Shown: positions 1 to 64,000 of the stretch, piece after piece
Layout of the letters: each line of letters opens with the position of its first letter
How positions within the stretch are numbered: position 1 is the stretch's first letter
Source of the DNA: Halogranum gelatinilyticum
Lineage (GTDB): Archaea; Halobacteriota; Halobacteria; Halobacteriales; Haloferacaceae
Direction of reading: 5' to 3'
Assembly (NCBI RefSeq): GCF_900103715.1
Contig: NZ_FNHL01000005.1
Location: 1-64,000, forward strand
DNA: 64,000 bases
Made by a program: the position numbers and the translations under genes
Notes under the pieces: generated by a model
The model's database searches: none
What the model saw: the letters and a program-made list of their open reading frames with translations, nothing else
Told to the model about the DNA's origin: nothing

Positions 1-1
1 A

Positions 2-382
2 CTCGAGTTCCTGCAAACACGTCTTCGAGCAACGGGTCAGGTCGCAACAGCACTCATCACCGACGCGGGCGGCCATCTCGAACTTCGTGTGACACTCACA
101 CCATCGTACTATCCAGACTCCGTCGAGGAGGCGACGCTGGCTGTTCGCTGGTACACGAACGACGACTTCAAAATTCACTACCGGGAGGTTCAGTCAGACC
201 GCTCCTGGGAATGTCGGTGGGATCGTCACCCCAACCCCCACAATACCCGAGACCATTTCCACCCTCCACCGGCTGCCCCCACCCCCGGCGACGACGCTTC
301 GTGGCCGACTGACCATCGCGACGTGCTTCGGCTCGTCCTCGACGAAATTGAAGACCGGATAGCGGCCCTGTGGAGTGAGTAA
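2..382 (+). CDS. Hypothetical protein, C-terminal part (starts before the window)
   Basis: The frame is open from the first bases of the window to a TAA at 380-382, so this is the last ~126 residues of a gene that begins upstream. An internal ATG at 89 exists, but the reading frame is equally coding-like before it. The protein is rich in His, Trp and Arg near the middle (a stretch with RWDRHPNPHN and HFHPPP) and ends in an acidic helix (LVLDEIEDRIAALW). I do not recognise the family with confidence; small haloarchaeal proteins of this look sit near toxin-antitoxin genes, and a TumE-like toxin is one possibility I could not confirm. It is followed 67 nt later by a nuclease-like gene. Confidence 0.55.
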   Translation, partial: LEFLQTRLRATGQVATALITDAGGHLELRVTLTPSYYPDSVEEATLAVRWYTNDDFKIHYREVQSDRSWECRWDRHPNPHNTRDHFHPPPAAPTPGDDASWPTDHRDVLRLVLDEIEDRIAALWSE

Positions 383-449
383 GGGATGTCCCAAAGGTGA
401 GCCTGTATCGCGAACGATTTTGTCACCCCATTGTGAATGAGTAGGTAGA

Positions 450-995
450 ATGGTCGTCGTTGAGCACGTCACCCGCCTAAGCGACCGGCGCTCACAGACC
501 TCTTCGGAGACGTTTCCGGACGACACATTGGAAGCGATCCGGTCTGCCGTCGAAGCTGTTTCAACGAGTGTCTTCGAGGATACGGCAAAGCACAAAGAGA
601 TCGGGGCATTTGACGCTTCAATTGCTGACGCACTACCCCAGTACGAGTACGAGGGGGACGCCGCCGGCGGCTACAACCCAAACTGCAAACTCTGGTCGCA
701 TCTGGACTTCAACTACAGCGTCGATCTGTACAACGCTGACGAGCGTATTGCCATCGAGGTCGAGAAGAGTGAGCGGAAGAACATCAGCGACGACCTGCTC
801 AAATTCCAGAAAGGCTACCGCACCAAGAAGGGCGGCCGGCCGAAGATCGAGTTCGGATGCTTGGTCGTGCCGGTGAACTACCGAGGATCCGACAACCTCT
901 ACCAGCACAGCCTGACCAAGCTCGACTTCATGAAGGGCGTCCTGTTCATCGACGACGTCGCCGTCATCGGCTATCGAGATCCGCGACCGGACTGA
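450..995 (+). CDS. Putative PD-(D/E)XK-like nuclease
   Basis: This 181-residue protein starts at ATG 450. The second half carries the pattern expected of a small restriction-endonuclease fold: an Asp in a beta strand (FNYSVDLYNADERIAIEVEKSERK), then E-x-E-K within IAIEVEKSER, then a helix and a Lys/Arg-rich segment. This resembles the core of type II restriction enzymes, where an acidic residue is followed by E-x-K. No methyltransferase is adjacent, so a classic restriction-modification pair is not evident. The flanking genes are small and unrecognised. The nuclease assignment is inference from motif shape; DNA target and activity are unknown. Confidence 0.45.
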   Translation: MVVVEHVTRLSDRRSQTSSETFPDDTLEAIRSAVEAVSTSVFEDTAKHKEIGAFDASIADALPQYEYEGDAAGGYNPNCKLWSHLDFNYSVDLYNADERIAIEVEKSERKNISDDLLKFQKGYRTKKGGRPKIEFGCLVVPVNYRGSDNLYQHSLTKLDFMKGVLFIDDVAVIGYRDPRPD

Positions 996-1069
996 CGCCG
1001 TACGACCTGACCTGTTTGTCTGCGCCGCGAGGCGTGCAGCGCGTGACAGCGTGTGCAACGTGATTCACC

Positions 1070-1360
1070 ATGGCTGATCCCGATATTCACGACGACACAA
1101 GCGCCGACTACGAACAGCTCGAGAAAGCACTGCTCGCCCAGGACCGCGATGTCGCCGGCATCGACACGGCGGACGTCGACGACGAAACGGCCCAGTACCT
1201 GGTCAGCGAGCTCATTGACGCGGACGTCATCACTACGGTTCCCGAGGACCGCGTTCTGGTTCACGAACCGAGCGGCACCGCCTTCGACTCGACGACGCAG
1301 CTAGTCGTCTTCCACCGTGGCTGGACGGCCGCCCGCGGTGCCGACGAGGAAGCCGAGTGA
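1070..1360 (+). CDS. Hypothetical acidic protein (96 aa)
   Basis: A short, strongly acidic protein beginning MADPDIHDDTSADYEQ. A helical first half (EQLEKALLAQDRD) is followed by repeated TADVDDETAQYLVSELIDADV, which looks like a small winged-helix or AbrB-like fold, but I cannot assign a family. It overlaps the next gene at TGATG (stop 1358-1360, ATG 1360), so the two are probably translationally coupled. Confidence 0.5.
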   Translation: MADPDIHDDTSADYEQLEKALLAQDRDVAGIDTADVDDETAQYLVSELIDADVITTVPEDRVLVHEPSGTAFDSTTQLVVFHRGWTAARGADEEAE

Positions 1361-1689
1361 TGCAGCAGACGCTCGTTGGCTGTGCCTTCTGCGACGCCCC
1401 ACCCGGCACCGAGACTGGCGAGGCGCATACCTGGGGAACAAATGAGCGGGTCACCCACCCGATCTGTGTCGACTGCGCTATCCAGACGGAGTCGGATCCC
1501 AACCACTGCGATCATCATGCCTGCGACGGGTGCGGGCTCGTCGTCGACGCACTTGCAGCGCTCACGCGGTTCCGCGTCGAACTTGGGCATCTCGAAGGCC
1601 CGTTACAGCTGTGCGAGCAGTGTAGCCCAGGCGGACTGGCGACGTACTGGACACGCGACCTCGAGGAACATCTCGTTAGTGAGTCTTGA
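1360..1689 (+). CDS. Small zinc-binding protein with several Cys pairs
   Basis: The start is taken as ATG 1360, one base inside the stop of the preceding gene; a GTG at 1357 is in frame. The 109-residue protein has three Cys-x2-Cys-type pairs: CAFC near residue 8, CVDC near residue 36, and CDGC plus CEQC in the second half, with His residues between. This is typical of the small haloarchaeal zinc-finger proteins that cluster on plasmids. The role (nucleic-acid binding or protein contacts) is unknown. It is coupled to the 96-aa gene upstream and convergent with the AbiE-like toxin gene. Confidence 0.55.
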   Translation: MQQTLVGCAFCDAPPGTETGEAHTWGTNERVTHPICVDCAIQTESDPNHCDHHACDGCGLVVDALAALTRFRVELGHLEGPLQLCEQCSPGGLATYWTRDLEEHLVSES

Positions 1690-1761
1690 GTCGGAGTCGG
1701 AGGTGGTCAGAAAGGGTGGAAACTTGCTCACAGCGTAGGCACGGCTCCCTCTTCACCAAGA

Positions 1762-2574
1762 TCAGATCGTCATTGAGCGACGTTCGACGCGCCCATCGGT
1801 TACCGCGACGGCGTCTTTCGCTTCCAGCCGCCTCACAATCTCCTGTACGTCCGCTGCAGACCAATCAAGCTCCTGTTGCAGGTCAGCCACCGACTTCGGT
1901 TCGTCAAGCGCGTGCAGCACCTCCAACTCCTCGTAGACGCGCTCGGTGATCTCCGCCACGGGGTCGTGCAACGGTGTCGTCACGTTGTGTTGGTCGGTGA
2001 GGTCAGTCAGCGCTTCGTTGATGTACGTCACGAACAGCTCTTGGTCCAAGAGTTCGACCTGCGTCTCAAGTTCCGCTTCGACGACGTCGAACTCGAGGCC
2101 GGTCTGCATCAACGAGAACATATCCTCGATATCGTCCACCCGACCGGCAACCGCTTTGAACAGGAAGATGTCTTCTGGACTCACGAGTTCGACCACGAGA
2201 TTTCCCGGGTCGAGATAGCGTTCGCTCCGCTCACGAATGCCTGGAGACAGAATCAGCTTGCCAATCACCTGCTGGTTGAAGATGTCGATACGACACCCGT
2301 CATCGTTCTCGAGGATACGCTGGGCACCGAGTTCTTCGTACTCTTCGTCCGGTTCCCGGACGATATCGTACCCCAACTCGAGGAGCACCGCTTGTAGCTG
2401 ACTCAGATCGTCGCCGGAGGAGACGATGAGGTCGATATCTTTGGTCGTCTCCTTGAGTCCGCGAAAGGCCATCGACCCACCGCCAATCAAGAAGACAGTA
2501 AGTGGGTTGTCCAGCTGCTGGCCGATGCGCTCGAGTTCCGACCGGATGTATGAACTATCAAACCTCGCCCTCAT
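1762..2574 (-). CDS. DUF6036/AbiEii-like nucleotidyltransferase (putative toxin)
   Basis: This is a 270-residue minimal nucleotidyltransferase. The Pol-beta-type active site is intact: GGGS at residues 31-34, then D46-I-D48 in TTKDIDLIV, and a third acidic residue D97 in CRIDIF. A helical middle and a short C-terminal winged-helix (AADVQEIVRRLEAKDAV) follow. Proteins of this type act as toxins that add nucleotides to RNA, or as AbiE-like abortive-infection toxins. The start codon overlaps the stop of the upstream winged-helix gene (ATGA at 2571-2574), the usual antitoxin-then-toxin order. Toxicity is inferred from family and operon, not seen. Confidence 0.7.
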   Translation of the reverse strand: MRARFDSSYIRSELERIGQQLDNPLTVFLIGGGSMAFRGLKETTKDIDLIVSSGDDLSQLQAVLLELGYDIVREPDEEYEELGAQRILENDDGCRIDIFNQQVIGKLILSPGIRERSERYLDPGNLVVELVSPEDIFLFKAVAGRVDDIEDMFSLMQTGLEFDVVEAELETQVELLDQELFVTYINEALTDLTDQHNVTTPLHDPVAEITERVYEELEVLHALDEPKSVADLQQELDWSAADVQEIVRRLEAKDAVAVTDGRVERRSMTI

Positions 2575-3494
2575 AGCGCCACCTCGTACTCCTCAGCCAG
2601 TTCCTGGAAGTCCTCCCACTCGGGGAGTCGCGACGTCCGCTGGGCACCGCTGGTGTCGAGATACGTGTAGAGGTCGTCGACGACGTCGTCGACGCCGTAC
2701 TTGGTGGCTTGGGCTCGGAGTTCGTCGCGGTCGATGTCGACGTGACTGAGCAGGAGGAGACAGTATGACTGCGTCCGTGCGCCCGAATCGATTACGAGCA
2801 TGTGGCAGCACAATGTCTCCGGCGAGAGCTCGTTCGTCGCCTCCGAATAAAGGTAGTACCGACGATCACGTGCCAACAGCGGGAGACCGTATCGCTGGAA
2901 CTGGTCTGGACCTGTCGGAATGAAGTGTTCGTCGGCGATCTCAGTCGTCGTCTGTACAAGGAACTCGTCAAGCGATTCCCACAGAATCGAGTACGTGTCG
3001 GTCTGTGCTTCGACAGTCTGGCGGTGGACGTGATGGGCAAGCTCACGAGCGAATACGCTCAGCGGTTCGAAGCCATCATTCAGTGCGTACGCCCCGTCGT
3101 CAGTTTGGTAGACGATTCCGCGATGCTGAAGCGGGGCTAGCGCACGGTGGACGGTACTTCGGTGGACGTCGGCGCGGCGTGCGAGTTCGGTCGCGGTCCG
3201 TGGGATGTCGAGGTAGTAGCACACACAGAGGGCAGCCCCTGACAACAGCTCCGGCCAGTCGATGTGTGGATACTCCTGTGTGAGATCCGTAAGTAACTCG
3301 AGGGCCTTTGCGTCCGACAGTCGAATCTGCTTTGTTTTCCCCTGTCGACGTGTCTCGACGAGGCCAGTCGTTTCGAGTCGCTCGACGAGTTCTGAGGTGT
3401 AGCTGAGACTCCGATCGAGATTCGTCGCGAGTTCAGAGACCGTCTGCTCACCGTGGAGGGCTGTAAGGGCGCGAACCTCACCTTCTGTGAGCAT
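2571..3494 (-). CDS. Two-domain winged-helix regulator / AbiEi-like antitoxin
   Basis: The start is ATG 3494 (MLTEGEVRALTALHGE), giving 307 residues; a longer frame to 3617 would run through the promoter and is rejected. Residues 1-65 form a MarR/TrmB-like winged helix (SELATNLDRSLSYTSELVERL) and residues ~95-140 a second HTH (ELARRADVHRSTVHRALAPL). The C-terminal half has no recognised motif and may contact the toxin. It forms an overlapping two-gene operon with the nucleotidyltransferase, so autoregulation is likely. A dyad GTTGCA...TGCAAC at 3498-3545 brackets the TATA-like box directly upstream. Antitoxin function is inference. Confidence 0.65.
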   Translation of the reverse strand: MLTEGEVRALTALHGEQTVSELATNLDRSLSYTSELVERLETTGLVETRRQGKTKQIRLSDAKALELLTDLTQEYPHIDWPELLSGAALCVCYYLDIPRTATELARRADVHRSTVHRALAPLQHRGIVYQTDDGAYALNDGFEPLSVFARELAHHVHRQTVEAQTDTYSILWESLDEFLVQTTTEIADEHFIPTGPDQFQRYGLPLLARDRRYYLYSEATNELSPETLCCHMLVIDSGARTQSYCLLLLSHVDIDRDELRAQATKYGVDDVVDDLYTYLDTSGAQRTSRLPEWEDFQELAEEYEVAL

Positions 3495-3497
3495 CCT

Positions 3498-3545
3498 GTT
3501 GCATACTAGCGAACCAATATATAAATCGCTTCGGTATTTTGCAAC
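3498..3545 (-). promoter_or_regulatory. Promoter and dyad operator of the AbiE-like operon
   Basis: On the minus strand GTTGCA and TGCAAC arms (3540-3545 and 3498-3503) flank a TTTATATA box around 3519-3526, just upstream of ATG 3494. This is the layout expected of an autoregulated toxin-antitoxin promoter. The arms are only 6 bp long, so the assignment is tentative. Confidence 0.45.
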
Positions 3546-4130
3546 GCAGAGCTGACTCTGTCGAGGATGTAGGCATAACGGATGAAAGCCCTCGGCCGCT
3601 CGGCATCCCGCGACCACCGCTGCGCTCCTCGTGCCTGCGGTGCTTGCGGGGCCGGGGGACGACCGAGACGGCCTCGCCCTTTCTGAGTCCGCCAGGATGG
3701 CGGCTGGGTTACTGAGCGTCGAGAGTGGTTGAACGGTGTTTCTCTACGGCCCGCCCCGCTCGCCGCTGCCGCCCTCCGCGTCGCTCGCGACCGACCATTC
3801 CGGGCATGCGGGCGCTCTCCGCACCGCCCGCGCCCGTTCCGGGCTAAAGTGAATCTGGTCTCGACGCCAGCGGGTAACCGCGGGGGGTTGCGCGGCGTGG
3901 CTGCTCACCCCCCACGCTTACTCCGCTGGACGCTCGCTCCGGGCGGGTCGGCGCGCGGTGCTGGTTGGGTGGCCTCCCTATGGCGCGCTCTCGCTCGCGC
4001 CCCAGGGGGCGCTCGCGAAGGCGCGAGCGAGAGCGCGCAGATGGTTCTGTCGGTCGGTGTCGTCGAAGAACCGCGATGTAAGGGCATCGCGGTGTCGGGC
4101 GCGTGAGCGCCTTCGGATCAGTGAGATCCA
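3546..4130. other. GC-rich intergenic region with long hairpin
   Basis: About 585 nt with no convincing gene. Several open frames cross it on both strands, but their translations are Arg/Pro/Ala-rich and lack the acidic composition of real genes here, so they are a by-product of GC richness. The stretch leads into the RPA-like gene at 4131 and contains a perfect 19-bp inverted repeat (3983-4001 with 4020-4038, 18-nt loop). It may be a long structured leader or hold a non-coding RNA. Confidence 0.6.
3983..4038 (+). repeat. Perfect 19-bp inverted repeat (hairpin)
   Basis: Left arm 3983-4001 (GCGCGCTCTCGCTCGCGCC) is the exact reverse complement of 4020-4038, with an 18-nt loop. It lies ~93 nt before the RPA-like start codon. 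Such a stable GC stem is not followed by a T-run, so it is not a typical terminator. Confidence 0.85.
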
Positions 4131-5027
4131 ATGTCAAGTAAGAACGTCTTTGGTAATGAGGTTTCGGTCGATGAACAGGCATTCGAAAAAGCGGACGAAG
4201 CGGCGGTCGACGAAGACGGCTTCGAGGTCGTCGATGAGACGCCGGAGTTCCAGGCGACGGTGCAGATGGAGGTGCAGGCAAAGGTCGATGCGAACCACCC
4301 GGACGGGATGGTCGACACCAGCGACGAGCGGATCTACGGTGCGACCCTCGAACAGGAAGAGCGCATTCGGGCGCGGGAAGCTGAACTGGAGCGCATCAGT
4401 GCCCAGGCAGAGCTGGGGACGCAGGAAGGTCGGGAGAAGCGGACGCGAGACATCGCGGCGAAGCGGAGCGCTGAGCGGCGTGCAGAGTTCCAGAAGCGGG
4501 CGGCGAGCGTGAACCCGATGGCTGACCCGGAACGAGGTGATCCTCGTGCAGAACTCACGCAGGAGCAGTTGGCGGCGGTGAACAAGCAGTCGATGCGGCT
4601 GGCGAAGAAGCTGGATGGCTGGTCACGAGCAGCGATTGGTCGGCGGCTGGGTGAAGCTGTCGTCGGTGGGAAAGACCTGATGAGCGCGGTCGTCGGGGTG
4701 TTCGAGGAGTTGCAGACGGCGCCGGGGCAGGTGGTTCCCATCGGAAAGCTCGAGGACGTCAATCGCAAAGAGGTGAGCATCGAAGGTACTGTGACGCAGC
4801 TGTGGGAGAGCGACTCCGCGGCAATTCAGCAAGTCGGACTCATCGAGGACGAAAGCGGGCGAACGAAGTTCACGAGTTGGGTCGCAAGTGACCAACCCTG
4901 GATCGATGAGGGTGAGACGGTTCGCATTCACGGAGCGGCGAAGAACTGGTACAATGGGCGCGTCTCGGTGGCTCTGACCGGCTGGAGCACCGTGATGTTC
5001 CCAGAGCGCGGACGGTGGTGGGAATAG
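4131..5027 (+). CDS. RPA/SSB-like OB-fold single-stranded DNA-binding protein
   Basis: This 298-residue protein has an acidic N-terminal third, a charged coiled-coil-like middle (residues ~80-130, RAREAELERISAQAE) and a C-terminal OB fold from about residue 205 (VPIGKLEDVNRKEVSIEGTV ... GRTKFTSWVASDQPWIDEGE). The OB pattern, a strand ending in VSIEGTV, then LIEDESGRTKFTSW and a final strand with VSVALT, matches haloarchaeal replication protein A-like proteins. It probably binds single-stranded DNA during replication or repair of the element. It is monocistronic, with a T-run at about 5044-5050 as a likely terminator. There is no zinc finger, unlike some RPA paralogs. Confidence 0.7.
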   Translation: MSSKNVFGNEVSVDEQAFEKADEAAVDEDGFEVVDETPEFQATVQMEVQAKVDANHPDGMVDTSDERIYGATLEQEERIRAREAELERISAQAELGTQEGREKRTRDIAAKRSAERRAEFQKRAASVNPMADPERGDPRAELTQEQLAAVNKQSMRLAKKLDGWSRAAIGRRLGEAVVGGKDLMSAVVGVFEELQTAPGQVVPIGKLEDVNRKEVSIEGTVTQLWESDSAAIQQVGLIEDESGRTKFTSWVASDQPWIDEGETVRIHGAAKNWYNGRVSVALTGWSTVMFPERGRWWE

Positions 5028-5042
5028 CCAGTCGTCGCACCC

Positions 5043-5052
5043 TTCTTTTTTG
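5043..5052 (+). terminator. Oligo-T terminator after the RPA-like gene
   Basis: A CTTCTTTTTTG tract ~16 nt after the stop codon fits archaeal oligo-T termination. Confidence 0.5.
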
Positions 5053-5181
5053 CTACGTGCCGGACCGACCCAGACCCCACCTCCCCACCCTCCGCTCCGT
5101 GCTCGCTTCGCTGCGCGCGCAGCCACGACCTATAGAATCAGCTCTAATTTCGTGGCGAAGAACTCAGCCCGATGTACTGCT

Positions 5182-5958
5182 CTAATTGTCCAAATCGAGT
5201 GAGGCTGTGGATGTTTCTTCACCTGCGAACGTCTCCAGCAAGTACAGCACGCTAAATCCGAGGTTCTCGTGAATCCACTGCTGGTTCGAGTAGAGATCCG
5301 TGAAGTCGCCGGTGACGAAGTGACTGATGCCGATTTCCTCCTTCAGGAATACCGCATCGCACAATAGCGCGATATCGGCGTTGTTCTTCATTCGGACTGG
5401 CCACTCCTTCAGCCGTCTCTCGACGTCCGGATACTCCCGGTCGCGCACCGGCTCCAGATATACGCGAGCCTCAATCTGATCCTTATTTTTGATCGACCTC
5501 TCCATCAGGACATCTTTCAGCTTTCGAGCGGCCTCACGAGCTGTCCGCCGGGAAATCTCCCCTTCCTTCTCGAAGTGCCATTCAAAATACTTCTGGAGCC
5601 GTGGCCGTACTTCCTTCTCCTCGGACTCCTTCATGTCGAAGCGGTCGACGTACTCGTCCATCACCGTCTCAATGTCGAGCTCGTCGTCACGATAGGTCTG
5701 CAGCTTCTTCCCGAACTGTCGCAGCTTCAATCGGAGCTTTGCCCGCTTCTCCCCATACAGCCCTTCGTCCCGTTCGAGTCGGATGTCAGCGTTTCGTCGA
5801 CTGTTGTGCTCGGTACTTGAACAGTATTCGTAGACTGCGTTCTTCCCGGTATAGATCGTGTTGTCGGTGTCGAACAGGCGTTTGGCTTCGGGGTACCACC
5901 GGTCGTTTAGGAAAGTGAGTCCGAGCAAGCAGTTGGTGTCTACGAAGTACCGAGTCAT
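5182..5958 (-). CDS. PIN-domain ribonuclease, putative VapC-like toxin
   Basis: The 258-residue protein opens with the PIN signature FVDTN (D7), has E44 in AVYEYC, D195 and D201 in NADIALLCDAVF, and D218 in FVTGDFTDL. These four positions fit the metal-binding acidic set of PIN nucleases. It is roughly twice the length of a classical VapC because of a helical, highly charged insert at residues ~60-180. It follows the Panacea-like gene after 12 nt on the same strand, so the two form an operon in antitoxin-toxin order. RNA cleavage and toxicity are inferred from the fold. A 22-residue remnant of a paralog lies at 14014-14085. Confidence 0.75.
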   Translation of the reverse strand: MTRYFVDTNCLLGLTFLNDRWYPEAKRLFDTDNTIYTGKNAVYEYCSSTEHNSRRNADIRLERDEGLYGEKRAKLRLKLRQFGKKLQTYRDDELDIETVMDEYVDRFDMKESEEKEVRPRLQKYFEWHFEKEGEISRRTAREAARKLKDVLMERSIKNKDQIEARVYLEPVRDREYPDVERRLKEWPVRMKNNADIALLCDAVFLKEEIGISHFVTGDFTDLYSNQQWIHENLGFSVLYLLETFAGEETSTASLDLDN

Positions 5959-5970
5959 AGGGAATTGTAG

Positions 5971-6840
5971 TTAAGGGGCGGTGGAGAGTCCGAGAAGGGC
6001 GATTGCAACTCCGTTAGCGGCCTCCGATACTACATCGTTTTCGTCCAAATCTGTGTGTAGGCGGGAGCGTTCTCGTTCGATAAGTTGGAGCTCTTTCCGG
6101 ATGTCGTCTTGTCGGCCTTCGAGATCTTGAGTGTCAAGTTCTTCAGCGATTTCTTCCGGAGTCAGGCCCGTGTTTTCGCGTTGGGCCAAGTCGATGCAAA
6201 AGATGGTCCAGAACAGGTCAGAGACTTTCAGGGCCTTTTGGGGCCTGTATTCTTCTGCGTCAAGTTCAGCGCTTAGAACCGAGTACCAGAGATCGAGATC
6301 CTGCTCAATCCAAGGGTAGTCATCAACTGGGAAGGTATCGATAATATCGAAGACTGTATCCACGACTGCTTCCTGGCTGGAGTCTACCTCAGAATAATCA
6401 GGTTTGTTGTCGATAGCGTCACTGAGTTGTTTGTCGAGTTTTCGGTAGTGGCGCTGGACGTCGTAAGGCGCGTCCTCGTACATTTCATCAGTCAATCCCT
6501 CCGTGTTTTGTTCATATAGCCGATTGAGTGCTCGGGAGAGTGCGAGACGGGCCTTTGTTTCTTCCTCAGGAGGAAGAGAGACCTGGGAAGCTGAAAGGCT
6601 GCACCGAACTTCTCGGGCATCGTCGCTCCAGTCGATTGTAACTGGGGATCCACCAGTCTTCGCCATCGTTCCGAATTTGTACCAGAAATGCTGGATATCG
6701 GTGTCCAACCCTACATCCTCAAGTTCCTTGTCAGCAAAGTAGAGCAGCTTGTAGAAGGTTTTCGGGCGTAGTGGGTTTGAGTAGAATCTTTCATCCAAGA
6801 GAAGGGCCGTTACCTCCCCTACGCTCAGTGTAGAGGTCAT
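5971..6840 (-). CDS. Panacea (DUF4065)-like protein, putative antitoxin
   Basis: The N-terminal ~60 residues (LRPKTFYKLLYFADKELEDVG ... FWYKFGTMAKTGG) resemble the Panacea/SocA domain, whose hallmark is K-LLYFAD followed by an F-x-x-x-YGP-like strand. The remainder (289 residues) is acidic and helical without recognised motifs, perhaps a specificity region. Panacea proteins are known as versatile antitoxins paired with many unrelated toxins. Here the partner is a PIN nuclease encoded 12 nt downstream. The start is ATG 6840, with no alternative nearby. The domain call is by eye and the antitoxin role is inference. Confidence 0.5.
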   Translation of the reverse strand: MTSTLSVGEVTALLLDERFYSNPLRPKTFYKLLYFADKELEDVGLDTDIQHFWYKFGTMAKTGGSPVTIDWSDDAREVRCSLSASQVSLPPEEETKARLALSRALNRLYEQNTEGLTDEMYEDAPYDVQRHYRKLDKQLSDAIDNKPDYSEVDSSQEAVVDTVFDIIDTFPVDDYPWIEQDLDLWYSVLSAELDAEEYRPQKALKVSDLFWTIFCIDLAQRENTGLTPEEIAEELDTQDLEGRQDDIRKELQLIERERSRLHTDLDENDVVSEAANGVAIALLGLSTAP

Positions 6841-7005
6841 ACTTATTCTAAGATATCAACAGCCCATCTAATTACTGTATTGAAAAAGGTGAATCTGAAT
6901 CGTGAAGCTTCAGAAGCACAGCTAGGCATTCTGTTCTTGGTTCGAGTATTGATTGTTCATTACGACGAAATGATTTAGGAACTGTATTGCGAGGTTCAAC
7001 ATAAC
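6841..7005. other. Divergent intergenic region
   Basis: 165 nt, AT-rich, between the divergently transcribed Panacea-like and Argonaute operons. It must hold both promoters. I see no strong operator; the tract around 6870-6885 is the most AT-rich part. Confidence 0.4.
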
Positions 7006-8394
7006 GTGGCGCTCACCAACCTCCTAGGCGAACGCGAAGCCCTCGCGAAAAATTCGGAGATCTACGGTGACAAGGTCCAAGAGTACATGGAGGCGATGGG
7101 GTACTACATCACCGAAACATCGCCTACCCATGGCGGCCTTGTCGATCAGAAATATGAACTCCCAGAGATCAGAGGGGACCGGGAGGTCTGGGTCGAACTC
7201 AAGTGGACGGACCAGCGCCGACACGGGAAGAAATTTCTGGAGGAGATGGGGAAGTACTTCCTCCACTACATGGACCGGCCTCCTGAGAAACGGTTCGACG
7301 TGGCCATCTTCGGGCGGAACCTCGAGAACTTCAACGAGTGGCGGAAAATCTTCGATGTCACCAAGCAGACCGACGAAGCAATCCAAGAGTTCTACGATCG
7401 GGTGTGCGAGAACGACAAACTCTCGGACGACCACCGAAGGAAGATCAAGAGCTATCCGATGGACGACTTCGAGGAGTTTCTGAGTGACACTCACGTCTAC
7501 CAAGCCGACTACGACTCGCTCTTGATGAAGATCGAGGAGTTCGAGAAAGACGACCGGTTCAAACCGGACTTCTTCCAGCGCGAGGCCGAACCAATCACCG
7601 GCAGGACAGAGCTGACCACCAACCTCGTCGAAATAACAGAGTACCCTGAAACGCTGTATATCGGAGACCAGGTGGAGGGAGCGACCCAGGAGGTCGCATT
7701 CAAGCTCAGGCCCTTCACGGTGCCGACGTGGTTCAAGTCGAACAAGGTGTACAGCTTGTTGCCGCCAGAGGATATGCCGAAAGCGGTCAAACAGTTCATC
7801 AACCCGGATACGGTCGAGGAGACCGGGTTCCGGTCGTGGGTAGAGGCCGACCAGAGGAACGCCGATATCGGGAAACGACTGATCCGGGCCGTTGTTCTCT
7901 CCAAGGGTGAAGACCGTGGCTGCATCGCGATAAACTACCGTAGCGACTACCACCTCTACTTCCCGCATGAAGACCCTGACGAGGAAGTACGGAAGGAAGA
8001 GGGCAGACAGGTCACCCGATACTTCGGTGACGGAGACTCTCCATTCTTCCGGCACCACTCACTCCGTATTGGCATCCTCGAATACTCGGGGCAGTACTTC
8101 CTGACCCTGAAGCCAGCGATCCTATTTACCACCAACGGGAAAGAGAACCGGATCACCGGAGAACAAGCCAAGCCATTGCACGACAGGTTCAGTCCCAGCC
8201 GACACGGGAACAACAGGAAAACACGGAGCCGGATCAATCACTGGTGGAAAATCCTGGACTACGGCGACACCAAACAGGACGATCTGGACATCGGGACAGA
8301 ACCCGTGATGCTCGAAGTCAACAAAAGGCCACCCAGAGACACCGACGAACGGGACGGCAGTATGCAGAACAAGTGGCTGGGGGAGTTCCAATGA
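7006..8394 (+). CDS. Nuclease-like / APAZ-like partner of a short Argonaute
   Basis: GTG start at 7006; 462 residues. The N-terminal region has a restriction-endonuclease-type motif, GDREVWVELKW (D58, E64-x-K66), preceded by a helix and G-Y strand (MEAMGYYITETSP), as in Mrr/RecB-like PD-(D/E)XK domains. The C-terminal ~270 residues (starting near TELTTNLVEITEYPETLYI) have the beta-rich look expected of an APAZ domain, the analogue of Ago N-PAZ found only with short Argonautes. Its stop overlaps the ATG of the PIWI gene (ATGA at 8391-8394), so the proteins are co-translated and probably form a heterodimer. I infer that guide-directed target recognition by the PIWI protein activates this nuclease, as in SPARDA-type systems. 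The APAZ assignment rests mainly on context. Confidence 0.6.
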   Translation: MALTNLLGEREALAKNSEIYGDKVQEYMEAMGYYITETSPTHGGLVDQKYELPEIRGDREVWVELKWTDQRRHGKKFLEEMGKYFLHYMDRPPEKRFDVAIFGRNLENFNEWRKIFDVTKQTDEAIQEFYDRVCENDKLSDDHRRKIKSYPMDDFEEFLSDTHVYQADYDSLLMKIEEFEKDDRFKPDFFQREAEPITGRTELTTNLVEITEYPETLYIGDQVEGATQEVAFKLRPFTVPTWFKSNKVYSLLPPEDMPKAVKQFINPDTVEETGFRSWVEADQRNADIGKRLIRAVVLSKGEDRGCIAINYRSDYHLYFPHEDPDEEVRKEEGRQVTRYFGDGDSPFFRHHSLRIGILEYSGQYFLTLKPAILFTTNGKENRITGEQAKPLHDRFSPSRHGNNRKTRSRINHWWKILDYGDTKQDDLDIGTEPVMLEVNKRPPRDTDERDGSMQNKWLGEFQ

Positions 8395-9809
8395 CCGGTT
8401 TCACCGCTGAGGTCCTCGACGAACCCGGCTTGATGTTTGCCGACAGCGAGGAAGCCATCGATCCCCGAGTTGGGCTGATGAAATACGGGCCGAGAACACC
8501 GTCCGGCAAATCCGAGCACCAGGTTATCAACATCGGGTACATCGGGTCTGGTCGGTCTCTCGGCGGCCTTGAGAAACTGTTTAGCGACATGGAGCTGGCG
8601 ATCACCGCGGACGAAGACAAGTCGAAGCGGTGGAAACCACCGTTCCCTGGCCTCGGTGAGCGGTCACCGCTGAACTTCACGTTCAACACGCAGAAGCGGT
8701 GGCGGCAGACGATTACCCGAGGCGAGATACGGGATTTGAAACAGATCCGCAGCCGGAAAGATCGGTTGGAAGAGGCCGTCGAGATCATCAAGATCAACCT
8801 CGAAGTCCTGTACGCCAAGGAGACGCCACCTGACGTCGTGTTCATCGCGATTCCCGAAGCGATGTGGGACGCCTGCACTCCATCCCACCAGGACCATGCC
8901 CGGATGCAGTCAGAGACCAGCGACTTCCACAACCGGATCAAGCTACTAGGGATGGAAGTAGGGTTGCCGACGCAGCTGATGCAGCCGAAGACCCTCCGCG
9001 GTGAGGACGTCCAAGACAAATCCGAAATCGCATGGAACATCGCGGTCGGAACACTCTACAAGGCGCAACGAGGCCATCCTTGGAAGCTAACCGAGTTGGA
9101 GGATGGGACGTGCTTTGCTGGGATTTCCTTCTACAAGGAACGAGGCGGTGACAAATCTCGAACTCGGACTGCGATGGCTCAAGTATTCCTGGAGACAGGG
9201 GAGAACTTCATCCTTCGAGGCGATCCCGTCGAAGGAGAAAAACACGGGCCAGGCAACAACCATCTCGCAGAGGAAGACGCCGAACAGCTAGTCAAAAAAA
9301 TTCTTAGGCATTATCGTAGTCACAAAAAGACAGAACCACGACGGTTGGTACTTCACAAGCGGTCAGAATTCTGGGAAGACGAGCGTGAGGGTTTCATCAA
9401 AGGTGCGGGGAGTATCGAGTTGATGGACTTCGTCACGGTGCGAGAGCGACATCCGGTTCGGGCTTTGAGTTCCGGGATCTATCCGGCACTTCGAGGAACT
9501 ATGCTCTCCGCCCCTAACCACGAAGAACATTACCTGTACACGAAGGGATACATCCCCGCGTTATCGACGTACCCGGCTTCGAATATCCCGGAGCCAATCG
9601 TGGTCAAACCAGATCCAGAGGTCAGTGATTCATCACCGCAAAAGCTGTGTCGGGAAATGCTAGCATTCACGAAGTTGGATTGGAACACGTCGGACTTCTG
9701 CACAAAGCTCCCAGTCACGATTGGGATCTCAGATGCCGTAGGGAACATCCTTGCTGAGGCCGAAGCTCAAAATACTCGTCTAGACATCCATTACTACCAC
9801 TATATGTAG
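8391..9809 (+). CDS. Short prokaryotic Argonaute (MID-PIWI), catalytically inactive
   Basis: The start is ATG 8391, overlapping the preceding stop; a longer frame from 8244 is a shadow of the upstream gene. The 472-residue protein is MID plus PIWI only. The MID pocket residues that hold the guide 5' phosphate are visible: H180 and K184 (HNRIK), Q195 (TQLM) and K224 (TLYK). In PIWI, the first catalytic Asp is replaced: G-I-S246-F-Y where active enzymes have G-x-D. The region after RLVLHK (residue 322 on) also lacks the usual Asp. The C-terminus (PVTIGISDAVGNILAEAEAQ) is PIWI-like. Short Argonautes of this kind bind guide and target but leave killing to the partner. Confident family call; guide type unknown. 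Confidence 0.88.
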   Translation: MTGFTAEVLDEPGLMFADSEEAIDPRVGLMKYGPRTPSGKSEHQVINIGYIGSGRSLGGLEKLFSDMELAITADEDKSKRWKPPFPGLGERSPLNFTFNTQKRWRQTITRGEIRDLKQIRSRKDRLEEAVEIIKINLEVLYAKETPPDVVFIAIPEAMWDACTPSHQDHARMQSETSDFHNRIKLLGMEVGLPTQLMQPKTLRGEDVQDKSEIAWNIAVGTLYKAQRGHPWKLTELEDGTCFAGISFYKERGGDKSRTRTAMAQVFLETGENFILRGDPVEGEKHGPGNNHLAEEDAEQLVKKILRHYRSHKKTEPRRLVLHKRSEFWEDEREGFIKGAGSIELMDFVTVRERHPVRALSSGIYPALRGTMLSAPNHEEHYLYTKGYIPALSTYPASNIPEPIVVKPDPEVSDSSPQKLCREMLAFTKLDWNTSDFCTKLPVTIGISDAVGNILAEAEAQNTRLDIHYYHYM

Positions 9810-9894
9810 GCTGTCGGGCTGATAGAAGCCGAGTCAACCCATATTCAGTAGTCTCAGTTCATCAGATCAGAGTTGGATACTTCCAAGGCGTTGA

Positions 9895-9924
9895 TTTTTA
9901 TATGCCCCTCGATGGGTGAGGGGC
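9895..9924 (+). promoter_or_regulatory. Leader hairpin element 1 (upstream of TFB)
   Basis: A T-rich box (9895-9903) is followed directly by arms GCCCCTC (9904-9910) and GAGGGGC (9918-9924) around loop GATGGGT. This is one of ten related elements. The start codon is 40 nt downstream. Confidence 0.7.
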
Positions 9925-9963
9925 TCGGTGTTGAGGCGAGTTCCCCGTACTCCGGTGAGACAC

Positions 9964-10890
9964 ATGGCGACGAGAGATATCTACGAAACGAGCTTCGACG
10001 AAGACGTCCAAACGGAATCGAACGCAAACCAATGTCCCGAGTGCAGTGGCCGAGTCACTACCAACTCAGTCGAAACCATCTGTGAGGACTGTGGACTCGT
10101 TATTGACGAACAACGAATCGACCGCGGTCCGGAATGGAGAACTCATGATCAGGACCAGCGAAAGCGAACGGGCGCTCCACTGACTGCAGCACGTCACGAC
10201 CGGGGACTGTCGACGGAGATCGGTCGCAGGAAAGATGCGAACGGAAACGAACTCTCTGGGCAAAAGCGCCAGCGACTGTCCCGAATGCGCCGGGAACAGA
10301 ATCGTGGTCGGTTCCAGTCGAAAGCCGAGCGAAACCTCGCACACGGGCTGGGTGAAGTACGAAGAATCGCCAGCGCCCTCGAGCTTACAGATTCGGTCCG
10401 TGACCAGGCGTGTCAGCTGTTCCGGAGCGCTCAGAACGAAGACCTGCTTCGAGGCCGATCAATCGAGGCAATTGCGGCAGCAAGCGTCCACGGGGCCTGT
10501 CGCTGTAACGGCCACACGCGGTTACTCGACGACGTCGTCGACGCAGCACGCGTCGAACAATCGAGAGTCGCGAATGCGTACAAGACGCTGAATACAGAAC
10601 TTGGGCTCCCGACTCAGCCGGTTCGCCCGAGTGAATACATCCCCCGTCTCGCGTCAGAACTCGATGTTCCAACGTACATCCGACAGCGGGCTCGGAGGTT
10701 GGCTGAACAGTCAGAATCGTCAGGAGCCGCGTCGGGTGTCAAACCGTCAGGATTCGCAGCGGCCTGTTTGTACAAGGCGGGTCGCGAAGAGGGACGGTGG
10801 CTGACGCAGGCGGAAGTGGCGGAGGTGGCGAGCGTCACTGCAACGACCATCCGGTCGCATCGAGACACGCTGAACGAATTGGCGGTCTGA
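9964..10890 (+). CDS. tfb: Transcription initiation factor TFB
   Basis: The start is ATG 9964; the open frame continues to 9916 but would run through the promoter hairpin. The 308-residue protein has the TFIIB layout. An N-terminal zinc ribbon uses CPEC (C24, C27) and CEDC (C41, C44), and is followed by a B-finger region with DRGPEWR. Two cyclin-like repeats follow (about residues 110-200, with LRGRSIEAIAAASVHGACR, and 205-305, with KPSGFAAACLYKAGR). TFB recruits RNA polymerase to TBP-bound promoters by reading the BRE. Haloarchaea have many TFB paralogs, and an element-borne copy could redirect transcription to the element's own promoters. It is preceded by hairpin element 1, so it may belong to the same regulon as its neighbours. 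Confidence 0.93.
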   Translation: MATRDIYETSFDEDVQTESNANQCPECSGRVTTNSVETICEDCGLVIDEQRIDRGPEWRTHDQDQRKRTGAPLTAARHDRGLSTEIGRRKDANGNELSGQKRQRLSRMRREQNRGRFQSKAERNLAHGLGEVRRIASALELTDSVRDQACQLFRSAQNEDLLRGRSIEAIAAASVHGACRCNGHTRLLDDVVDAARVEQSRVANAYKTLNTELGLPTQPVRPSEYIPRLASELDVPTYIRQRARRLAEQSESSGAASGVKPSGFAAACLYKAGREEGRWLTQAEVAEVASVTATTIRSHRDTLNELAV

Positions 10891-10984
10891 AGACGCTGTC
10901 TGCGAGTTCTGTGCCGATTCGAGTTCGGCGTTGGTGGCTGAGATTTAAATACAGAGACGAGGGAAGGTGCTGCCAGACGACTCT

Positions 10985-11869
10985 ATGAATGGACGTCAGT
11001 CTGATTTTGAGGAACTACGACCACTTGGTGAAGCGACTCGCGTTCCCGACGACGAGCTTTCTGGACGAGGGAACGCTGGGCGATCAGAGGGACAGCGAAG
11101 AGAAAGGCCGGATTCGTATCCAGATCGAACGAGATCGACACGGAGCGAATGTTCCTCCTGTGGTGCGTCGATTCCTGCGAACCGTACCAAGTGTCGGTTC
11201 TGCCTCTCGAATCATCTCGATGGAACCACCGACGATAGTCGCACCCCGGATACTGAGTGGACACTACTCCACGTCGTCCATCTGCTCGTCGAAGCGTCGA
11301 CGTTCTACGCCGCCGTCGCGAAAGGTGCTGCTGCAGCCACACTCCTCACGAAGGCTGATAGGGATCCAGTAGTTGACGACTGCCAGCTGCTCTACGACCT
11401 CGATACAAAGCCTGCCGCACAGCTGACCGACAAGTGGCCCTCGCTCCCCGAAGCAGTTCGAGTCACCTCTGAAAGCGGTGAACAGCTACTCACAACCGCT
11501 CGTAAGCGCACGGAACAGACAGAGTCGACGCAGTCGTCGTGTGAGGGGGCGCACACGACGTTCCTCTACGACGAGGGAGGGCACGACGTTAGTGAGGAAA
11601 GTCGGCTTACAGGCTTACTTGAGAAAGCCGAGAGCGACGTCTGGTTAGTGCCAGCGATTGCACTTCAGCGTTCCGTCGACGACGAGCACTCAGAGGATCG
11701 TCGGCCCAACATCCCCTCGAAAACACGTCTTGACTGTCGCAAGTGTGGTCGAACGACCGAGCATCAGTTCCAGGAGTTCGAGTCGCTCCCAGCTGACGAG
11801 TGGTCTGGCCAGCCAATGTGGGAGTGCCAGGTGTGTCAGTCGCCTCGTCACGGACCAGACCCCGAGTAG
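10985..11869 (+). CDS. Zinc-ribbon haloarchaeal protein (294 aa)
   Basis: The start is ATG 10985 (MNGRQSDFEELRPLGEA). Near residue 55 there is a four-Cys finger (CSSCGASIPANRTKCRFC), and near the C-terminus a second set (CRKCGR and CQVCQ). The middle (residues ~90-250) is a mixed alpha/beta domain, with TFLYDEGGHDV and LLEKAESDVWLVPAIAL. That part resembles the C-terminal half of the 163-aa protein at 15259 (FLYDQHATG ... LEESEDLWIVPADVHF). The two therefore share a domain. A TTTAAA box at about 10943 lies ~40 nt upstream. Function unknown. Confidence 0.7.
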   Translation: MNGRQSDFEELRPLGEATRVPDDELSGRGNAGRSEGQRRERPDSYPDRTRSTRSECSSCGASIPANRTKCRFCLSNHLDGTTDDSRTPDTEWTLLHVVHLLVEASTFYAAVAKGAAAATLLTKADRDPVVDDCQLLYDLDTKPAAQLTDKWPSLPEAVRVTSESGEQLLTTARKRTEQTESTQSSCEGAHTTFLYDEGGHDVSEESRLTGLLEKAESDVWLVPAIALQRSVDDEHSEDRRPNIPSKTRLDCRKCGRTTEHQFQEFESLPADEWSGQPMWECQVCQSPRHGPDPE

Positions 11870-11890
11870 GATAATCGATTGAACAACGCC

Positions 11891-11930
11891 TTAACCAACA
11901 TAGGATGACTGCACGAAGTCTGTTGGTTAA
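11891..11930. promoter_or_regulatory. Paired TTAACCAACA site 1
   Basis: TTAACCAACA (11891-11900) and its exact reverse complement (11921-11930) are separated by 20 nt. It is one of four such sites in the window and lies 80 nt before the 62-aa gene at 12011. The long dyad with fixed spacing suggests a dimeric DNA-binding protein. Confidence 0.6.
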
Positions 11931-12010
11931 GTCTGGTGCAGGACTTCAGCGGGAGACATCAGCGTACCTGCTTCGTTTTTCTGCGCCAGAAGTAGGCGGA
12001 GGCGTACATC

Positions 12011-12199
12011 ATGGACCCACGAGACACACCAGGATACCGACTGCACCGCGCGCTCAGCAACCTCAACAGCATCGATATCGAGCAACTGGACGCTCCCGAC
12101 CGAGAGCGAATCGTTGAGGCCACGACGCGTCTGGAGCAGGTGGGACTACTCACTCGACCAGGCCCTTCGGAGAAATCGAACACCAAGGCCGAATCCTGA
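12011..12199 (+). CDS. Small hypothetical protein (62 aa)
   Basis: It begins MDPRDTPGYRLHRALSNLNS and is predicted mostly helical (ERIVEATTRLEQVGLL). A paired TTAACCAACA site lies upstream. Composition matches neighbouring genes, supporting coding, but the family is unknown. Confidence 0.45.
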   Translation: MDPRDTPGYRLHRALSNLNSIDIEQLDAPDRERIVEATTRLEQVGLLTRPGPSEKSNTKAES

Positions 12200-12247
12200 A
12201 GAAAGGATCGGTCGAACAGCGTCGGTTCAGCTTCTCTTCCAGTCGGC

Positions 12248-12312
12248 TCTGTTGAAATCCCCACATATCGATAGGAGTGGCGTGCTGAATGTAGAGCGTC
12301 TATTCAGCACGC
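12248..12312 (+). repeat. IS-end-like remnant with inverted repeat
   Basis: CTGTTGAAATC followed by GCGTGCTGAAT (12280-12290) and its exact reverse complement (12302-12312). The same CTGTTGAAATC...GCGTGCTGAAT(A/G)TAGAG string is at 20746-20774, and a related one is on the minus strand at about 24775-24810. It is likely a terminal scar of a lost insertion sequence. Confidence 0.5.
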
Positions 12313-12349
12313 TATCGTCATCCTGCAGACGGATTATCTTAGTCACAGC

Positions 12350-13978
12350 TCACCGTTTCCATTCATCCTCCCAGTGACCGAGACGCACCGGTGCCAGAAT
12401 CTCATCATCATCGAGATTTTCATTCTTCGCTTGTTCCTCCCACTGGATCGCTAAGGACAGGTAGATGAGAGCTGAGCGAGCCTTCCGCAGGCTCTTAAGA
12501 GATAATTCCTCGAAGTCACTCCGGTATAGTGAAATAGCTAGGTCGTCCCGAAGCCTCGATTCGGCATCAGGACCGACCCACATCGGTTCGTGGAGTTTCA
12601 AGTAACCGTGCTCAAGTTCGTTCCGAGTATCTCTGAGTTCCTTTGCTCCGGGATCCATTGAGGATTCGACGTACATCTCACTGAAGAACTCGAGGTCCTT
12701 ACTCAACCAGAACAATCCTCGAAGTGCCCAGTTCTCATGCCCATCGAATGCAGGTGCTAGCTTGTTCCGCCCCTGGGATTTGTACCAGACGTTCCCGAAG
12801 TTGAGTTTGTGCGAGGGAATGTGAGAGAGGTCGAAGTAGTACTGAATGAAGGAGGCGATTTTGTCAAAGAGCGAGTAGGCCATCCGCATGGCAATCCGGA
12901 CTTTCTCTGCGTTGAACGAGTAGACAGGGTAGTCGAGCGTGTTCTCTAAGCGGACATCCTTATCTGAGAAGTGGGGTTCATCGTTGTAGAGACCCTCATA
13001 GAGGAGGTATCGTGCCGATACATACTCCTGTTTCATTTGATTGTAGAATCCGACGCATGAGACGATTTTGCTGCTCTCTTCGCCGGAGACTGACCCGAGA
13101 TGCAGGATGTCTTGTGCAGCGATGGAGTTCGCTCCGAGATCATTGAGTGGATTCAGAAACAGGGTTTGTTCTAAACACCACTGACGGTACTTCTTTTCCT
13201 CGTCAGAATCACCCAATGAGTACTCCTCAAACTCCATTTCTTCGTCGAGGACGCCGGGTTTGAACTGGTCGGCGATGTGCTGCTGAACGCCCTCAAAGTA
13301 CTCCTTCATCGGGGGGAAGAGGCCGTCAGCTGCTACTGCCTCGTCTAATTGCTCATACGCAGCGCGGAGAAAGGTGGCTGTATGTCCGTTGTCGTAGTGT
13401 GCTCGGGCATAGCTGTGGAAACCGATGCCTTTCTGACCTTTTGCCTGTGCGAAGGCGGGATCAATTTCTAGCGCGTGATTCCAGCAGCGGATAGCCTCAA
13501 CTACACGGCCAACCTCGGAGAGAGCGTTTCCAAGGTTCGTGTAGGTTTTACAGGCCTCGATATCTCTAATTTCCGCGATTCCGTCTGGGTCGAGGGCCAT
13601 TCTGAAGTGGTAGATCTCTTGTTCCAAGTCGTCGTTTTCCCACCACCATGATCCGCTATCAACTGCGTTGAGTCGTCTGAGATGGGAAAATGCGTTACCA
13701 AGATCGTAGTGGATGCGGGACCTGTGTCCTGGTGGTAAGTCGCGATCCAGTAGTTCTTCAGCGAGGTCTATTGCGTGGTTGATCCCGTCTTTTTTGCCTG
13801 TGTCCCCTGATGCATCTACGAGAAGTCCAATTATATTGAGTGCAGGTGCGTCGGCGAAGTCGTCAATAGAGTTGATTGAAAAGAGTTTCTTGTAGACTCC
13901 ATCAGGGTCTGTCACTATTTGTTCGTTCAGTTCGAGGAGGGTTTCATTCGGGTTATCGCCAAGCGGATTGTCAGTCAT
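12350..13978 (-). CDS. TPR repeat protein with C-terminal LA2681-like HEPN domain
   Basis: The 542-residue protein has TPR-like helical repeats in the first ~220 residues (for example TYTNLGNALSEVGRVVEAIR with ALEIDPAFAQAKGQKGIG). The C-terminal third carries a HEPN signature, R452-N-E-L-E-H457 within RDTRNELEHGYLK, the R-x(4-6)-H motif of HEPN ribonucleases. This layout matches LA2681-type HEPN proteins. HEPN proteins of this kind act as RNases in abortive infection or stress. It is a lone gene on the minus strand among plus-strand genes, with no obvious antitoxin next to it. The family call is good; the defence role is inference. Confidence 0.75.
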   Translation of the reverse strand: MTDNPLGDNPNETLLELNEQIVTDPDGVYKKLFSINSIDDFADAPALNIIGLLVDASGDTGKKDGINHAIDLAEELLDRDLPPGHRSRIHYDLGNAFSHLRRLNAVDSGSWWWENDDLEQEIYHFRMALDPDGIAEIRDIEACKTYTNLGNALSEVGRVVEAIRCWNHALEIDPAFAQAKGQKGIGFHSYARAHYDNGHTATFLRAAYEQLDEAVAADGLFPPMKEYFEGVQQHIADQFKPGVLDEEMEFEEYSLGDSDEEKKYRQWCLEQTLFLNPLNDLGANSIAAQDILHLGSVSGEESSKIVSCVGFYNQMKQEYVSARYLLYEGLYNDEPHFSDKDVRLENTLDYPVYSFNAEKVRIAMRMAYSLFDKIASFIQYYFDLSHIPSHKLNFGNVWYKSQGRNKLAPAFDGHENWALRGLFWLSKDLEFFSEMYVESSMDPGAKELRDTRNELEHGYLKLHEPMWVGPDAESRLRDDLAISLYRSDFEELSLKSLRKARSALIYLSLAIQWEEQAKNENLDDDEILAPVRLGHWEDEWKR

Positions 13979-14013
13979 AGGTTCTAGTGGTTCCAGCTAC
14001 GGGATGCGATTCG

Positions 14014-14085
14014 GTCCACATGAAGAATACTGCGGATATCGTCATAATAAGCGATGCCGTGTTCCTGAAGATAGAAACGTTCGTA
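14014..14085 (+). pseudogene. Remnant of a PIN-domain toxin gene
   Basis: Translation of this stretch gives VHMKNTADIVIISDAVFLK, nearly the same as residues 188-206 of the intact PIN protein at 5182-5958 (VRMKNNADIALLCDAVFLK). The nucleotides also match closely. Similarity ends after ~70 nt on each side, so only the catalytic core strip of a former paralog survives, in an opposite orientation to the intact gene. Confidence 0.65.
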
Positions 14086-14191
14086 GGAGAAGTCGATCGC
14101 AGGAGTGGACCTGAACGATTAGCGCGCTCTAATCAGCATGGCCTCAACGAGCCGTCACCGGATGACTATTTAAACAGAGCCTCGGGGTCAG

Positions 14192-14221
14192 TTTTGTTCC
14201 GCCCCTAGAGGGGTGCGGGGG
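14192..14221 (+). promoter_or_regulatory. Leader hairpin element 2
   Basis: TTTTGTT box, then GCCCC arm (14201-14205), loop with GAGGGGTGC, then a GGGG arm ending at 14221. A TTTAAA box lies ~25 nt further upstream (14169-14174). The start codon of the 126-aa gene follows at 14248. Confidence 0.6.
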
Positions 14222-14247
14222 TAGGAAAGTGCCCTCGAGGACTAACA

Positions 14248-14628
14248 ATGGCAACACTCCAAGCAGCGACGACGTCGACCGGCGCGACCGTAACCGATGC
14301 ACAGGCAGTCCGCCAGCTCTGCGAAGCACATTGCTTCGGGACCCTGAATTGGGAAGTAGACGAAGAAGGAGAGCTCATCATCTGGGGCTACGACGCCTTC
14401 GAGATCTACGAAACTCGTGAGGATGGACTTCCAGACTACGATGGTGGTCTCGTCACTCACGAGTTCCTCCGAAAGCTGGCCAACTATCTCGAATCCGGTG
14501 AAGAACTCGACATCCAGACCGCGGGGTACACGAAATGCCGGTTCCCGGTACTGGCAAAGCGATACGTGGTTCGCGACGGCGAGGTCCTCCACGCGGACCT
14601 CAGCACTCTCAAATCGATAGAGGAGTAG
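14248..14628 (+). CDS. Hypothetical protein (126 aa)
   Basis: Acidic alpha/beta protein with LCEAHCFGTLNWEVDEEGE and a symmetrical-looking second half (AGYTKCRFPVLAKRYVVRDG). No catalytic motif is visible. It has hairpin element 2 in its leader, so it probably belongs to the regulon shared with TFB and the DUF6166 genes. Two Cys residues are too few for a zinc finger alone. Confidence 0.6.
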   Translation: MATLQAATTSTGATVTDAQAVRQLCEAHCFGTLNWEVDEEGELIIWGYDAFEIYETREDGLPDYDGGLVTHEFLRKLANYLESGEELDIQTAGYTKCRFPVLAKRYVVRDGEVLHADLSTLKSIEE

Positions 14629-14712
14629 CTGAAAATCAGTCTCCCCGCGAGATGCGAGGGTCCTGTTTGTCTGGGCCAGAATGACTGAGCCCATTCAGGG
14701 CTTCGTGATTCA

Positions 14713-15153
14713 ATGTCTGAACAACCATCGAACGATCCGTTTGAGGAGTGTGAGCTGAGCCCCGACGCGGTTCTTGGCACTCACACCTTCGAAGACGTAC
14801 TATTCACAGACGAGACGGAAATACCGGTGAATGTGTTGACCGGTGAGACGCCAGCACATTCGCAAGCAAGCGTCGACGAAGCTCGAGCCTTCGCCGCCGG
14901 AATCGACAGTGACACGCCGCACATCGCACTCCCAGCATCAGTCGAAGCGCAAATCGAAACAGCAAGCAAACCGTACACAGCTGCTGCCTTCTTCCACTTC
15001 AAGGCGACCGGGTCGCTCAAGCGACATCGTGCGTACCACGCCGCCTACAACTCGGATACGTTCTCAGTTGAGTTCGAGGCCGATTACGAGAGTGGAGACC
15101 TGACGATCACCGTCGAGGAGGAGGACTGCCAGTCGGAGATCGAGAACGTCTAG
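14713..15153 (+). CDS. Hypothetical protein (146 aa)
   Basis: It starts MSEQPSNDPFEECELSPDAV. An acidic N-terminal region is followed by a compact domain (TAAAFFHFKATGSLKRHRAY) and a beta-rich acidic tail. No family is recognised. It follows the 126-aa gene by 84 nt. The leader has a weak GC dyad (CCCGC/GCGAGGG near 14645-14663) that may be a degenerate copy of the hairpin element. Confidence 0.55.
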   Translation: MSEQPSNDPFEECELSPDAVLGTHTFEDVLFTDETEIPVNVLTGETPAHSQASVDEARAFAAGIDSDTPHIALPASVEAQIETASKPYTAAAFFHFKATGSLKRHRAYHAAYNSDTFSVEFEADYESGDLTITVEEEDCQSEIENV

Positions 15154-15171
15154 CCAGCATCGTCAGTACTA

Positions 15172-15202
15172 TTTTTTGAGCGCCGGCGATGGGTGCCGGC
15201 GC
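15172..15202 (+). promoter_or_regulatory. Leader hairpin element 3
   Basis: T6 (15172-15177), then GCGCCGGC (15180-15187), loop GATGGGT (15188-15194) and GCCGGCGC (15195-15202), a perfect 8-bp stem. The loop is identical to that of element 1 although the stem sequence differs completely. Confidence 0.75.
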
Positions 15203-15258
15203 ATCACGTAGCGAGGCAGTGTGCAGTCGCGTGCGTCGGCAGACGAAGGTGAAAACCG

Positions 15259-15750
15259 ATGCATATGGTCATTTACGCTCTGGTAGAGGCATCGACGCGA
15301 GATGACGCAGTGGCCACCGGCAAAGCAGTGTTCGACCGACTGGTGGGCGCAGGCCCGCATTCCCCCGCCGTGTTCGACTACTACGTGACCTTCGACGAGG
15401 AGAACACGACGGTCGCAGGCAAAGCGCGGTGGGGCGATTTACCGGCTGCAGCCCCCGTCGACTCAAACGATGGGCAGGACCTACTCGACCAAGGATGGGA
15501 AGCGACGAAAGAAGAGTTCGAGCGCAATCTCGAACGCGTAAAGGAAGCCATCGACGAACTCTCCGACGAGGAAATCATGCGCGATGAGGACCTCGCTCGG
15601 CACGCGTTCCACCAAGTCGGTGCGTACGACGGGCCGTCGGTGTTCCTGTACGACCAGCACGCGACCGGCATCCGGCATCGCGAACAACTGGATCGAATCC
15701 TCGAAGAGAGTGAAGACCTCTGGATCGTCCCCGCCGACGTCCACTTCTAA
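15259..15750 (+). CDS. Hypothetical protein (163 aa)
   Basis: It begins MHMVIYALVEASTRDDAVATGK, a ferredoxin-like beta-alpha start. The C-terminal part, FLYDQHATG then LEESEDLWIVPADVHF, resembles a segment of the 294-aa zinc-ribbon protein at 10985, pointing to a shared domain. ATG 15265 is an alternative start. It carries hairpin element 3 in its leader, and the zinc-ribbon gene at 15754 follows after 3 nt, so the two are probably co-transcribed. Function unknown. Confidence 0.6.
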   Translation: MHMVIYALVEASTRDDAVATGKAVFDRLVGAGPHSPAVFDYYVTFDEENTTVAGKARWGDLPAAAPVDSNDGQDLLDQGWEATKEEFERNLERVKEAIDELSDEEIMRDEDLARHAFHQVGAYDGPSVFLYDQHATGIRHREQLDRILEESEDLWIVPADVHF

Positions 15751-15753
15751 CCG

Positions 15754-16119
15754 ATGTCCCGGATCACAAACTGGACACGGGAGAGTCGCTCACCGTCGCT
15801 TGCGTATCGAAACACCGATACTGGAGCCCGAGCCGTTCTCCACCGTGCACCGGACTCCTACCGGTACAAGTGGCGGGCAGCAATCCTCGTCGACGGCTAT
15901 CCGGTCTGGTCACGTGGCTTCGAGACGAAGCAGGTGACAGCCTTTCGGGACGCTCTCCGAGACAGACCACTCCCTGAGCTGACCTGCCCTGAGTGCCCGA
16001 ACGACGACGTTCTCGTCGGTGAGAAGGCATCTGACGGGGCGAAGGTACAGCGCTGGTTCGACTGTCCCGATTGTGGCTACGAAGCTCGCTCGAAGGTAGT
16101 CTACGGCGCTGAACGCTAA
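15754..16119 (+). CDS. Small zinc-ribbon protein (121 aa)
   Basis: The C-terminal half has a four-Cys ribbon: CPEC near residue 73 and CPDCGYEARSK near residue 103. The N-terminal half is basic and aromatic (DSYRYKWRAAILVDGYP). It is encoded 3 nt after the preceding gene and is likely co-translated. Small zinc proteins of this sort are very common on haloarchaeal plasmids; the role here is unknown but nucleic-acid contact is plausible. Confidence 0.6.
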   Translation: MSRITNWTRESRSPSLAYRNTDTGARAVLHRAPDSYRYKWRAAILVDGYPVWSRGFETKQVTAFRDALRDRPLPELTCPECPNDDVLVGEKASDGAKVQRWFDCPDCGYEARSKVVYGAER

Positions 16120-16144
16120 GGTCACAAGACGTCCAGCGGTAGCG

Positions 16145-16170
16145 TTTTTCTGGGGCAGGAGGGGTGGCCC
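16145..16170 (+). promoter_or_regulatory. Leader hairpin element 4
   Basis: T5 (16145-16149), arm GGGC (16153-16156), loop AGGAGGGGTG, arm GCCC (16167-16170). The arms are strand-swapped relative to other copies (GGGC/GCCC instead of CCCC/GGGG) yet still pair. The start codon is at 16195. Confidence 0.6.
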
Positions 16171-16194
16171 GAGTCAAACGGACCAGATCTACAG

Positions 16195-16590
16195 ATGAGT
16201 CTGGACGTCATCGACCGTCACAGCGAAGCACTGTTCGAGTTCCTCTGGTGTCCCGTCTGCGGGCACGAGGTGTTCAGCTACATCCCCTTCGAGGGCGTGT
16301 TCTGCAAGAACTGCAACACACAGGTGGAACTCCAAGAGTCGCAAGAGGATCGTGGCTACGAGGAGGCCGTGCTCGCCTGCTTCGATACTGCCACGACCTG
16401 GAATCTCCACGTCGACGAAAAACTTCGTCGCGACCTGCCTGACGGGTCGGCGAGGGTGAAAATTTTCGGCGCACCAGGTGCCTACGAGGTCGACTGGTGG
16501 AGTCCGGAACCCAGCGACGACTGGGAGCCGGTCGAGCGCGGTGAATTCAACGACATCGAAGAAGCTGCTGAGGTGTCTCACTTGGCCTAA
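16195..16590 (+). CDS. Small zinc-ribbon protein (131 aa)
   Basis: The N-terminal ribbon is CPVCGHEVFSYIPFEGVFC, followed by KNCNTQVEL, giving four Cys in the order C-x2-C...C-x2-C. The C-terminal part is acidic with several Trp (YEVDWWSPEPSDDWEPVER). Hairpin element 4 lies in its short leader. No enzyme motif is seen. Likely a structural or nucleic-acid-binding accessory protein. Confidence 0.6.
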   Translation: MSLDVIDRHSEALFEFLWCPVCGHEVFSYIPFEGVFCKNCNTQVELQESQEDRGYEEAVLACFDTATTWNLHVDEKLRRDLPDGSARVKIFGAPGAYEVDWWSPEPSDDWEPVERGEFNDIEEAAEVSHLA

Positions 16591-16611
16591 GGAGAGGCGT
16601 TCGTTGGGGAG

Positions 16612-16639
16612 TTTTTCACCCCCTGAGGGGTGCGGGGTG
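16612..16639 (+). promoter_or_regulatory. Leader hairpin element 5
   Basis: T5 (16612-16616), arm CACCCC (16617-16622), loop CTGAGGGGTGC, arm GGGGTG (16634-16639). Nearly identical to element 6, which also precedes a DUF6166 gene. The start codon is at 16668. Confidence 0.75.
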
Positions 16640-16667
16640 TTCGAACGAGCACCCCGCGAACAGAACT

Positions 16668-17072
16668 ATGAGTTGGACAAGTGATTCACAGCCATCTGGA
16701 GCGTCACACACTTCGGATGAGACCGACGTCGTCTACGTCGGCTACCGACAGCGAGGCCGCGCAATCGTCGAAAAGTATCCTGGTCGCGAACCGCTGACCC
16801 CAGATCGGAGTCTCGAGCTGGCGAACCACAGTCCCTCGGGCTTCGAATGGGGGTACAGGGGGAGTGGCCCAGCGCAACTCGCGCTCGCCCTCCTGCTCGA
16901 TTACACTGACGACGAGGACGTCGCACTGGCGGAGTACATGGCGTTCAAGGACGAAGTAGTGAGCCGATTGGAGTGTAGTGGTCCCAAACAGCGCTGGCGA
17001 CTCACAGGACACGAGATAGATGCGGCCCTTCGTGAGACAGTCGACGAACCAGTCGCACCGTCCGTCAACTAA
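16668..17072 (+). CDS. DUF6166 family protein (copy 1)
   Basis: The 134-residue protein aligns through its core with the gene at 17708: TPDRSLELANHSPSGFEWGY against APDRSLDLVRQSRPGFEWGD, then LLLDYTDDE in both, then VVSRLECSGP against VVSQLECSGP. This is the DUF6166 pattern as I recall it, a haloarchaeal family of unknown function. The next gene begins 17 nt later. The presence of two paralogs, each with a near-identical leader hairpin, shows that promoter and gene were duplicated as one cassette. Confidence 0.7.
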   Translation: MSWTSDSQPSGASHTSDETDVVYVGYRQRGRAIVEKYPGREPLTPDRSLELANHSPSGFEWGYRGSGPAQLALALLLDYTDDEDVALAEYMAFKDEVVSRLECSGPKQRWRLTGHEIDAALRETVDEPVAPSVN

Positions 17073-17089
17073 CAGTCAGAGAACAATCC

Positions 17090-17368
17090 ATGCCAGAATC
17101 CACCCAGCAGTCCCGTACGAACGCAGAATCGACCGATAACAGTGAGCGACAGGAACCAACTGAGTACGTCGAGCGAAGCGATGTCGGGGTCTCCCTCACT
17201 GTGAAGCTCAAACGGGGAACCGGCACCAGAGATCAGGACGAGGTGATCGCGAAAGCGAAAGGCAAGACGCTTGAGGATGCCCGAGAGGACATGGAATCCC
17301 TTCGGGGATACATCCACGACCTCGCCGAAGACGCCCGCCAGATCCAACCGGGGGAAGACGACGAGTAG
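17090..17368 (+). CDS. Small hypothetical protein (92 aa, possibly DUF7389)
   Basis: A disordered acidic N-terminus is followed by a compact beta-beta-alpha segment (VGVSLTVKLKRGTGTRDQDE, then VIAKAKGKTLEDAREDME). That resembles small haloarchaeal DUF7389-type proteins, a call made from memory. It follows the DUF6166 gene by 17 nt and precedes a 72-aa gene, so the three likely form one transcript driven by element 5. Confidence 0.5.
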   Translation: MPESTQQSRTNAESTDNSERQEPTEYVERSDVGVSLTVKLKRGTGTRDQDEVIAKAKGKTLEDAREDMESLRGYIHDLAEDARQIQPGEDDE

Positions 17369-17417
17369 CGAGCAGGTGCGGTCTATTTCGCCTCTGAAAA
17401 AGCGGAGTCGATCATCA

Positions 17418-17636
17418 GTGAGCAACTCAGAAGAGCAAGAACGAGATTCGAACGGACTGTCGCCAGCACAGCGACTCGAACCACCAAACTCGCGACTCAT
17501 CAATGCGGGAATCGTGACGATTCACGATATGGAGACGCTGCGAGCGTGTGTCGCGTACGAGAACGCGAATCAGCAGCGTGTTCGGATTCTTCGCCAGCTC
17601 AAGCAACAGGCCGACGAAATCCGTTCAAAAGACTGA
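17418..17636 (+). CDS. Small hypothetical protein (72 aa)
   Basis: A GTG start at 17418 is preferred, because upstream in-frame sequence overlaps the previous gene. The sequence LINAGIVTIHDMETLRACVAYENANQQ followed by RVRILRQLKQQADEIR is coding-like: a short helix-strand then a C-terminal amphipathic helix. Family unknown. Confidence 0.5.
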   Translation: MSNSEEQERDSNGLSPAQRLEPPNSRLINAGIVTIHDMETLRACVAYENANQQRVRILRQLKQQADEIRSKD

Positions 17637-17656
17637 ATCACTGCTCGTGGAGGCTG

Positions 17657-17685
17657 TTTTTCACCCCCGGTAGGGGTGCGGGGTG
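17657..17685 (+). promoter_or_regulatory. Leader hairpin element 6
   Basis: T5 (17657-17661), arm CACCCC (17662-17667), loop CGGTAGGGGTGC, arm GGGGTG (17680-17685). The arms match element 5; the loop differs at its 5' side. The start codon is at 17708. Confidence 0.75.
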
Positions 17686-17707
17686 TTCGACCTCCCGCGT
17701 TCGACAC

Positions 17708-18394
17708 ATGAAGACGAATTCTACGGACGATCCCAGAACAGACGTACAGACTGCGAGCGACCCTTGCCCGACGAACAGAGACCACGTCGAGTATGTGGGG
17801 ATGCGCGTCGACGACAGACCAGTCGTACTCAACCTCACCGAACACGAGCGACTCGCCCCCGACCGAAGCCTCGATCTCGTACGACAGAGTAGGCCGGGAT
17901 TCGAGTGGGGCGACACTGGCAGCGGTTCGGCACAGCTCGCCTGTGGACTCCTCCTCGATTACACCGACGACGAAGCCGTCGCCTCCCAGCACTACATCCA
18001 GTTCCGCGATGACGTGGTGAGCCAGCTGGAGTGCAGTGGACCAGCCAATTGCTGGCATCTCACCGGCGACGACATCGAAGCCGCACTCGCGGGCGTAACC
18101 AAGCACGAAGCACTCACGCCGGATGGTGGAACGCCAACCCCGTCACTTCCAGTAAACTGGAGTGCCGTGAGTCGGTCAGAACGGACAGTCTTCCAGCGGC
18201 GAGACATCGACCACTACGTCGTCCTTGGTGAAGGGACCGAGGAGTGGCTGCTCCTGCTCTGTGCGCAGGGCGACCGTGCGTATCCCGCTCCGCTCGACAT
18301 ACGTACCGTTCCGATTGAGGAGAATCCTGCTCCTGCCGTGCGGGAACTCGTTGCCGAGAGCAACGACCTCGTCGAGCCGGAGGTGGATGCGTGA
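17708..18394 (+). CDS. DUF6166 family protein with extra C-terminal domain (copy 2)
   Basis: The start is ATG 17708. Residues ~25-130 are homologous to the protein at 16668. Residues ~150-228 are an added domain (VFQRRDIDHYVVLGEGTEEW then LLLLCAQGDRAYPAPLDIRT) that copy 1 lacks. Its stop overlaps the GTG of a 53-aa gene (GTGA at 18391-18394). It shares the leader hairpin type with copy 1. Unknown function; duplication followed by fusion is the simplest history. Confidence 0.7.
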   Translation: MKTNSTDDPRTDVQTASDPCPTNRDHVEYVGMRVDDRPVVLNLTEHERLAPDRSLDLVRQSRPGFEWGDTGSGSAQLACGLLLDYTDDEAVASQHYIQFRDDVVSQLECSGPANCWHLTGDDIEAALAGVTKHEALTPDGGTPTPSLPVNWSAVSRSERTVFQRRDIDHYVVLGEGTEEWLLLLCAQGDRAYPAPLDIRTVPIEENPAPAVRELVAESNDLVEPEVDA

Positions 18395-18552
18395 TAGAGA
18401 CCCTCCACCTCTCCCGAGCCACCTACCAGCTCATCGAACGCGCCGTCGAGGCACTGGAGCGCATCGGCCACGAACTCGAGCGGTACAACGACAAGCAGGA
18501 ACGTCAGAGAACCGAGAGCACAGACGTCTCGGCGGGGCGCGACGATTCATGA
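18391..18552 (+). CDS. Small hypothetical protein (53 aa)
   Basis: GTG start overlapping the DUF6166 stop. The product (IETLHLSRATYQLIERAVEA then LERIGHELERYNDKQERQRT) is a single long amphipathic helix with a charged tail. Its stop overlaps the ATG at 18549 of the broken Mom-like gene, so it sits in a tightly coupled chain of genes. Confidence 0.5.
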   Translation: MIETLHLSRATYQLIERAVEALERIGHELERYNDKQERQRTESTDVSAGRDDS

Positions 18553-18730
18553 CCAGCGTCCACCACGATGATGGGACTGACGGACTGGGTTTCAGTTCAC
18601 ACGGGCGTCGGGCGGGTGTGACTGTCCGATCCATCGCGACGGCGAACCGGTCACGGCGCCGCTTGGACTACAATTCGCCGAGCGAGTCAAAATCGAGACG
18701 ATTCCCCAACACGTCGCTGGCGCAATCTAC
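18549..18730 (+). pseudogene. Mom-like DNA-modification gene, 5' part (frameshifted, interrupted)
   Basis: The ATG at 18549 opens MTSVHHDDGTDG. The coding signal then shifts frame near 18580 and continues as GFQFTRASGGCDCPIHRDGE ... IETIPQHVAGAIY up to 18730, where a TnpB element begins. The gene resumes at 20148 with EAHHSYMDDVPLTN in the matching frame. The Cys pair CDC and later His suggest a small metal site. Both a one-base indel and the insertion disable this half. Confidence 0.6.
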
Positions 18731-20147
18731 AGATAAGCAAGGCGAGTGCCCCGAGGATTGACCTCGGGGGTGAAGCCGAGAATACCCAACCTATCAATGA
18801 TAACCCATACCATTACAACATCCGAGTACGTCGAATAGCGTATGGAGAAGTCGCTTACGAAGACACTCGTCTTCCAACTCCAACCCGATGACGGGCGACT
18901 TCTCTCTGAGGCGTATCACGAAGCACGATGGGTGTACAACCAGACCATTCAGTTAGCGACAAACGGAATGGACTGGAACGACATCTCACCCCGTCTCGAA
19001 GACGAGGCAGACCTCGTGAAGAATACGACGCAACGAGTCGTCGCAAAGTCGTTAGAGGCACTTCAGCAATCCTACGACCGAGACGACTACAACATGCCCA
19101 GTCACGAGAAAACTGGCCCATACCCGTTGCGAATGAACTTCACCGAAGGCTACAGTCTCACACTCGAAGACGGCGGGATACACTACCGAATTAGTGCCAA
19201 ACCGTACAATCCGGTCAAGGGCACGCTCCGTGGTTCGCCCGACAATTTCGAACTTCTCGAACAAGCCCTCGGAAGCGACAAGTGGCGTGTTGGAACAGCA
19301 GAAGCGATGGTTCGCAACGGCAACCACGAACTGCACGTCAACGTTACCCACCTCAAAGCGACAGTCTGCGACAAACAGGACGCTCGAACCATTGTGGGCG
19401 TGGATATCAACGAGGATTGTGTGGCGCTTGCCGCCCTTCGTGAAGACGACTTCGTTGATTCAGTGGTTATCGACTACCCGGAAATCAAGCAAGAGCGTCA
19501 TCGGTACTTCACGATGCGGAAACGGATGCAGAACGTAGGGCAGACAGCGTTCGACCGCGTGTTTGAGAACAAAGAGGAGCGATACGTTCACGACCAACTC
19601 CACCAAGTCTCCCGGCGAATCGTGGAGTGGGTTCAGCAATTCGAGTCGCCACTCGTTGTGTTTGAAGACCTCAAGCATATGCGAGAGTCGATTAACTATG
19701 GCACTCGGATGAATCGTCGGTTGCACTCGTTGCCGTTTCACAAACTCCGCTCGTTCGTCGCGTACAAAGCGGCGTTCGAGGGGATTCCAAGCGATGATAT
19801 TGACCCTGCTTACACCAGTCAGACCTGTTCTTTTACGGGGTGTGAGCATACGGCTCGGTCGAATCGCCGGAAGAAGCGGTTCAAGTGCAAAGCGTGTGGT
19901 CGGCAAGACCACGCTGACCGGAACGCGGCAGTAAATATTGCGAAGAAGGGGTTGGAGTCGTTGAATCGAAATGTACCTGCTCTCAAGACGTTGCCGAATA
20001 TTCGGAAACTGCGACGGCAGGTATCGGGCTGTGTGAACCAGCCGACCGTGACCCACCCGACCGTTCGAGGCTATCATGCCGATGGTCGAGTGGGAGTGTC
20101 CGACTAACCCACGGGAAGCCTCGGGGCTTGACCCCCAGGCAGTTCAC
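18731..20147 (+). mobile_element. IS1341-type (IS200/IS605 family) element carrying tnpB only
   Basis: Ends were set by restoring the broken host gene: joining ...ATC-TAC (to 18730) to GAG-GCC-CAT (from 20148) rebuilds the frame. The left end has a hairpin CCCCGAGG/CCTCGGGG (18749-18769), and the right end GCCTCGGGG/CCCCCAGGC (20118-20140). The left flank ends TCTAC and the element ends TTCAC, as expected for family members that insert 3' of a short tetra- or pentanucleotide. No target duplication and no tnpA are present, so it moves only in trans. Confidence 0.75.
18842..20107 (+). CDS. tnpB: TnpB, RNA-guided nuclease of the IS200/IS605 family
   Basis: The 421-residue protein carries the RuvC-like acidic triad: D in IVGVDINED (~residue 184), E in VVFEDLKHM (~residue 278) and D in RQDHADRNAAVN (~residue 359). 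Between the last two lies a zinc finger (CSFTGC ... CKACGRQ). The N-terminal HTH/wedge half is normal. TnpB uses an RNA from the element's right end to cut DNA beside a TAM, helping the element persist. All catalytic residues are present, so it is probably active. It is encoded alone, without TnpA. Confidence 0.9.
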   Translation: MEKSLTKTLVFQLQPDDGRLLSEAYHEARWVYNQTIQLATNGMDWNDISPRLEDEADLVKNTTQRVVAKSLEALQQSYDRDDYNMPSHEKTGPYPLRMNFTEGYSLTLEDGGIHYRISAKPYNPVKGTLRGSPDNFELLEQALGSDKWRVGTAEAMVRNGNHELHVNVTHLKATVCDKQDARTIVGVDINEDCVALAALREDDFVDSVVIDYPEIKQERHRYFTMRKRMQNVGQTAFDRVFENKEERYVHDQLHQVSRRIVEWVQQFESPLVVFEDLKHMRESINYGTRMNRRLHSLPFHKLRSFVAYKAAFEGIPSDDIDPAYTSQTCSFTGCEHTARSNRRKKRFKCKACGRQDHADRNAAVNIAKKGLESLNRNVPALKTLPNIRKLRRQVSGCVNQPTVTHPTVRGYHADGRVGVSD

Positions 20148-20163
20148 GAGGCCCATCATTCCT
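20010..20163 (+). ncRNA. Predicted omega RNA (TnpB guide RNA)
   Basis: In this family the guide scaffold overlaps the 3' end of tnpB and runs to the right end of the element, with ~16 nt of flanking DNA as guide. Here that would end at the TTCAC boundary (20147), with guide 20148-20163 (GAGGCCCATCATTCCT) drawn from the interrupted Mom-like gene. The right-end hairpin at 20118-20140 would be part of the scaffold. The 5' boundary is a guess. Confidence 0.45.
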
Positions 20164-20630
20164 ACATGGACGATGTCCCACTCACGAACCTGGTTCATAA
20201 CGGTCTGAGCTACCAAGGACAGCTCATGGGCGCGATTACGTGGCGACACCCGCTCATCCGGTCATTGAATCTCGATGAAACCCAGTACGAAGGCGACGAG
20301 ATCGTCGAGGCAGCCCGCATCTGTATCGGTGTCGACTTCCCAAACCTCGCATCGGCAGCGCTTGCACGGTCGATGGATCAGTTCATTCGGCGTGAAGCAC
20401 GTCGACGCGGGATTCGACTCCTCCTGACGTTCGTTCGAGCGGATTACTCTGGATCAATGGTGAAAGCACTCCGGGCCAAGGGTTGGCGCTGTACGGGAAA
20501 GACGGGGACAGGCCAAGCAGGGAATCGACCGGACAAGCCGATTCGTGAGACGCCGAAATGGCGATTCGTGTGTGAGGTATCCAGTGGTCACGATAGCACA
20601 CAAACGACAGTTGAGCAGTGGTCAGCATGA
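20148..20630 (+). pseudogene. Mom-like GNAT-fold DNA-modification gene, 3' part
   Basis: After the TnpB element the frame continues EAHHSYMDDVPLTN, then GQLMGAITWRHP, EIVEAARICIGVDFPNLASA, IRLLLTFVRADYSG and LRAKGWRCTGKTG. This order matches phage Mu Mom-type proteins, GNAT-fold enzymes that convert adenine to a carbamoylmethyl form and protect DNA from restriction. The N-terminal part is at 18549-18730. The open frame from 20076 is an artefact of element sequence. The ATG at 20170 could still give a truncated protein lacking the first conserved strand. Confidence 0.65.
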
Positions 20631-20698
20631 CTCAGAAAGCGACTATCGATCACTTCGCGACGAGTGCGGCCGAGGAATCCAGCTCGTTCGCGTTATAG
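20627..20698 (+). pseudogene. Truncated small gene after the Mom-like gene
   Basis: An ATG overlapping the previous stop (ATGA) opens a 23-codon frame (MTQKATIDHFATSAAEESSS...) that stops at 20696. The coupled start and acidic composition suggest a gene whose remainder was lost at an insertion-sequence scar (IS-end-like repeat at 20746-20774). Confidence 0.35.
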
Positions 20699-20745
20699 GA
20701 ATTCGCAGAAGTCTTGCATACTCCTCGTCATTGCAGATTTCCTAT

Positions 20746-20774
20746 CTGTTGAAATCGGCGTGCTGAATATAGAG
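20746..20774 (+). repeat. IS-end-like remnant, second copy
   Basis: CTGTTGAAATC then GGCGTGCTGAATATAGAG, matching 12248-12296. The 240-nt gap 20699-20937 otherwise holds no gene that I can see. Confidence 0.5.
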
Positions 20775-20937
20775 GATTCATCGCTCACTCCGCACTGAGA
20801 ACGCCATAATTGATACTGGTACATTCCGGACGGCTCTTTACCTCACTGTTTTTCTAACGACCAATCCGCTCCGCCCCACAATGGGCACAGGAACGGGTAT
20901 TCGGGACCAAGATTACCAGTACCCACGCACTCTGTTG

Positions 20938-21345
20938 CTAGTCGTCTTCAGCTGCTGAAGACGTGCTGGCATGCAGGGGCTTGACCTTGATACTGCCACA
21001 GCTACTTGCGGTGACTTCGTACCCCTGATACTCGAAGGTGAGATGTAAATCGCCGACAACGGCTCTACGAGGGGTGACGAGTGAATCGAGAGCCTCTATG
21101 TCTACGCTTTCGTACAGTGGGTCCATGTCGAGCGAGTCCGTATCTGAGGCTGCTGCGACGGCGCTTACGACAGCCATACTCGCGACTTCATCGGTAGTGC
21201 TGAATTGAGCCTGACAGATATCTTCCTCCGCGTGGTATTCTATCGACTCAAATTCACAGAGACTCCGTGAGGGAGCGAGTGTTCGGTCTGGGTGCGAGGA
21301 CATTCTCATCTTGTTGGAGGGCGGAGAGTTATCGCTGGTCATCAC
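20938..21345 (-). CDS. HalOD1 output-domain protein
   Basis: This 135-residue protein has a C-terminal HalOD1-type domain (residues ~48-125: TTDEVASMAVVSAVAAASDT ... LHLTFEYQGYEVTASSCGSI), a halobacterial output domain usually found in signalling proteins. Its first ~19 residues (MMTSDNSPPSNKMRMSSHPD) nearly equal those of the sensor kinase at 22467-23930, and the upstream DNA is duplicated too. It is therefore a hybrid in which the promoter and N-terminus of the kinase locus are joined to a HalOD1 module. Confidence 0.7.
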   Translation of the reverse strand: MMTSDNSPPSNKMRMSSHPDRTLAPSRSLCEFESIEYHAEEDICQAQFSTTDEVASMAVVSAVAAASDTDSLDMDPLYESVDIEALDSLVTPRRAVVGDLHLTFEYQGYEVTASSCGSIKVKPLHASTSSAAEDD

Positions 21346-21514
21346 CGACTATTGTCGTCCAGACCGGGTGACTCTGGCCGTTTCATACACAACAGAGTAT
21401 TTAAATGGCACGCGAGGAAATCAAGAGCGCGAACTCGGTGAGTGCTTGTTCGATGAGTCGGCGATTCCCTCGTCGCAGGCGGGCACCGAGGGTTTGCTGT
21501 GAAACATCGAGTTC
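21301..21514. repeat. Duplicated segment, copy A (matches 23885-24098)
   Basis: About 214 nt are closely similar to 23885-24098, offset 2,584 nt. They cover a start region, a shared promoter (TATTTAAAT box) and the 3' end of a bat-type HTH gene. The copy ends where IS-type sequence (CTTGTTGAAACCC) begins at about 21520. Confidence 0.8.
21401..21514 (-). pseudogene. 3' fragment of a bacterio-opsin-activator-type gene
   Basis: On the minus strand it reads SQQTLGARLRRGNRRLIEQA, the same as the C-terminal HTH of the gene at 24006-24650. The rest of the gene is missing, replaced by the IS5-type element. Confidence 0.65.
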
Positions 21515-21516
21515 AT

Positions 21517-22440
21517 CGGCCTTGTTGAAACCCTTGCTGACAAACACAACAAGTGAGTAGCTAGAGGGAGATGGATGCTCTCCCGAAGTCACGGCTTCTT
21601 CGATTCGTTGAACAGGCTATGGTGTTGGCTCGCCGTGCTGTCAAACGGTTTTCGACACGCTATTCGCGGAAGTGGTTCACGCTCCGGCAACACGTTGTCC
21701 TGCTCTATCTCAAGGTGAAGAAGACGACCACGTACCGCGACCGGGTTGATGAACTCATCGAGATGCCTCGGATTCGTGACGCCCTCAATCTCGATTCGAT
21801 TCCCGCACCTTCGACACTCTGTAAGGCATTCGACCGCTTGGAGATGGCTGTCTGGCGGGTTCTGCTTAACGTTTCCCTTAGAAACTTGCTGCTGAACGGT
21901 GTCACTGGCATCGATGCGTCTGGGTTTGAACGGGCGCACGCCTCATCTCACTACACGAAGCGAGCGAACATAACCATCCAGCAGTTGAAGACGACGCTAT
22001 TGGTGGATACGGCGATCAACGCCGTTCTAGACTCTCATGTGACGACGACACGAAAACACGATGACAGATCGCGCCACAGATGGTGAAACGGAATGTGGCG
22101 TCCATCGTGGTGTTGTCTGGTGACAGGGGGTACGACGACCAGACGCTCCGATGGCTTGCTCACGAACACGATATTCGCCCGGTCATCAAGCATCGGGAGT
22201 TTACCCCACGTCACAAGGCGTGGAATGCACGACTGGACAGCGACCTCTACCATCGCAGAAACATGAACGAGACGGTCAACGCGACAATCAAACGAAAGTT
22301 TGGGGGGTTCGTGCGGTCACGCCGCTGGTGGAAGCAGTTCCGTGAACTCGTCGTCAAGTGTGTCGTTCACAACGTGGAACAAAGCCTCGTTGTTTCACAG
22401 AATGAGTGTGGTCGTCAGAAGTGCTAAGGAGAATGTGCCG
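21517..22440 (+). mobile_element. Damaged IS5-family (ISH-type) insertion sequence
   Basis: It comprises the IS5-like transposase frames 21571-22427 and a possible left end CTTGTTGAAACCCTTG near 21521. No matching right inverted repeat was found, so the right boundary is approximate and the element may be truncated. It interrupts the bat-like gene fragment. Confidence 0.55.
21571..22427 (+). pseudogene. IS5-family DDE transposase, frameshifted
   Basis: The first frame (21571-22086) contains the first Asp (TGIDASGFERAHASSHYTKR). The second (from about 22065 to 22427) contains the second Asp (VVLSGDRGYDD) and the Glu (RRNMNETVNATIKRKFGG). They are joined by an indel near 22060, where the frame changes in CACGATGACAGATC. 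All three DDE residues survive but on two frames, so the copy is inactive unless frameshifted. It is otherwise full length for a compact haloarchaeal IS5 transposase. Confidence 0.75.
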
Positions 22441-22466
22441 ATGAATGGAGGGGGTCCATCGGCCAC

Positions 22467-23930
22467 TTATACAGGAGAGTCGGTTTGAAATTCGAATCGC
22501 GCACCGCCGTGAGTCCCCTCGGCAATCGACACCGACCACCCTTCGGATTCAGCGGCTTGTTCAACGCTTTTCAATCCGATACCAGTGCCGCCGTCTTTCG
22601 TCGAGTGTTGCCAGTCGAAGACTGCCTTTCGTGTATCTACCGGGATTCCGGGCCCATCGTCTTCGACGAAAAATCCGGCATCCTCGGTGAGTCGTCCGAC
22701 ACTGACCGTTACAGCCTGCCGGCCATGTTCGATCGAGTTCCGAAAGAGGTTCGTCAACAGGCGCTCGAGGCGACCTTCGTCTGCCGTGACGACGAGTCCC
22801 GGTTCGATCTCGGGATCCGTTCCACGAGGGTTCACGCGCTGCCAAATGTCCGCTGCGATGGCTGAGAGTTCGACCTCAGTAGTCTCGCGTGAATCACTGT
22901 TCTCCCGAGAGATAGCGAGCACATCCTTGATTACGTGGTCGATTCGGGTAACGGCATCAGAGATTGCGTCGAGATGTCGCTCTCGGTCACCATCGTCAAC
23001 GCCGTTCCGGAGGTGACCGACATGCCCTTGGGCTACCTGAACCGGATTTTGTAGGTCATGGGATAGCACGCCCGCGAACTCGTTCAACCGTTCCTTCTGG
23101 ATCGACAGCTTCCGATCGAACTCCCGCCGCTCCGTAATATCACGGAGCACTGAGAGGTGCTTCCCGTCCATTATATTTGCACTCGCCGCGTATTCGGCGA
23201 CGACTACTGTACCGTCCGGGCGTTCAACGGGAAAGACCCCTCGCTCGGTCCTTTCCTCTTTAAACGAATCCCACGCGGTGTCGAAGTTGAAGTCATCATC
23301 GGTGAAATCCGCCGCGGTCTTCCCGAGGAGGTCATCCTCCGAGCGATCGAACAGGTCACAGGCGGCGGAATTGACGTCCACGTACGTGCCGTCGTCGTCG
23401 GCAATAATCATCGCGTCCGACGCCTCCTTGAAGACGGCCTGGAAACGGGCGCGTTCGTCCTGTAGGTCCTGTTCGGTGCGGTACTGTTCCACGGCGTTGA
23501 GAACACGATTTGCGAGCACGGCGTATTGGTCCGTTCCGCTTTCTTTCTGCATGTACTCCGTGACGCCCATCGAGATTGCCTCGCTCGCAATCTCCTCGCT
23601 CCCTTTCCCTGTATTGAGGATGAAAGGAACCGACGGGTCCTGCTCGCGAATCTCTTCGAGAAAGTCAAGCCCGGTCAGGTTCGGCATATCGAAATCGCTC
23701 ACGATTGCATCGACGTCATGCTCTTCGAAGTACGCGAGCGCCTCAGTCACTCGTTCTTCTGGCACGCCGGTGATGCTGCCATGTGCCTGTTCAAGAAAGG
23801 TACCCACCAGCTCTGCTAATCCTGGTTCATCGTCTACGCACAGGACACAGACTGAGGACGATTCAGAGATTGTCGGGTGCGATGACATTCTCTTCTTGTT
23901 GGAGGGAGGAGAGTCATTGTCGGCCATCAC
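22467..23930 (-). CDS. Hybrid sensor histidine kinase (receiver-PAS-HisKA-HATPase)
   Basis: The 487-residue soluble protein has a CheY-like receiver at residues ~25-145 (VCVLCVDDEPGLAEL, DAIVSDFDMP, TGKGSEE). A PAS domain follows at ~160-270 (FQAVFKEASDAMIIADDDGT), then a HisKA helix with LSHDLQNPVQ and a HATPase (LFRNSIEHG, VEDDGPGIP, GGTGIGLK). This is a standard halobacterial layout for cytoplasmic signal sensing. No transmembrane segment is present. The bat-type regulator at 24006 lies just upstream on the same strand and may be its output partner. The promoter is within the duplicated segment, copy B. Confidence 0.9.
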   Translation of the reverse strand: MMADNDSPPSNKKRMSSHPTISESSSVCVLCVDDEPGLAELVGTFLEQAHGSITGVPEERVTEALAYFEEHDVDAIVSDFDMPNLTGLDFLEEIREQDPSVPFILNTGKGSEEIASEAISMGVTEYMQKESGTDQYAVLANRVLNAVEQYRTEQDLQDERARFQAVFKEASDAMIIADDDGTYVDVNSAACDLFDRSEDDLLGKTAADFTDDDFNFDTAWDSFKEERTERGVFPVERPDGTVVVAEYAASANIMDGKHLSVLRDITERREFDRKLSIQKERLNEFAGVLSHDLQNPVQVAQGHVGHLRNGVDDGDRERHLDAISDAVTRIDHVIKDVLAISRENSDSRETTEVELSAIAADIWQRVNPRGTDPEIEPGLVVTADEGRLERLLTNLFRNSIEHGRQAVTVSVGRLTEDAGFFVEDDGPGIPVDTRKAVFDWQHSTKDGGTGIGLKSVEQAAESEGWSVSIAEGTHGGARFEFQTDSPV

Positions 23931-24098
23931 CGACTATTGTCGTCCAGACCGGGTGACTCTGGCCGTTTCATACACAATATGGTATTTAAGGAGCACGCGA
24001 GGAAGTCAAGAGCGCGACTCGGTGAGCGCTTGTTCGATGAGTCGGCGATTCCCTCGTCGCAGGCGGGCACCGAGGGCTTGCTGTGAAACATCGAGTTC
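23885..24098. repeat. Duplicated segment, copy B
   Basis: This is the partner of 21301-21514 and joins the kinase start region to the 3' end of the intact bat-type gene. Confidence 0.8.
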
Positions 24099-24650
24099 AA
24101 CAGCCATCTCTGCCAGCGTCGTGTCTCGCGGTGAATTGAAGTACCCGCGGTCATACGCCAGCCTCAGGGCTTCACGTTGGCCATCAGTCAGGTCCAGCTT
24201 CGCATCCAACGGGCGGAGTGCGTGGATTTCCGTCAAGGTGACCAGGACGCCGTGGTCGTGACAGTAGTCTCGAAACGCCGCGATGGCCTCTCGGCTTTCG
24301 GCGCGAAGTTCGAACGTCCACTCTTCTGCTGTCCCGATCGCTGATAAGAGGACGATTTCAGGCACGATCAAGGCGTCGAGTACGCTGTCGTACCCCGAGG
24401 TCCACTCACACCGCAACAGGTACTCCGCTTCGACGTGATCGATAGCGCGGATGTCTCGGACGCCCGGGTGCTCAGAGAACTGATCGACGATCGAATCGGA
24501 CTCCGTACCGCGGACCCAGAAGTAGGGCACCACACCGTTTTTAACCGGAATAACCCGTTCGAGTTGCACGACCACGTCTGGTAACTCAGTGAAGACGGTA
24601 CCTAAGGGGAACTCGTTAGATGGGAGTGTGAATTCGGCGACGGTAGCCAT
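24006..24650 (-). CDS. Bacterio-opsin activator (bat)-type HTH-10 regulator
   Basis: The start is ATG 24650 (MATVAEFTLPSNEFPLGTVF), giving 214 residues; the frame remains open to 24992 but that extension crosses IS-like remnants and is rejected. The C-terminal HTH_10 (LTDGQREALRLAYDRGYFNS then TLAEMAVELDVSQQALGARL) and the N-terminal GAF-like half match the haloarchaeal bat/DUF-type regulator family. It is followed by the sensor kinase on the same strand, consistent with a two-component-like pair. Confidence 0.85.
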   Translation of the reverse strand: MATVAEFTLPSNEFPLGTVFTELPDVVVQLERVIPVKNGVVPYFWVRGTESDSIVDQFSEHPGVRDIRAIDHVEAEYLLRCEWTSGYDSVLDALIVPEIVLLSAIGTAEEWTFELRAESREAIAAFRDYCHDHGVLVTLTEIHALRPLDAKLDLTDGQREALRLAYDRGYFNSPRDTTLAEMAVELDVSQQALGARLRRGNRRLIEQALTESRS

Positions 24651-25030
24651 GCAATCAGGTAGGTACTGCGTCGATAAGAGTGCGTTCTTCAATTGAGGTT
24701 GATCGTCGTAGCAACTGAATGCCGGTGATTTCGAACCAGTTCGTCGTCGATGTTTTCCTGTGACCGATACGCGCGCTGTATTCAGCACGGCCCATTTATC
24801 AACCACAGTGAAGCACGTCAATCGATTGTATGAGAACTTCTGCTTATAGAAGAGCAGCTTCGCACGCTGGGAGACCCATCCCTGGGTGCCGAATCCGGAG
24901 TAGGTACGCCGACGACACCCCTCCAGCGAGTAATCGGTGAAGGGCAGTCTAGCTTTGGCTTCGTTCAGGTTGTTAACCAACAGAAACCCCATCTCTACCG
25001 CTTGTGTTGGTTAACAGCTTCTAGTAACCC
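24651..25030. other. Intergenic region with IS scar
   Basis: About 380 nt without a convincing gene. It contains a minus-strand IS-end-like string (about 24775-24810, CTGTATTCAGCACGG) and the paired TTAACCAACA site 2. A minus-strand open frame (24651-24992) encodes unfamiliar Cys/Arg-rich sequence and may be the relic of a transposase or other gene. Confidence 0.45.
24971..25016. promoter_or_regulatory. Paired TTAACCAACA site 2
   Basis: TGTTAACCAACA (24971-24982) and its exact reverse complement (25005-25016) with a 22-nt spacer. It lies directly upstream of hairpin element 7 and the gene at 25093. Confidence 0.65.
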
Positions 25031-25061
25031 AGTTATATATTCCCCGGAAGGGGGTGCGGGG
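25031..25061 (+). promoter_or_regulatory. Leader hairpin element 7
   Basis: A TTATATATT box (25033-25041) is followed by arm CCCC (25042-25045), loop GGAAGGGGGTGC and arm GGGG (25058-25061). Here the T-rich part is a clear TATA box. The start codon is at 25093. Confidence 0.65.
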
Positions 25062-25092
25062 CGGCCAGAAGTGGCCGTTCCGGGTCCTACTC

Positions 25093-26094
25093 ATGTCGCT
25101 CGATATCAGTTCCAGCAGTAGCACCGCACGTGAGATTGACGCTGCAAAGCAAACTGACTACGTGGCGTTCCTCCATCGGGTTCCGTTCGCTCTCGACGCT
25201 TTCACACTCGGCTTCCTGCCCGGCTATCGTGAAGACTGTAGTTATCAGCAATCCCAATTTCAGGGGTTAGAGATTCCCGTCGGGATGCTCGATAACGACT
25301 TTCGAAATCCCGACCTGACTCGATACGTCGACCGGTTTTTCGAACACGAGCCGCGAGTCGGCGTCATTGGTGACGCGTACGAACCCGACGATGTCGATGA
25401 CTACGTTGCTGCCGCTCGCGAAATCCAAGCGAGTTACCCCGATGCAGAGCTCGTCATCGTACCCAAGTGCAGGGAGGTGATCGAGATGATCCCTGACGAC
25501 ATCGTACTCGGTTACTCCAGGGGCTACGCTGATCGGCTGGCCCACGAATTCTCCGAACCGACCGACTGGCGTGGCCGACGCGTCCACATCCTCGGGGGGA
25601 GCCCGCCGAAACAGCTTGACGTCATTCAGGAGTTGACCCGACCGACGCTCACGAATCACCCACCCGCAGATATCGTCGGTGTTGACTGGAACGGACTCCA
25701 TCGTGGCGCGCAGTTCGGAGAGTTCTGGACAGCTGCCGGATGGGACGACAGCGGCCGGGACGCTGACCACGTCACGGTTCGGAAGACCGTTCGTCACAGC
25801 CTTGGTCGACTCCGAGAGTTCTGGCAGGGACACGGCGTCTGGCCAGATTCGACACCGCAAGATGCCGGTCTGGATGTAGGGTACGAGGGGCCATCACCGA
25901 GTAATCTCGACGGTGCTGCCTGTACTGGATGCGGGACAAATGTCTGGAGAACCCCTCGTGGTCCCTTTGTTGCCGAGTATGATACGGGAGAGATCTGTGG
26001 ATACTGCAGCTACGACTGCTACTTCTCGCATCGCCATCGGAACAATCTCGAGGAAATAGCCGGCGAGCAGAGCGTCTACTTCCCACCGGCGTGA
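25093..26094 (+). CDS. DUF6610-like protein, possible TGT-like enzyme, with C-terminal zinc site
   Basis: The start is ATG 25093 (MSLDISSSSSTAREIDAAKQ); 333 residues. Residues ~95-240 show alternating strands and helices like a TIM barrel: RVGVIGDAYEPDDVDDYV, ELVIVPKCREVIEMIPDDIV, RVHILGGSPPKQLDVI and ADIVGVDWNGLHRGA. The order of a H-x-L-G-G-S-P strand followed by a V-D-W strand recalls tRNA-guanine transglycosylase/DpdA-type base-exchange enzymes, an inference only. The C-terminus has CTGCGTN and CGYCSYDCY Cys pairs. I recall the name DUF6610 for such haloarchaeal proteins. With the Mom-like gene and ArdC it may belong to a DNA-modification or antirestriction set. Confidence 0.5.
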   Translation: MSLDISSSSSTAREIDAAKQTDYVAFLHRVPFALDAFTLGFLPGYREDCSYQQSQFQGLEIPVGMLDNDFRNPDLTRYVDRFFEHEPRVGVIGDAYEPDDVDDYVAAAREIQASYPDAELVIVPKCREVIEMIPDDIVLGYSRGYADRLAHEFSEPTDWRGRRVHILGGSPPKQLDVIQELTRPTLTNHPPADIVGVDWNGLHRGAQFGEFWTAAGWDDSGRDADHVTVRKTVRHSLGRLREFWQGHGVWPDSTPQDAGLDVGYEGPSPSNLDGAACTGCGTNVWRTPRGPFVAEYDTGEICGYCSYDCYFSHRHRNNLEEIAGEQSVYFPPA

Positions 26095-26105
26095 CTCGGA
26101 GAGTG

Positions 26106-26135
26106 TTTTTCGAGCCCCTGAGAGGGCGAAGGCTC
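26106..26135 (+). promoter_or_regulatory. Leader hairpin element 8
   Basis: T5 (26106-26110), arm GAGCC (26112-26116), loop CCTGAGAGGGCGAA, arm GGCTC (26131-26135). It is a divergent stem sequence that still pairs. The start of the next gene is at 26158. Confidence 0.6.
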
Positions 26136-26157
26136 CATCGAGAGTCTTCATCCAGAG

Positions 26158-26514
26158 GTGAATCAAGTGAGTCAACGACAGCATGCGAACGATGTCTCGG
26201 TCGATGAGATTCCAATCGATATTTCGAACACACGGTCCGGGGAAATCGATCCAGGTGATGTTCCTGCGGAGATCGAATCCATCACTCGCGGACTGGCGAG
26301 TGAACAGCCGCCGACGAACCCACTCGTCGTTCTCAAAGCAGCTCGCTGGTGGTACATCCACGGCAAAGGTGGGTCCGATCCCGCATTCGGGTGGGCCATC
26401 GAGTGGGCGCGACACCTCGCGACAGACACACCGAGCGACGTAGAGATGTTCGACGAGTATCTCAAATACCTCGTTGCAGTCGGTTTCGCGGACGAACCAC
26501 ACGAACTCCGGTAA
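26158..26514 (+). CDS. Hypothetical protein (118 aa)
   Basis: A GTG start at 26158 is used; a second in-frame GTG is at 26167. The core, NPLVVLKAARWWYIHGKGGS then DPAFGWAIEWARHLAT and MFDEYLKYLVAVGFADEP, is helical and aromatic with no known motif. It sits between the DUF6610-like and ArdC-like genes with its own leader hairpin. Function unknown. Confidence 0.55.
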   Translation: MNQVSQRQHANDVSVDEIPIDISNTRSGEIDPGDVPAEIESITRGLASEQPPTNPLVVLKAARWWYIHGKGGSDPAFGWAIEWARHLATDTPSDVEMFDEYLKYLVAVGFADEPHELR

Positions 26515-26530
26515 CTCTCAAAGGGAGTTG

Positions 26531-26557
26531 TTTTTTGCGCCCTGAAGGGTGCGGCGC
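26531..26557 (+). promoter_or_regulatory. Leader hairpin element 9
   Basis: T6 (26531-26536), arm GCGCC (26537-26541), loop CTGAAGGGTGC (26542-26552), arm GGCGC (26553-26557). The loop differs from that of element 5 by one base while the stem is different. The start codon is at 26601. Confidence 0.75.
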
Positions 26558-26600
26558 GTTCTGAATCGATGCAGTTGCGGTAATTCGAGTCCTGAAAATC

Positions 26601-27527
26601 ATGGCTACGAGTAGTGATTCGTCGGTCTCGTTCGAGGAGACCGACACCCGGCACGACGAGATGCACAGTACCATCGAAGCGTGGATCGACGACCTCGTCG
26701 ACCACGTCGACGATGCACAAGCAAGTGAGGAGTTCCAAGAGTGGCTGGAGGTCCAGAGTCGGTTCCACGACTATTCGCACCGAAACACGCTCCTCATCAA
26801 GCTCCAGTATCCCGAGGCAACGAAGGTCGCAGGCTACAACACATGGCGGAACGACTTCGATCGGCACGTCCAGGAAGGCGAACAGGCCATCTGGATCTGG
26901 GCACCAATCATCACCAAGCGATGTCCCGAGTGTGAGAATTCGCCCAGCTACCACGAGAACATCGGTTGTGAGTACGACGAAACGTCGCCGGATGACTGGT
27001 CGAAAGGCCTCGTCGGGTTCAAACCAGCACCAGTCTTCGACGTGTCACAGACGGAAGGAGAACCGCTTCCCGAACTGGAGACAGCTGCGACGGGCGACGC
27101 CAACGACCTGATGCCAGCGCTCAAAGATGCAGCTGATGAACTCGGTGTGACGGTTCACATTGTCGATGCCGATGACTGGGAGCATGGCGACGCGAAAGGG
27201 GTCTGTAAGTATCGGAGCCTACACGACTTTCAGCCAGTCGTCGAGGCGAGGGCTCGGTCGAACCAGGCAGATCTCGCGGTCACGCTGATTCACGAGTACG
27301 CCCATGCGCTGCTCCACTTCGATATCGAAGATGAACCCGAACGGGCAAAACGCGAGGTCGAAGCAGAAGCTGTCGCGTACATAGTCGGTCGGTATTTCGG
27401 ACTCGACACGAGTGGCTCAGCGTTCTATCTCGCTGCATGGCAGGGCGATGATCCGGAGGCGATTCAAGAGCGTCTCGGTCGAATCAGTTCCACCGCTCAG
27501 GAGATTATTCGATCACTCGGGGAGTGA
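26601..27527 (+). CDS. ArdC-like antirestriction protein with zinc metallopeptidase domain
   Basis: The 308-residue protein has an N-terminal ArdC-type ssDNA-binding region (HDYSHRNTLLIKLQYPEATK, GYNTWRNDFDRHVQEGEQAI, IWIWAPI). A C-terminal ImmA/IrrE-like metallopeptidase carries H231-E-Y-A-H235 (LIHEYAHALLHF) and E255 in EAEAVAY. An insert with C108, C111 and C123 looks like a zinc knuckle particular to haloarchaeal members. ArdC of conjugative plasmids binds incoming single strands and blocks host restriction. This fits a mobile element and suggests it transfers. It is preceded by hairpin element 9. Confidence 0.82.
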   Translation: MATSSDSSVSFEETDTRHDEMHSTIEAWIDDLVDHVDDAQASEEFQEWLEVQSRFHDYSHRNTLLIKLQYPEATKVAGYNTWRNDFDRHVQEGEQAIWIWAPIITKRCPECENSPSYHENIGCEYDETSPDDWSKGLVGFKPAPVFDVSQTEGEPLPELETAATGDANDLMPALKDAADELGVTVHIVDADDWEHGDAKGVCKYRSLHDFQPVVEARARSNQADLAVTLIHEYAHALLHFDIEDEPERAKREVEAEAVAYIVGRYFGLDTSGSAFYLAAWQGDDPEAIQERLGRISSTAQEIIRSLGE

Positions 27528-27601
27528 CGCTTCGGCTAACCTCCGAACAGCACTCACAGTCGAAACTAATCGAGTGAAGACCCTGGTGCGTTGAAAGCCG
27601 G

Positions 27602-27631
27602 TTTTTCACGCCGTCGAAGGGCGACGGCGTG
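27602..27631 (+). promoter_or_regulatory. Leader hairpin element 10
   Basis: T5 (27602-27606), arm CACGCCGTCG (27607-27616), loop AAGGG, arm CGACGGCGTG (27622-27631). It is the longest perfect stem of the family (10 bp). The start codon is at 27664. Confidence 0.75.
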
Positions 27632-27663
27632 CTCGAACTCGCCACGTCGATTCAACTGAGATC

Positions 27664-28209
27664 ATGATCGAACGCACTGACATCGTCGAGACAGAGAACG
27701 GAGACGAAACAGACCACGAAGAGCGAGTATATTCACCCGATGGTGGAGTGGTAGCATCGAACCTCACTCCTGCAGCTTCGACACCTACTGAAGCTGGCCA
27801 ACAGCCCACTATTGACGAGGACCCGTCTCAAGAGACACTCGAGCCGCGCACTAAGCGAGCTCGAACCGAAGAGATGGATGTCTCGTTACTACAGAAGGGA
27901 GGAATCTACGAGGTGAAATCGGAGTCAGGGAACATCTACGAGGTCGACGTTGCGAGTGAGACGTGTACGTGTCCAGATTTCTCGAAGCGGAACCCGAGCG
28001 GTGGGTGCAAGCATCTACGGCGGACCGATCTCGAAATTCGGAGTGGGAACGTCCCTCGTCCCGATGGCCGTCTCCCTGAGACAACGGATGTAGTTGAGCA
28101 ACTCTCAACAGAGATTCGGCAGTTGAACCAGGAGATCGAAGAACGAGAGGACCGGCGACAGACACTCGCTGCTACAGTAGCGGTTATCGAGGAACTCTCG
28201 AGTCAATAG
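27664..28209 (+). CDS. SWIM zinc-finger protein
   Basis: The 181-residue protein has a SWIM motif with C101, C103, C115 and H117 (TCTCPDFSKRNPSGGCKHL), preceded by paired strands GIYEVKSESGNIYEVDV. A C-terminal coiled coil (about residues 140-178, LSTEIRQLNQEIEEREDRRQ) could dimerise it. SWIM domains bind DNA or proteins and occur in recombination and transposition factors. It has leader hairpin element 10 and is followed by paired site 3 and the DUF6788 gene. The exact role is unknown. Confidence 0.75.
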   Translation: MIERTDIVETENGDETDHEERVYSPDGGVVASNLTPAASTPTEAGQQPTIDEDPSQETLEPRTKRARTEEMDVSLLQKGGIYEVKSESGNIYEVDVASETCTCPDFSKRNPSGGCKHLRRTDLEIRSGNVPRPDGRLPETTDVVEQLSTEIRQLNQEIEEREDRRQTLAATVAVIEELSSQ

Positions 28210-28218
28210 ACGATTTGT

Positions 28219-28260
28219 TTAACCAACAATTCTAAGAGATCAGCCGACAACGTTGGTTAA
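28219..28260. promoter_or_regulatory. Paired TTAACCAAC site 3
   Basis: TTAACCAACA (28219-28228) and CGTTGGTTAA (28251-28260) with a 22-nt spacer, ending 13 nt before the start of the DUF6788 gene. The right half would overlap the transcript start or leader. Confidence 0.6.
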
Positions 28261-28273
28261 CAGAGCCTGCCCC

Positions 28274-28597
28274 ATGTCCTATTCACCACCAGACCCACCT
28301 CACGAAGTTCCAGCTGACATCGTTTCGAAGCTCGATGATCAACCTCCAGAGGTACTCCGACAAGTCGCTCGGTTCGCCGAAGAGCTCGCGGAATACCATG
28401 AGCGAGAAGCACGGCTAGCGGAAAACGAAGAGAGCAACCAGGTCGAGGAGCGGCCAGAGGACCTTCCGGACGACGTCCCCTCGAAGGCAACGATCACGGT
28501 GAAAGAGATCAACGACAACCGGTACTACTACTGGCAATGGAGAGAGGGCGAAAAGATACGTTCCAAATACAAAGGGCCGGTTGATTCGGATAACTAA
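28274..28597 (+). CDS. DUF6788-like protein (107 aa)
   Basis: The start is ATG 28274 (MSYSPPDPPHEVP). A helix LRQVARFAEELAEYHEREAR is followed by an acidic linker and a C-terminal SKATITVKEINDNRYYYWQW then REGEKIRSKYKGPV. That tail is the diagnostic part of the DUF6788 family, short haloarchaeal and viral-element proteins of unknown role. It is the last gene before the origin region. Confidence 0.65.
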   Translation: MSYSPPDPPHEVPADIVSKLDDQPPEVLRQVARFAEELAEYHEREARLAENEESNQVEERPEDLPDDVPSKATITVKEINDNRYYYWQWREGEKIRSKYKGPVDSDN

Positions 28598-28720
28598 TCC
28601 ACGTTTGTCGGTGAGACGGAGGGACGGTATTTTACTGGAAATAGTGGTGTGGTGGCTGGCAATCTCGTCTCATCAGCTCGTCGAACACGAGTAGACGTTG
28701 GTACAACTCACGGTTGGCCA

Positions 28721-28761
28721 TTAACCAACGAGCGAACAGCATTCCCCACCACGTTGGTTAG
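28721..28761. promoter_or_regulatory. Paired TTAACCAAC site 4 (in the origin region)
   Basis: TTAACCAACG (28721-28730) and CGTTGGTTA (28752-28760), spacer 21 nt. No gene starts close by, so a role in origin control or a relic promoter is possible. Confidence 0.5.
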
Positions 28762-28846
28762 CCGACCCAGAATGTCTGACGAGTGTCAGACCCCATCATT
28801 TCCACTAATACACTTACATGATGAGAGTTAATGGCTCTAGCCACCC

Positions 28847-28873
28847 ACTCTCCCCCCACTATTTCCAGTAAAG
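28847..28873 (-). repeat. Inverted ORB repeat
   Basis: Read on the minus strand it is TTTACTGGAAATAGTGGGG plus a G/A-rich tail, matching the plus-strand ORB at 29039-29065 in its first 19 bases. Confidence 0.8.
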
Positions 28874-29490
28874 CTAGTGACGAAGGTCTCCCGAACTCTC
28901 GAGTCGCTTTCTTTCACTAGAGTAAACTGCAACAGCAACCGTCCTCTAGCCCTCCTACGGACTAACTCAAACGCCATTGATATAAACTTTTCTCTAGTTT
29001 AGAGTTGCTTCTCACTAGGTGGCTCTCTTTCGTGGTGCTTTACTGGAAATAGTGGGGAGGGGGTGTTCCGTCATTCTCGTCAGCTGTTACCCTCCGCAGT
29101 CTACCGGTTCGTGTTCTGACCGAATATACTGGAAACAGTGGGGCCTATCGAGTATATAAAGAAACGTTTACTGGAAATACTGGAACCCTGTGGTCTGTCT
29201 CACTCGTGACTCGCTACCTGAAGTTACCGCGAATTACTGGAAACGACGGGGTGGGTCGGTCATCCGCGATCTGCTGTGTTTACTGGAAATAGTGGGGTGG
29301 GTTGTTCATCGAGAGTCGGGTCTTCTGTGTTCTCTCCTCGTGACAGCCAACACGACATTCTTCCAATAGACTGGAAATGGCGGGGTCGATATCGAATAGT
29401 GGAACCCACGCCCCATGGCGGTTATACTGGAAATAGCGGAAACGGTGGTCGAAACAGTTATGATTCTAGCCTGAATCAGTCGAGGACAAT

Positions 29491-30729
29491 ATGACTCCCC
29501 GATTTCAGCCGGACGATACGCTGTACAAACGGCGGAATACACTCAAAGTCGAGTACGTTCCAGACGACATCGTCGGGCGGGACAACGAGATCGAGGAGTA
29601 CGAAGCGGCCCTGCAGCCGATCATCAACGGTGAGTACCCCGACAACATCTTCATCTACGGCAAGACCGGCGTCGGCAAGACCGCTGTAACGAACTTCCTA
29701 CTGAACGAGCTCTTGGATTCGGCGGAGCATTTCGAAGTCGACCTCTCTGTCATCTCCCTCAACTGCGACGGTCTCAGCACGAGCTACCAGGCGGCGATTA
29801 GTCTGGTGAACAATCTCCGAGAGCCCGAACACCACATCGCTGAAACCGGCCACCCCCAATCCAAGGTCTATCGTCTTCTCTGGGATGAACTCAACAAGCT
29901 CTCGGGGACCGTGATCATCGTTCTCGACGAGATCGACCACATCACGGACGACACATTCCTCTACCAGATTACCCGTGCCGACAACAACGGGTACATCGAC
30001 AACATCCAGCTCGGCCTCATCGGGATCAGTAACGACTCGACGTTCCGAGAGCAGCTCGATGCGAAGGTTCAGTCGTCGCTGTGTGAAACCGAGATTTCGT
30101 TCCCCCCGTACGGTACGGAAGAGCTCCAGAAGGTCCTCGAACAGCGGGCAGAAATCGCGTTCCACCAGAGCGCACTCGAAGAGGGCGTGATTCCGCTGTG
30201 TGCAGCCCTCGGTCGCCAAGATGGTGGTGACGCCCGACGAGCGATTACACTTCTTCGGAAGGCGGGTGATCTGGCACGCACCGAGAACGCGGATTCGGTT
30301 ACGACCGACCACGTCGAACGCGCCCAGGAGAAGCTCGAGGCACAGCAGAGCATGGATATCATGCGCGACCTCACCGAACACGAGCAACTCACGCTCTACG
30401 CGCTGACCACGCTCGCTGCCGAGGATTCTACTCCTTCCCGGTCGCGGATCGTCTACCAGCGCTACAAAGAACTCTGTGAGTTCCAGGGTCGAGACCCACG
30501 TACGGCTCGCAGGATGCGTAGCTTCCTGTCCGACTTCGAGATTCTCAATCTCACGCTCTCGCATATGGAACACCGTGGTCAGGACGGCGGAACGTACCGC
30601 GAGCACGAACTCAACCGCGACATCGCGACCGTCGTCGACGCGCTACAGACAATTATCAGCGAATTCGGTGCCCACCGGAGTATCATCGAGTACCTTCCCG
30701 ACTCTGGTGAAGAGTTCGCGGCGATGTAG
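29491..30729 (+). CDS. orc1/cdc6: Orc1/Cdc6 replication initiator
   Basis: The 412-residue protein has the Orc1/Cdc6 layout. Walker A is GKTGVGKT (residues 57-64), Walker B LDEIDH (145-150), and sensor-1-like LIGISNDSTF is followed by RAITLLRKAGDLA. A C-terminal winged helix (~residue 300 on, SRIVYQRYKELCEFQGRDPR) reads origin DNA. It binds the adjacent ORB repeats and loads the MCM helicase. Its position directly next to nine ORBs is typical for a haloarchaeal replicon carrying its own initiator. The preceding ORB cluster overlaps the promoter region, so autoregulation is likely. Confidence 0.95.
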   Translation: MTPRFQPDDTLYKRRNTLKVEYVPDDIVGRDNEIEEYEAALQPIINGEYPDNIFIYGKTGVGKTAVTNFLLNELLDSAEHFEVDLSVISLNCDGLSTSYQAAISLVNNLREPEHHIAETGHPQSKVYRLLWDELNKLSGTVIIVLDEIDHITDDTFLYQITRADNNGYIDNIQLGLIGISNDSTFREQLDAKVQSSLCETEISFPPYGTEELQKVLEQRAEIAFHQSALEEGVIPLCAALGRQDGGDARRAITLLRKAGDLARTENADSVTTDHVERAQEKLEAQQSMDIMRDLTEHEQLTLYALTTLAAEDSTPSRSRIVYQRYKELCEFQGRDPRTARRMRSFLSDFEILNLTLSHMEHRGQDGGTYREHELNRDIATVVDALQTIISEFGAHRSIIEYLPDSGEEFAAM

Positions 30730-30843
30730 CTTCACGAAAGCGTCTTTCTGCTCAATAGTGTCGACCGACTCCTTCGATAACTCGAGTAGTTCTTGGAGAA
30801 CCGTCCCCGGCATTTATCAACGAACTCCTCATCTGTCGATAGC

Positions 30844-33800
30844 ATGGCAAGTCAGTCGACGGTCGCCACCCACCTTTCTGAAGAGGAACTCTTCCAACGG
30901 TGGACCGACCGATGGGACCATTTTCTCGACGACTTTTCTGCGACGTCGTCCTCAAGTACGATTTCAGAACTCCTTCGTGATAAAGTGAAAAGTGGGAACG
31001 CAGAGCGAGCAATCGCCGGTGGCCACGAAGGGCGAGAGATTCTTGAACTCCTCCAGAACGCCCGCGATGCAATTCCTAGTGATACGGACGGTGGTCGCGT
31101 TTACGTGGGAGTGTACGACGAAGGCGTGCTCGTCGCGAACACCGGACGTCCATTTGATTTGTTCGATCCAGACGTCGAGGACGCCGTCACGATGATCGGT
31201 GAATCGTCGAAGGGGAATAGTGACCAAGAAATTGGACACAAGGGAGTTGGACTGAAGTCGATACTCGCAACAGGGGATGCATTCGAGATCTGGACGCGCC
31301 ACGAAAGTGCTACAAACGAAACGCTTCGTACCAGGCTCAGTCGGTCGTACGTCACTGCTGCGTTGCTCTCGTCGTTAGGATACGACACATCTGGGTTCGA
31401 GCTTCGTGGCGCCGTCTCGAACGAAGCGATCCAGTCACTCACCACAGCTTCGGATGCTGATCAGCGAACCGAGGAGCTGACCCAAGACACTCGGGAAGAC
31501 ATTGGCAAGCTCCCGCTATTCGATTTTCCGGTTCCCCTGACGACCGCTTCTGGGGCAGACGATCCCGTTGCTGACCGGGCATCGGCGCTCCTCACTGGCG
31601 ATGTCGACGAATGGTACGGTGACCCCTTCCGCACGGCTGTTTTCGTTGAGTACGAGGACACGGAGTGGCGAGACCTCCTCGAGGAGTTCGATATTCCACT
31701 ACCTGAATCGTCCGACAGAGGTAGCGATGGTCGGGCCGAACGGCTGTGGTCGTATCTCTCGAAGGAGGCTGACGGTGAACGCGCGACGAGTGAAACGCTG
31801 ACAGCCGAAACGCTCATCCAGTTTGGCGGGATCGAGTCATTGCTGCTCGAACGCGTCGACGGCACGGAGCAACCAAGCCGGGAGCGATGGGACGTCAACC
31901 GTACCCCTGGGCCACTCGATAGCGAGACAGTGCGTCATGAGACAGTTACGGTGGCTGTCGAGGGAACGGACACATCGTTCGCGGACGAGCAGTTTGACCA
32001 GTTCGGGTTTGCTGACGCCGACGCATCCACGCAGTTGCTCGTTCCGCAGACGAGAACTGAACGAGAGCGACCACAGGAATATCCGCTATACCTGTACTAT
32101 CCGATCGAGAATACACGGGACGTTTCGCTTCCGTTCTGTCTCCATGGGCACTTCACGGTCGAGACAAATCGGAAGGATCTCAGTCTCAACAGCCTCGATG
32201 AGAATCAGGCAGTCCTCGAACGAGGAGTGGAGCTCGTTGCTCGAGTTGCCGAGGCAGCAGGAAGGAGCAACTTTGGCGACCGCTATCCGTGGATCCTCCT
32301 CCCGCCACCACCGAAGAGCTACCCGGACGACCCGAGTTCACAGGCGAGCTTGCTCACGTGGTTCCGTGCTGCAGTCTATGAGGAACTCCGTGAGCGGCCG
32401 TGCGTTCCCACAGTTAGCGATGAAGACGGGATCTCGACACCTGTTGTACCCGGTGAGTCGCTTCTGCACTGGGACGGCACCGTGCGCGATGGCTTCCTCG
32501 CACTGTTCGATGTGACTGACTCGCTTGATGAATCAGTTTCCGACGCTGTCGTCGACCGTCATTTCCCGACGAAGAAAACACTCGAAGGCTGTCATTCCGT
32601 CCCGGCCACATGGGAGGAGAGAATCGAGGCACTCCTCCGGGTTGACGATACGGAACAGTTCTCAACCGAGATTGCCCGCTCATGGGGCGCGATCCTTGGC
32701 AGCCACCTCGACAGTCAAATGGTCGGTCAGGATACGTCACATCTCGTCTGTGACTCCGGTACTGCTCGGGCACTATTTATCGGTACTATCGAGACGATAC
32801 TCCGCTCTGGCTCGAACGACGACGAGCTGTCAGCGACGCTCGATATGCTCTCCTCGCATCTCGAGGGCGTATACCTCCTGCCCTGCCGTCGCACCAGCGA
32901 GAACGGAGTAGTCGGTGACGACGCCGAAGAAACACACTCTGAGAGTGATGCGGCGGATAGTACCCTCCTCGTTCCCATCGAGGCACGATCGGGGCCAAAT
33001 CCGAACGAGCGTGGGACGAGCCGCACACGGTCAGTCATCTGGGACGTCAACTCACCGGAACGAGACACCCAACCGCCTGAAGTACCGCGTGAGAAGTCGA
33101 GTTTCCGAGTCTACTTCTTGGATCGAGCAGTCGAACAGAACGAACGGGCCCGTCGCGTTCTTGACCTCGCTGGTCGACCGTGGGGAGTTCGTGTCTACGA
33201 TGGCACGCCGAGCTACTTCCGCGAACTCCTGGATACATTCGCGATGGACGACTCGACGCGTGTGAAGGCGCTGGACTTCTACTTCCTCGCGAAGCAGATC
33301 AACAAACTCGGGAGCGAGTCGACGGACCTTCAGACAGACGAGGGGTCGTTTGTTCCGACTGAATACGTGAAATCCGCGGTTGCACGGTCAGAAGGTGACC
33401 AGCGGCAAAACCTTCGCCGACGCCTGAATCTCCGAAATAATCGACTCACCCTCCCGCGAGAGGGAGGCACCCATTCTATCCGAGAAACGATACTCGGCGA
33501 CGATTGGCAGCGTATCCGGGCGCTAGCCCACGGAGAGGATGCGACTGAAGACTGGGACACATTCGATGGGAATGCAAGTGCGACATGGCCAGCGCCGACT
33601 GAAGAGGCGTGGGTTCCGATTGCCGGTGCGCTTGAGACTGACGACGCTCACGAGCGAATCGCGAAAACACTCTCGTTGTTCGGTGTCTCGGTGCTTCCCG
33701 ATATCCGGACGGTGTGGATGTATGGGTCCGGGCATCCACGAACTCGAGGCGGCGCATCCTGGGATCCCGTCGAGTGGTCTTCAGGCGACTTTCTGGCGGG

Positions 33801-36800
33801 TGACGGCGTCCCGGAGAGTGCTGACGCACTCCAGCGTTCCTTAGAAGATGCAGGAAACGTCTATCAACAGTGGATCACGGCGCCGGGAAGACATCCACAA
33901 ACAACTGCCGAGCACTCCAACAAATGTAACGTCAAGACAGATGGCGTCCTCAGAGACGTCTTCCTCGCAACGTGGATCTGGTTCGACGACCTCGACGCAG
34001 TTCAGCGGCTCGGCGAAGAGAATCTCCTCGAACTCCTCCACCGGTACGAAGGCAAGTTCACCAAGTCGATTCTTGAGACGGGATGGACCTGCTCGCATGG
34101 TCATCAGCGTGACGGCTACGGATGGTCGAAGTCTATCCCGACGCTCCTGAACTGGCAGCTTCGCCAACTGGCAGTCTGGGACGCGACCGTAACAACGAAT
34201 CCAGAACTTCAAGACCCCTGGGGAGATGACGCTGCCCGATTTGCCTACACAGTCGTAAAGACAGGGTCGCGTGGGGCTAGAGCCTCTCGACTCTTCCCGC
34301 ACATTGATCCGGATGACCTCGATCTCTCTGAAGAACTGCTCCGAAAGCTGGGAGTGAAACCAGTCGGTTCGTTCGATGCAACTGAAGCTGCATGGCATCT
34401 TCACCGGCTCCTCGAAGTCCTCGCTGTCGACGGCCCAAACGAGGAACCGGTCGCTCTCGATATCCCCGACGACCGGGATAATGATTGGAACGCAGCTTAC
34501 ACGGCGCTCCTGGAACCAATTCTGCGCCAGCTGCCTGCAGAGGACCCAGCAGCAGAAGATGTCGACTTGCCGTTCCTGTCCCACCTCCCGATTAAGCGTA
34601 GCGGTGAGTGGCAAGTCGCGTCGCTAGAGTGGCTGGCAAAGAACGCCGACAAGGGTCGCTACTACGAGGATCAGTCACCGAAGCCGTGGGAACGCCGTGC
34701 CGTCGAACAGGGCGGACACTGGCTCCTACCCCGAACTGCGTCAGGGCCGTTTACCCGGCTCACCAACGCTCTCGGGATTGCGCGAGTCGACGCGTCGAAA
34801 CCAATATTCGATGCGGACGAGCTGACATTCACGGACGAGTCAGTCGCCGAATTCCGTTCGGCACTCCGTGATCGGATGGTGCTCCTCGTTGCATCACTCG
34901 AACAGCGGAGTGAGGATCGAATCCGCGAATTTGCAGATGATTTAGACGCCGCAATCGCGGAGCTTCGAGTGGCTGAACAGTTCCCCGAAGCCATCGACGA
35001 TGATTTTGACGCCCCGAAATCGGGGCTCTACGCACCTCGAAACGGTGAAGAAGCCTTCGTGTTCAATTCAGCAGCCTTCGACGACGGACTCACCCTCGCC
35101 GGGCTCGCGAACGCTGTCTCGCTGCTAGCCGAACAACCGACGACAATCGCAACGTTTCGGGAGGCACTCGACGACGACGTCTCACCAGCAGAACTCACGA
35201 AGAGATGGCAACGTCGAACCTTTCCTGTCGACGACGTCGCACGAGTTCTGGGAACGAGACGGCGTCGAGACCTCCGTCAACAGCTTGAGGCCATTACCTC
35301 CTTGGTTGAACGCTTCGATGGCGCGGTCGCTCCGACAGTCGATGACGTTATTGAAGCAGTCGAGAGCGAGAACGACACCGCAGTACAAGACTTCAAGCGG
35401 GCCATGTGCAGCGACGAAGCCACTACCTTAGATAGAACGTCTCCCCAAGCAATATTTGTTCGCGACGTCCGGGAGAACCTTCCTTCCGAGATCGGATTTG
35501 TTCTCAATCGTCTCTTTGGTGAGGACCGGCGTCCGTGGCGAGAAATAATCTTGGAGTCTGAAAGTGGGCACGAATCAGTGTTAATTGACTGGCTAGCAAA
35601 GAACGCGAGAGCGCTTGATGCGACATCGTGTTTCCCACAGTCTGTTCCGTCCGCTTACGTCCGTGTACTCGCTGTCATGAACGTTTGGGATCGGACGGAG
35701 ACGACAGATCTCCACGACATCGATGTGTGGCGGTCACGGCTTCGCACCTTGTCGACGGAGTCAAGCGTTAAGTGGACTGATCGGCTCCCAGACCGATTAC
35801 AGAACGAAGGTGCAGACGGCGAGCTATTATTCTACTATTCCCCCGATGAACGGTTCCAGTCGCAGATCGTCAACCCATTCCTTGAGAAACTCTCGGGAGC
35901 AATCGCGAGCGAAACAGCGAATCTGGAGGCAATGCTTCGACGGTATATCCTCAAGGGAGAGCTACCAGAAGATGAGGCTACTGTCTCTGCTGCTGATCAT
36001 CAGGATGGCGCACTTGCTGACCTCCAGTCGGCTGCAATGAGTGGACAGCAATTCTCAACTGAGAGCCTTCTTGACTCCGGGTTCGACGTGCAAACCGCCT
36101 CGACACGGACGACTGGTAGTGGCGGTGGTGGTGGTAGTACGCAGTATCGCGGTCGGGGCCAGCAAGGTGAGGCTGCGACTCTTGTCGCAATTCTGGATGA
36201 TACTGCGTCGTGGCTTGACGACCAACCGGTCGGAATGATTCGAATGGTTCGCTCAAAGTTCCGTGCGCTTTACGACGATCAGCAGAACGGGGACCACGAT
36301 TGGCATCTCGAGCGAGTTTGGAACCAGGAACTACTGCCGCTGCTGGCGGGAGGCGGGTTGACTCGTGACTCCATTGTCAATTGGCGCGACCACCTGGGTG
36401 ATGGACGGCTCCGAGATCACCCGCTTGTCAGGCTCTGTAACGTCACACTCGAGCAGGGTCCTGGTTTCGACATAATCGACCCCTTTGGGCCCTTGTCAGG
36501 TCCTCGCCGAGAGTTCGACATTGACCAGTTCGTTCCTGTCGAAGTGAAGGCCGTTGGTGGACGTTCCCCGCCATTCCACTTCCGGCTAACAACCAACGAA
36601 TACCGCCGGTGTAAGGCATTCCTCCGAAACGACCGCCCGTATGTGATTCGTCTTGTCTATGTTCCTGCTCCTGGAACGTCCAACTGGGCGTCGGAAACAA
36701 AATTTGTCTCCGAAATCGTTCTCGAAGATGTTTCGGATGCCGAGTCTCTGGTTCGAGGGAATCCCTTTGAGGAGGTTGTAAAAGGCGGATATATGAATAT

Positions 36801-36816
36801 GAGTGTAGACCAGTGA
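30844..36816 (+). CDS. Giant GHKL (sacsin-like) ATPase with C-terminal DUF3883 domain
   Basis: The start is ATG 30844 (MASQSTVATHLSEEEL); the frame is open to 30793 but that part is promoter-like. The protein is 1,990 residues. The N-terminal sacsin/HSP90-type ATP site has ELLQNARDAI (N72), DEGVLVANTGRPF (D92, G94) and GHKGVGLKSI (G131-G137). The C-terminal ~100 residues (VEVKAVGGRSPPFHFRLTTN ... RPYVIRLVYVP) match the DUF3883/NO VEIN domain, which has a nuclease-like E-x-K core. A Gly-rich linker GSGGGGGS precedes it. Such ATPase-DUF3883 giants are recurrent in prokaryotic defence islands. It is a single gene between orc1 and the par operon; a defence role is inferred. Confidence 0.75.
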   Translation: MASQSTVATHLSEEELFQRWTDRWDHFLDDFSATSSSSTISELLRDKVKSGNAERAIAGGHEGREILELLQNARDAIPSDTDGGRVYVGVYDEGVLVANTGRPFDLFDPDVEDAVTMIGESSKGNSDQEIGHKGVGLKSILATGDAFEIWTRHESATNETLRTRLSRSYVTAALLSSLGYDTSGFELRGAVSNEAIQSLTTASDADQRTEELTQDTREDIGKLPLFDFPVPLTTASGADDPVADRASALLTGDVDEWYGDPFRTAVFVEYEDTEWRDLLEEFDIPLPESSDRGSDGRAERLWSYLSKEADGERATSETLTAETLIQFGGIESLLLERVDGTEQPSRERWDVNRTPGPLDSETVRHETVTVAVEGTDTSFADEQFDQFGFADADASTQLLVPQTRTERERPQEYPLYLYYPIENTRDVSLPFCLHGHFTVETNRKDLSLNSLDENQAVLERGVELVARVAEAAGRSNFGDRYPWILLPPPPKSYPDDPSSQASLLTWFRAAVYEELRERPCVPTVSDEDGISTPVVPGESLLHWDGTVRDGFLALFDVTDSLDESVSDAVVDRHFPTKKTLEGCHSVPATWEERIEALLRVDDTEQFSTEIARSWGAILGSHLDSQMVGQDTSHLVCDSGTARALFIGTIETILRSGSNDDELSATLDMLSSHLEGVYLLPCRRTSENGVVGDDAEETHSESDAADSTLLVPIEARSGPNPNERGTSRTRSVIWDVNSPERDTQPPEVPREKSSFRVYFLDRAVEQNERARRVLDLAGRPWGVRVYDGTPSYFRELLDTFAMDDSTRVKALDFYFLAKQINKLGSESTDLQTDEGSFVPTEYVKSAVARSEGDQRQNLRRRLNLRNNRLTLPREGGTHSIRETILGDDWQRIRALAHGEDATEDWDTFDGNASATWPAPTEEAWVPIAGALETDDAHERIAKTLSLFGVSVLPDIRTVWMYGSGHPRTRGGASWDPVEWSSGDFLAGDGVPESADALQRSLEDAGNVYQQWITAPGRHPQTTAEHSNKCNVKTDGVLRDVFLATWIWFDDLDAVQRLGEENLLELLHRYEGKFTKSILETGWTCSHGHQRDGYGWSKSIPTLLNWQLRQLAVWDATVTTNPELQDPWGDDAARFAYTVVKTGSRGARASRLFPHIDPDDLDLSEELLRKLGVKPVGSFDATEAAWHLHRLLEVLAVDGPNEEPVALDIPDDRDNDWNAAYTALLEPILRQLPAEDPAAEDVDLPFLSHLPIKRSGEWQVASLEWLAKNADKGRYYEDQSPKPWERRAVEQGGHWLLPRTASGPFTRLTNALGIARVDASKPIFDADELTFTDESVAEFRSALRDRMVLLVASLEQRSEDRIREFADDLDAAIAELRVAEQFPEAIDDDFDAPKSGLYAPRNGEEAFVFNSAAFDDGLTLAGLANAVSLLAEQPTTIATFREALDDDVSPAELTKRWQRRTFPVDDVARVLGTRRRRDLRQQLEAITSLVERFDGAVAPTVDDVIEAVESENDTAVQDFKRAMCSDEATTLDRTSPQAIFVRDVRENLPSEIGFVLNRLFGEDRRPWREIILESESGHESVLIDWLAKNARALDATSCFPQSVPSAYVRVLAVMNVWDRTETTDLHDIDVWRSRLRTLSTESSVKWTDRLPDRLQNEGADGELLFYYSPDERFQSQIVNPFLEKLSGAIASETANLEAMLRRYILKGELPEDEATVSAADHQDGALADLQSAAMSGQQFSTESLLDSGFDVQTASTRTTGSGGGGGSTQYRGRGQQGEAATLVAILDDTASWLDDQPVGMIRMVRSKFRALYDDQQNGDHDWHLERVWNQELLPLLAGGGLTRDSIVNWRDHLGDGRLRDHPLVRLCNVTLEQGPGFDIIDPFGPLSGPRREFDIDQFVPVEVKAVGGRSPPFHFRLTTNEYRRCKAFLRNDRPYVIRLVYVPAPGTSNWASETKFVSEIVLEDVSDAESLVRGNPFEEVVKGGYMNMSVDQ

Positions 36817-36860
36817 ATAGCCTCTAACAAGCAGTTTGGTAGAGGAAGCAGTCATGCCCC

Positions 36861-36891
36861 TGAATTCAGTGAATCACTGATTCACTGATCA
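36861..36891. repeat. TGATTCA-type repeats, downstream of the par operon
   Basis: GTGAATCACTGATTCACTGATC, on the side of the operon away from the main array and overlapping the stop of the small par gene. It is the same octamer family as 38254-38640. Confidence 0.65.
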
Positions 36892-37334
36892 GCGTCTTGC
36901 TTTGCGAGCTCGCGAATCTTCTCTTTCGTTTCTTCTCGGTACTCGCCAAAGGCCACCTCGAAGACGCCGCGGTAGAAGTGTTTGTTCTTCTCCAGCGTAA
37001 CGTCCTCGCGTTTCAGCTGCTTCTTCAGGCGAGTAAATGTGATTTCGATGTCCTCACTCTGCTCCGGTTCGACGTATATCGTGGCTGAATCCCAATCCTC
37101 GCGGATATTCAGCGGCTCATCGTCTGTTTCTTCTGCTCCACTCGTCGACGATTCGTCGCTCGTCGTGGCTGCGGTTTCTTGGTTGTTTGACCGTTGTTCA
37201 GTGGCCGCTGTAGTATCGCCACCCTCCGCTTCTGGTTCTGACGACGTCTCCGAACCTCCGTCCTCGGCGCTAGCGTCTTCGTCTTTCCCTTCGTCTGAAG
37301 GATCCTCGAATCGCTCGTCCATTCCTCGGGGCAT
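36882..37334 (-). CDS. Putative centromere-binding partner of ParA
   Basis: This 150-residue protein has an acidic, low-complexity first half (EDASAEDGGSETSSEPEAE). The compact C-terminal ~75 residues (REDWDSATIYVEPEQSEDIE ... KNKHFYRGVFEVAFGEYREE) could be a helix-rich or RHH-like DNA-binding domain. It is encoded 2 nt after the parA stop on the same strand, the standard position for a plasmid ParB/ParR-type adaptor. It shows no similarity to classical ParB that I can see. The function is inferred from operon position and from the flanking repeats that it would bind. Confidence 0.6.
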   Translation of the reverse strand: MPRGMDERFEDPSDEGKDEDASAEDGGSETSSEPEAEGGDTTAATEQRSNNQETAATTSDESSTSGAEETDDEPLNIREDWDSATIYVEPEQSEDIEITFTRLKKQLKREDVTLEKNKHFYRGVFEVAFGEYREETKEKIRELAKQDADQ

Positions 37335-37336
37335 AC

Positions 37337-38248
37337 TTACGCCTCCACCTGCGTCTTGTCGAACGCTCGTTCCATCGTCCGTGCAACTTCCAGGAAGAGG
37401 TCACGCTCTACTTGTTGATCGTTCGGATCCTCCCACTCGAAAATATCTCGTCCGTTGTCCCACGCGCGCTGAATCGCCACTCGCATTGGGAGCTTGAAAA
37501 TCGGTGCCATCGACGCGAAAGACTCGTCGAAGGCGTTGAGGAATTTTTTCGACTGACCGTCGTCCCGGTACATATTCGCCAGGAGTCCGACGATCGCAAT
37601 CTCAATCTGCTGGTTGTCTTCGATGGACTCCAGCTGGTCCCACAGGTCATCAAGTGCGTCCCGCGACGTTGCTTGGGTCTGTGCAGCCAGGAAGACGTTC
37701 TGGGCCGCAATGAACGCCGCGTCGGTCAGTACGGAGAGGTCTGGTGGGCAGTCGATTACGATGAAATCGTAGTTGTAGCCGTCGTCGACCATCTCTTCGA
37801 GAGCGAGTTTCAGCGAGAGGCGAGCGTTCGCATCATCCATCCAATCTCGAGCAAGGCCCATGTCCTTGTGACTGGGAATCAGGTCGAAGTTCAGATGGTC
37901 GTATTCGTCGGCCTCGATCACGATCTCTGAAAGACTCGTATCGTGCGTGCGCGGATTGTCGACGAGTACGTCGAGCAGGTTCGCGTCATCGGTAACAAGT
38001 GTATTGGGGAGTTCGTTCTTCGGGCTGGAAGGATCGTTGTCGTCGCCAGGCCCCAGACCGAGGCCTTTCGTCATGTCGGCCTGTGGGTCCATATCGATTG
38101 CAAGAACATCGTGGCCGCGAGTTGCCAGCGCCGCTGCGCTGTTGATCGTTGCCGTTGTCTTTCCAGTCCCGCCTTTCTGGTTCCCGAAGGCAATCGTCGG
38201 GATACCGGTCGATGGTGTGACGCCCCATCCACGAGGTGTCTCGGTCAT
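37337..38248 (-). CDS. parA: ParA-family partition ATPase
   Basis: The 303-residue protein has the deviant Walker A KGGTGKTT (residues 25-32), the Walker A' segment AIDMDPQADMTKGLGLG and Walker B-like FIVIDCPPDL. This is ParA/Soj/MinD-type, with no N-terminal DNA-binding extension beyond ~15 residues. ParA ATPases move plasmid copies along the nucleoid together with a centromere-binding adaptor. It forms an operon with the small gene at 36882, and its promoter lies in the TGATTCA repeat array, which suggests autorepression by the complex. Confidence 0.93.
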   Translation of the reverse strand: MTETPRGWGVTPSTGIPTIAFGNQKGGTGKTTATINSAAALATRGHDVLAIDMDPQADMTKGLGLGPGDDNDPSSPKNELPNTLVTDDANLLDVLVDNPRTHDTSLSEIVIEADEYDHLNFDLIPSHKDMGLARDWMDDANARLSLKLALEEMVDDGYNYDFIVIDCPPDLSVLTDAAFIAAQNVFLAAQTQATSRDALDDLWDQLESIEDNQQIEIAIVGLLANMYRDDGQSKKFLNAFDESFASMAPIFKLPMRVAIQRAWDNGRDIFEWEDPNDQQVERDLFLEVARTMERAFDKTQVEA

Positions 38249-38691
38249 AGTTCGATCATTGAATCAATGACTCATAAATCCATGTCAGACACTCAGTCGT
38301 ATCTCTCTTAACCTGGTTCTGCCGAATACGGGCGACAGAATAGCTGTAGAGTGCAATTCCTCGTTCTCTGTTCTCTATCACTGAATCATTGATTCTTGTA
38401 TTCAATGATTCACAACATCCAGATTTCTTTGATTCATTGATTTATTGCGCGGGTTACGGTCCCTGAATCCGCAATTCAAGTTCTCAGACTCTCACTGATT
38501 CACTGATTCAATGATTCCATTACTCTTTGATTTCTTGACTCCCATATCTTTGTGTCGCCGTTGACTCTCTGAATCATGCAATCTCTGACTCACGACTTCC
38601 AGTACTCACTACTTCCTTGATTCTGTGATTCAATGATTCAAAGGATCAATTGTCAATCAAGGAGTGACCACGGAAAGGGTGGTAGATGATG
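38249..38691. other. Candidate centromere (partition site) with TGATTCA iterons
   Basis: No gene is present in 440 nt. Clusters of TGATTCA octamers on both strands lie at 38254-38275, 38378-38412, 38428-38447, 38492-38518 (TCACTGATTCACTGATTC then AATGATTCC) and 38617-38640. They are often in tandem at 8-bp pitch. The array precedes parA, and smaller copies flank the other end of the operon, as expected for a parS/parC region bound by the small adaptor protein. Confidence 0.75.
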
Positions 38692-39999
38692 CTACGTTCT
38701 CTCTCCGAAGGCTTCGTCCAGTTGTTCTCGCATGAACTCGCGCCGGACTCGACGGGAACGCGAGTCAGAGAGGTAATTCTGCATCACCACCCGAGGATCG
38801 CTACTCCCCTGCTCTGCAGCGATTTCGTCGACGCCTTCAAGTACACCTTCGAGTACTGCGGTATAGGTGTCGTACCAGAACCGACGACAGAGCTGCGGAC
38901 TCGGTCGCTCTCCAGCGATTCGCTCCGGGAGACCTGCTTTCGATGCAAGCTTCTGGAACCAATTACGAATCGTATCCCGGGTCACGTACGGCGTTTCTCC
39001 TTGTGAGGACGGGAACAGGTATCCAGTCCACTCCTCGTCTTCCGCTAGTTCGTCGATCCGGGAGTCGAACACGTCCATCCCGTAGAGGAGAGACACCTCA
39101 CCGGGCCCGTTCTTACGGCTACCGAACGTGATGAAGGGGACGTCGTCTTCGGGAACATCACGGTGGAACTGCGAGACGTGGAGTGCTGCGACCTCACTCG
39201 CTCGTAGTCCCCAGCCAGCTAACGCCACGATGAGCAGTTGTTCTCGCGTCGTGTCCGCCGCCTGCATCAGCTCCCGGATATGACTTGCCGAAAGGGACGG
39301 TGTCGGGGAATCTTCGACTTCCCACTTGAATTCGTCGTAGAGGCCGCTTGCAGGGTTCATCGAGGCAACCCGCCGACCGACCAGATGCTGATACCACGCG
39401 TCGACGACGCGCCGCACACGCTGGAGCGTCTGGGCACTGTACTCTCGTTCTGTTCCCTCGTTCAACCAGTCGAATGCCGCATAGACCGCGTCAACGGCTT
39501 CGTAGGCTGGATTCTCTTGGTCTCGTTGAATCGGTGTGAGGAGGTCGTCTGTACCGTTTGCCTCTCGGTAAGCACGGACGTAGAGATTCAGTCGCGTTCG
39601 GAGGGCGTCGACGGACGACGTCGCAAGACTGTATCGTGATTTCCGTCGGTTGAGGAACTGTTCGAGGGCGTCGATTGTCGCATCGTCCGTTGTTGCCCAT
39701 GAGTAGCCTTCTTCACCGTCACCAAGCCCGAGGTCCTCGGCCCAGAACTCACCGAACGAACGGCCGTGATGGCGACGGAGAGCCGCGAGGAATGACCGGG
39801 CATCGTGATCTCGAAACCATTGATGGGTGGGTTTCTCTCTCGACGGGTCGATATCCTCTGCTTCGAGGCAGGGGGCGATCTCGTCCCAGTACAGCTCCGT
39901 GAAGTCCTCGAGCGAACACGAGGTCCATCGGACACTCTCGAATGATGGCACCTGCTCAGCGTCGGTCTCGCCCTCCTGTTCGACATCAGACCGACTCAT
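38692..39999 (-). CDS. Tyrosine recombinase/integrase
   Basis: The 435-residue protein is a XerC/D-type recombinase with SAM-like N-terminal domain and catalytic C-terminal domain. Active residues: R266 (GWGLRASEVAAL), K296 (GSRKNGPGEV), R372 in SPQLCRRFWYDTY and nucleophile Y409 (VVMQNYLSD). The second motif is Q-x-x-R instead of H-x-x-R, a known variation. It may resolve plasmid multimers or integrate the element. The repeat array directly downstream (38249-38691) could contain its target. There is no excisionase next to it. A direct repeat TAAACCCACG lies near 40175-40195 in its upstream region. Confidence 0.88.
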   Translation of the reverse strand: MSRSDVEQEGETDAEQVPSFESVRWTSCSLEDFTELYWDEIAPCLEAEDIDPSREKPTHQWFRDHDARSFLAALRRHHGRSFGEFWAEDLGLGDGEEGYSWATTDDATIDALEQFLNRRKSRYSLATSSVDALRTRLNLYVRAYREANGTDDLLTPIQRDQENPAYEAVDAVYAAFDWLNEGTEREYSAQTLQRVRRVVDAWYQHLVGRRVASMNPASGLYDEFKWEVEDSPTPSLSASHIRELMQAADTTREQLLIVALAGWGLRASEVAALHVSQFHRDVPEDDVPFITFGSRKNGPGEVSLLYGMDVFDSRIDELAEDEEWTGYLFPSSQGETPYVTRDTIRNWFQKLASKAGLPERIAGERPSPQLCRRFWYDTYTAVLEGVLEGVDEIAAEQGSSDPRVVMQNYLSDSRSRRVRREFMREQLDEAFGERT

Positions 40000-40319
40000 G
40001 ATAGTGTTCTCTGCAGGCTTCGAACGGTTGCAACTGGGTTTCTGCAGAAATTGGCTAGAAGCCCAATCGCGCTGCGGTATGGCGATTCTAAGAGTGGCAT
40101 ATTCGGGTTACTCAGCGTTTTAGTCGGATTCCTTATCAGTTTGTGGGTTCGGCTGACCGGGAGAGTCTGCTAAACCCACGACTAAACCCACGGGAAAATG
40201 CGCCAAGCGAATAAACTGTATGTTGCGATATGGACTTCTCGGGAGGATTGAGATTGAGATTACAATATGTCATTCTCTCCGATAGACATTTGACCACGGC
40301 AATTATTGGATTACAAAAT
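40000..40319. other. Intergenic region between recombinase and membrane gene pair
   Basis: 320 nt between divergent genes, with a direct repeat (TAAACCCACG twice near 40175-40195). The open frame from 40230 uses rare AGA/TTA/TTG codons before ATG 40320, so it is treated as non-coding promoter sequence. Confidence 0.45.
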
Positions 40320-41336
40320 ATGGTGGATGTCGAGTCTGTTGCCGTATTCAGTTGCGAAATGGGTGAGGAAATCGAAAATCCGACCCCAGATCTTGTTGGT
40401 ACACTTGACGGGGACGATTTAGTCACTGATGCTGGTGCAGAAGCCGAGCGTATTGTCGCAAGTATGCTGCGGGACACGCTAGGGCGACGTTACAATAGTG
40501 ACGACACGAAGAACGCCCGAAATCACATCTTCACCGATGCCGCTCGCAGTGCATCGGTAAATCTTGAGGGGGAGGGCCGTACGACTGTGGAATTACTGGA
40601 AAAAGTTCGGGACGGGAGTGATATCGAAAGCGCTGGAGAGTCTCTTTCTCAGCTCTATCTTAATGAAGCACGCTCTGTCTCTGACCTTCTCATCTACACT
40701 CAATTTAGCGAGTACGACGAAACATTCGCAGCGATTCTGAAAACTCCCTATCTGGAAGGCGCTCACGAAATCGACCTCGACCACGAAGATACAGAAGCAG
40801 TCTTCACCGAGAACGAGCGCGTTATTCAAGAAGAGACCGACAAGAGCGTCGTCTATCCCAAGTACGACAAATTTGAGGAGGTAATCGACGAAGATAGTGC
40901 ACAGCTGTATCAGGAAGGAGGAGCACAACACTACGCCAAGTATTGGTACGGCTTCCTGAATCTCAAAGCAGCGCCGCACCCGGACGAACTAGTTGAATCC
41001 GCAATCAAGCAACGTGCCAGCGAAAGTGAAACCTCGGCAGCTTTCTCCACGTATCAGGACTTCACTGATGGGGGTCCAATCACGCTGGATGATGAGGACG
41101 GAACAGAGGTAAACGTCGATCAGGGGGACGTTAGTGTTCGAATTGCAGGGAAATCGATTCGTGTGTCAATAAGCGAATTGCGTGACAGTGATAACGTCCA
41201 ACTCGCACGAGACGGTGATCAGTTTTATCTGCTACTTTCTGATCTACAGCCGGAACTCACAGTCGGAAGTGGGAATGGAAAGCGCTCGTTGGTCGACGAC
41301 CTGTCTAATGTTCCTGACATCCGAGACCTGTTCTAG
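40320..41336 (+). CDS. Hypothetical protein, possibly YejK/NdpA nucleoid-associated-like
   Basis: ATG 40320 was chosen over 40230 because the intervening codons are unlike the gene. The 338-residue acidic protein has a segment, SDLLIYTQFSEYDETFAAIL then KTPYLEGAHEIDL, that resembles the N-terminal domain of YejK/NdpA nucleoid-associated proteins, but the match is loose. The C-terminal part (VRIAGKSIRVSISELR) is beta-rich. It is followed after 9 nt by the membrane-protein gene, so the two likely form one operon and act together. Base composition is lower in GC than the AddAB-like genes that follow. Confidence 0.45.
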   Translation: MVDVESVAVFSCEMGEEIENPTPDLVGTLDGDDLVTDAGAEAERIVASMLRDTLGRRYNSDDTKNARNHIFTDAARSASVNLEGEGRTTVELLEKVRDGSDIESAGESLSQLYLNEARSVSDLLIYTQFSEYDETFAAILKTPYLEGAHEIDLDHEDTEAVFTENERVIQEETDKSVVYPKYDKFEEVIDEDSAQLYQEGGAQHYAKYWYGFLNLKAAPHPDELVESAIKQRASESETSAAFSTYQDFTDGGPITLDDEDGTEVNVDQGDVSVRIAGKSIRVSISELRDSDNVQLARDGDQFYLLLSDLQPELTVGSGNGKRSLVDDLSNVPDIRDLF

Positions 41337-41345
41337 CCTATTCAA

Positions 41346-43178
41346 ATGACGCCTCGTGAGTTCATTCAAAGGATAGTCGCAGTTTCGAGTACCGGATCAG
41401 TCAATGATGAAGCCCTCTCTAATCTCTCGATCGATACTGAGGCCAGCTCTCTGTCCGAGGACACATTCAAAAATCTATTCGAGGCTTGGGATTCGTTTCC
41501 TGCGTATTTTAGCGGCTTTCGCTTGATAGCTGATGATCAGCGATTGTTCGAATTGTCTGGGAGAGAACTCAGCGTAAACGACGAAGGTCTACAGGCGCTC
41601 GCTGACCGCGATCTGGACCCTGCCGTCGATGTCGATTATTATCGTGATGGGTTCGACCGGTACTATCCAGATGAGATTCGGAACGCTGCTGGCTTGATTT
41701 ATGAATTTGCATCAAAACTCAACGATGCGAGTACCCGCGTCACTATCGAGATAGGCCTTCAAAAGCGGACGATTGCCTCCGACCTTCTCGGCGATGAGTT
41801 AACTTCTGATTTTGATTTGAACCCTCTCCTCTGGTGGACGCCATCAGATTTCTTCGAATGGATCGGAAGTCACAGCCCACATGAGGTTGCAGCTGAGCTC
41901 TTCGAATACGAATCCTTCCCTGTGTTTCTCTTTCTTCAGAATGCTCCAGATGAGATCTTCCCCGTTCCAATGTGGACTGCGAGTAGCGTTGAAACACTCC
42001 CAAAGGAGGAAGTCGAGGAGGCTGCCGACCAATACTTTGACTCGATGTCTGCTTCCCGAAAATTCACTCACTGGCGTGGAGACCTTTCACCAATCCACCC
42101 TTCGGTAGTTGAGGGCCTCTGGGAAACCTGCGACAATGAACAAGTCTCTCCTCTCTATGCATACTCTCTCTTAGGAGTTCTCTCCGCAGCTGTTGACCGC
42201 GACGGTCAGACGATGCAGTTCCTATTCTCTAGTGAACCTGAATTCAACCCCCGGATTGACTTGTCCGAGCAATGTGCAGAGTGGGGCAGGAATGGAATCT
42301 GCGCGATTAGAGACCTTCATCAATCGTTTGAAGCTGAAGAGAAAAAAGACGCATTTCGGGATCTCTGGCAGTTGGCGATAACCGAACACTGTCGAGGTAC
42401 GGAGCGTGGCATCGAGATGCTCCCAGAGGTCATTGAGGACGTTAAATCGAGTTACCAGGATCTCCAGGTATCTGCTGTCGAAGAAAATTTCGAAGCTCTA
42501 AGTGATGTACTTGAAGACACGCAGACTTTGATGGCTGGATTGACTGAGAGGCTTTCGTCGGCAGCCAATGAAACTTCTCAAGATATCCAACGATTGACGT
42601 TCACACTCCTTGGTGCAATCGTCGCGAACATCTTCTTGGTACTTCGATGGAGCGACCGAGATCTGGTGCCCCCGTTTTCGATTTTTGTTCTTATTGTGAT
42701 TGTTGGGTTCTACCTCCCTCTCATTCAGGGGAGAATTGAGGACCTGAACGACACAATCACAGAGGTGAAGAACGACTACGAATTCTACGAGAAGCACATC
42801 CGCCGGTTCAACAAGGATCTATTCCGGTTTGGTGATCTGGAAGAGCGGAAATCAGCATACGTGGGGTTAGCTGAAACGCAGCGGCAGCGGGCACAAACCC
42901 AGCTTCGAAGAGTCTTCTACGCTCTACTCACCGTCTGGTGTGGATTGGCAATCTGGTCTGGGTTCGCATTTTCGTTCGGACAACCGCAGTCACTTGCGTT
43001 AGCGGTCTCTGGTGTCGTGCTCGCAATCCTTTCTTTCGCTCCCACTGATGGACCGTTCGGCCACAGCGGCTACGAGTATTTTAGCAGAGCAGCGGCGATA
43101 GTCACTCTCGTCATCATCGGCCTTTCATTCGTTTATCCTCTCCTTCCGCTGTTTATCGGAATGATCCTGAATTTCTGA
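41346..43178 (+). CDS. Membrane protein with large cytoplasmic domain, partner of the 40320 gene
   Basis: The 610-residue protein has a soluble first ~410 residues of unknown family and then five apparent transmembrane segments: around 418-437 (LTFTLLGAIVANIFLVLRW), 443-460 (FSIFVLIVIVGFYLPLI), ~522-540 (ALLTVWCGLAIWSGFAF), ~545-562 (LALAVSGVVLAILSF) and ~585-608 (VTLVIIGLSFVYPLLPLF). Charged coiled-coil stretches precede and separate them. A cytoplasmic sensor joined to a membrane pore is the layout of many abortive-infection effectors, but no known family was recognised. It is co-transcribed with the gene before it. Confidence 0.55.
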   Translation: MTPREFIQRIVAVSSTGSVNDEALSNLSIDTEASSLSEDTFKNLFEAWDSFPAYFSGFRLIADDQRLFELSGRELSVNDEGLQALADRDLDPAVDVDYYRDGFDRYYPDEIRNAAGLIYEFASKLNDASTRVTIEIGLQKRTIASDLLGDELTSDFDLNPLLWWTPSDFFEWIGSHSPHEVAAELFEYESFPVFLFLQNAPDEIFPVPMWTASSVETLPKEEVEEAADQYFDSMSASRKFTHWRGDLSPIHPSVVEGLWETCDNEQVSPLYAYSLLGVLSAAVDRDGQTMQFLFSSEPEFNPRIDLSEQCAEWGRNGICAIRDLHQSFEAEEKKDAFRDLWQLAITEHCRGTERGIEMLPEVIEDVKSSYQDLQVSAVEENFEALSDVLEDTQTLMAGLTERLSSAANETSQDIQRLTFTLLGAIVANIFLVLRWSDRDLVPPFSIFVLIVIVGFYLPLIQGRIEDLNDTITEVKNDYEFYEKHIRRFNKDLFRFGDLEERKSAYVGLAETQRQRAQTQLRRVFYALLTVWCGLAIWSGFAFSFGQPQSLALAVSGVVLAILSFAPTDGPFGHSGYEYFSRAAAIVTLVIIGLSFVYPLLPLFIGMILNF

Positions 43179-43229
43179 TTAGGCTGCACCGACGACACAT
43201 TTTTGAAACTCACCTGAGTCCGATAGTCC

Positions 43230-45818
43230 GTGTCAATTACACGAGCGAAGTCTATTGATTCTCTCTACGAGGAATGCAAGGATTTCGACCTTGTGCTCGT
43301 GCCGGACGCGCCGATGGCAAGCGCCCTGAACCGGCGTCTCGACCAACCCCACTTCGGGCCGTTCGCGATTACCCCACGGCGCCTGGCGGCTCGACGCCGA
43401 GAACAGGCTGAGGATCGACTCGCGTTTCTCGAAATCATCGAGACGACGGATCTCAACTGGAAGGAGACGTCCTATGCGGTCGGGAACATCCTCCAATGCT
43501 GGGAGTACCAAGGGACGGCTGAGGCTGTTCTCGACTACGAACAGTTCGCGACGACGGCAACGCACACCGCTGTCGACTGCATCGCCGATATGGACACGAC
43601 GTCCAAGCGCCTCACCGAGTACAGCATCGACGCCGACACGTCGGTCGCCGTCGTCGGACTCAAGCAGCTCACCGAACTCGAACGCTCGATCCTTCCTCCA
43701 GACTACGAGACGGTCGACCCGTTCACCGAAGAGTCGTTCGACCATCCACCGTTCCGAATTCTCTATTCGCCGGCCGCAATCGTCGACGTTGTCCTCGACA
43801 CGGTCACCCCCGAAAACGCCGGAGACGTGGCTGTCGTCCTCGATGCAGCCAGTCAATATTCCTCACTCATTGAGTCGGCGCTGGAAGCCGCAGATATTCC
43901 ATACTACGGTGGTCCAGGGTTCACCGACGATGCACGTCACCGAGCATTCCTGCAGCTGCTTCGAAGTGCGCACGCTGGCCGAGATACGCGGGTTGGCGAC
44001 GTTCGACCACTCCTCACCCAGCTCGGGATGTCAATCGATATCGAACACGACGAGAAGCGTCTCTTCGACCTCGACCGCCCGGAAGTGGACTGGCTCCTCG
44101 AGTTCCGTGACGAGATTCGCACCAGCACGTTCGAGGAAGCCATCGACGTATACGAGGACGTCACAGACACCACCATCGACGCATTCAGAGAGGAACTCGC
44201 GACCCTCGGTATCCTCGACGACCCCGTCACCGAATCGGCAGTCGACCGGCTCGAATTCTATCTACAGTCCTACGAAGTCCCTGTGGACCGCGAAAACGAA
44301 GGTGTCCTGCTGGCCGATGCGAAATCGGCCGCGCACGTCGACCGCGCCGTGGTGTTCTATCTCGGCCTCGACGAAGGGTGGACGCATTCGTCGCCTCGTC
44401 GACCGTGGGTCAACCGGGATCAAGAGTTCGAGCGGAACATCCGACAGTTCCAACTCCTGCTCCAGAACGGAGTCGACCAGTACTACCTCGTGCAGGACAC
44501 CGCCGGTGGGACGCCGGTCACCCCGTGTCTGTACTTCGAAGAGCTGTTCGAGGAAGAGTTCGACCGATTCAGTGACTTGGACTCACTGCAACACTCACGA
44601 GCATTTCGACCAACGCAGGACGGGTTCGAAAGAGAACCACTCGACGTCCTTCCTGAGGAGGTCACCGCACTGAGCCAGTCGAGCCTGAACACCTACGTCA
44701 ACTCCCCCCGCGATTACTTCTTCAGCCGAGTCGTCGACAACCCGGACAAAGAGCACTTTAGGGAAGGGAACCTGTTCCACGACTTCGCAGAGTTCTACGT
44801 CTCACATCCGGACGTCATCACGACGGACACGCTCGACGAGGTCGCAGCAGTCATTCTCGACGAGGTTGACCCGTTCCTCCGCGGCGTCGACCGGGAGGTC
44901 CGACTCACGAAATACCGCGTCGGGCTCCAGACCATCGTCGAGTTCCTCGATGCAAACCCGCCTCAGGGTGATGGTCTGGCGACGCCTGATAGTGGCTGGG
45001 GAGAGAACTTCTTCGCTGAGTATTACGACCGCCCTATCGACGCGTCGCACACTGAACGCCGGTTCGAGAACACTAACCTCGGGTTGAAGGGAAAGATCGA
45101 CCTCGTTCACAGCCCTGCCCGACTCCTCGACTACAAGAGCGGCGCAAAGAAGTCGGCATACTCCGTCGTCAAGCACTCGGCGCTCGACCCACCGAGCGAC
45201 AAACCGAATTTCCAGGCATTGCTGTATCTCGCTCACCAGCGCACTGAGCGCCCGGATGAGGAACTTCGATTCACGTTCTTCCACTTCCTCGAAACGCTCG
45301 ACGATGTGGTGACTGGGGATGGGTCTCTCGAGGACTGCCTCACGACGGTCACCTACTACCCTCACAGCTACGAGGAGTATATCGCGAGTCCGGCTGTCTT
45401 CACCGAACTGCAGGAAGATGCCGCGAACGACTGCAACAAGACTTTCTCGAAGTCGACATACGAGGTGTACCAAGCGGTGTTAGATGCGTACGCGTTCCCG
45501 GACACAAGCGATAGCGACGAACTCATCGAATCCGAGTTCGGCAGAGCGCTCACTGAGCGACTGATTGCTGATGTTGGCGACTACAAGTACGTGAAAAACG
45601 GCTGCAAGCAGGCCCTGAGACACTTGCTCCGTATTCGCAACCAGAACTACTTCACTGGCGACGTGGACGCATTCGAGCAGTTCGTCCGAGATCGTCTTTC
45701 GGAGTTGAACGACCGCCGTGCCGGGGACGAGCGCTTCCCGGTTCAGGGACTCGGCGGCGACCCGAACTATCGCTACGTGGATAACCGAGACTGCATCCTG
45801 GAGGGTGGTTCGCGATGA
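43230..45818 (+). CDS. AddB-like protein with PD-(D/E)XK nuclease domain
   Basis: GTG start at 43230; 862 residues. The first ~470 residues resemble an inactivated helicase-like AddB half (for example RAVVFYLGLDEGWTHSSPRR). The C-terminal ~350 residues are a RecB-type nuclease: H in NLFHDFAEFYV, D in LKGKIDLVHSP and D-Y-K in RLLDYKSGAK. No four-Cys iron-sulfur set is obvious, unlike bacterial AddB. Its stop overlaps the ATG of the UvrD-like gene (45815-45818), so the two form an AddAB-like pair. They would process double-strand ends in recombination or destroy linear foreign DNA. Confidence 0.75.
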   Translation: MSITRAKSIDSLYEECKDFDLVLVPDAPMASALNRRLDQPHFGPFAITPRRLAARRREQAEDRLAFLEIIETTDLNWKETSYAVGNILQCWEYQGTAEAVLDYEQFATTATHTAVDCIADMDTTSKRLTEYSIDADTSVAVVGLKQLTELERSILPPDYETVDPFTEESFDHPPFRILYSPAAIVDVVLDTVTPENAGDVAVVLDAASQYSSLIESALEAADIPYYGGPGFTDDARHRAFLQLLRSAHAGRDTRVGDVRPLLTQLGMSIDIEHDEKRLFDLDRPEVDWLLEFRDEIRTSTFEEAIDVYEDVTDTTIDAFREELATLGILDDPVTESAVDRLEFYLQSYEVPVDRENEGVLLADAKSAAHVDRAVVFYLGLDEGWTHSSPRRPWVNRDQEFERNIRQFQLLLQNGVDQYYLVQDTAGGTPVTPCLYFEELFEEEFDRFSDLDSLQHSRAFRPTQDGFEREPLDVLPEEVTALSQSSLNTYVNSPRDYFFSRVVDNPDKEHFREGNLFHDFAEFYVSHPDVITTDTLDEVAAVILDEVDPFLRGVDREVRLTKYRVGLQTIVEFLDANPPQGDGLATPDSGWGENFFAEYYDRPIDASHTERRFENTNLGLKGKIDLVHSPARLLDYKSGAKKSAYSVVKHSALDPPSDKPNFQALLYLAHQRTERPDEELRFTFFHFLETLDDVVTGDGSLEDCLTTVTYYPHSYEEYIASPAVFTELQEDAANDCNKTFSKSTYEVYQAVLDAYAFPDTSDSDELIESEFGRALTERLIADVGDYKYVKNGCKQALRHLLRIRNQNYFTGDVDAFEQFVRDRLSELNDRRAGDERFPVQGLGGDPNYRYVDNRDCILEGGSR

Positions 45819-48676
45819 CCGCTCCGAACGACCAACAGCAGGACCTCATCGACAGTACACAGGGCATTCACGTCGTAGACGCCGGCGCGGGGACGGGGAA
45901 GACGTTCACCGTTACCCGTCGATACGCAGAGATCGTCGACCAGGACGACGTCGAGCCCGAGGACGTCCTCCTCGTGACTTTCACCAACAACGCGGCGACG
46001 GAGATGCGAGAGCGGATCGTCGCCAACTGTGACTACGGAATGCGGGAACTCGCTGACGCGCCGATTCAGACGTTCCACAGTCTCTGCCACGACATCCTCA
46101 TGGAACATGGCTTCGAGGCACCGACACTCCTCGGCATCGACGACCGGATTACGGGGTCCACACGCGTCCTCGAAGACGAGAACGTCGAGAAGACCCAGTT
46201 CCGCGAGTTCATCCGTCGATTCAGCGACGACCACCCCGAGTACGACGACTTCTTCCGCGCCGTCGAGGAGCCGGTCGAACTCCTCGGGTTGATCAATCAG
46301 CTCGCAGCAAAGGGTGTCTTCCCGACCGCTGATGGCTGGTATCGAAACGGCGAGCGGCATTTGGATGGCGACTTCGCGGCGTTCCGTGAGATCTTCGACG
46401 AACTGAATCAGCCCCGGAACGACGGGAACAAGCAGTCCAAGCTCCGCTCGAAACTCGGGGGCTACGGGAACGACAAATGCTACCTCGCAGACGCGCCCGA
46501 GGAAGACGAGATCCGTGGCGGATGGGGTGAGAAGCAAGTTCCCGCTGCCGTCGCACGACTGGCGTTTGAGGAACAGCGAGAGGGCCTCAAGAACTTCGTC
46601 CACGACGTCTATCACGAGTACCTGCAGTTCGCCCTCAGTCGGAACTACCTCAACTTCAGCTTCCTCCAACTGTTCGCGTTCGTCCTGCTCTGTGACGACC
46701 ACCGACTCCGCGACGACGTTGCCTTCGAGTACGTGATGATCGACGAGTTCCAGGACTCGAGCGAGATCCAGTTCAAACTCGCCCTCCTGCTCGCGGACAC
46801 GAACAACGTCTGTGTCGTCGGCGACTGGAAACAGAGCATCTACTCCTTCCAGTACGCTGCCGTCGAGAACATCACCGAATTCGAGTCTCGCTTGGATCGA
46901 TTCGTCGACGAACTCAACGAGGACCACGAGCGAGTCTCGTGGGCGACACGCCCGATCATCGATATCGAACTCGTCGAGAACTACCGGTCAACACAGGCCA
47001 TCCTCGACTTCTCCGAGCACAGCCTGATCACGCCCGCTGCGAGCAAGGACGACGTCGACGAGGCAGCCGTCCGAGACCGCATCGTGGCGCTCTCCTCGAA
47101 CGCCCCGCACGAGAACTCCCGCATTGAGGCGATTCAACACGAAGACGAACACGAGGCCGTCCTGACCAAGATACAGGAGATCGTCGGGAACGACGCGTAT
47201 CAGATCGAAGAGGACGACGAACTCCGTCTCCCGGAGTACGGTGACATCGCCGTCCTCACCCGGACTCGTGACTTCGGTCGGGAACTCCTCTCGGTTGCCG
47301 AAGAGTACGGCTTACCGATGGCGTACGAGGGTGGCATCGAGTTGTTCCGGTCCGACCCGGCGAAGCTTCTGCTTGCGTGGCTGCGGATTCTCGAATCCGT
47401 CGCGGATAGGGGCTGGGCCGTCGTCCTCGAGGAAGCGGGCTACACGCTCGACGAGGTCAAACACGTCCTTGAGAGTGAGGAATACCCCGCCAACATGCAG
47501 ACGTTCAAGTCGGAGCTTGCGTCGCTGGAGACGGTCGGTGGGGTTGCCCAGCGCGTGTTCTCCCAGTACGACTACAACGGGGCGTATGCCGACGTGCTGC
47601 TGACGACGATACAGTCTGTCCACAGCGCGACGACGTTGACACGAGGTGACCTCATCAGGTTCATCGAACGGGGCATCGAGGACGGAAGCACTCACGAAGT
47701 TCACGCGAGCGCCGGCACGAACTCGGTGACGGTCCAGACTATCCACGCGGCAAAGGGACTCGAACACCCCATCGTCGTGCTCGCGAACATGAACTCCCAT
47801 CGCTTCCCACCGTCGGGCGGGAACAGTAACGCGATCACGTTCGACGATCCGATCGGACTCCGTCAGCGGAAGGTCTACGCGGACGACCACGGGTATCCGC
47901 ACATTCACGACAACTGGCGGAGCGACGTCCTTCGGAAGTGCCTGCCGCGTGGGTACGATGAAGAGCGACGCTTGCTCTACGTCGCGATGACGCGGGCTGA
48001 GAGCCACCTCGTGTTCGCTGCAGGCGAGAGCCCGAACACGTTCATCGAAGAACTCCCGGTCGACCTTGAGGAACTGGAACCCGACGTTCAGGAAGCCGAC
48101 ATCACCGAGACGACGCAGGCGCACTTGCAGATTGCTGTGCCGACGCCGGACGGTCCGGTCGGACACTCGCCACACACGCTCATGCGCGACGATGTGTTCG
48201 AGGACGTCGACGACGGGAGGGGGACAGCGTTCGGAACGCAGACCCACGAGTTCGCTGAGCGGTACGTGCTGGAAGGAGAAGTCGAACCGTCGAACGACGA
48301 CGAGCGTCACATCAAGTCGTTCCTGGACTCTCTCGATGGAGAGTTGCGAGTTGAGGAGGACGCGTATCTCCCGCTCACTGTCGACGGCGATCAGGTCACC
48401 ATCTCAGGAATCGTCGACCTCGTTCACATTCGTCCTGATGCCGTCGAGATCATCGACTTCAAGACCGACCTTGGGCGACACGCCGAGGATGAGTATCGGA
48501 AGCAACTCAGCGTGTATTATCACGTGTTGGATGAGTGGTTCCCTGACCGAGACGTGACTGCAGGTATCTTCTATACTGCCCAAGGGGATCGCGTTGACAT
48601 TGATCCACTCACGAGAGCGGACCTCGTCGAGTTAATAGCTGAAGAACAAGGTTTGGAAACCAGCGCTGCCGAATAG
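45815..48676 (+). CDS. AddA-like UvrD/RecB helicase-nuclease
   Basis: The 953-residue SF1 helicase has all motifs: Walker A DAGAGTGKTFTV, motif II YVMIDEFQDSS, motif III VVGDWKQSIYSFQYA, motif V TIHAAKGLEHPIVVLAN and motif VI RRLLYVAMTRAESHL. It ends in a RecB-type nuclease with H in GTQTHEFAERYV, D in SGIVDLVH and D-F-K in EIIDFKTDLG. It is translationally coupled to the AddB-like gene. Two nuclease sites in one complex parallel bacterial AddAB. Archaea usually use Mre11-Rad50-HerA-NurA, so this pair is accessory, probably acquired. Confidence 0.9.
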   Translation: MTAPNDQQQDLIDSTQGIHVVDAGAGTGKTFTVTRRYAEIVDQDDVEPEDVLLVTFTNNAATEMRERIVANCDYGMRELADAPIQTFHSLCHDILMEHGFEAPTLLGIDDRITGSTRVLEDENVEKTQFREFIRRFSDDHPEYDDFFRAVEEPVELLGLINQLAAKGVFPTADGWYRNGERHLDGDFAAFREIFDELNQPRNDGNKQSKLRSKLGGYGNDKCYLADAPEEDEIRGGWGEKQVPAAVARLAFEEQREGLKNFVHDVYHEYLQFALSRNYLNFSFLQLFAFVLLCDDHRLRDDVAFEYVMIDEFQDSSEIQFKLALLLADTNNVCVVGDWKQSIYSFQYAAVENITEFESRLDRFVDELNEDHERVSWATRPIIDIELVENYRSTQAILDFSEHSLITPAASKDDVDEAAVRDRIVALSSNAPHENSRIEAIQHEDEHEAVLTKIQEIVGNDAYQIEEDDELRLPEYGDIAVLTRTRDFGRELLSVAEEYGLPMAYEGGIELFRSDPAKLLLAWLRILESVADRGWAVVLEEAGYTLDEVKHVLESEEYPANMQTFKSELASLETVGGVAQRVFSQYDYNGAYADVLLTTIQSVHSATTLTRGDLIRFIERGIEDGSTHEVHASAGTNSVTVQTIHAAKGLEHPIVVLANMNSHRFPPSGGNSNAITFDDPIGLRQRKVYADDHGYPHIHDNWRSDVLRKCLPRGYDEERRLLYVAMTRAESHLVFAAGESPNTFIEELPVDLEELEPDVQEADITETTQAHLQIAVPTPDGPVGHSPHTLMRDDVFEDVDDGRGTAFGTQTHEFAERYVLEGEVEPSNDDERHIKSFLDSLDGELRVEEDAYLPLTVDGDQVTISGIVDLVHIRPDAVEIIDFKTDLGRHAEDEYRKQLSVYYHVLDEWFPDRDVTAGIFYTAQGDRVDIDPLTRADLVELIAEEQGLETSAAE

Positions 48677-48691
48677 ATCTCGCTGTACTCT

Positions 48692-49618
48692 CTAAATAGC
48701 CTCTCGAACGGCGTCGTCGAACGCGATCAAAATCTGTTCGGGGACAAATTGTTCGAAGGTGACGGACCCATCAGCGAATCCAATCGTCACTCGAGGATGT
48801 AGTGGTTCGCCTGTTTCTATCGAACGAACGTCGGTCGGGAGAGATACGAGGCCGGTGGCTGCATCAAGCTCTGTGTCTCCGCGTCGAAGCAAGTCCTCGA
48901 CGATTGAGTCGACGCGGACGTCCGAGATACTCCCCGACTCGGGTTCTTTTGAGCGAACCTCGATTTCTCGGGTGTTATCGTAGGCGTTCGTATTCCGGAG
49001 TCGGAGGGTCGAATAGCCATCGACGCAGGCGTCTTCGAACCGGCCTCTGAATCCGTTATCCAAGAACGAGACTCGTGTTGCGCCATCCAGCTCGAAGTAA
49101 CTCTTGAACGCCTGGACGGTCGCATCTGCGGTTCCCCCGTCTGGGGCACGGATGGCGAGGAGTTGCGTTCTCGGTTTGAACGTCGCGACGGTCGTCGGTC
49201 GATCCTCCTTCGTGAGCGTCAGCTGTGCCTGTGATCCCGTATCGGGGACGTTGCAGACGACGAAGATTCGATCGTGCTCGCTCGTGACTGTCTGGACCTC
49301 TGACCCGTAGACGCCGGGCGACCCGACGTCACCGACTCGCCCCGTCGCGCCCTCTGGCGACACCTGGTGTAATCCGTCTACGAGATAGTAGTAGACCGTG
49401 CGGGCTCCCGCGAATTGGAGCTGTGATGCGGCTCGTCGCAGCTGGATCTGTGAGAGTTCGTTCAGAGCGTCGGCGAAGCCTCGATTATCCACGTCCATCG
49501 AGATGTCTGCTGCCTGCAGGACGCGTCGACGAGCCGCTTGTGAGGGAAGGCTCCTGATGAGTTCTTGGGGAGAGGCGTCGTTTTGGGTCGGATCCAGAGG
49601 GAGATTCATACTCTTCAT
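48692..49618 (-). CDS. Hypothetical protein (308 aa)
   Basis: The start is ATG 49618 or 49609 (MNLPLDPTQNDASPQ). An N-terminal helical region (QELIRSLPSQAARRRVLQAA) is followed by a beta-rich, repetitive-looking body (RVGDVGSPGVYGSEVQTVTS, LLAIRAPDGGTADATVQAF) and a helical end. No catalytic motif or membrane segment is visible. It is convergent with the AddA-like gene, with 15 nt between stops. Family unknown to me. Confidence 0.55.
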   Translation of the reverse strand: MKSMNLPLDPTQNDASPQELIRSLPSQAARRRVLQAADISMDVDNRGFADALNELSQIQLRRAASQLQFAGARTVYYYLVDGLHQVSPEGATGRVGDVGSPGVYGSEVQTVTSEHDRIFVVCNVPDTGSQAQLTLTKEDRPTTVATFKPRTQLLAIRAPDGGTADATVQAFKSYFELDGATRVSFLDNGFRGRFEDACVDGYSTLRLRNTNAYDNTREIEVRSKEPESGSISDVRVDSIVEDLLRRGDTELDAATGLVSLPTDVRSIETGEPLHPRVTIGFADGSVTFEQFVPEQILIAFDDAVREAI

Positions 49619-50027
49619 CTCAGCACCAGTATCTTACAACTTCTGCCATCTCTGGAGTATCTCGAACTGAGTCTCGTGTCGATGCAGTGCATTAGTCAAC
49701 GGGGGAAGTCCGTTCCTTGATCCCGTTTCGGTGAATCGTGGGTTTGTGACTTTGCGGGATCCATGCAAGTGGTTATACGACAGAAGGGTTATGATTAGCT
49801 TGACCCATGAGCCTCGATGAGGCGGTCGACGAGGCGCTGGCGATGTGCGGGATGTCGCGCAGCAAAGAGGCTGAGGAGGCGGGACGAACTGTCGCCACGC
49901 TCCAAGACTGACGGAGCAACTTGGTCGGGGTACCGACTCACGAGCGGAACCTCTCTGCGTGAAGCGTTCTACCAGTGGTTGCGTATTTTTATATGGCTCC
50001 TGCGGAAAGACTCGGTAAGGTCGACTA
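49619..50027. other. Intergenic region with possible gene remnant
   Basis: 409 nt. A 34-codon frame at 49807-49911 (MSLDEAVDEALAMCGMSRSK...) has coding-like acidic composition but is very short and may be the leftover of a larger gene. The AT-rich tract near 49985-49995 (TATTTTTATATGG) is a good TATA box for the methyltransferase gene at 50028. Confidence 0.5.
49986..49998 (+). promoter_or_regulatory. TATA box of the DUF1156 operon
   Basis: A TATTTTTATATGG string about 30-40 nt before ATG 50028 fits a leaderless haloarchaeal promoter. Confidence 0.5.
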
Positions 50028-52682
50028 ATGTCTAAGCAGGAACATTCTGAGGAATCAGAGGGGCGTTCGGAACTCCCTATCGAGCGTGGTTTTCCGATTG
50101 AGCGGGTAAACGAGATTGCTGCGAATGAAGGGCGGGCCCGGCAGCACTATCGCCCAGTATATACAATGCACAAGTGGTGGGCACGAAGACCGGGTAGTCT
50201 ATTTCGGGCCATTACTCTGTACTCACTATTAGATGATAATACGACTACGGATGATGTTGAGGTCTATGAACCTGGAGATAATCAGACTCTAGGACAGAAT
50301 GGTGTGAGTGAGGACGGGCTGGTAGAGGCAATTAGCAAGGTTTCAATGGAAGATCCGGAGACTCTCTGGGACTTCTATCCAAAGGACGTTCGTATCAAGG
50401 ACAAGAAAATTCTCGACCCATTTATGGGTGGGGGCACATCACTCGTCGAGGCTTCGAGGTTTGGAGTTGACTCGGTTGGTGTTGACCTAAATCCAGTCGC
50501 ATGGTTTGTTACGAAGAAGGAGCTTGAAGCTGGTCAAACAAGCGTAAGTCAACTGGTGGAGGAATTCAATCGGATAAAATCTGATGTTTCGGAAGAAATC
50601 CTAAAATACTACAGAACCCCGTGTCCCAATGGGGACCATGACGCGGATGTAATGTACAACTTTTGGGTGAAAGAACTTGATTGCGTCTCCTGTGGTCACA
50701 CTATTCCACTGTTTAAGGATTACCGAGTTGCTGCTGGCCGCTATGAAAACAAAGGAAAATACAACGTTCTCTGTCCTGGTTGTGATGAACTTACGCTAGT
50801 CGATGACTGGCAGGATGATAGTGTGTGTGACCAGTGTAAACACACATTTGTCCCGAAGGATGGAAGTGTCTCTCGAGGAGGATACTATAACTGCCCTGAA
50901 TGTGGACAGAAAGAATCTGTTACGGACGCAATCGCTGAACTTGGAAAGCCCAACTTAAAACTCTACGCTGTAGAGTATTATTGCCCATCTTGTGACAACT
51001 CAGGCGAAAAGAAGAGTTCCTACAAAGGCTATAAATCCGTAGAAGCAGCTGATCTGCAACTTTTCGAGGAAGCAAAACAAAAGTGGAATACGCGAACTGA
51101 CTTGCACAAATATGTGCCTGATGAAGATATTCCACCGGGCCATATGACTTCTGAACGGAATCCTGTCTTTGACCACGGATATGGGAAATGGACTGATATG
51201 TTCAATGAACGGCAACTTCTGTCGCTATCTACCCTTCTAAAATCGATTGAAAATGTGGATAACCAAAACATCCGTGAATACCTGTTACTGGCTTTTAGTG
51301 AATCTCTCAATTTCAATAATTCATTTACTGGATACCAGGCGAGTACAAACAAAATTCAGCATCTGTTCAAAACGAATTCATTTGATCCGCCCCAGCAACC
51401 CTGTGAGGCGAACCTTTGGGGCACGAAGTATGGGATGGGAAGCTTCCAGAAGACGTTCGAACTCGTGAAGAAGGGGATAGAGTATGCCAATAGTCCTACT
51501 GATCGATATGTAGATAACGGTGACACCGTTGAAACAGAGCAATTTGCTCAACCTATTGGCCTCAATTCAGAAGTCTACCAAGACGACATGAGATCTATAA
51601 CTTCTGAAAATGAGTATGACGCAGTAATTACTGACCCACCATACTACGATAATATCATCTACTCCGAGGTGGCAGATTATTTCTACGTCTGGCAGAAGAT
51701 ATTACTCGAAGGCGAATACGCAGGATTTGATCGCGATAAAACACCGCGTGTAGAATCCATCGTAACAAACCCGTTCTTGGGGAAGACTGCTGAAGACTTC
51801 GAACATGAGATGGGACAGGCCCTCGCAGTCATAAATCGGACACTGAAAAAAGACGGGACCCTCGCATTCACCTACCACCACAGTGATGGTGAGTCCTGGG
51901 GAGAGCTTCTAAAATCGCTCTGTGAAAACGATTTCGAGGTAACGGCAACTTATCCGATCAACTCTGACCTACACAAGTTTATCGGGGGGGAAGCTGTCTC
52001 ATTTGACATCGTAATTGTCGCAAGACCGACTGATAGTCGCACTCCGATCTCGTGGAATCAGCTTCGCCGGCGAATTGTAAAGACCGCACAAGTAGCACGC
52101 GAGACGCTTGAAGAAACCCGAGAACTCACTAGTGGTGATATTGGTGTCATTGAGATGGGGAAATGTTATCAGGAATACTCGAAGCATCATGGTGAGGTTC
52201 GTCGAGCTGGCGAAATCATGAGCGCAAAAGAGGTTGTTCAGGAAATTTACGGAATCATTCAGGAGGGCGAACGGGGTGAGCAAGATGTATATCTCGATCT
52301 CCTGGAAGAGAGGAAGCCCTCGTATAGCGACTTAAACAAGCATCTCAAGCGCTCCGATGCATCCGAAGAGAGGATGAAGGAAATGAGGCTGTTCCGAATG
52401 GAAAGCGGTGATTTCGTACTTTCTGATTGGAACGATGAGAAACGCCAGGCCTACGTTCAGAGTCGTGTAGAAGAAGGTAACGGCGACCTCACGAACCTCG
52501 ATAAAGCTCACTTCCTCCGCTATCGGTATGAGCATGACCGATCCCGTGAAGAATTCCTCAGCAAGTGGGATATGGACAAGCTTCAGGAGCTTTGTGAGGA
52601 TCTTGCCGCAGTTACAGGTGATGAAACATACCTGAAGATGTTAGGCGTCGATACCACTCTCGCGGAAATCTCTGACGAGTAG
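50028..52682 (+). CDS. DUF1156 adenine-specific DNA methyltransferase, copy 1
   Basis: The 884-residue protein starts with the DUF1156 signature LPIERGFPIERVNEIAANEG, then YTMHKWWARRPGSLFRAI. SAM motif I is DPFMGGGTSLVEA, followed by VGVDLNPVAW; the catalytic motif is TDPPYYDN (~residue 530). Between them lies a ~350-residue insert with zinc-ribbon pairs (CVSCGH, CPGCDE, CDQCKH, CPECGQ, CPSCDN), probably for target recognition. This is the PglX-like methylase type of BREX type 3-like systems. Codon use is clearly more AT-rich than in the neighbouring DUF499 gene and in the paralog at 56157, suggesting a separate origin. Confidence 0.88.
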   Translation: MSKQEHSEESEGRSELPIERGFPIERVNEIAANEGRARQHYRPVYTMHKWWARRPGSLFRAITLYSLLDDNTTTDDVEVYEPGDNQTLGQNGVSEDGLVEAISKVSMEDPETLWDFYPKDVRIKDKKILDPFMGGGTSLVEASRFGVDSVGVDLNPVAWFVTKKELEAGQTSVSQLVEEFNRIKSDVSEEILKYYRTPCPNGDHDADVMYNFWVKELDCVSCGHTIPLFKDYRVAAGRYENKGKYNVLCPGCDELTLVDDWQDDSVCDQCKHTFVPKDGSVSRGGYYNCPECGQKESVTDAIAELGKPNLKLYAVEYYCPSCDNSGEKKSSYKGYKSVEAADLQLFEEAKQKWNTRTDLHKYVPDEDIPPGHMTSERNPVFDHGYGKWTDMFNERQLLSLSTLLKSIENVDNQNIREYLLLAFSESLNFNNSFTGYQASTNKIQHLFKTNSFDPPQQPCEANLWGTKYGMGSFQKTFELVKKGIEYANSPTDRYVDNGDTVETEQFAQPIGLNSEVYQDDMRSITSENEYDAVITDPPYYDNIIYSEVADYFYVWQKILLEGEYAGFDRDKTPRVESIVTNPFLGKTAEDFEHEMGQALAVINRTLKKDGTLAFTYHHSDGESWGELLKSLCENDFEVTATYPINSDLHKFIGGEAVSFDIVIVARPTDSRTPISWNQLRRRIVKTAQVARETLEETRELTSGDIGVIEMGKCYQEYSKHHGEVRRAGEIMSAKEVVQEIYGIIQEGERGEQDVYLDLLEERKPSYSDLNKHLKRSDASEERMKEMRLFRMESGDFVLSDWNDEKRQAYVQSRVEEGNGDLTNLDKAHFLRYRYEHDRSREEFLSKWDMDKLQELCEDLAAVTGDETYLKMLGVDTTLAEISDE

Positions 52683-52883
52683 CTGACTAACTAAGAGTTC
52701 CTTTTTTGTGTCCTCAAACTTCCAGACAAAGCTGATAGGCCACCCTCTCCAGGAATAATAACATTACTATGTCTTTAATAACTCAATAGGGACGACAAAT
52801 ACTTGATTGAATGTATTAGTCCCGGCAAATCCGATTTTGAATACGCACTTTGATAAGAGAGTCACCCATCGTGTCAATCATAC
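52683..52883. promoter_or_regulatory. AT-rich promoter region of the DUF499 gene
   Basis: 200 nt, much more AT-rich than the following gene, with a T-run just after the stop of the methyltransferase gene (52700-52706). It probably separates two transcription units: copy 1 alone, and DUF499 with copy 2. Confidence 0.45.
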
Positions 52884-55800
52884 ATGAGCGCGGAAGGAAC
52901 TCGCAAATCCATCGATGATGTTCTGACACTCAGTCCGGAACTCACCGAGGGCGATGGCCTCATCAAGGGCCAGATTCGCCTGTACGACGTCGAAAGCGAC
53001 GCGGAGACGCTCGAATCCGACGCACGGCGGTTCTTCGACCGCACGCTGCTGACGGGCGGACTGGAGGATTCGATGAAGCGCCTCCGGGATACCCTCCAGG
53101 GCGAGGACAACATCCGTCTCCACGAAATGTACGGTCCGTACGGGACCGGGAAGTCCCACCAGATGGTGGCGATGTATCACTGCTTCAAGTCGCCGGACAT
53201 CGTCGGTGACTGGGCCAGTGACCGCATCGAAGGACTCGACGATGTGCTCCCTGAAGACGCACTCCCTGTCGTCGTCTCCCTCCAGAAGCAGCAGTACGAG
53301 TACCTCTGGGAACCGCTCTTCGAGCGCCTGGACTACGAACCGAACGAAGAGGAGTACGACGAGGACGGTGGCTACCCGACGATCGACGTCATTCAGGACG
53401 CCGTTGGCGACCGCACCGTCGCGTTCTTCATGGACGAACTCGAGGACTGGTTCGGCTCGCTCACTGGACGACGCAAGGAGGCGAACCGTGGCTTCCTCCA
53501 GGCGCTCTTCGAGACGACGTCCCGTCCGAACACGGAGTTGTTCGCGTTCGTCTCTGTGCTTCGTGAGGGCTCGGGCGTTCACGACATCCTCGCCCGCGAG
53601 AACGACCGCGTGCAGGTCAACATGTCCAACCAGGTCGACATCAAGGAGGTCCTCCGCCACCGTCTCGTCGACTCCATCGACGACCGCTCGGGTATGCGGG
53701 CGCTCGTTGACCAGTATATCGAGGCGTACGCGGATACGGACTACGTCGACCTCCCGAGCGGGCTTCGCGACGAGATGTACGAGACGTACCCGTTCCACCC
53801 CGTGCTCATCGACTCGATGAAGACGCGGTTCTTCGCTGAAACCGAATCCGGCGCGACTCGCGGGATGCTCTATCTCTTCGCCCGCGTTCTCGTCGACCGG
53901 TTCCAGGAGACCGACCTCATCACCCACGGCGAAGTCGATGCGGTGGACTACAACGACGAACTCACGCGCATCAACGTCGAGCACTCACGAGCGAATTGCT
54001 GTTTCGACGACATCACCGACCGACTCGCTGACGCCGACATCCCGTATGGACGACCCATCCTCAGCACGGTTCTCATCTACTCGCTGACCCCCGGACTCGC
54101 TGAGGGAGCAACGACCTCGGACATCGTCATCGGCACGTACCACGCTGGCGACCGCATCAACGACATCATCGTCGATCTCGAACGGCTGCAGGGAGAGGTC
54201 TACCACCTCTGGCGCTCCGACGACCGCTACGTCATCCGCGAGGACGAAAACCCGCGCTCGCTCGTCAAGAACGCGGCACGTGATGTCGAGGACGACGAGG
54301 CGATGGATCTCATCGGCGACACCGTCGAGAAACTGTTCGGCTCGGGGGCCTATGCAGTCGGATTCAACACCGATGGAACGCTCGAGAGCGTCCCAGACAG
54401 CCAGAATATCAAGGTGGTCGTGAAGAACGGCCCGTGGGATGAGGAGAGCGTTGCAGAGATTATCAAGAACCAGCCAGCTGGCCGTCAGTGGCGCAACACG
54501 CTTGCCTTCGTTCAGCCGAAGAACGGCAAATCCATCTCGCCGACGTCCCAACAAGAGAAGTTCCTCGGGAAGGCGAAGGAGGTCATCGGTGCAGACCTCC
54601 GGAAAGCAGACGAGAACCTCTCCGAAGAGATTCGAGACGACATCGAAGATCTTCACGAAGAGTACGAGGGCGAACTCCTCAAGCGACTGGAGAGCGCGTA
54701 TGGTGAACTCATCGACGGCGACGACCTCCTCAACGAGTTCGACTACGCCGCCGAAATTTCGCTAGAGAATCGGGTCGCAACCGAGCCAGTCCTGAACGCC
54801 AGCAACATCGCTGGTGCAGTCAAAGCAGACCCGTTCGACCTGCAGCGTCACGTCTGGGATATCGTTCAAGACCGCCTCAAAACCCGATCCGAGACGACCA
54901 TCGACGACATCTACGAGCAGTTCCTGATGAGTCCGACGTACCCGATTCCGGGAAGCGTCACGGACATCGTTCAGGCGGTCGAGAACGGATTAGAGGGTAA
55001 GCCTGTTCTCGCACACGATGGGAGCGGTTTCAAAGACGAACTCCGCGGCCTCACACAGGATACGGTGCTCGTTCTTGAGAGCGACGTCGAGAAGTGGTCT
55101 ACTGACGAGGTCGAATCCGAACTCCGCAGTCAGTTCGGTGCGGGTACGAAGGAAGTCGATCTCGGCACGTTCGAACTCGAGCTTCGACAGCGAACGGACG
55201 TGTGGATCTACGACCAGAGCCCCGAGGACGCCGTTAAGATGGCGGCTGGACGACTCGCGAACGCAGATCACTACGTCCTCGTCAGTGGCAGTGAAATCCT
55301 CGACAAAGTCCGCTCCGACGCCACACTCCGCGATGTCTCAGACGCCGAGACGATTGGACCGAACGAGGTTCGATCTCGGATCGAGGAAGCGATTGAGGCT
55401 GCGGGGGAAGCCAACACCAGCCAGGTTCTGACGGCAATCCGTAACGACCCAGAGGTCTATCTCCCGAAGGACGATACCGATTCCGCGTTCCGGAGCGCTG
55501 TTAGCTCGCTCCTCTCGGATGGCTACAAGATCAAGACCGGTGGCGACTACGTCAGTACCCTCGGTGACCGTGAGCCAACGTCTGTCGTCGTCGCACCGAT
55601 GGTTGCCGACGACGTCGGCGAACAAATCTTGGACCATATCCGTGGCCTCGACGAGGAGGAGACGTTCAAGGTTCAGTCGATCCAGACCAACTGCGCACCG
55701 AGCGAGTCCGAGGCTGCAGTCAAGCACTTCCTGCTCGCCAACCTCGGGAAGAGTGACCCTCACTACGTTGTTGGTGCCACCGGCTCAGAAGACCCTGCAG

Positions 55801-56117
55801 ACTGGTTCCCGGGTGCTGGGTTCCGCATCCCACCGGAGGAAGGCTGGACCTTCGAGTATCAGGGCGATAGTCCGGCAGAGATGCGGAAGGAATGGAATGA
55901 CTCCCACGAGTCCGGGTCTGTCTCCTACGGTTCCCTCTCGTTCAACACGAACGGCGACGGTGCTGCACCAGGTGGACTGCAAGGCATCGCGGAATTCCAG
56001 CTGGCACACGCAGACCTTCAGCTCGAACTCGGTCAGTCCCACGAGGTCGTCGCCGACATCCTTGAGAACATCCCGGAGGCCGCTACTGGCATCGACATCA
56101 CCATCCAGTTCGAATGA
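52884..56117 (+). CDS. DUF499 (BrxC/PglY-like) P-loop ATPase
   Basis: The 1,077-residue protein has an N-terminal ATPase with Walker A GPYGTGKSHQM (~residue 82) inside LHEMYGPYGTGKS and a likely Walker B VAFFMDELEDW. The long C-terminal part is helical with DUF499-like order (STVLIYSLTPGLAEGATTSD, VKNGPWDEESVAEI). DUF499 ATPases are the BrxC/PglY component of BREX systems, large DNA-associated ATPases that act with the methyltransferase to block phage replication. It lies between two DUF1156 methyltransferase genes, 39 nt before the second. Very GC-rich codon use fits the host. Confidence 0.85.
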   Translation: MSAEGTRKSIDDVLTLSPELTEGDGLIKGQIRLYDVESDAETLESDARRFFDRTLLTGGLEDSMKRLRDTLQGEDNIRLHEMYGPYGTGKSHQMVAMYHCFKSPDIVGDWASDRIEGLDDVLPEDALPVVVSLQKQQYEYLWEPLFERLDYEPNEEEYDEDGGYPTIDVIQDAVGDRTVAFFMDELEDWFGSLTGRRKEANRGFLQALFETTSRPNTELFAFVSVLREGSGVHDILARENDRVQVNMSNQVDIKEVLRHRLVDSIDDRSGMRALVDQYIEAYADTDYVDLPSGLRDEMYETYPFHPVLIDSMKTRFFAETESGATRGMLYLFARVLVDRFQETDLITHGEVDAVDYNDELTRINVEHSRANCCFDDITDRLADADIPYGRPILSTVLIYSLTPGLAEGATTSDIVIGTYHAGDRINDIIVDLERLQGEVYHLWRSDDRYVIREDENPRSLVKNAARDVEDDEAMDLIGDTVEKLFGSGAYAVGFNTDGTLESVPDSQNIKVVVKNGPWDEESVAEIIKNQPAGRQWRNTLAFVQPKNGKSISPTSQQEKFLGKAKEVIGADLRKADENLSEEIRDDIEDLHEEYEGELLKRLESAYGELIDGDDLLNEFDYAAEISLENRVATEPVLNASNIAGAVKADPFDLQRHVWDIVQDRLKTRSETTIDDIYEQFLMSPTYPIPGSVTDIVQAVENGLEGKPVLAHDGSGFKDELRGLTQDTVLVLESDVEKWSTDEVESELRSQFGAGTKEVDLGTFELELRQRTDVWIYDQSPEDAVKMAAGRLANADHYVLVSGSEILDKVRSDATLRDVSDAETIGPNEVRSRIEEAIEAAGEANTSQVLTAIRNDPEVYLPKDDTDSAFRSAVSSLLSDGYKIKTGGDYVSTLGDREPTSVVVAPMVADDVGEQILDHIRGLDEEETFKVQSIQTNCAPSESEAAVKHFLLANLGKSDPHYVVGATGSEDPADWFPGAGFRIPPEEGWTFEYQGDSPAEMRKEWNDSHESGSVSYGSLSFNTNGDGAAPGGLQGIAEFQLAHADLQLELGQSHEVVADILENIPEAATGIDITIQFE

Positions 56118-56156
56118 CGCACACGTTCAAATATCAAGACGAAGCCACCACCCACC

Positions 56157-58784
56157 ATGCCTGACCCAGACGTGGATTCGCGGGAAGAGCTCCCCATCGA
56201 GCGTGGCTTCCCCATCGAGCAAGTGAATGACCTTGCTGACCGCGAAGGGCGGGCTAAACTCTACTACCGCCCTCTTTCCACGATGCACAAATGGTGGGCT
56301 AGACAGCTTGGGAGCGTCTTCAGAGCGATTTCGCTCTACACATTAGTCGACGACCCGTCTTCAGTCGACGTCCGAGAGCCCGGAAAAGAGGAGATGAATC
56401 TCTCTGATTTCGCGGAGGGTACTGAGAAATCCTCTACCGAAGCTGATCTCTCGCAGCTCGTCGATGCCGTCAGTCTACAAAATCCCGACGCTCTCTGGAG
56501 TCTGTATCCGAAGGACGTCGGCGTGAGCGACAAGACCGTCCTCGACCCGTTCATGGGTGGCGGAACAAGCCTCATGGAAGCGATTCGGTTCGGTGCAGAC
56601 GTCACTGGCGTCGACCTGAACCCTGTCGCGTGGTTCATAACGAAGAAGGAAATGGAGGCCCACGAGATAGACCCTGATGAGCTTCAACAGGCCTTCGAGG
56701 ATGTGCGGGATGAAGTAGCAGAGGAGCTCAAATCGCACTATCAAACAGCGTGCCCTCACGACGACGCCCATGTCGCTGATATCATGTACGCGCTCTGGGT
56801 ACGGAAGTTAGACTGCACGTCTTGTGGTGAGACGATCCCTCTGTTCAAAGACTATCGAGTTGCGAACGGACGATACGAAAACGACGACAAGTACAACGTC
56901 TACTGCCCCGAATGCGAGTCGGTCTTTTTGACCGATGATTACCGGTCTGAGTCGACCTGTACGGAGTGTGGGCATGAGTATATCCCAGCAAACGGGCCGG
57001 TGTCACGTGGGGGTAACTACGGCTGTCCCTCCTGTGGACTCAAATACTCCATCGTTGATGCTATCGCTGACGGTCAGTCTTACTCTGAAGACCTCTACGC
57101 TATCGAATACTACTGTACGAGCTGCGACGACGAAGGGAAAGAACGGTCGACCGTCAAGGGCTACAAAGCGGCCACTGACGAGGACTTGGCCCAGTTCACC
57201 CACGCGAAGGACCAGTGGGAGGCTTCTGAGACGCTAGGTGAGTATGCACCTGATGGTGATATCCCTGAAGGAGCCATTACAGCTGCTTCTCGGATCAACG
57301 GCAACGACGTGTTCAGCCACGGCTACAAAACGTGGCAGGATATGTTCAACCCACGTCAACTCTACTGCCTCTCCACCCTTCTCTCAGCAATAGATACAAT
57401 CGAAAATCAGCAGATCAAGGAGTATCTGCTCCTTGCGTTCAGTGATTCACTCATGTTCCAGAACAACTTCGCTCTCTACAGTATATCTGGAACAAAGATC
57501 GAGGGCATCTTCAGACAGAATTCGTACACGCCACTTGTCGAATACGCTGAAAACAACGTCTGGGGTACGAGGGCTGGACGTGGGACATTCCAGAACACAT
57601 GGGAGAAGATTGTCGACGCCGTCGAGTTCGCTCACTACCCAACGGAACGGTATCTGGAAGACGGGGAGCTCAAGCAAACAGACCCGTTCGAGACCCCTGT
57701 TGGTGGAGACTACACCCTACTGCAAGGAGATGTTCGAGAAGTCGATCTCGAGACGGACTATGATGCCATCATCACTGACCCACCGTATTATGACAATGTG
57801 ATCTACTCTGAGGTTTCAGACTTCTTCTACGCATGGCAACGGCTCCTCTTAGCTGATGAGTACCCTTGCTTTGACGCTGAAAACACCCCTCGACAGAAGA
57901 GTGTCGTCGCAAACCCTGCTGTGAATAAGGACGACACCAGCTTCGAGGCAGAGATCAAACAGTCGTTCTCGCGATTGCGAACGGTGTTGAAGGACGATGG
58001 CGTTCTCGTGTTCACGTACCGTCACGGAGGGAAGAAGTCCTGGGGAGCGCTGTTACAGTCGCTGTGCGATGAAGGGTTTGACGTCACAGCAACGTATCCG
58101 ATTTCAGCAAACCTCAGCGAGTTCGTAATGGGGGAGGGACTCAGTTTCAGCGTCATCGTCGTTGCTCGTCCTGCAGGAAAGCGCGAACCAGTTAGCTGGT
58201 CCTCTCTACGGCGACGAATGCACAGAGAAGCACGTCAGGCCCGAGAGAACATACGAGAGGGTCAAACCCTATCTGAGGGAGACATCAGTGTTGTCGAGCT
58301 TGGCCGATGTTTCCGTGAATACTCCAAGCACCACAAAAAAGTTCATCGAGAAGGGGCCGTGATGAACGCCACCGAAGTCGTTGAACAAATATACGATATC
58401 ATCGCTGGAGACGTCACTCCTGACCAGATTTACCTCGATCTATTAGCAATGGAAGCACCCACGATCGAGGATGTAACCCGCCTCTGCCGGGGTACGAACG
58501 TCAAACCCGCTGACCTACGTAGCCGGGCGCTTTTCGATCCAGAGCCCGAATTCAAATTGGCTCGATGGGACGATGAGAAACGCCTCGCCTATCTCAAGGA
58601 GAAGACTGTGGACTCGCTCTCTGCCTTGGAGAGAGTACAGCTCCTTCGGTACGAAGCGGCTCAAGAGACATCGACGATAGAGAAACTTCGCGGGATGGAA
58701 GTCACTGGGGCGATGCTCGACGTAGCAACAGACCTTGCGAATCTCACTGGTGATGAGGAATATCGTCGGCTCTTGAGGGACTAA
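56157..58784 (+). CDS. DUF1156 adenine-specific DNA methyltransferase, copy 2
   Basis: The 875-residue paralog of the gene at 50028 shares nearly all motifs: LPIERGFPIEQVNDLADREG, STMHKWWARQLGSVFRAI, DPFMGGGTSLMEA, TGVDLNPVAW, TDPPYYDN and the zinc-ribbon insert (CTSCGE, CPECES, CTECGH, CPSCGL, CTSCDD). It follows the DUF499 gene by 39 nt, so they are co-transcribed. The two copies differ throughout, especially at the ends and in base composition, so they are not a recent tandem duplication. They may recognise different sequences or form a heterodimer. Confidence 0.88.
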   Translation: MPDPDVDSREELPIERGFPIEQVNDLADREGRAKLYYRPLSTMHKWWARQLGSVFRAISLYTLVDDPSSVDVREPGKEEMNLSDFAEGTEKSSTEADLSQLVDAVSLQNPDALWSLYPKDVGVSDKTVLDPFMGGGTSLMEAIRFGADVTGVDLNPVAWFITKKEMEAHEIDPDELQQAFEDVRDEVAEELKSHYQTACPHDDAHVADIMYALWVRKLDCTSCGETIPLFKDYRVANGRYENDDKYNVYCPECESVFLTDDYRSESTCTECGHEYIPANGPVSRGGNYGCPSCGLKYSIVDAIADGQSYSEDLYAIEYYCTSCDDEGKERSTVKGYKAATDEDLAQFTHAKDQWEASETLGEYAPDGDIPEGAITAASRINGNDVFSHGYKTWQDMFNPRQLYCLSTLLSAIDTIENQQIKEYLLLAFSDSLMFQNNFALYSISGTKIEGIFRQNSYTPLVEYAENNVWGTRAGRGTFQNTWEKIVDAVEFAHYPTERYLEDGELKQTDPFETPVGGDYTLLQGDVREVDLETDYDAIITDPPYYDNVIYSEVSDFFYAWQRLLLADEYPCFDAENTPRQKSVVANPAVNKDDTSFEAEIKQSFSRLRTVLKDDGVLVFTYRHGGKKSWGALLQSLCDEGFDVTATYPISANLSEFVMGEGLSFSVIVVARPAGKREPVSWSSLRRRMHREARQARENIREGQTLSEGDISVVELGRCFREYSKHHKKVHREGAVMNATEVVEQIYDIIAGDVTPDQIYLDLLAMEAPTIEDVTRLCRGTNVKPADLRSRALFDPEPEFKLARWDDEKRLAYLKEKTVDSLSALERVQLLRYEAAQETSTIEKLRGMEVTGAMLDVATDLANLTGDEEYRRLLRD

Positions 58785-58819
58785 CGTATTTCACACCCCA
58801 GTGAGTCGTTCAGAATGAC

Positions 58820-59215
58820 ATGAGTGACATCGACGCGGTTGCGGGTATGTACAATATCATCGTCAGTAGTGAGCGAGAGTCTGCAGAGTACCGCGTCCCC
58901 GTCGAAGAGTTTGTTACAAAGTTGGAGAACAGGAATCTCCCCAACGAGATTTGCGTAGCCGGACTTGAGGATGTACTCACAGAGAATGAAGAGCTCCGTA
59001 ACCGCCTAGTCTCGACAATGCGGCAGGAAATGGATTATCTCAACAGTCAACGTCCTCTTCCAGCGATCCAATTTGTCGTCGACGGTGATTTGCAAGGTGC
59101 TGGTGACTCGTATGAAGTAGACATTGATGGGGAGTTCTACTCACTCCAACCTGTATTCGGTCGCCAGATCAAAAAGCGAGACTCGGGCTGGCTTGTCGCT
59201 CCGCTCCGAGTGTAG
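58820..59215 (+). CDS. Small protein at the end of the DUF499/DUF1156 operon
   Basis: The 131-residue acidic protein starts MSDIDAVAGMYNIIVSSERE. A helix-rich middle (LENRNLPNEICVAGLEDVLT, ENEELRNRLVSTMRQEMD) leads into a beta-rich end (IQFVVDGDLQGAGDSYEVDI). It begins 35 nt after the methyltransferase stop and is the last gene of the operon. Nothing in it matches PglZ, BrxA or BrxF by eye. It may be a regulator or inhibitor particular to this version of the module. Confidence 0.5.
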   Translation: MSDIDAVAGMYNIIVSSERESAEYRVPVEEFVTKLENRNLPNEICVAGLEDVLTENEELRNRLVSTMRQEMDYLNSQRPLPAIQFVVDGDLQGAGDSYEVDIDGEFYSLQPVFGRQIKKRDSGWLVAPLRV

Positions 59216-59227
59216 GCTCGTCACATC

Positions 59228-61030
59228 TCACATCAGTGCCCACGGCCCTTCTGTCTCCACTGTAACATCGTCATCTGTCGAACGAATGAAATACAGTGTG
59301 ACCGTCCCGTGTTCGGCATTCCCATCTGGAGAATAAACGGGCACGCACGTTGTCTCGTGTTGTGGGTACCGCGGGTGGTCTTCTTCGTCCGTCTTCTGGC
59401 AGGCATCCTTGATTCGGGACTTCGTCCAGCGCCCTTGGTCATCTAACTCGGGTTTGTTTGGACCATATGACGAGAAGACGATTGCAGAGATGACTCGATC
59501 TGCGAACGTGGCAGCGTTACTGATGCTGAACGGCCCACTCGTTTCGTGCACCCGCGATAGATCTCCTTCTGAAGTCCCACTAAGGCATAGGTGGCCACTG
59601 GAAGCTGCATCGAAGGCTTGGAGTTCAGGATATCTGAGAGCCAGCGTGTCCAGAATGTACTCTTTGATTAATCCCCGATACTCGTCACAGCTAAATTCGC
59701 TCTCGGGCGAGATGACTTGGATTTCAGCGTCAGTGTACTGGACCGGGAGCCGAACGGGGCGATACTGTGGGCACAAGAAAGCCATTCGGTTACTTTCGGT
59801 GAGATATGCGTATGCAAACATCCGCGACCGCGAGTCTGAGTCGTTTATCGGATTCTTCCCTTCCTGGTAATATTTTGAATCCAATACTGCGAGGGTTTCT
59901 TCTGCGTTCACCAGAAGGTGATCGGGTTCGTGGCGAGCATCGGAGTTCCCTTCGAAGGGATAGATCGGATATTCCGGTTTACATTTGACCCCCGTCAATT
60001 GGTCGAGGAAGTCGATCTGCCGGATAGACTCTATCTCCCTGTTGAGGATTCGATGTGAGTAATCCTGAAACAGCGTGTTCATGCTCAATGCATAATCAAC
60101 AAGCAATTCCTGTGGACCGCCGCCTGCTTGACCAAGCAGCGTTGACGAGAGTATGGACTGAGCCGTATGGAATGCCCGTCGGTAGTAGTGCCGTTGTCGC
60201 GGAAGGTCGTGAAGAGACAGACGTCGATATTTTCCAATATGCTTCTGGCTGCTTCGAATATCCATCTCTTCCATCCGTTCCACCTCTTGATGCACCATCG
60301 AAAGAAGGATGTCCTGCCGGGGGTGGCGATTTCCTACTCGGTCTTGCTGGAGAAGTCGGAGGAGGAGTTTCCCCGCCATATGGATAGCCGAGTTCACAAG
60401 ATCGGAATACTCGATCTCTGTCTCAACCCATGACGGGGCTGGATTCCCGGTCGCGTGGTTCATCAGAGTTTGTTCGACGTCCACAGAGCCGAGTCCATGG
60501 AATCCGTTCCGCCGACGGATATTGAGATTCCGAATAAACCCGTTGCGACGAATTGTCCGGACACCGTGGACGTAGTTGATTGCCAGTATCGCAATAATGC
60601 GAGTCGACTCAACGCCGCTGGAGAGTATTTCGTCGAGAGGGACTCCGAAGTATGATTGCGTTCGGTCGATGTCGTAGACGGTGAGGAGCATCTCGAGCAC
60701 GTGCTCCCAGTCAACTTTTGGCTCAATCTGGACGCTCATGCCGGGTACCAGTCTGACGATTCCAACCACGTCCGAGGGTTTGACGTGGAGCTTGTCGTCG
60801 ACGACCCGCACTGAAAGTACCTGAAGCGAGCTCGTGTCCGGTCTTCTCCCACTCTGTCGAGACCGAAGTCGCGGGCGCTTCTTTACGAACTTGCTCCCTT
60901 TCCTGACGAAGTTGGCAGCGCGAAGCTCCTCCTTAATCGTGGTTGGATCACACTCTTCGACGATGAGCTTCTTACTCTCCTGGACCGAGCACAGGGGAGT
61001 TCCGTAGTCGTGCCGTACGGCATCACTCAT
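59228..61030 (-). CDS. mcrC: McrC-family nuclease subunit
   Basis: The 600-residue protein has the McrC pattern: an N-terminal OB/beta region (VGIVRLVPGMSVQIEPKVDW), and a nuclease core with EPDHLLVNAEETLAVLDSKYY, where D of PDHLL and D-x-K of LDSK are the metal-binding residues. The C-terminal ~130 residues are an extension (DLSRVHETSGPFSISNAA...) longer than in classical McrC. Together with the McrB-like GTPase/AAA gene, which it overlaps by 8 nt, it would form a modification-dependent restriction enzyme. It lies convergent with the DUF1156 operon, with 12 nt between the stops. Confidence 0.82.
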   Translation of the reverse strand: MSDAVRHDYGTPLCSVQESKKLIVEECDPTTIKEELRAANFVRKGSKFVKKRPRLRSRQSGRRPDTSSLQVLSVRVVDDKLHVKPSDVVGIVRLVPGMSVQIEPKVDWEHVLEMLLTVYDIDRTQSYFGVPLDEILSSGVESTRIIAILAINYVHGVRTIRRNGFIRNLNIRRRNGFHGLGSVDVEQTLMNHATGNPAPSWVETEIEYSDLVNSAIHMAGKLLLRLLQQDRVGNRHPRQDILLSMVHQEVERMEEMDIRSSQKHIGKYRRLSLHDLPRQRHYYRRAFHTAQSILSSTLLGQAGGGPQELLVDYALSMNTLFQDYSHRILNREIESIRQIDFLDQLTGVKCKPEYPIYPFEGNSDARHEPDHLLVNAEETLAVLDSKYYQEGKNPINDSDSRSRMFAYAYLTESNRMAFLCPQYRPVRLPVQYTDAEIQVISPESEFSCDEYRGLIKEYILDTLALRYPELQAFDAASSGHLCLSGTSEGDLSRVHETSGPFSISNAATFADRVISAIVFSSYGPNKPELDDQGRWTKSRIKDACQKTDEEDHPRYPQHETTCVPVYSPDGNAEHGTVTLYFIRSTDDDVTVETEGPWALM

Positions 61031-62255
61031 AGGCGCTGACGCCCATCTCGCGTTCCTCAGCTTCTGCCTGGCGCTCTGCGAGGTCGACCGCTGGACTAAG
61101 GTCGAATGCCTCGAACTGATCGTCGAGAGTTTCGTAGTGACTAGCTAGGCGATTGATCTGGGGGAGAGCTGCAGTATTCAGCAGCCGAGGTGTGATGTAC
61201 GTCGCGAACGCTTGACCGACAGCGACCGCCTCTTCGCCGACATACGGACCACCGCTCCCGCAGGCGTGTGTGAGGAACTCGGTGACGTCTCTGTAATGCA
61301 TTGGTCCGAACTCCATGATGCCGTTCTCGCCCGTAGTTGTGGTTCCCTCGTTTATCCCCTGATGATGGCGCTCGAAGAGTTCTCGAAGCTCGTCGGTGTC
61401 GATATCTACCTCTGAACCCAGCTTGCCAATCCACCCTTTGAAGAGTTCAGACCGCTCTTCGTCGCCGTACCGGCTGAGTTCAATCATGGCGAATCGACGG
61501 GTGATTGCGTTATCCAGCTCATTCACCGTGCGGTCCGACATATTCATCGTACAGATTATCTTGACGTCGTCGTTGAGCGTAAGCGGGGTTCCGTCTTCGT
61601 CCTTGAAGATAACCTGTTCTTCGTCCTCGATGGCAGTGTACAGAGGGCCGAATACCTGAGAGATGTCTGCTCGTGTGATCTCGTCGATTATCACTCCCCA
61701 GTTGTCATGATACTCGTTGGCTTTCTGGATCCCCTGTGAGACGCAGCCCGCTTGACGGTGGTACTGTATCTCTCCCCCCTCCGTCTCTGGTTGGATGCTC
61801 CCAGTAATATCTGCAGGCGTCCACGTCGGAGTTGCGGTATGGATAGAGTAGTCAAGACAAGTTTCTAATGCGAGCTGCTTTGCGAAGTAGGTCTTCCCAG
61901 TTCCAGTTGGACCGTATAGGACGATTGGTTTTCCGACCTTGATCGCAGTCAGAGCGTTCTTCCTGACTGTATCGGGAACAAGCGGCTCGTTGAGATTGTA
62001 GTTTCGTTGAGCGACGGTTTGCTTGACATCGAATGGGGTCGTCCGAGACGTCAGCAGAGCCTGCGTAACGACGTCACTATCACCAGAGACATCTCGGTCG
62101 ACGGTGAGTGATTCGACTAAGTACCGTAACGCATCTGGATCGGATGTCTCTTCGATAAAATACTCCGCAGTTGAGGCCGAGCCAAGAATAAAACCGCTAT
62201 ACTGCTCTGCTTCCTCACGATCAAAGTTCTTCCAACTCGGCTTCCCACTACTCAT
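61023..62255 (-). CDS. mcrB: McrB-family AAA+ ATPase/GTPase
   Basis: The start is ATG 62255 (MSSGKPSWKNFDREEAEQ); the frame runs on to 62387 but that part overlaps the promoter (a TTTTATT box ~25 nt upstream). 410 residues: Walker A LYGPTGTGKTYFAKQLALET, Walker B WGVIIDEITRADISQ, sensor CTMNMSDRT and Arg finger ITRRFAMIEL. The N-terminus is only ~100 residues long, without a recognised methyl-DNA reader. McrB hexamers translocate DNA and activate the McrC nuclease encoded directly downstream. Substrate specificity is unknown; it could sense DNA modified by invaders. Confidence 0.85.
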   Translation of the reverse strand: MSSGKPSWKNFDREEAEQYSGFILGSASTAEYFIEETSDPDALRYLVESLTVDRDVSGDSDVVTQALLTSRTTPFDVKQTVAQRNYNLNEPLVPDTVRKNALTAIKVGKPIVLYGPTGTGKTYFAKQLALETCLDYSIHTATPTWTPADITGSIQPETEGGEIQYHRQAGCVSQGIQKANEYHDNWGVIIDEITRADISQVFGPLYTAIEDEEQVIFKDEDGTPLTLNDDVKIICTMNMSDRTVNELDNAITRRFAMIELSRYGDEERSELFKGWIGKLGSEVDIDTDELRELFERHHQGINEGTTTTGENGIMEFGPMHYRDVTEFLTHACGSGGPYVGEEAVAVGQAFATYITPRLLNTAALPQINRLASHYETLDDQFEAFDLSPAVDLAERQAEAEEREMGVSAYE

Positions 62256-62389
62256 TATCTGGTGAATGTCGGGGGGCACAATAAAACAACATGTGCTACG
62301 GAAATCACGTCTGAGAACTTTTCGCCGACGGACTGGCCTTCCAGAAACGTGCATTACTATGTGGCTTACGCGGATAGAGGTAATCATCG

Positions 62390-64000
62390 ATGACGTTTGA
62401 TCCGGACTCGATCACCTCTGGACACTCCCTGATTCAACGACTTGATGAATACAACCCATGGTGGGAACTCGGGAGAGAGGCATCAACGTCCGGTGAATTC
62501 TCGTCGCTTCGGAGCACGTTCTATCGATCGTACAACGCACTCCACGAAGGAGAAGCTCGGTTACTGTCCGCAACTGGGTCAGATGGTGTTGGGAAGAGTC
62601 GCCTCCTTAGCCAGCTGATTGCGGCGCATATCGACCCAAACTTCGTCGAGAAGTTTTTTCGCGACTCGAAGAGCCGTGAACTGGCTCAATCAAACTTAAT
62701 TCCTCCATCAAACGTTCTCTACATACCACTTCGAGACGACCCAGTATTTCAGCTACACCCGGAAGAACAACTCCGGGCAGCTGTCGACCACTTCGAGACA
62801 CACGTTTTTCGACAACACCAGTCTTCCACTCACTACCTGTTCTTTGATGATCTCCACGTCGTTGAAAGACCCAACAAGCGTGGCAATCAAGAGGTGGGTC
62901 GCTGGGAACAGCTGCTAACCGAGTTACTGGATGAACACGAGGAGCGCCGAATTGTTTTTTCAGGCCTCTCAATGGAGGACGTGAGAAAGCGATTAGCGTC
63001 TGTCACTGTAGGTGGCTCGAACCATACGATACCTGGCAATCATTTTGATGTATATCCTCTCGGGTTCGGTGATTTTCTTCGTATGCGATACCGTGATATC
63101 GAACTTGCACCGGCTTCTGAGCGCTTTGATGAGAAGTCAGCCATGGCGGCGATTCAGGAAGGTGTTATTCAAGCAACCCCGGATACAATCGTCTCGGAGC
63201 TTATTTCGCAAGAATCCGGATCAGTCATCGACTCCTCTACCGCTCGGCGAGAGATTGCAAATTACTGTACTACAGGGGGGACTGTCGCACTTCGGATTGC
63301 CCAGGAAGGAATCTCACTAAACGATGACCGATTCACCGACGTGATTCGGAGTCGTGGGAATGTCGATTTCGATAGCATACAGCGGAGAACGCTCGACGAC
63401 TTCAGAGACGACCTAATCCGCGCCGCTACGTATCTGGGAGGGGTGAAGGACGCATCTGGCTTAGAGCGATTCTGCGCTCTCGCCGCACATGAACACCCGA
63501 TCGATGACGTCTCGTTCGATGACTTGACTGCGGTACTTAACATCGACCGCAGAACACTCCGTGACAAGTATCTTAGCAACCTCTCACGGCTCCACCTCCT
63601 CTCGCCAGCGCAGGAATACGACAACCAACGCCCTCGCAAGATTCGATTCTACCTCCGGAACCCAGGGATTACCAATGCGTTCTGTCAGAACGACCTCAAC
63701 GATGTCCTTCGTCGTCAGCCTGGATTGGACGAAGCTCTCGCAAAGGCGGTCACATTCGACCACACCGTTCGATTATCAAGCGAATTGAACCATATCCACG
63801 ACCCGAAACGAGGCGTCATCAAGTTCTGGGTGGGGTCGAAAGGGACGGTCGACTTCGTTCTCAAGATCAATGGGACACCCATTCCGATCCTCTGGTCATA
63901 CAGTAGAGGTTTGGACGAACTCTATCATAGCACAGACACACCTGGGTTTGACGCACTACAGGAGTTCCTCGATGGGGAGGCATATGCCACCGAGAGAGAC
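62390..64000 (+). CDS. AAA+ ATPase of the DUF4143 type, truncated by the window end
   Basis: The frame opens at ATG 62390 (MTFDPDSITSGHSLIQRLDE) and is still open at the last base, giving more than 530 residues. P-loop: SATGSDGVGKSRLL (~residue 68); Walker B: YLFFDDLHVVE (~residue 148). PLGFGDFLRMRY and a winged-helix-like segment with VLNIDRRTLRDKYLSNLSRL follow, the layout of AAA_14/DUF4143 ATPases. The C-terminal nuclease-like strand VDFVLKINGTPIPILWSYSR has the Asp but lacks the E-x-K of active members, so the nuclease may be dead. It is divergent from McrBC, with 134 nt between the start codons. Confidence 0.7.
   Translation, partial: MTFDPDSITSGHSLIQRLDEYNPWWELGREASTSGEFSSLRSTFYRSYNALHEGEARLLSATGSDGVGKSRLLSQLIAAHIDPNFVEKFFRDSKSRELAQSNLIPPSNVLYIPLRDDPVFQLHPEEQLRAAVDHFETHVFRQHQSSTHYLFFDDLHVVERPNKRGNQEVGRWEQLLTELLDEHEERRIVFSGLSMEDVRKRLASVTVGGSNHTIPGNHFDVYPLGFGDFLRMRYRDIELAPASERFDEKSAMAAIQEGVIQATPDTIVSELISQESGSVIDSSTARREIANYCTTGGTVALRIAQEGISLNDDRFTDVIRSRGNVDFDSIQRRTLDDFRDDLIRAATYLGGVKDASGLERFCALAAHEHPIDDVSFDDLTAVLNIDRRTLRDKYLSNLSRLHLLSPAQEYDNQRPRKIRFYLRNPGITNAFCQNDLNDVLRRQPGLDEALAKAVTFDHTVRLSSELNHIHDPKRGVIKFWVGSKGTVDFVLKINGTPIPILWSYSRGLDELYHSTDTPGFDALQEFLDGEAYATERD

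Follow-up and report, generated by a model that had tools for sequence, protein, structure and literature searches.

The short Argonaute gene and its REase-APAZ partner in Halogranum gelatinilyticum belong to a mobile four-gene cassette that is inherited as one unit, in which the genes for a Panacea-like protein and a PIN protein are the real novelty (Table 1; 'the window' denotes the whole stretch analysed, positions 1 to 64,000 of contig NZ_FNHL01000005.1). Short Argonaute systems have been described as two-gene units; in the archaeal lineage found here the pair is always accompanied by two extra genes of toxin-antitoxin type, in a 4.6-kb cassette that moves between haloarchaeal genera. No description of Panacea or PIN genes joined with short Argonautes was found in the openly accessible literature searched. 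On balance, we favour reading the cassette as a haloarchaeal immunity system that would combine an RNA-guided, DNA-triggered nuclease with a second effector or guard of toxin-antitoxin type. The wider proposal, that a dedicated Panacea-PIN clade serves as a working part (guard or second effector) of haloarchaeal Argonaute immunity in two unrelated Argonaute classes, and would thus represent the first toxin-antitoxin-coupled Argonaute system, is put forward tentatively, with the case for it falling just short of even. The initial annotation had covered positions 7006-9809 as a short, dead Argonaute with a nuclease-APAZ partner; both genes are real and this description is supported, but this span is only part of the conserved unit (5182-9809), and the accessory genes had been missed.

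Table 1. Features of the four-gene cassette, in window coordinates
Feature	Position	Strand	Basis
Whole four-gene transfer unit	5182..9809	.	DNA similarity edges in L048 and L033
PIN-domain nuclease gene, 258 aa, second of divergent pair	5182..5958	-	Pfam PIN, conserved acids, 34/34 loci
Panacea-like (putative antitoxin) gene, 289 aa, first of divergent pair	5971..6840	-	hhalign, 34/34 loci
Divergent intergenic region, direct repeat ACTGTATTG	6841..7005	.	Sequence comparison
REase-APAZ partner, 462 aa, GTG start	7006..8394	+	PADLOC PDLC02417 Aga_REase_Archaea
PD-(D/E)XK-like nuclease domain, residues 1-180	7006..7545	+	AlphaFold2 topology, invariant residues
APAZ domain, residues 195-447	7588..8346	+	Profile, fold and hhalign matches
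Short Argonaute (MID-PIWI), 472 aa, ATG 8391, predicted catalytically dead	8391..9809	+	PADLOC pAgo_I, PDB match

The REase-APAZ partner was found in 33 of the 391 haloarchaeal genomes searched, at 34 loci. Every locus carried both a Panacea-like and a PIN gene, and at 33 the complete set of four shared one divergent arrangement. The exception (L078) was a decayed locus from which the Argonaute was absent, and where the Panacea gene was frameshifted with an intact PIN gene alongside. Conversely, profile searches of the 391 haloarchaeal genomes with the Panacea-like and PIN proteins returned full-length, high-scoring copies only at these 34 loci and two more. Trees of the nuclease domain, the APAZ domain, the Argonaute, the PIN protein and the Panacea-like protein contained the same four clades, and pairwise distance correlations among the cassette genes ranged from 0.87 to 0.96 (Mantel p at its floor, with 0 of 2000 permutations reaching the observed values). 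As these clades mix taxonomic families, they reflect transfer, not the descent of the species. Similarity at the DNA level to the window was confined to positions 5185-9807 (91.7%) in Haloferax marisrubri (L048) and to 5216-9809 (85.3%) on a Halorarius plasmid (L033), which places the edges of the cassette at the stop codons of the PIN and Argonaute genes; other near-identical copies share flanking plasmid genes as well, at lower identity. Many copies are located on plasmids. The window, part of a 214,766-base contig, encodes ParA and a protein of Orc1/Cdc6 type, and for this reason probably belongs to a plasmid or secondary replicon. That the Argonaute and its partner form a bare two-gene system with chance neighbours upstream would agree with the absence of the Panacea-PIN pair from methanogen relatives (see below), but the occurrence of the pair at all 34 loci, its divergent layout at 33, the edges of the unit at 5182 and 9809 and the congruent trees leave this explanation with hardly any credibility.

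Within the cassette, the Panacea-like gene is followed after 12 bp by the PIN gene, and the ORFs of the partner and the Argonaute overlap by 4 bp (ATGA), an operonic arrangement for an APAZ partner. Two copies of the direct repeat ACTGTATTG (6874-6882 and 6981-6989) flank the divergent promoter region on both sides, the first being conserved in near relatives and the second partly so; the region may have a regulatory role, as a putative two-way promoter or operator. In the majority of near-identical plasmid copies, a TFIIB-like gene (9916-10890) adjoins the cassette, at 70-80% identity compared with 91-97% for the cassette proteins. This TFB gene, an OB-fold gene and the gene at 10967-11869 were rejected as members of the system, since they occur only beside near-identical plasmid copies and are far less conserved.

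The partner matched the PADLOC model PDLC02417 (Aga_REase_Archaea) over model positions 1-412 of 416 (E 8.2e-163), showing that the partner/Argonaute pair is already catalogued; taken alone, it adds a member to the known short-Argonaute systems with nuclease-APAZ partners. Pfam recognised no domain in the partner, and a PDB search with the single sequence gave no match, so that a family profile was needed. Among PADLOC models, those for REase, SIR2 and TIR partners were matched in their APAZ parts by residues 188-424 (1e-17 to 1e-5), and a 21-member partner profile (positions 195-458) matched APAZ chains of known structure from DUF4365, HNH and DREN systems (9qbl, 9om4 and 9jsb; 7.5e-10 to 1.5e-8), in addition to which the APAZ region aligned with a bacterial DUF4365-APAZ alignment (hhalign 98.9%, 2.9e-17). 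An AlphaFold2 model of the partner (mean pLDDT 73.6, with low confidence for residues 1-60) superimposed through residues 198-440 on XauSPARDA (9qcc_A) with a VIA Z score of 19.1 (rmsd 3.2 over 225 residues); the APAZ fold also resembled those of SPARHA (Z 16.7), SPARTA (about 16) and SPARSA (13-14), and residues 195-447 aligned with SPARDA APAZ domains at Z 16-19. By sequence profile and by predicted fold, the C-terminal half is thus an APAZ domain beyond reasonable doubt, an identity that the initial annotation had only inferred, and for which its stated refutation, a failure of this half to model as APAZ, does not hold.

In the N-terminal part of the partner, the AlphaFold2 model gave the order H16-30, E34-38, E48-51, E60-70, H75-90 and E98-106, residues 1-60 being of low confidence. 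This points to a PD-(D/E)XK topology with a conserved D...[E/Q]xK motif, again subject to the low confidence of residues 1-60. A D...E-x-K nuclease motif had been placed here earlier, and its residues D47 (7144-7146), E64 (7195-7197) and K66 (7201-7203) proved invariant in 21 relatives of 22-94% identity, as did E11, Y20 and E80 (21 aligned relatives). D47, E64 and K66 are accordingly regarded as candidate catalytic residues on the strength of this conservation. None of the 21 family members gave a DUF4365 match in Pfam, and the alignment of the N-terminal domain with DUF4365 was marginal (hhalign 2%, E 0.024), with the D and ExK positions nevertheless in register. Assignments as SMEK or TIR domain were discarded, as no similarity to either was found by hhalign. 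The suggestion of a possible new subtype was not supported as stated, the nuclease domain not being of a new type: its predicted topology is that of DREN/DUF4365, and the family has its own model in PADLOC. What the uncharacterised archaeal REase-APAZ family gains is a defined nuclease domain, as predicted here, together with candidate active-site residues.

The Argonaute matched PADLOC pAgo_I (E 8.8e-145) and has SPARHA, SPARDA and SPARTA as its nearest solved relatives, the best PDB match being the SPARHA chain 9om4_B (4.3e-72), with SPARDA chains at about 1e-60 to 1e-67. It consists of MID and PIWI domains only, as in other short pAgos, and has lost the catalytic tetrad. As had been reported for this gene from its sequence, the first catalytic Asp is replaced by Ser in the motif GISFY (Ser246, 9126-9128), and the MID residues for guide binding are retained. 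Ser is present at position 246 in all 21 Argonautes of the family and is shared by the majority of the bacterial DUF4365/SMEK short Argonautes in the comparison; it is consequently a feature of the class and not special to this system. Lys323, invariant in the 21 family Argonautes, occupies by our reading the position at which a later catalytic Asp would be expected. The MID residues K184, Q195, N216 and K224, also invariant, align with K187, Q198, N232 and K240 of NbaAgo, where K187 and K240 anchor the guide by its 5' phosphate and N232 contacts its second base (PMC12205087). The sequence therefore indicates a catalytically dead Argonaute with a preserved guide pocket, and the correspondence of the pocket residues with those of NbaAgo makes an RNA guide likely.

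Solved APAZ-nuclease relatives are RNA-guided, DNA-triggered collateral nucleases that cause cell death or dormancy (PMC12205087, PMC10810196). By homology with these, the pair in the window would have guide-triggered collateral nuclease activity, and the guide-triggered nuclease predicted at the outset is in keeping with their behaviour. In the rightward arm of the proposed mechanism, the short Argonaute would bind a guide, most likely RNA, and assemble with the REase-APAZ protein into a heterodimer; pairing of the guide with invader DNA would activate the PD-(D/E)XK domain, which would then cut DNA without sequence preference and leave the cell killed or arrested. If, instead, the REase domain cut only the guide-matched target or nicked locally, plasmids would be cleared and the cell would survive. 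The presence of E64 where DREN has Gln and the marginal similarity of the N-terminal domain to DREN leave room for a different regulation of this kind, but it is improbable given that solved APAZ-nuclease relatives, once activated, do not discriminate between nucleic acids (PMC12205087, PMC10810196) and that the APAZ and Argonaute parts are homologous to those of the solved relatives.

None of the 21 Panacea-like family members reached the Pfam cut-off for Panacea (PF13274), but a 35-member profile of the family aligned with haloarchaeal SocA_Panacea sequences (hhalign 91-93%, E 3e-7 to 8e-7), with the match falling in the KLLYxxD...WYxxG core. The GPV signature, which is critical for neutralisation by Panacea (PMC8832971), is found in the stand-alone relatives L086 and L089, and the window copy has FGT. 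A predicted structure of the Panacea-like protein (pLDDT 88.5) had no confident Foldseek match in the PDB, where no solved structure fitted the whole model; a likeness to a DarTG chain (VIA Z 8.8 over 118 residues) was too weak to be used, and Pfam at a loose threshold returned only noise for the stand-alone relatives. Twelve of the 22 PIN family members were recognised by Pfam PIN (best 9.8e-5), the window copy lying under the cut-off (0.025), and the four acidic residues of a PIN active site (D7, E44, D195 and D218) are conserved, by which sequence features the product is taken to be a PIN protein. Distant Panacea-like relatives stand without an Argonaute of the family nearby, and 11 of 12 of these were directly followed by a PIN relative, as iterated profiles confirmed, which is a toxin-antitoxin layout. 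In known Panacea (DUF4065/SocA) toxin-antitoxin systems, likewise, an antitoxin-like gene directly precedes a toxin-like one (PMC8832971); the window copy, a remote profile match to these, differs in falling below the Pfam cut-off, in its longer C-terminal helical part, in the FGT for GPV and in its coupling to an Argonaute. All Argonaute-linked Panacea proteins formed one clade apart from the stand-alone ones (support 100/99).

Gene order and homology suggest antitoxin and toxin roles for the Panacea-like and PIN proteins, respectively, as well as a coupling of the two arms. In the leftward arm, the Panacea-like antitoxin would restrain the PIN ribonuclease; the antitoxin could run short when the replicon is degraded or disturbed by the first arm, or when a virus blocks gene expression, and the freed PIN toxin would then complete the arrest. 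The pair would also make loss of the cassette costly. Two loci (L065 and L067) have a broken Argonaute next to intact Panacea and PIN genes, which argues against the Argonaute itself restraining PIN, and an Argonaute-dependent repression of PIN, similar to CreTA, was dropped for this reason. The intact PIN gene beside a frameshifted Panacea gene at L078 and the Panacea match short of the Pfam cut-off also count against the proposed mechanism.

Five relatives of the REase-APAZ/Argonaute pair, placed outside the haloarchaeal class and, from this placement and their gene content, apparently methanogen, had neither a Panacea nor a PIN gene, so the first arm can exist without the second. With the haloarchaeal Argonautes forming one clade (96/94) nested among those of the methanogen relatives, the Panacea-PIN pair was most simply gained on the haloarchaeal branch. 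No Panacea-PIN pair was present at the bacterial DUF4365, SMEK and TIR loci examined either. The same Panacea-PIN clade was encountered at two loci with a split Argonaute of SiAgo-like, pseudo-short type, L079:3444-8903 (G101) and L080:3623-9021 (G288), where all genes are on one strand in the order Panacea-like, PIN, a 331-332-aa gene, a 436-aa MID-PIWI gene and a 432-438-aa gene. The 331-332-aa protein, the product of a separate N-L1-L2-like gene, shows weak similarity to long Argonautes in their N-terminal half; the 432-438-aa protein has a hydrophobic C-terminal part, putatively a membrane-spanning end. Both genes set L079 and L080 apart from the window system, to whose Argonaute class theirs is unrelated. 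This split Argonaute was found at no other locus in the 302 haloarchaeal genomes searched. One Panacea-PIN clade is therefore shared by two unrelated Argonaute classes.

These distributions bear on two other roles for the pair. It could do no more than act as an addiction module, holding the Argonaute genes on plasmids without taking part in immunity, as might be suspected from the stand-alone Panacea-PIN pairs, the methanogen systems that manage without one, the many plasmid-borne copies and the pairs left intact next to broken Argonautes. This is a serious but unlikely alternative, because the Argonaute-linked pairs constitute a single clade separate from the stand-alone ones and common to two unrelated Argonaute classes, and because they have been co-inherited for long with no swap for other toxin-antitoxin pairs. 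Alternatively, PIN might make or trim the guide RNAs of the Argonaute, with the Panacea-like protein as specificity or control subunit. Little is known, to our knowledge, about where the guides of short Argonautes come from, and the strict linkage of the pair to Argonaute loci of two classes and the conserved PIN active site would fit it; however, methanogen and bacterial relatives are conserved without PIN, homologous pairs exist with no Argonaute nearby, and the Panacea-like gene belongs to an antitoxin-like family, which together make a function in guide production decidedly improbable. We thus retain the guard or second effector as the preferred role of the pair.

Among known systems, the closest is SPARDA (NbaSPARDA, XauSPARDA, TmuRE-Ago), which also consists of a short dead Argonaute and an adjacent PD-(D/E)XK-APAZ protein with a D...[E/Q]xK layout, and whose APAZ (the Z of 19.1 above) and Argonaute are homologous to those in the window. 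In contrast to SPARDA, the nuclease domain in the window is not recognised as DUF4365 and has Glu (E64) for the Gln of DREN at the metal site, the Argonaute is in a separate archaeal clade, and two extra divergent genes are present. SPARHA, the closest solved system by Argonaute sequence, differs in being bacterial and in its HNH effector. We know of no Panacea-PIN pair with SPARHA. The window partner's own family, Aga_REase_Archaea (PDLC02417), is probably the APAZ group III of Ryazansky et al. (2018), an archaeal group that lies far from other APAZ, was found together with pAgos and was described as APAZ only (PMC6299218); compared with that description, a nuclease domain and the Panacea-PIN pair are added here. 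CreTA, an RNA pair under Cascade repression that guards CRISPR-Cas in haloarchaea and bacteria (PMC9458426, PMC10097628), likewise couples toxin and antitoxin to an immune system, but the pair in the window is made up of two proteins and is kept at loci with broken Argonautes. The cassette makes it testable whether toxin-antitoxin pairs guard or back up Argonaute immunity, as they do CRISPR.

Several further loci were recorded. On plasmid pHLAC01 of Halorubrum lacusprofundi (L041:5850-7425), an intact Argonaute is accompanied by about 40 remaining residues of the partner and by no Panacea or PIN gene; L065, apparently from the same organism, is a second copy and is likewise broken. At L121:7760-16876 (G610), an insertion of about 8 kb interrupts an archaeal REase-APAZ gene, with two ORFs on the flanks that share identical first 70 residues and are probable transposases. 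Outside the haloarchaea, a REase-APAZ/Argonaute pair is followed about 1.4 kb downstream by a different PIN gene (PF01850, 3.4e-8; L123:3908-4438, G665). At L124:2755-5704 (G621), a gene immediately preceding a short Argonaute joins a Schlafen AlbA_2 domain (PF04326, 1.4e-11) to an APAZ-like half; no description of this type of effector was found in the short-Argonaute literature surveyed. In the window itself, two DUF1156 methylase-like genes flank a DUF499 ATPase-like gene at 50028-58781, with weak HmaB/HmaC matches, possibly constituting a second defence locus on the same replicon, and positions 12350-13978 encode a TPR protein with an LA2681-like HEPN domain (PF18733, 2.9e-77), a possible ribonuclease.
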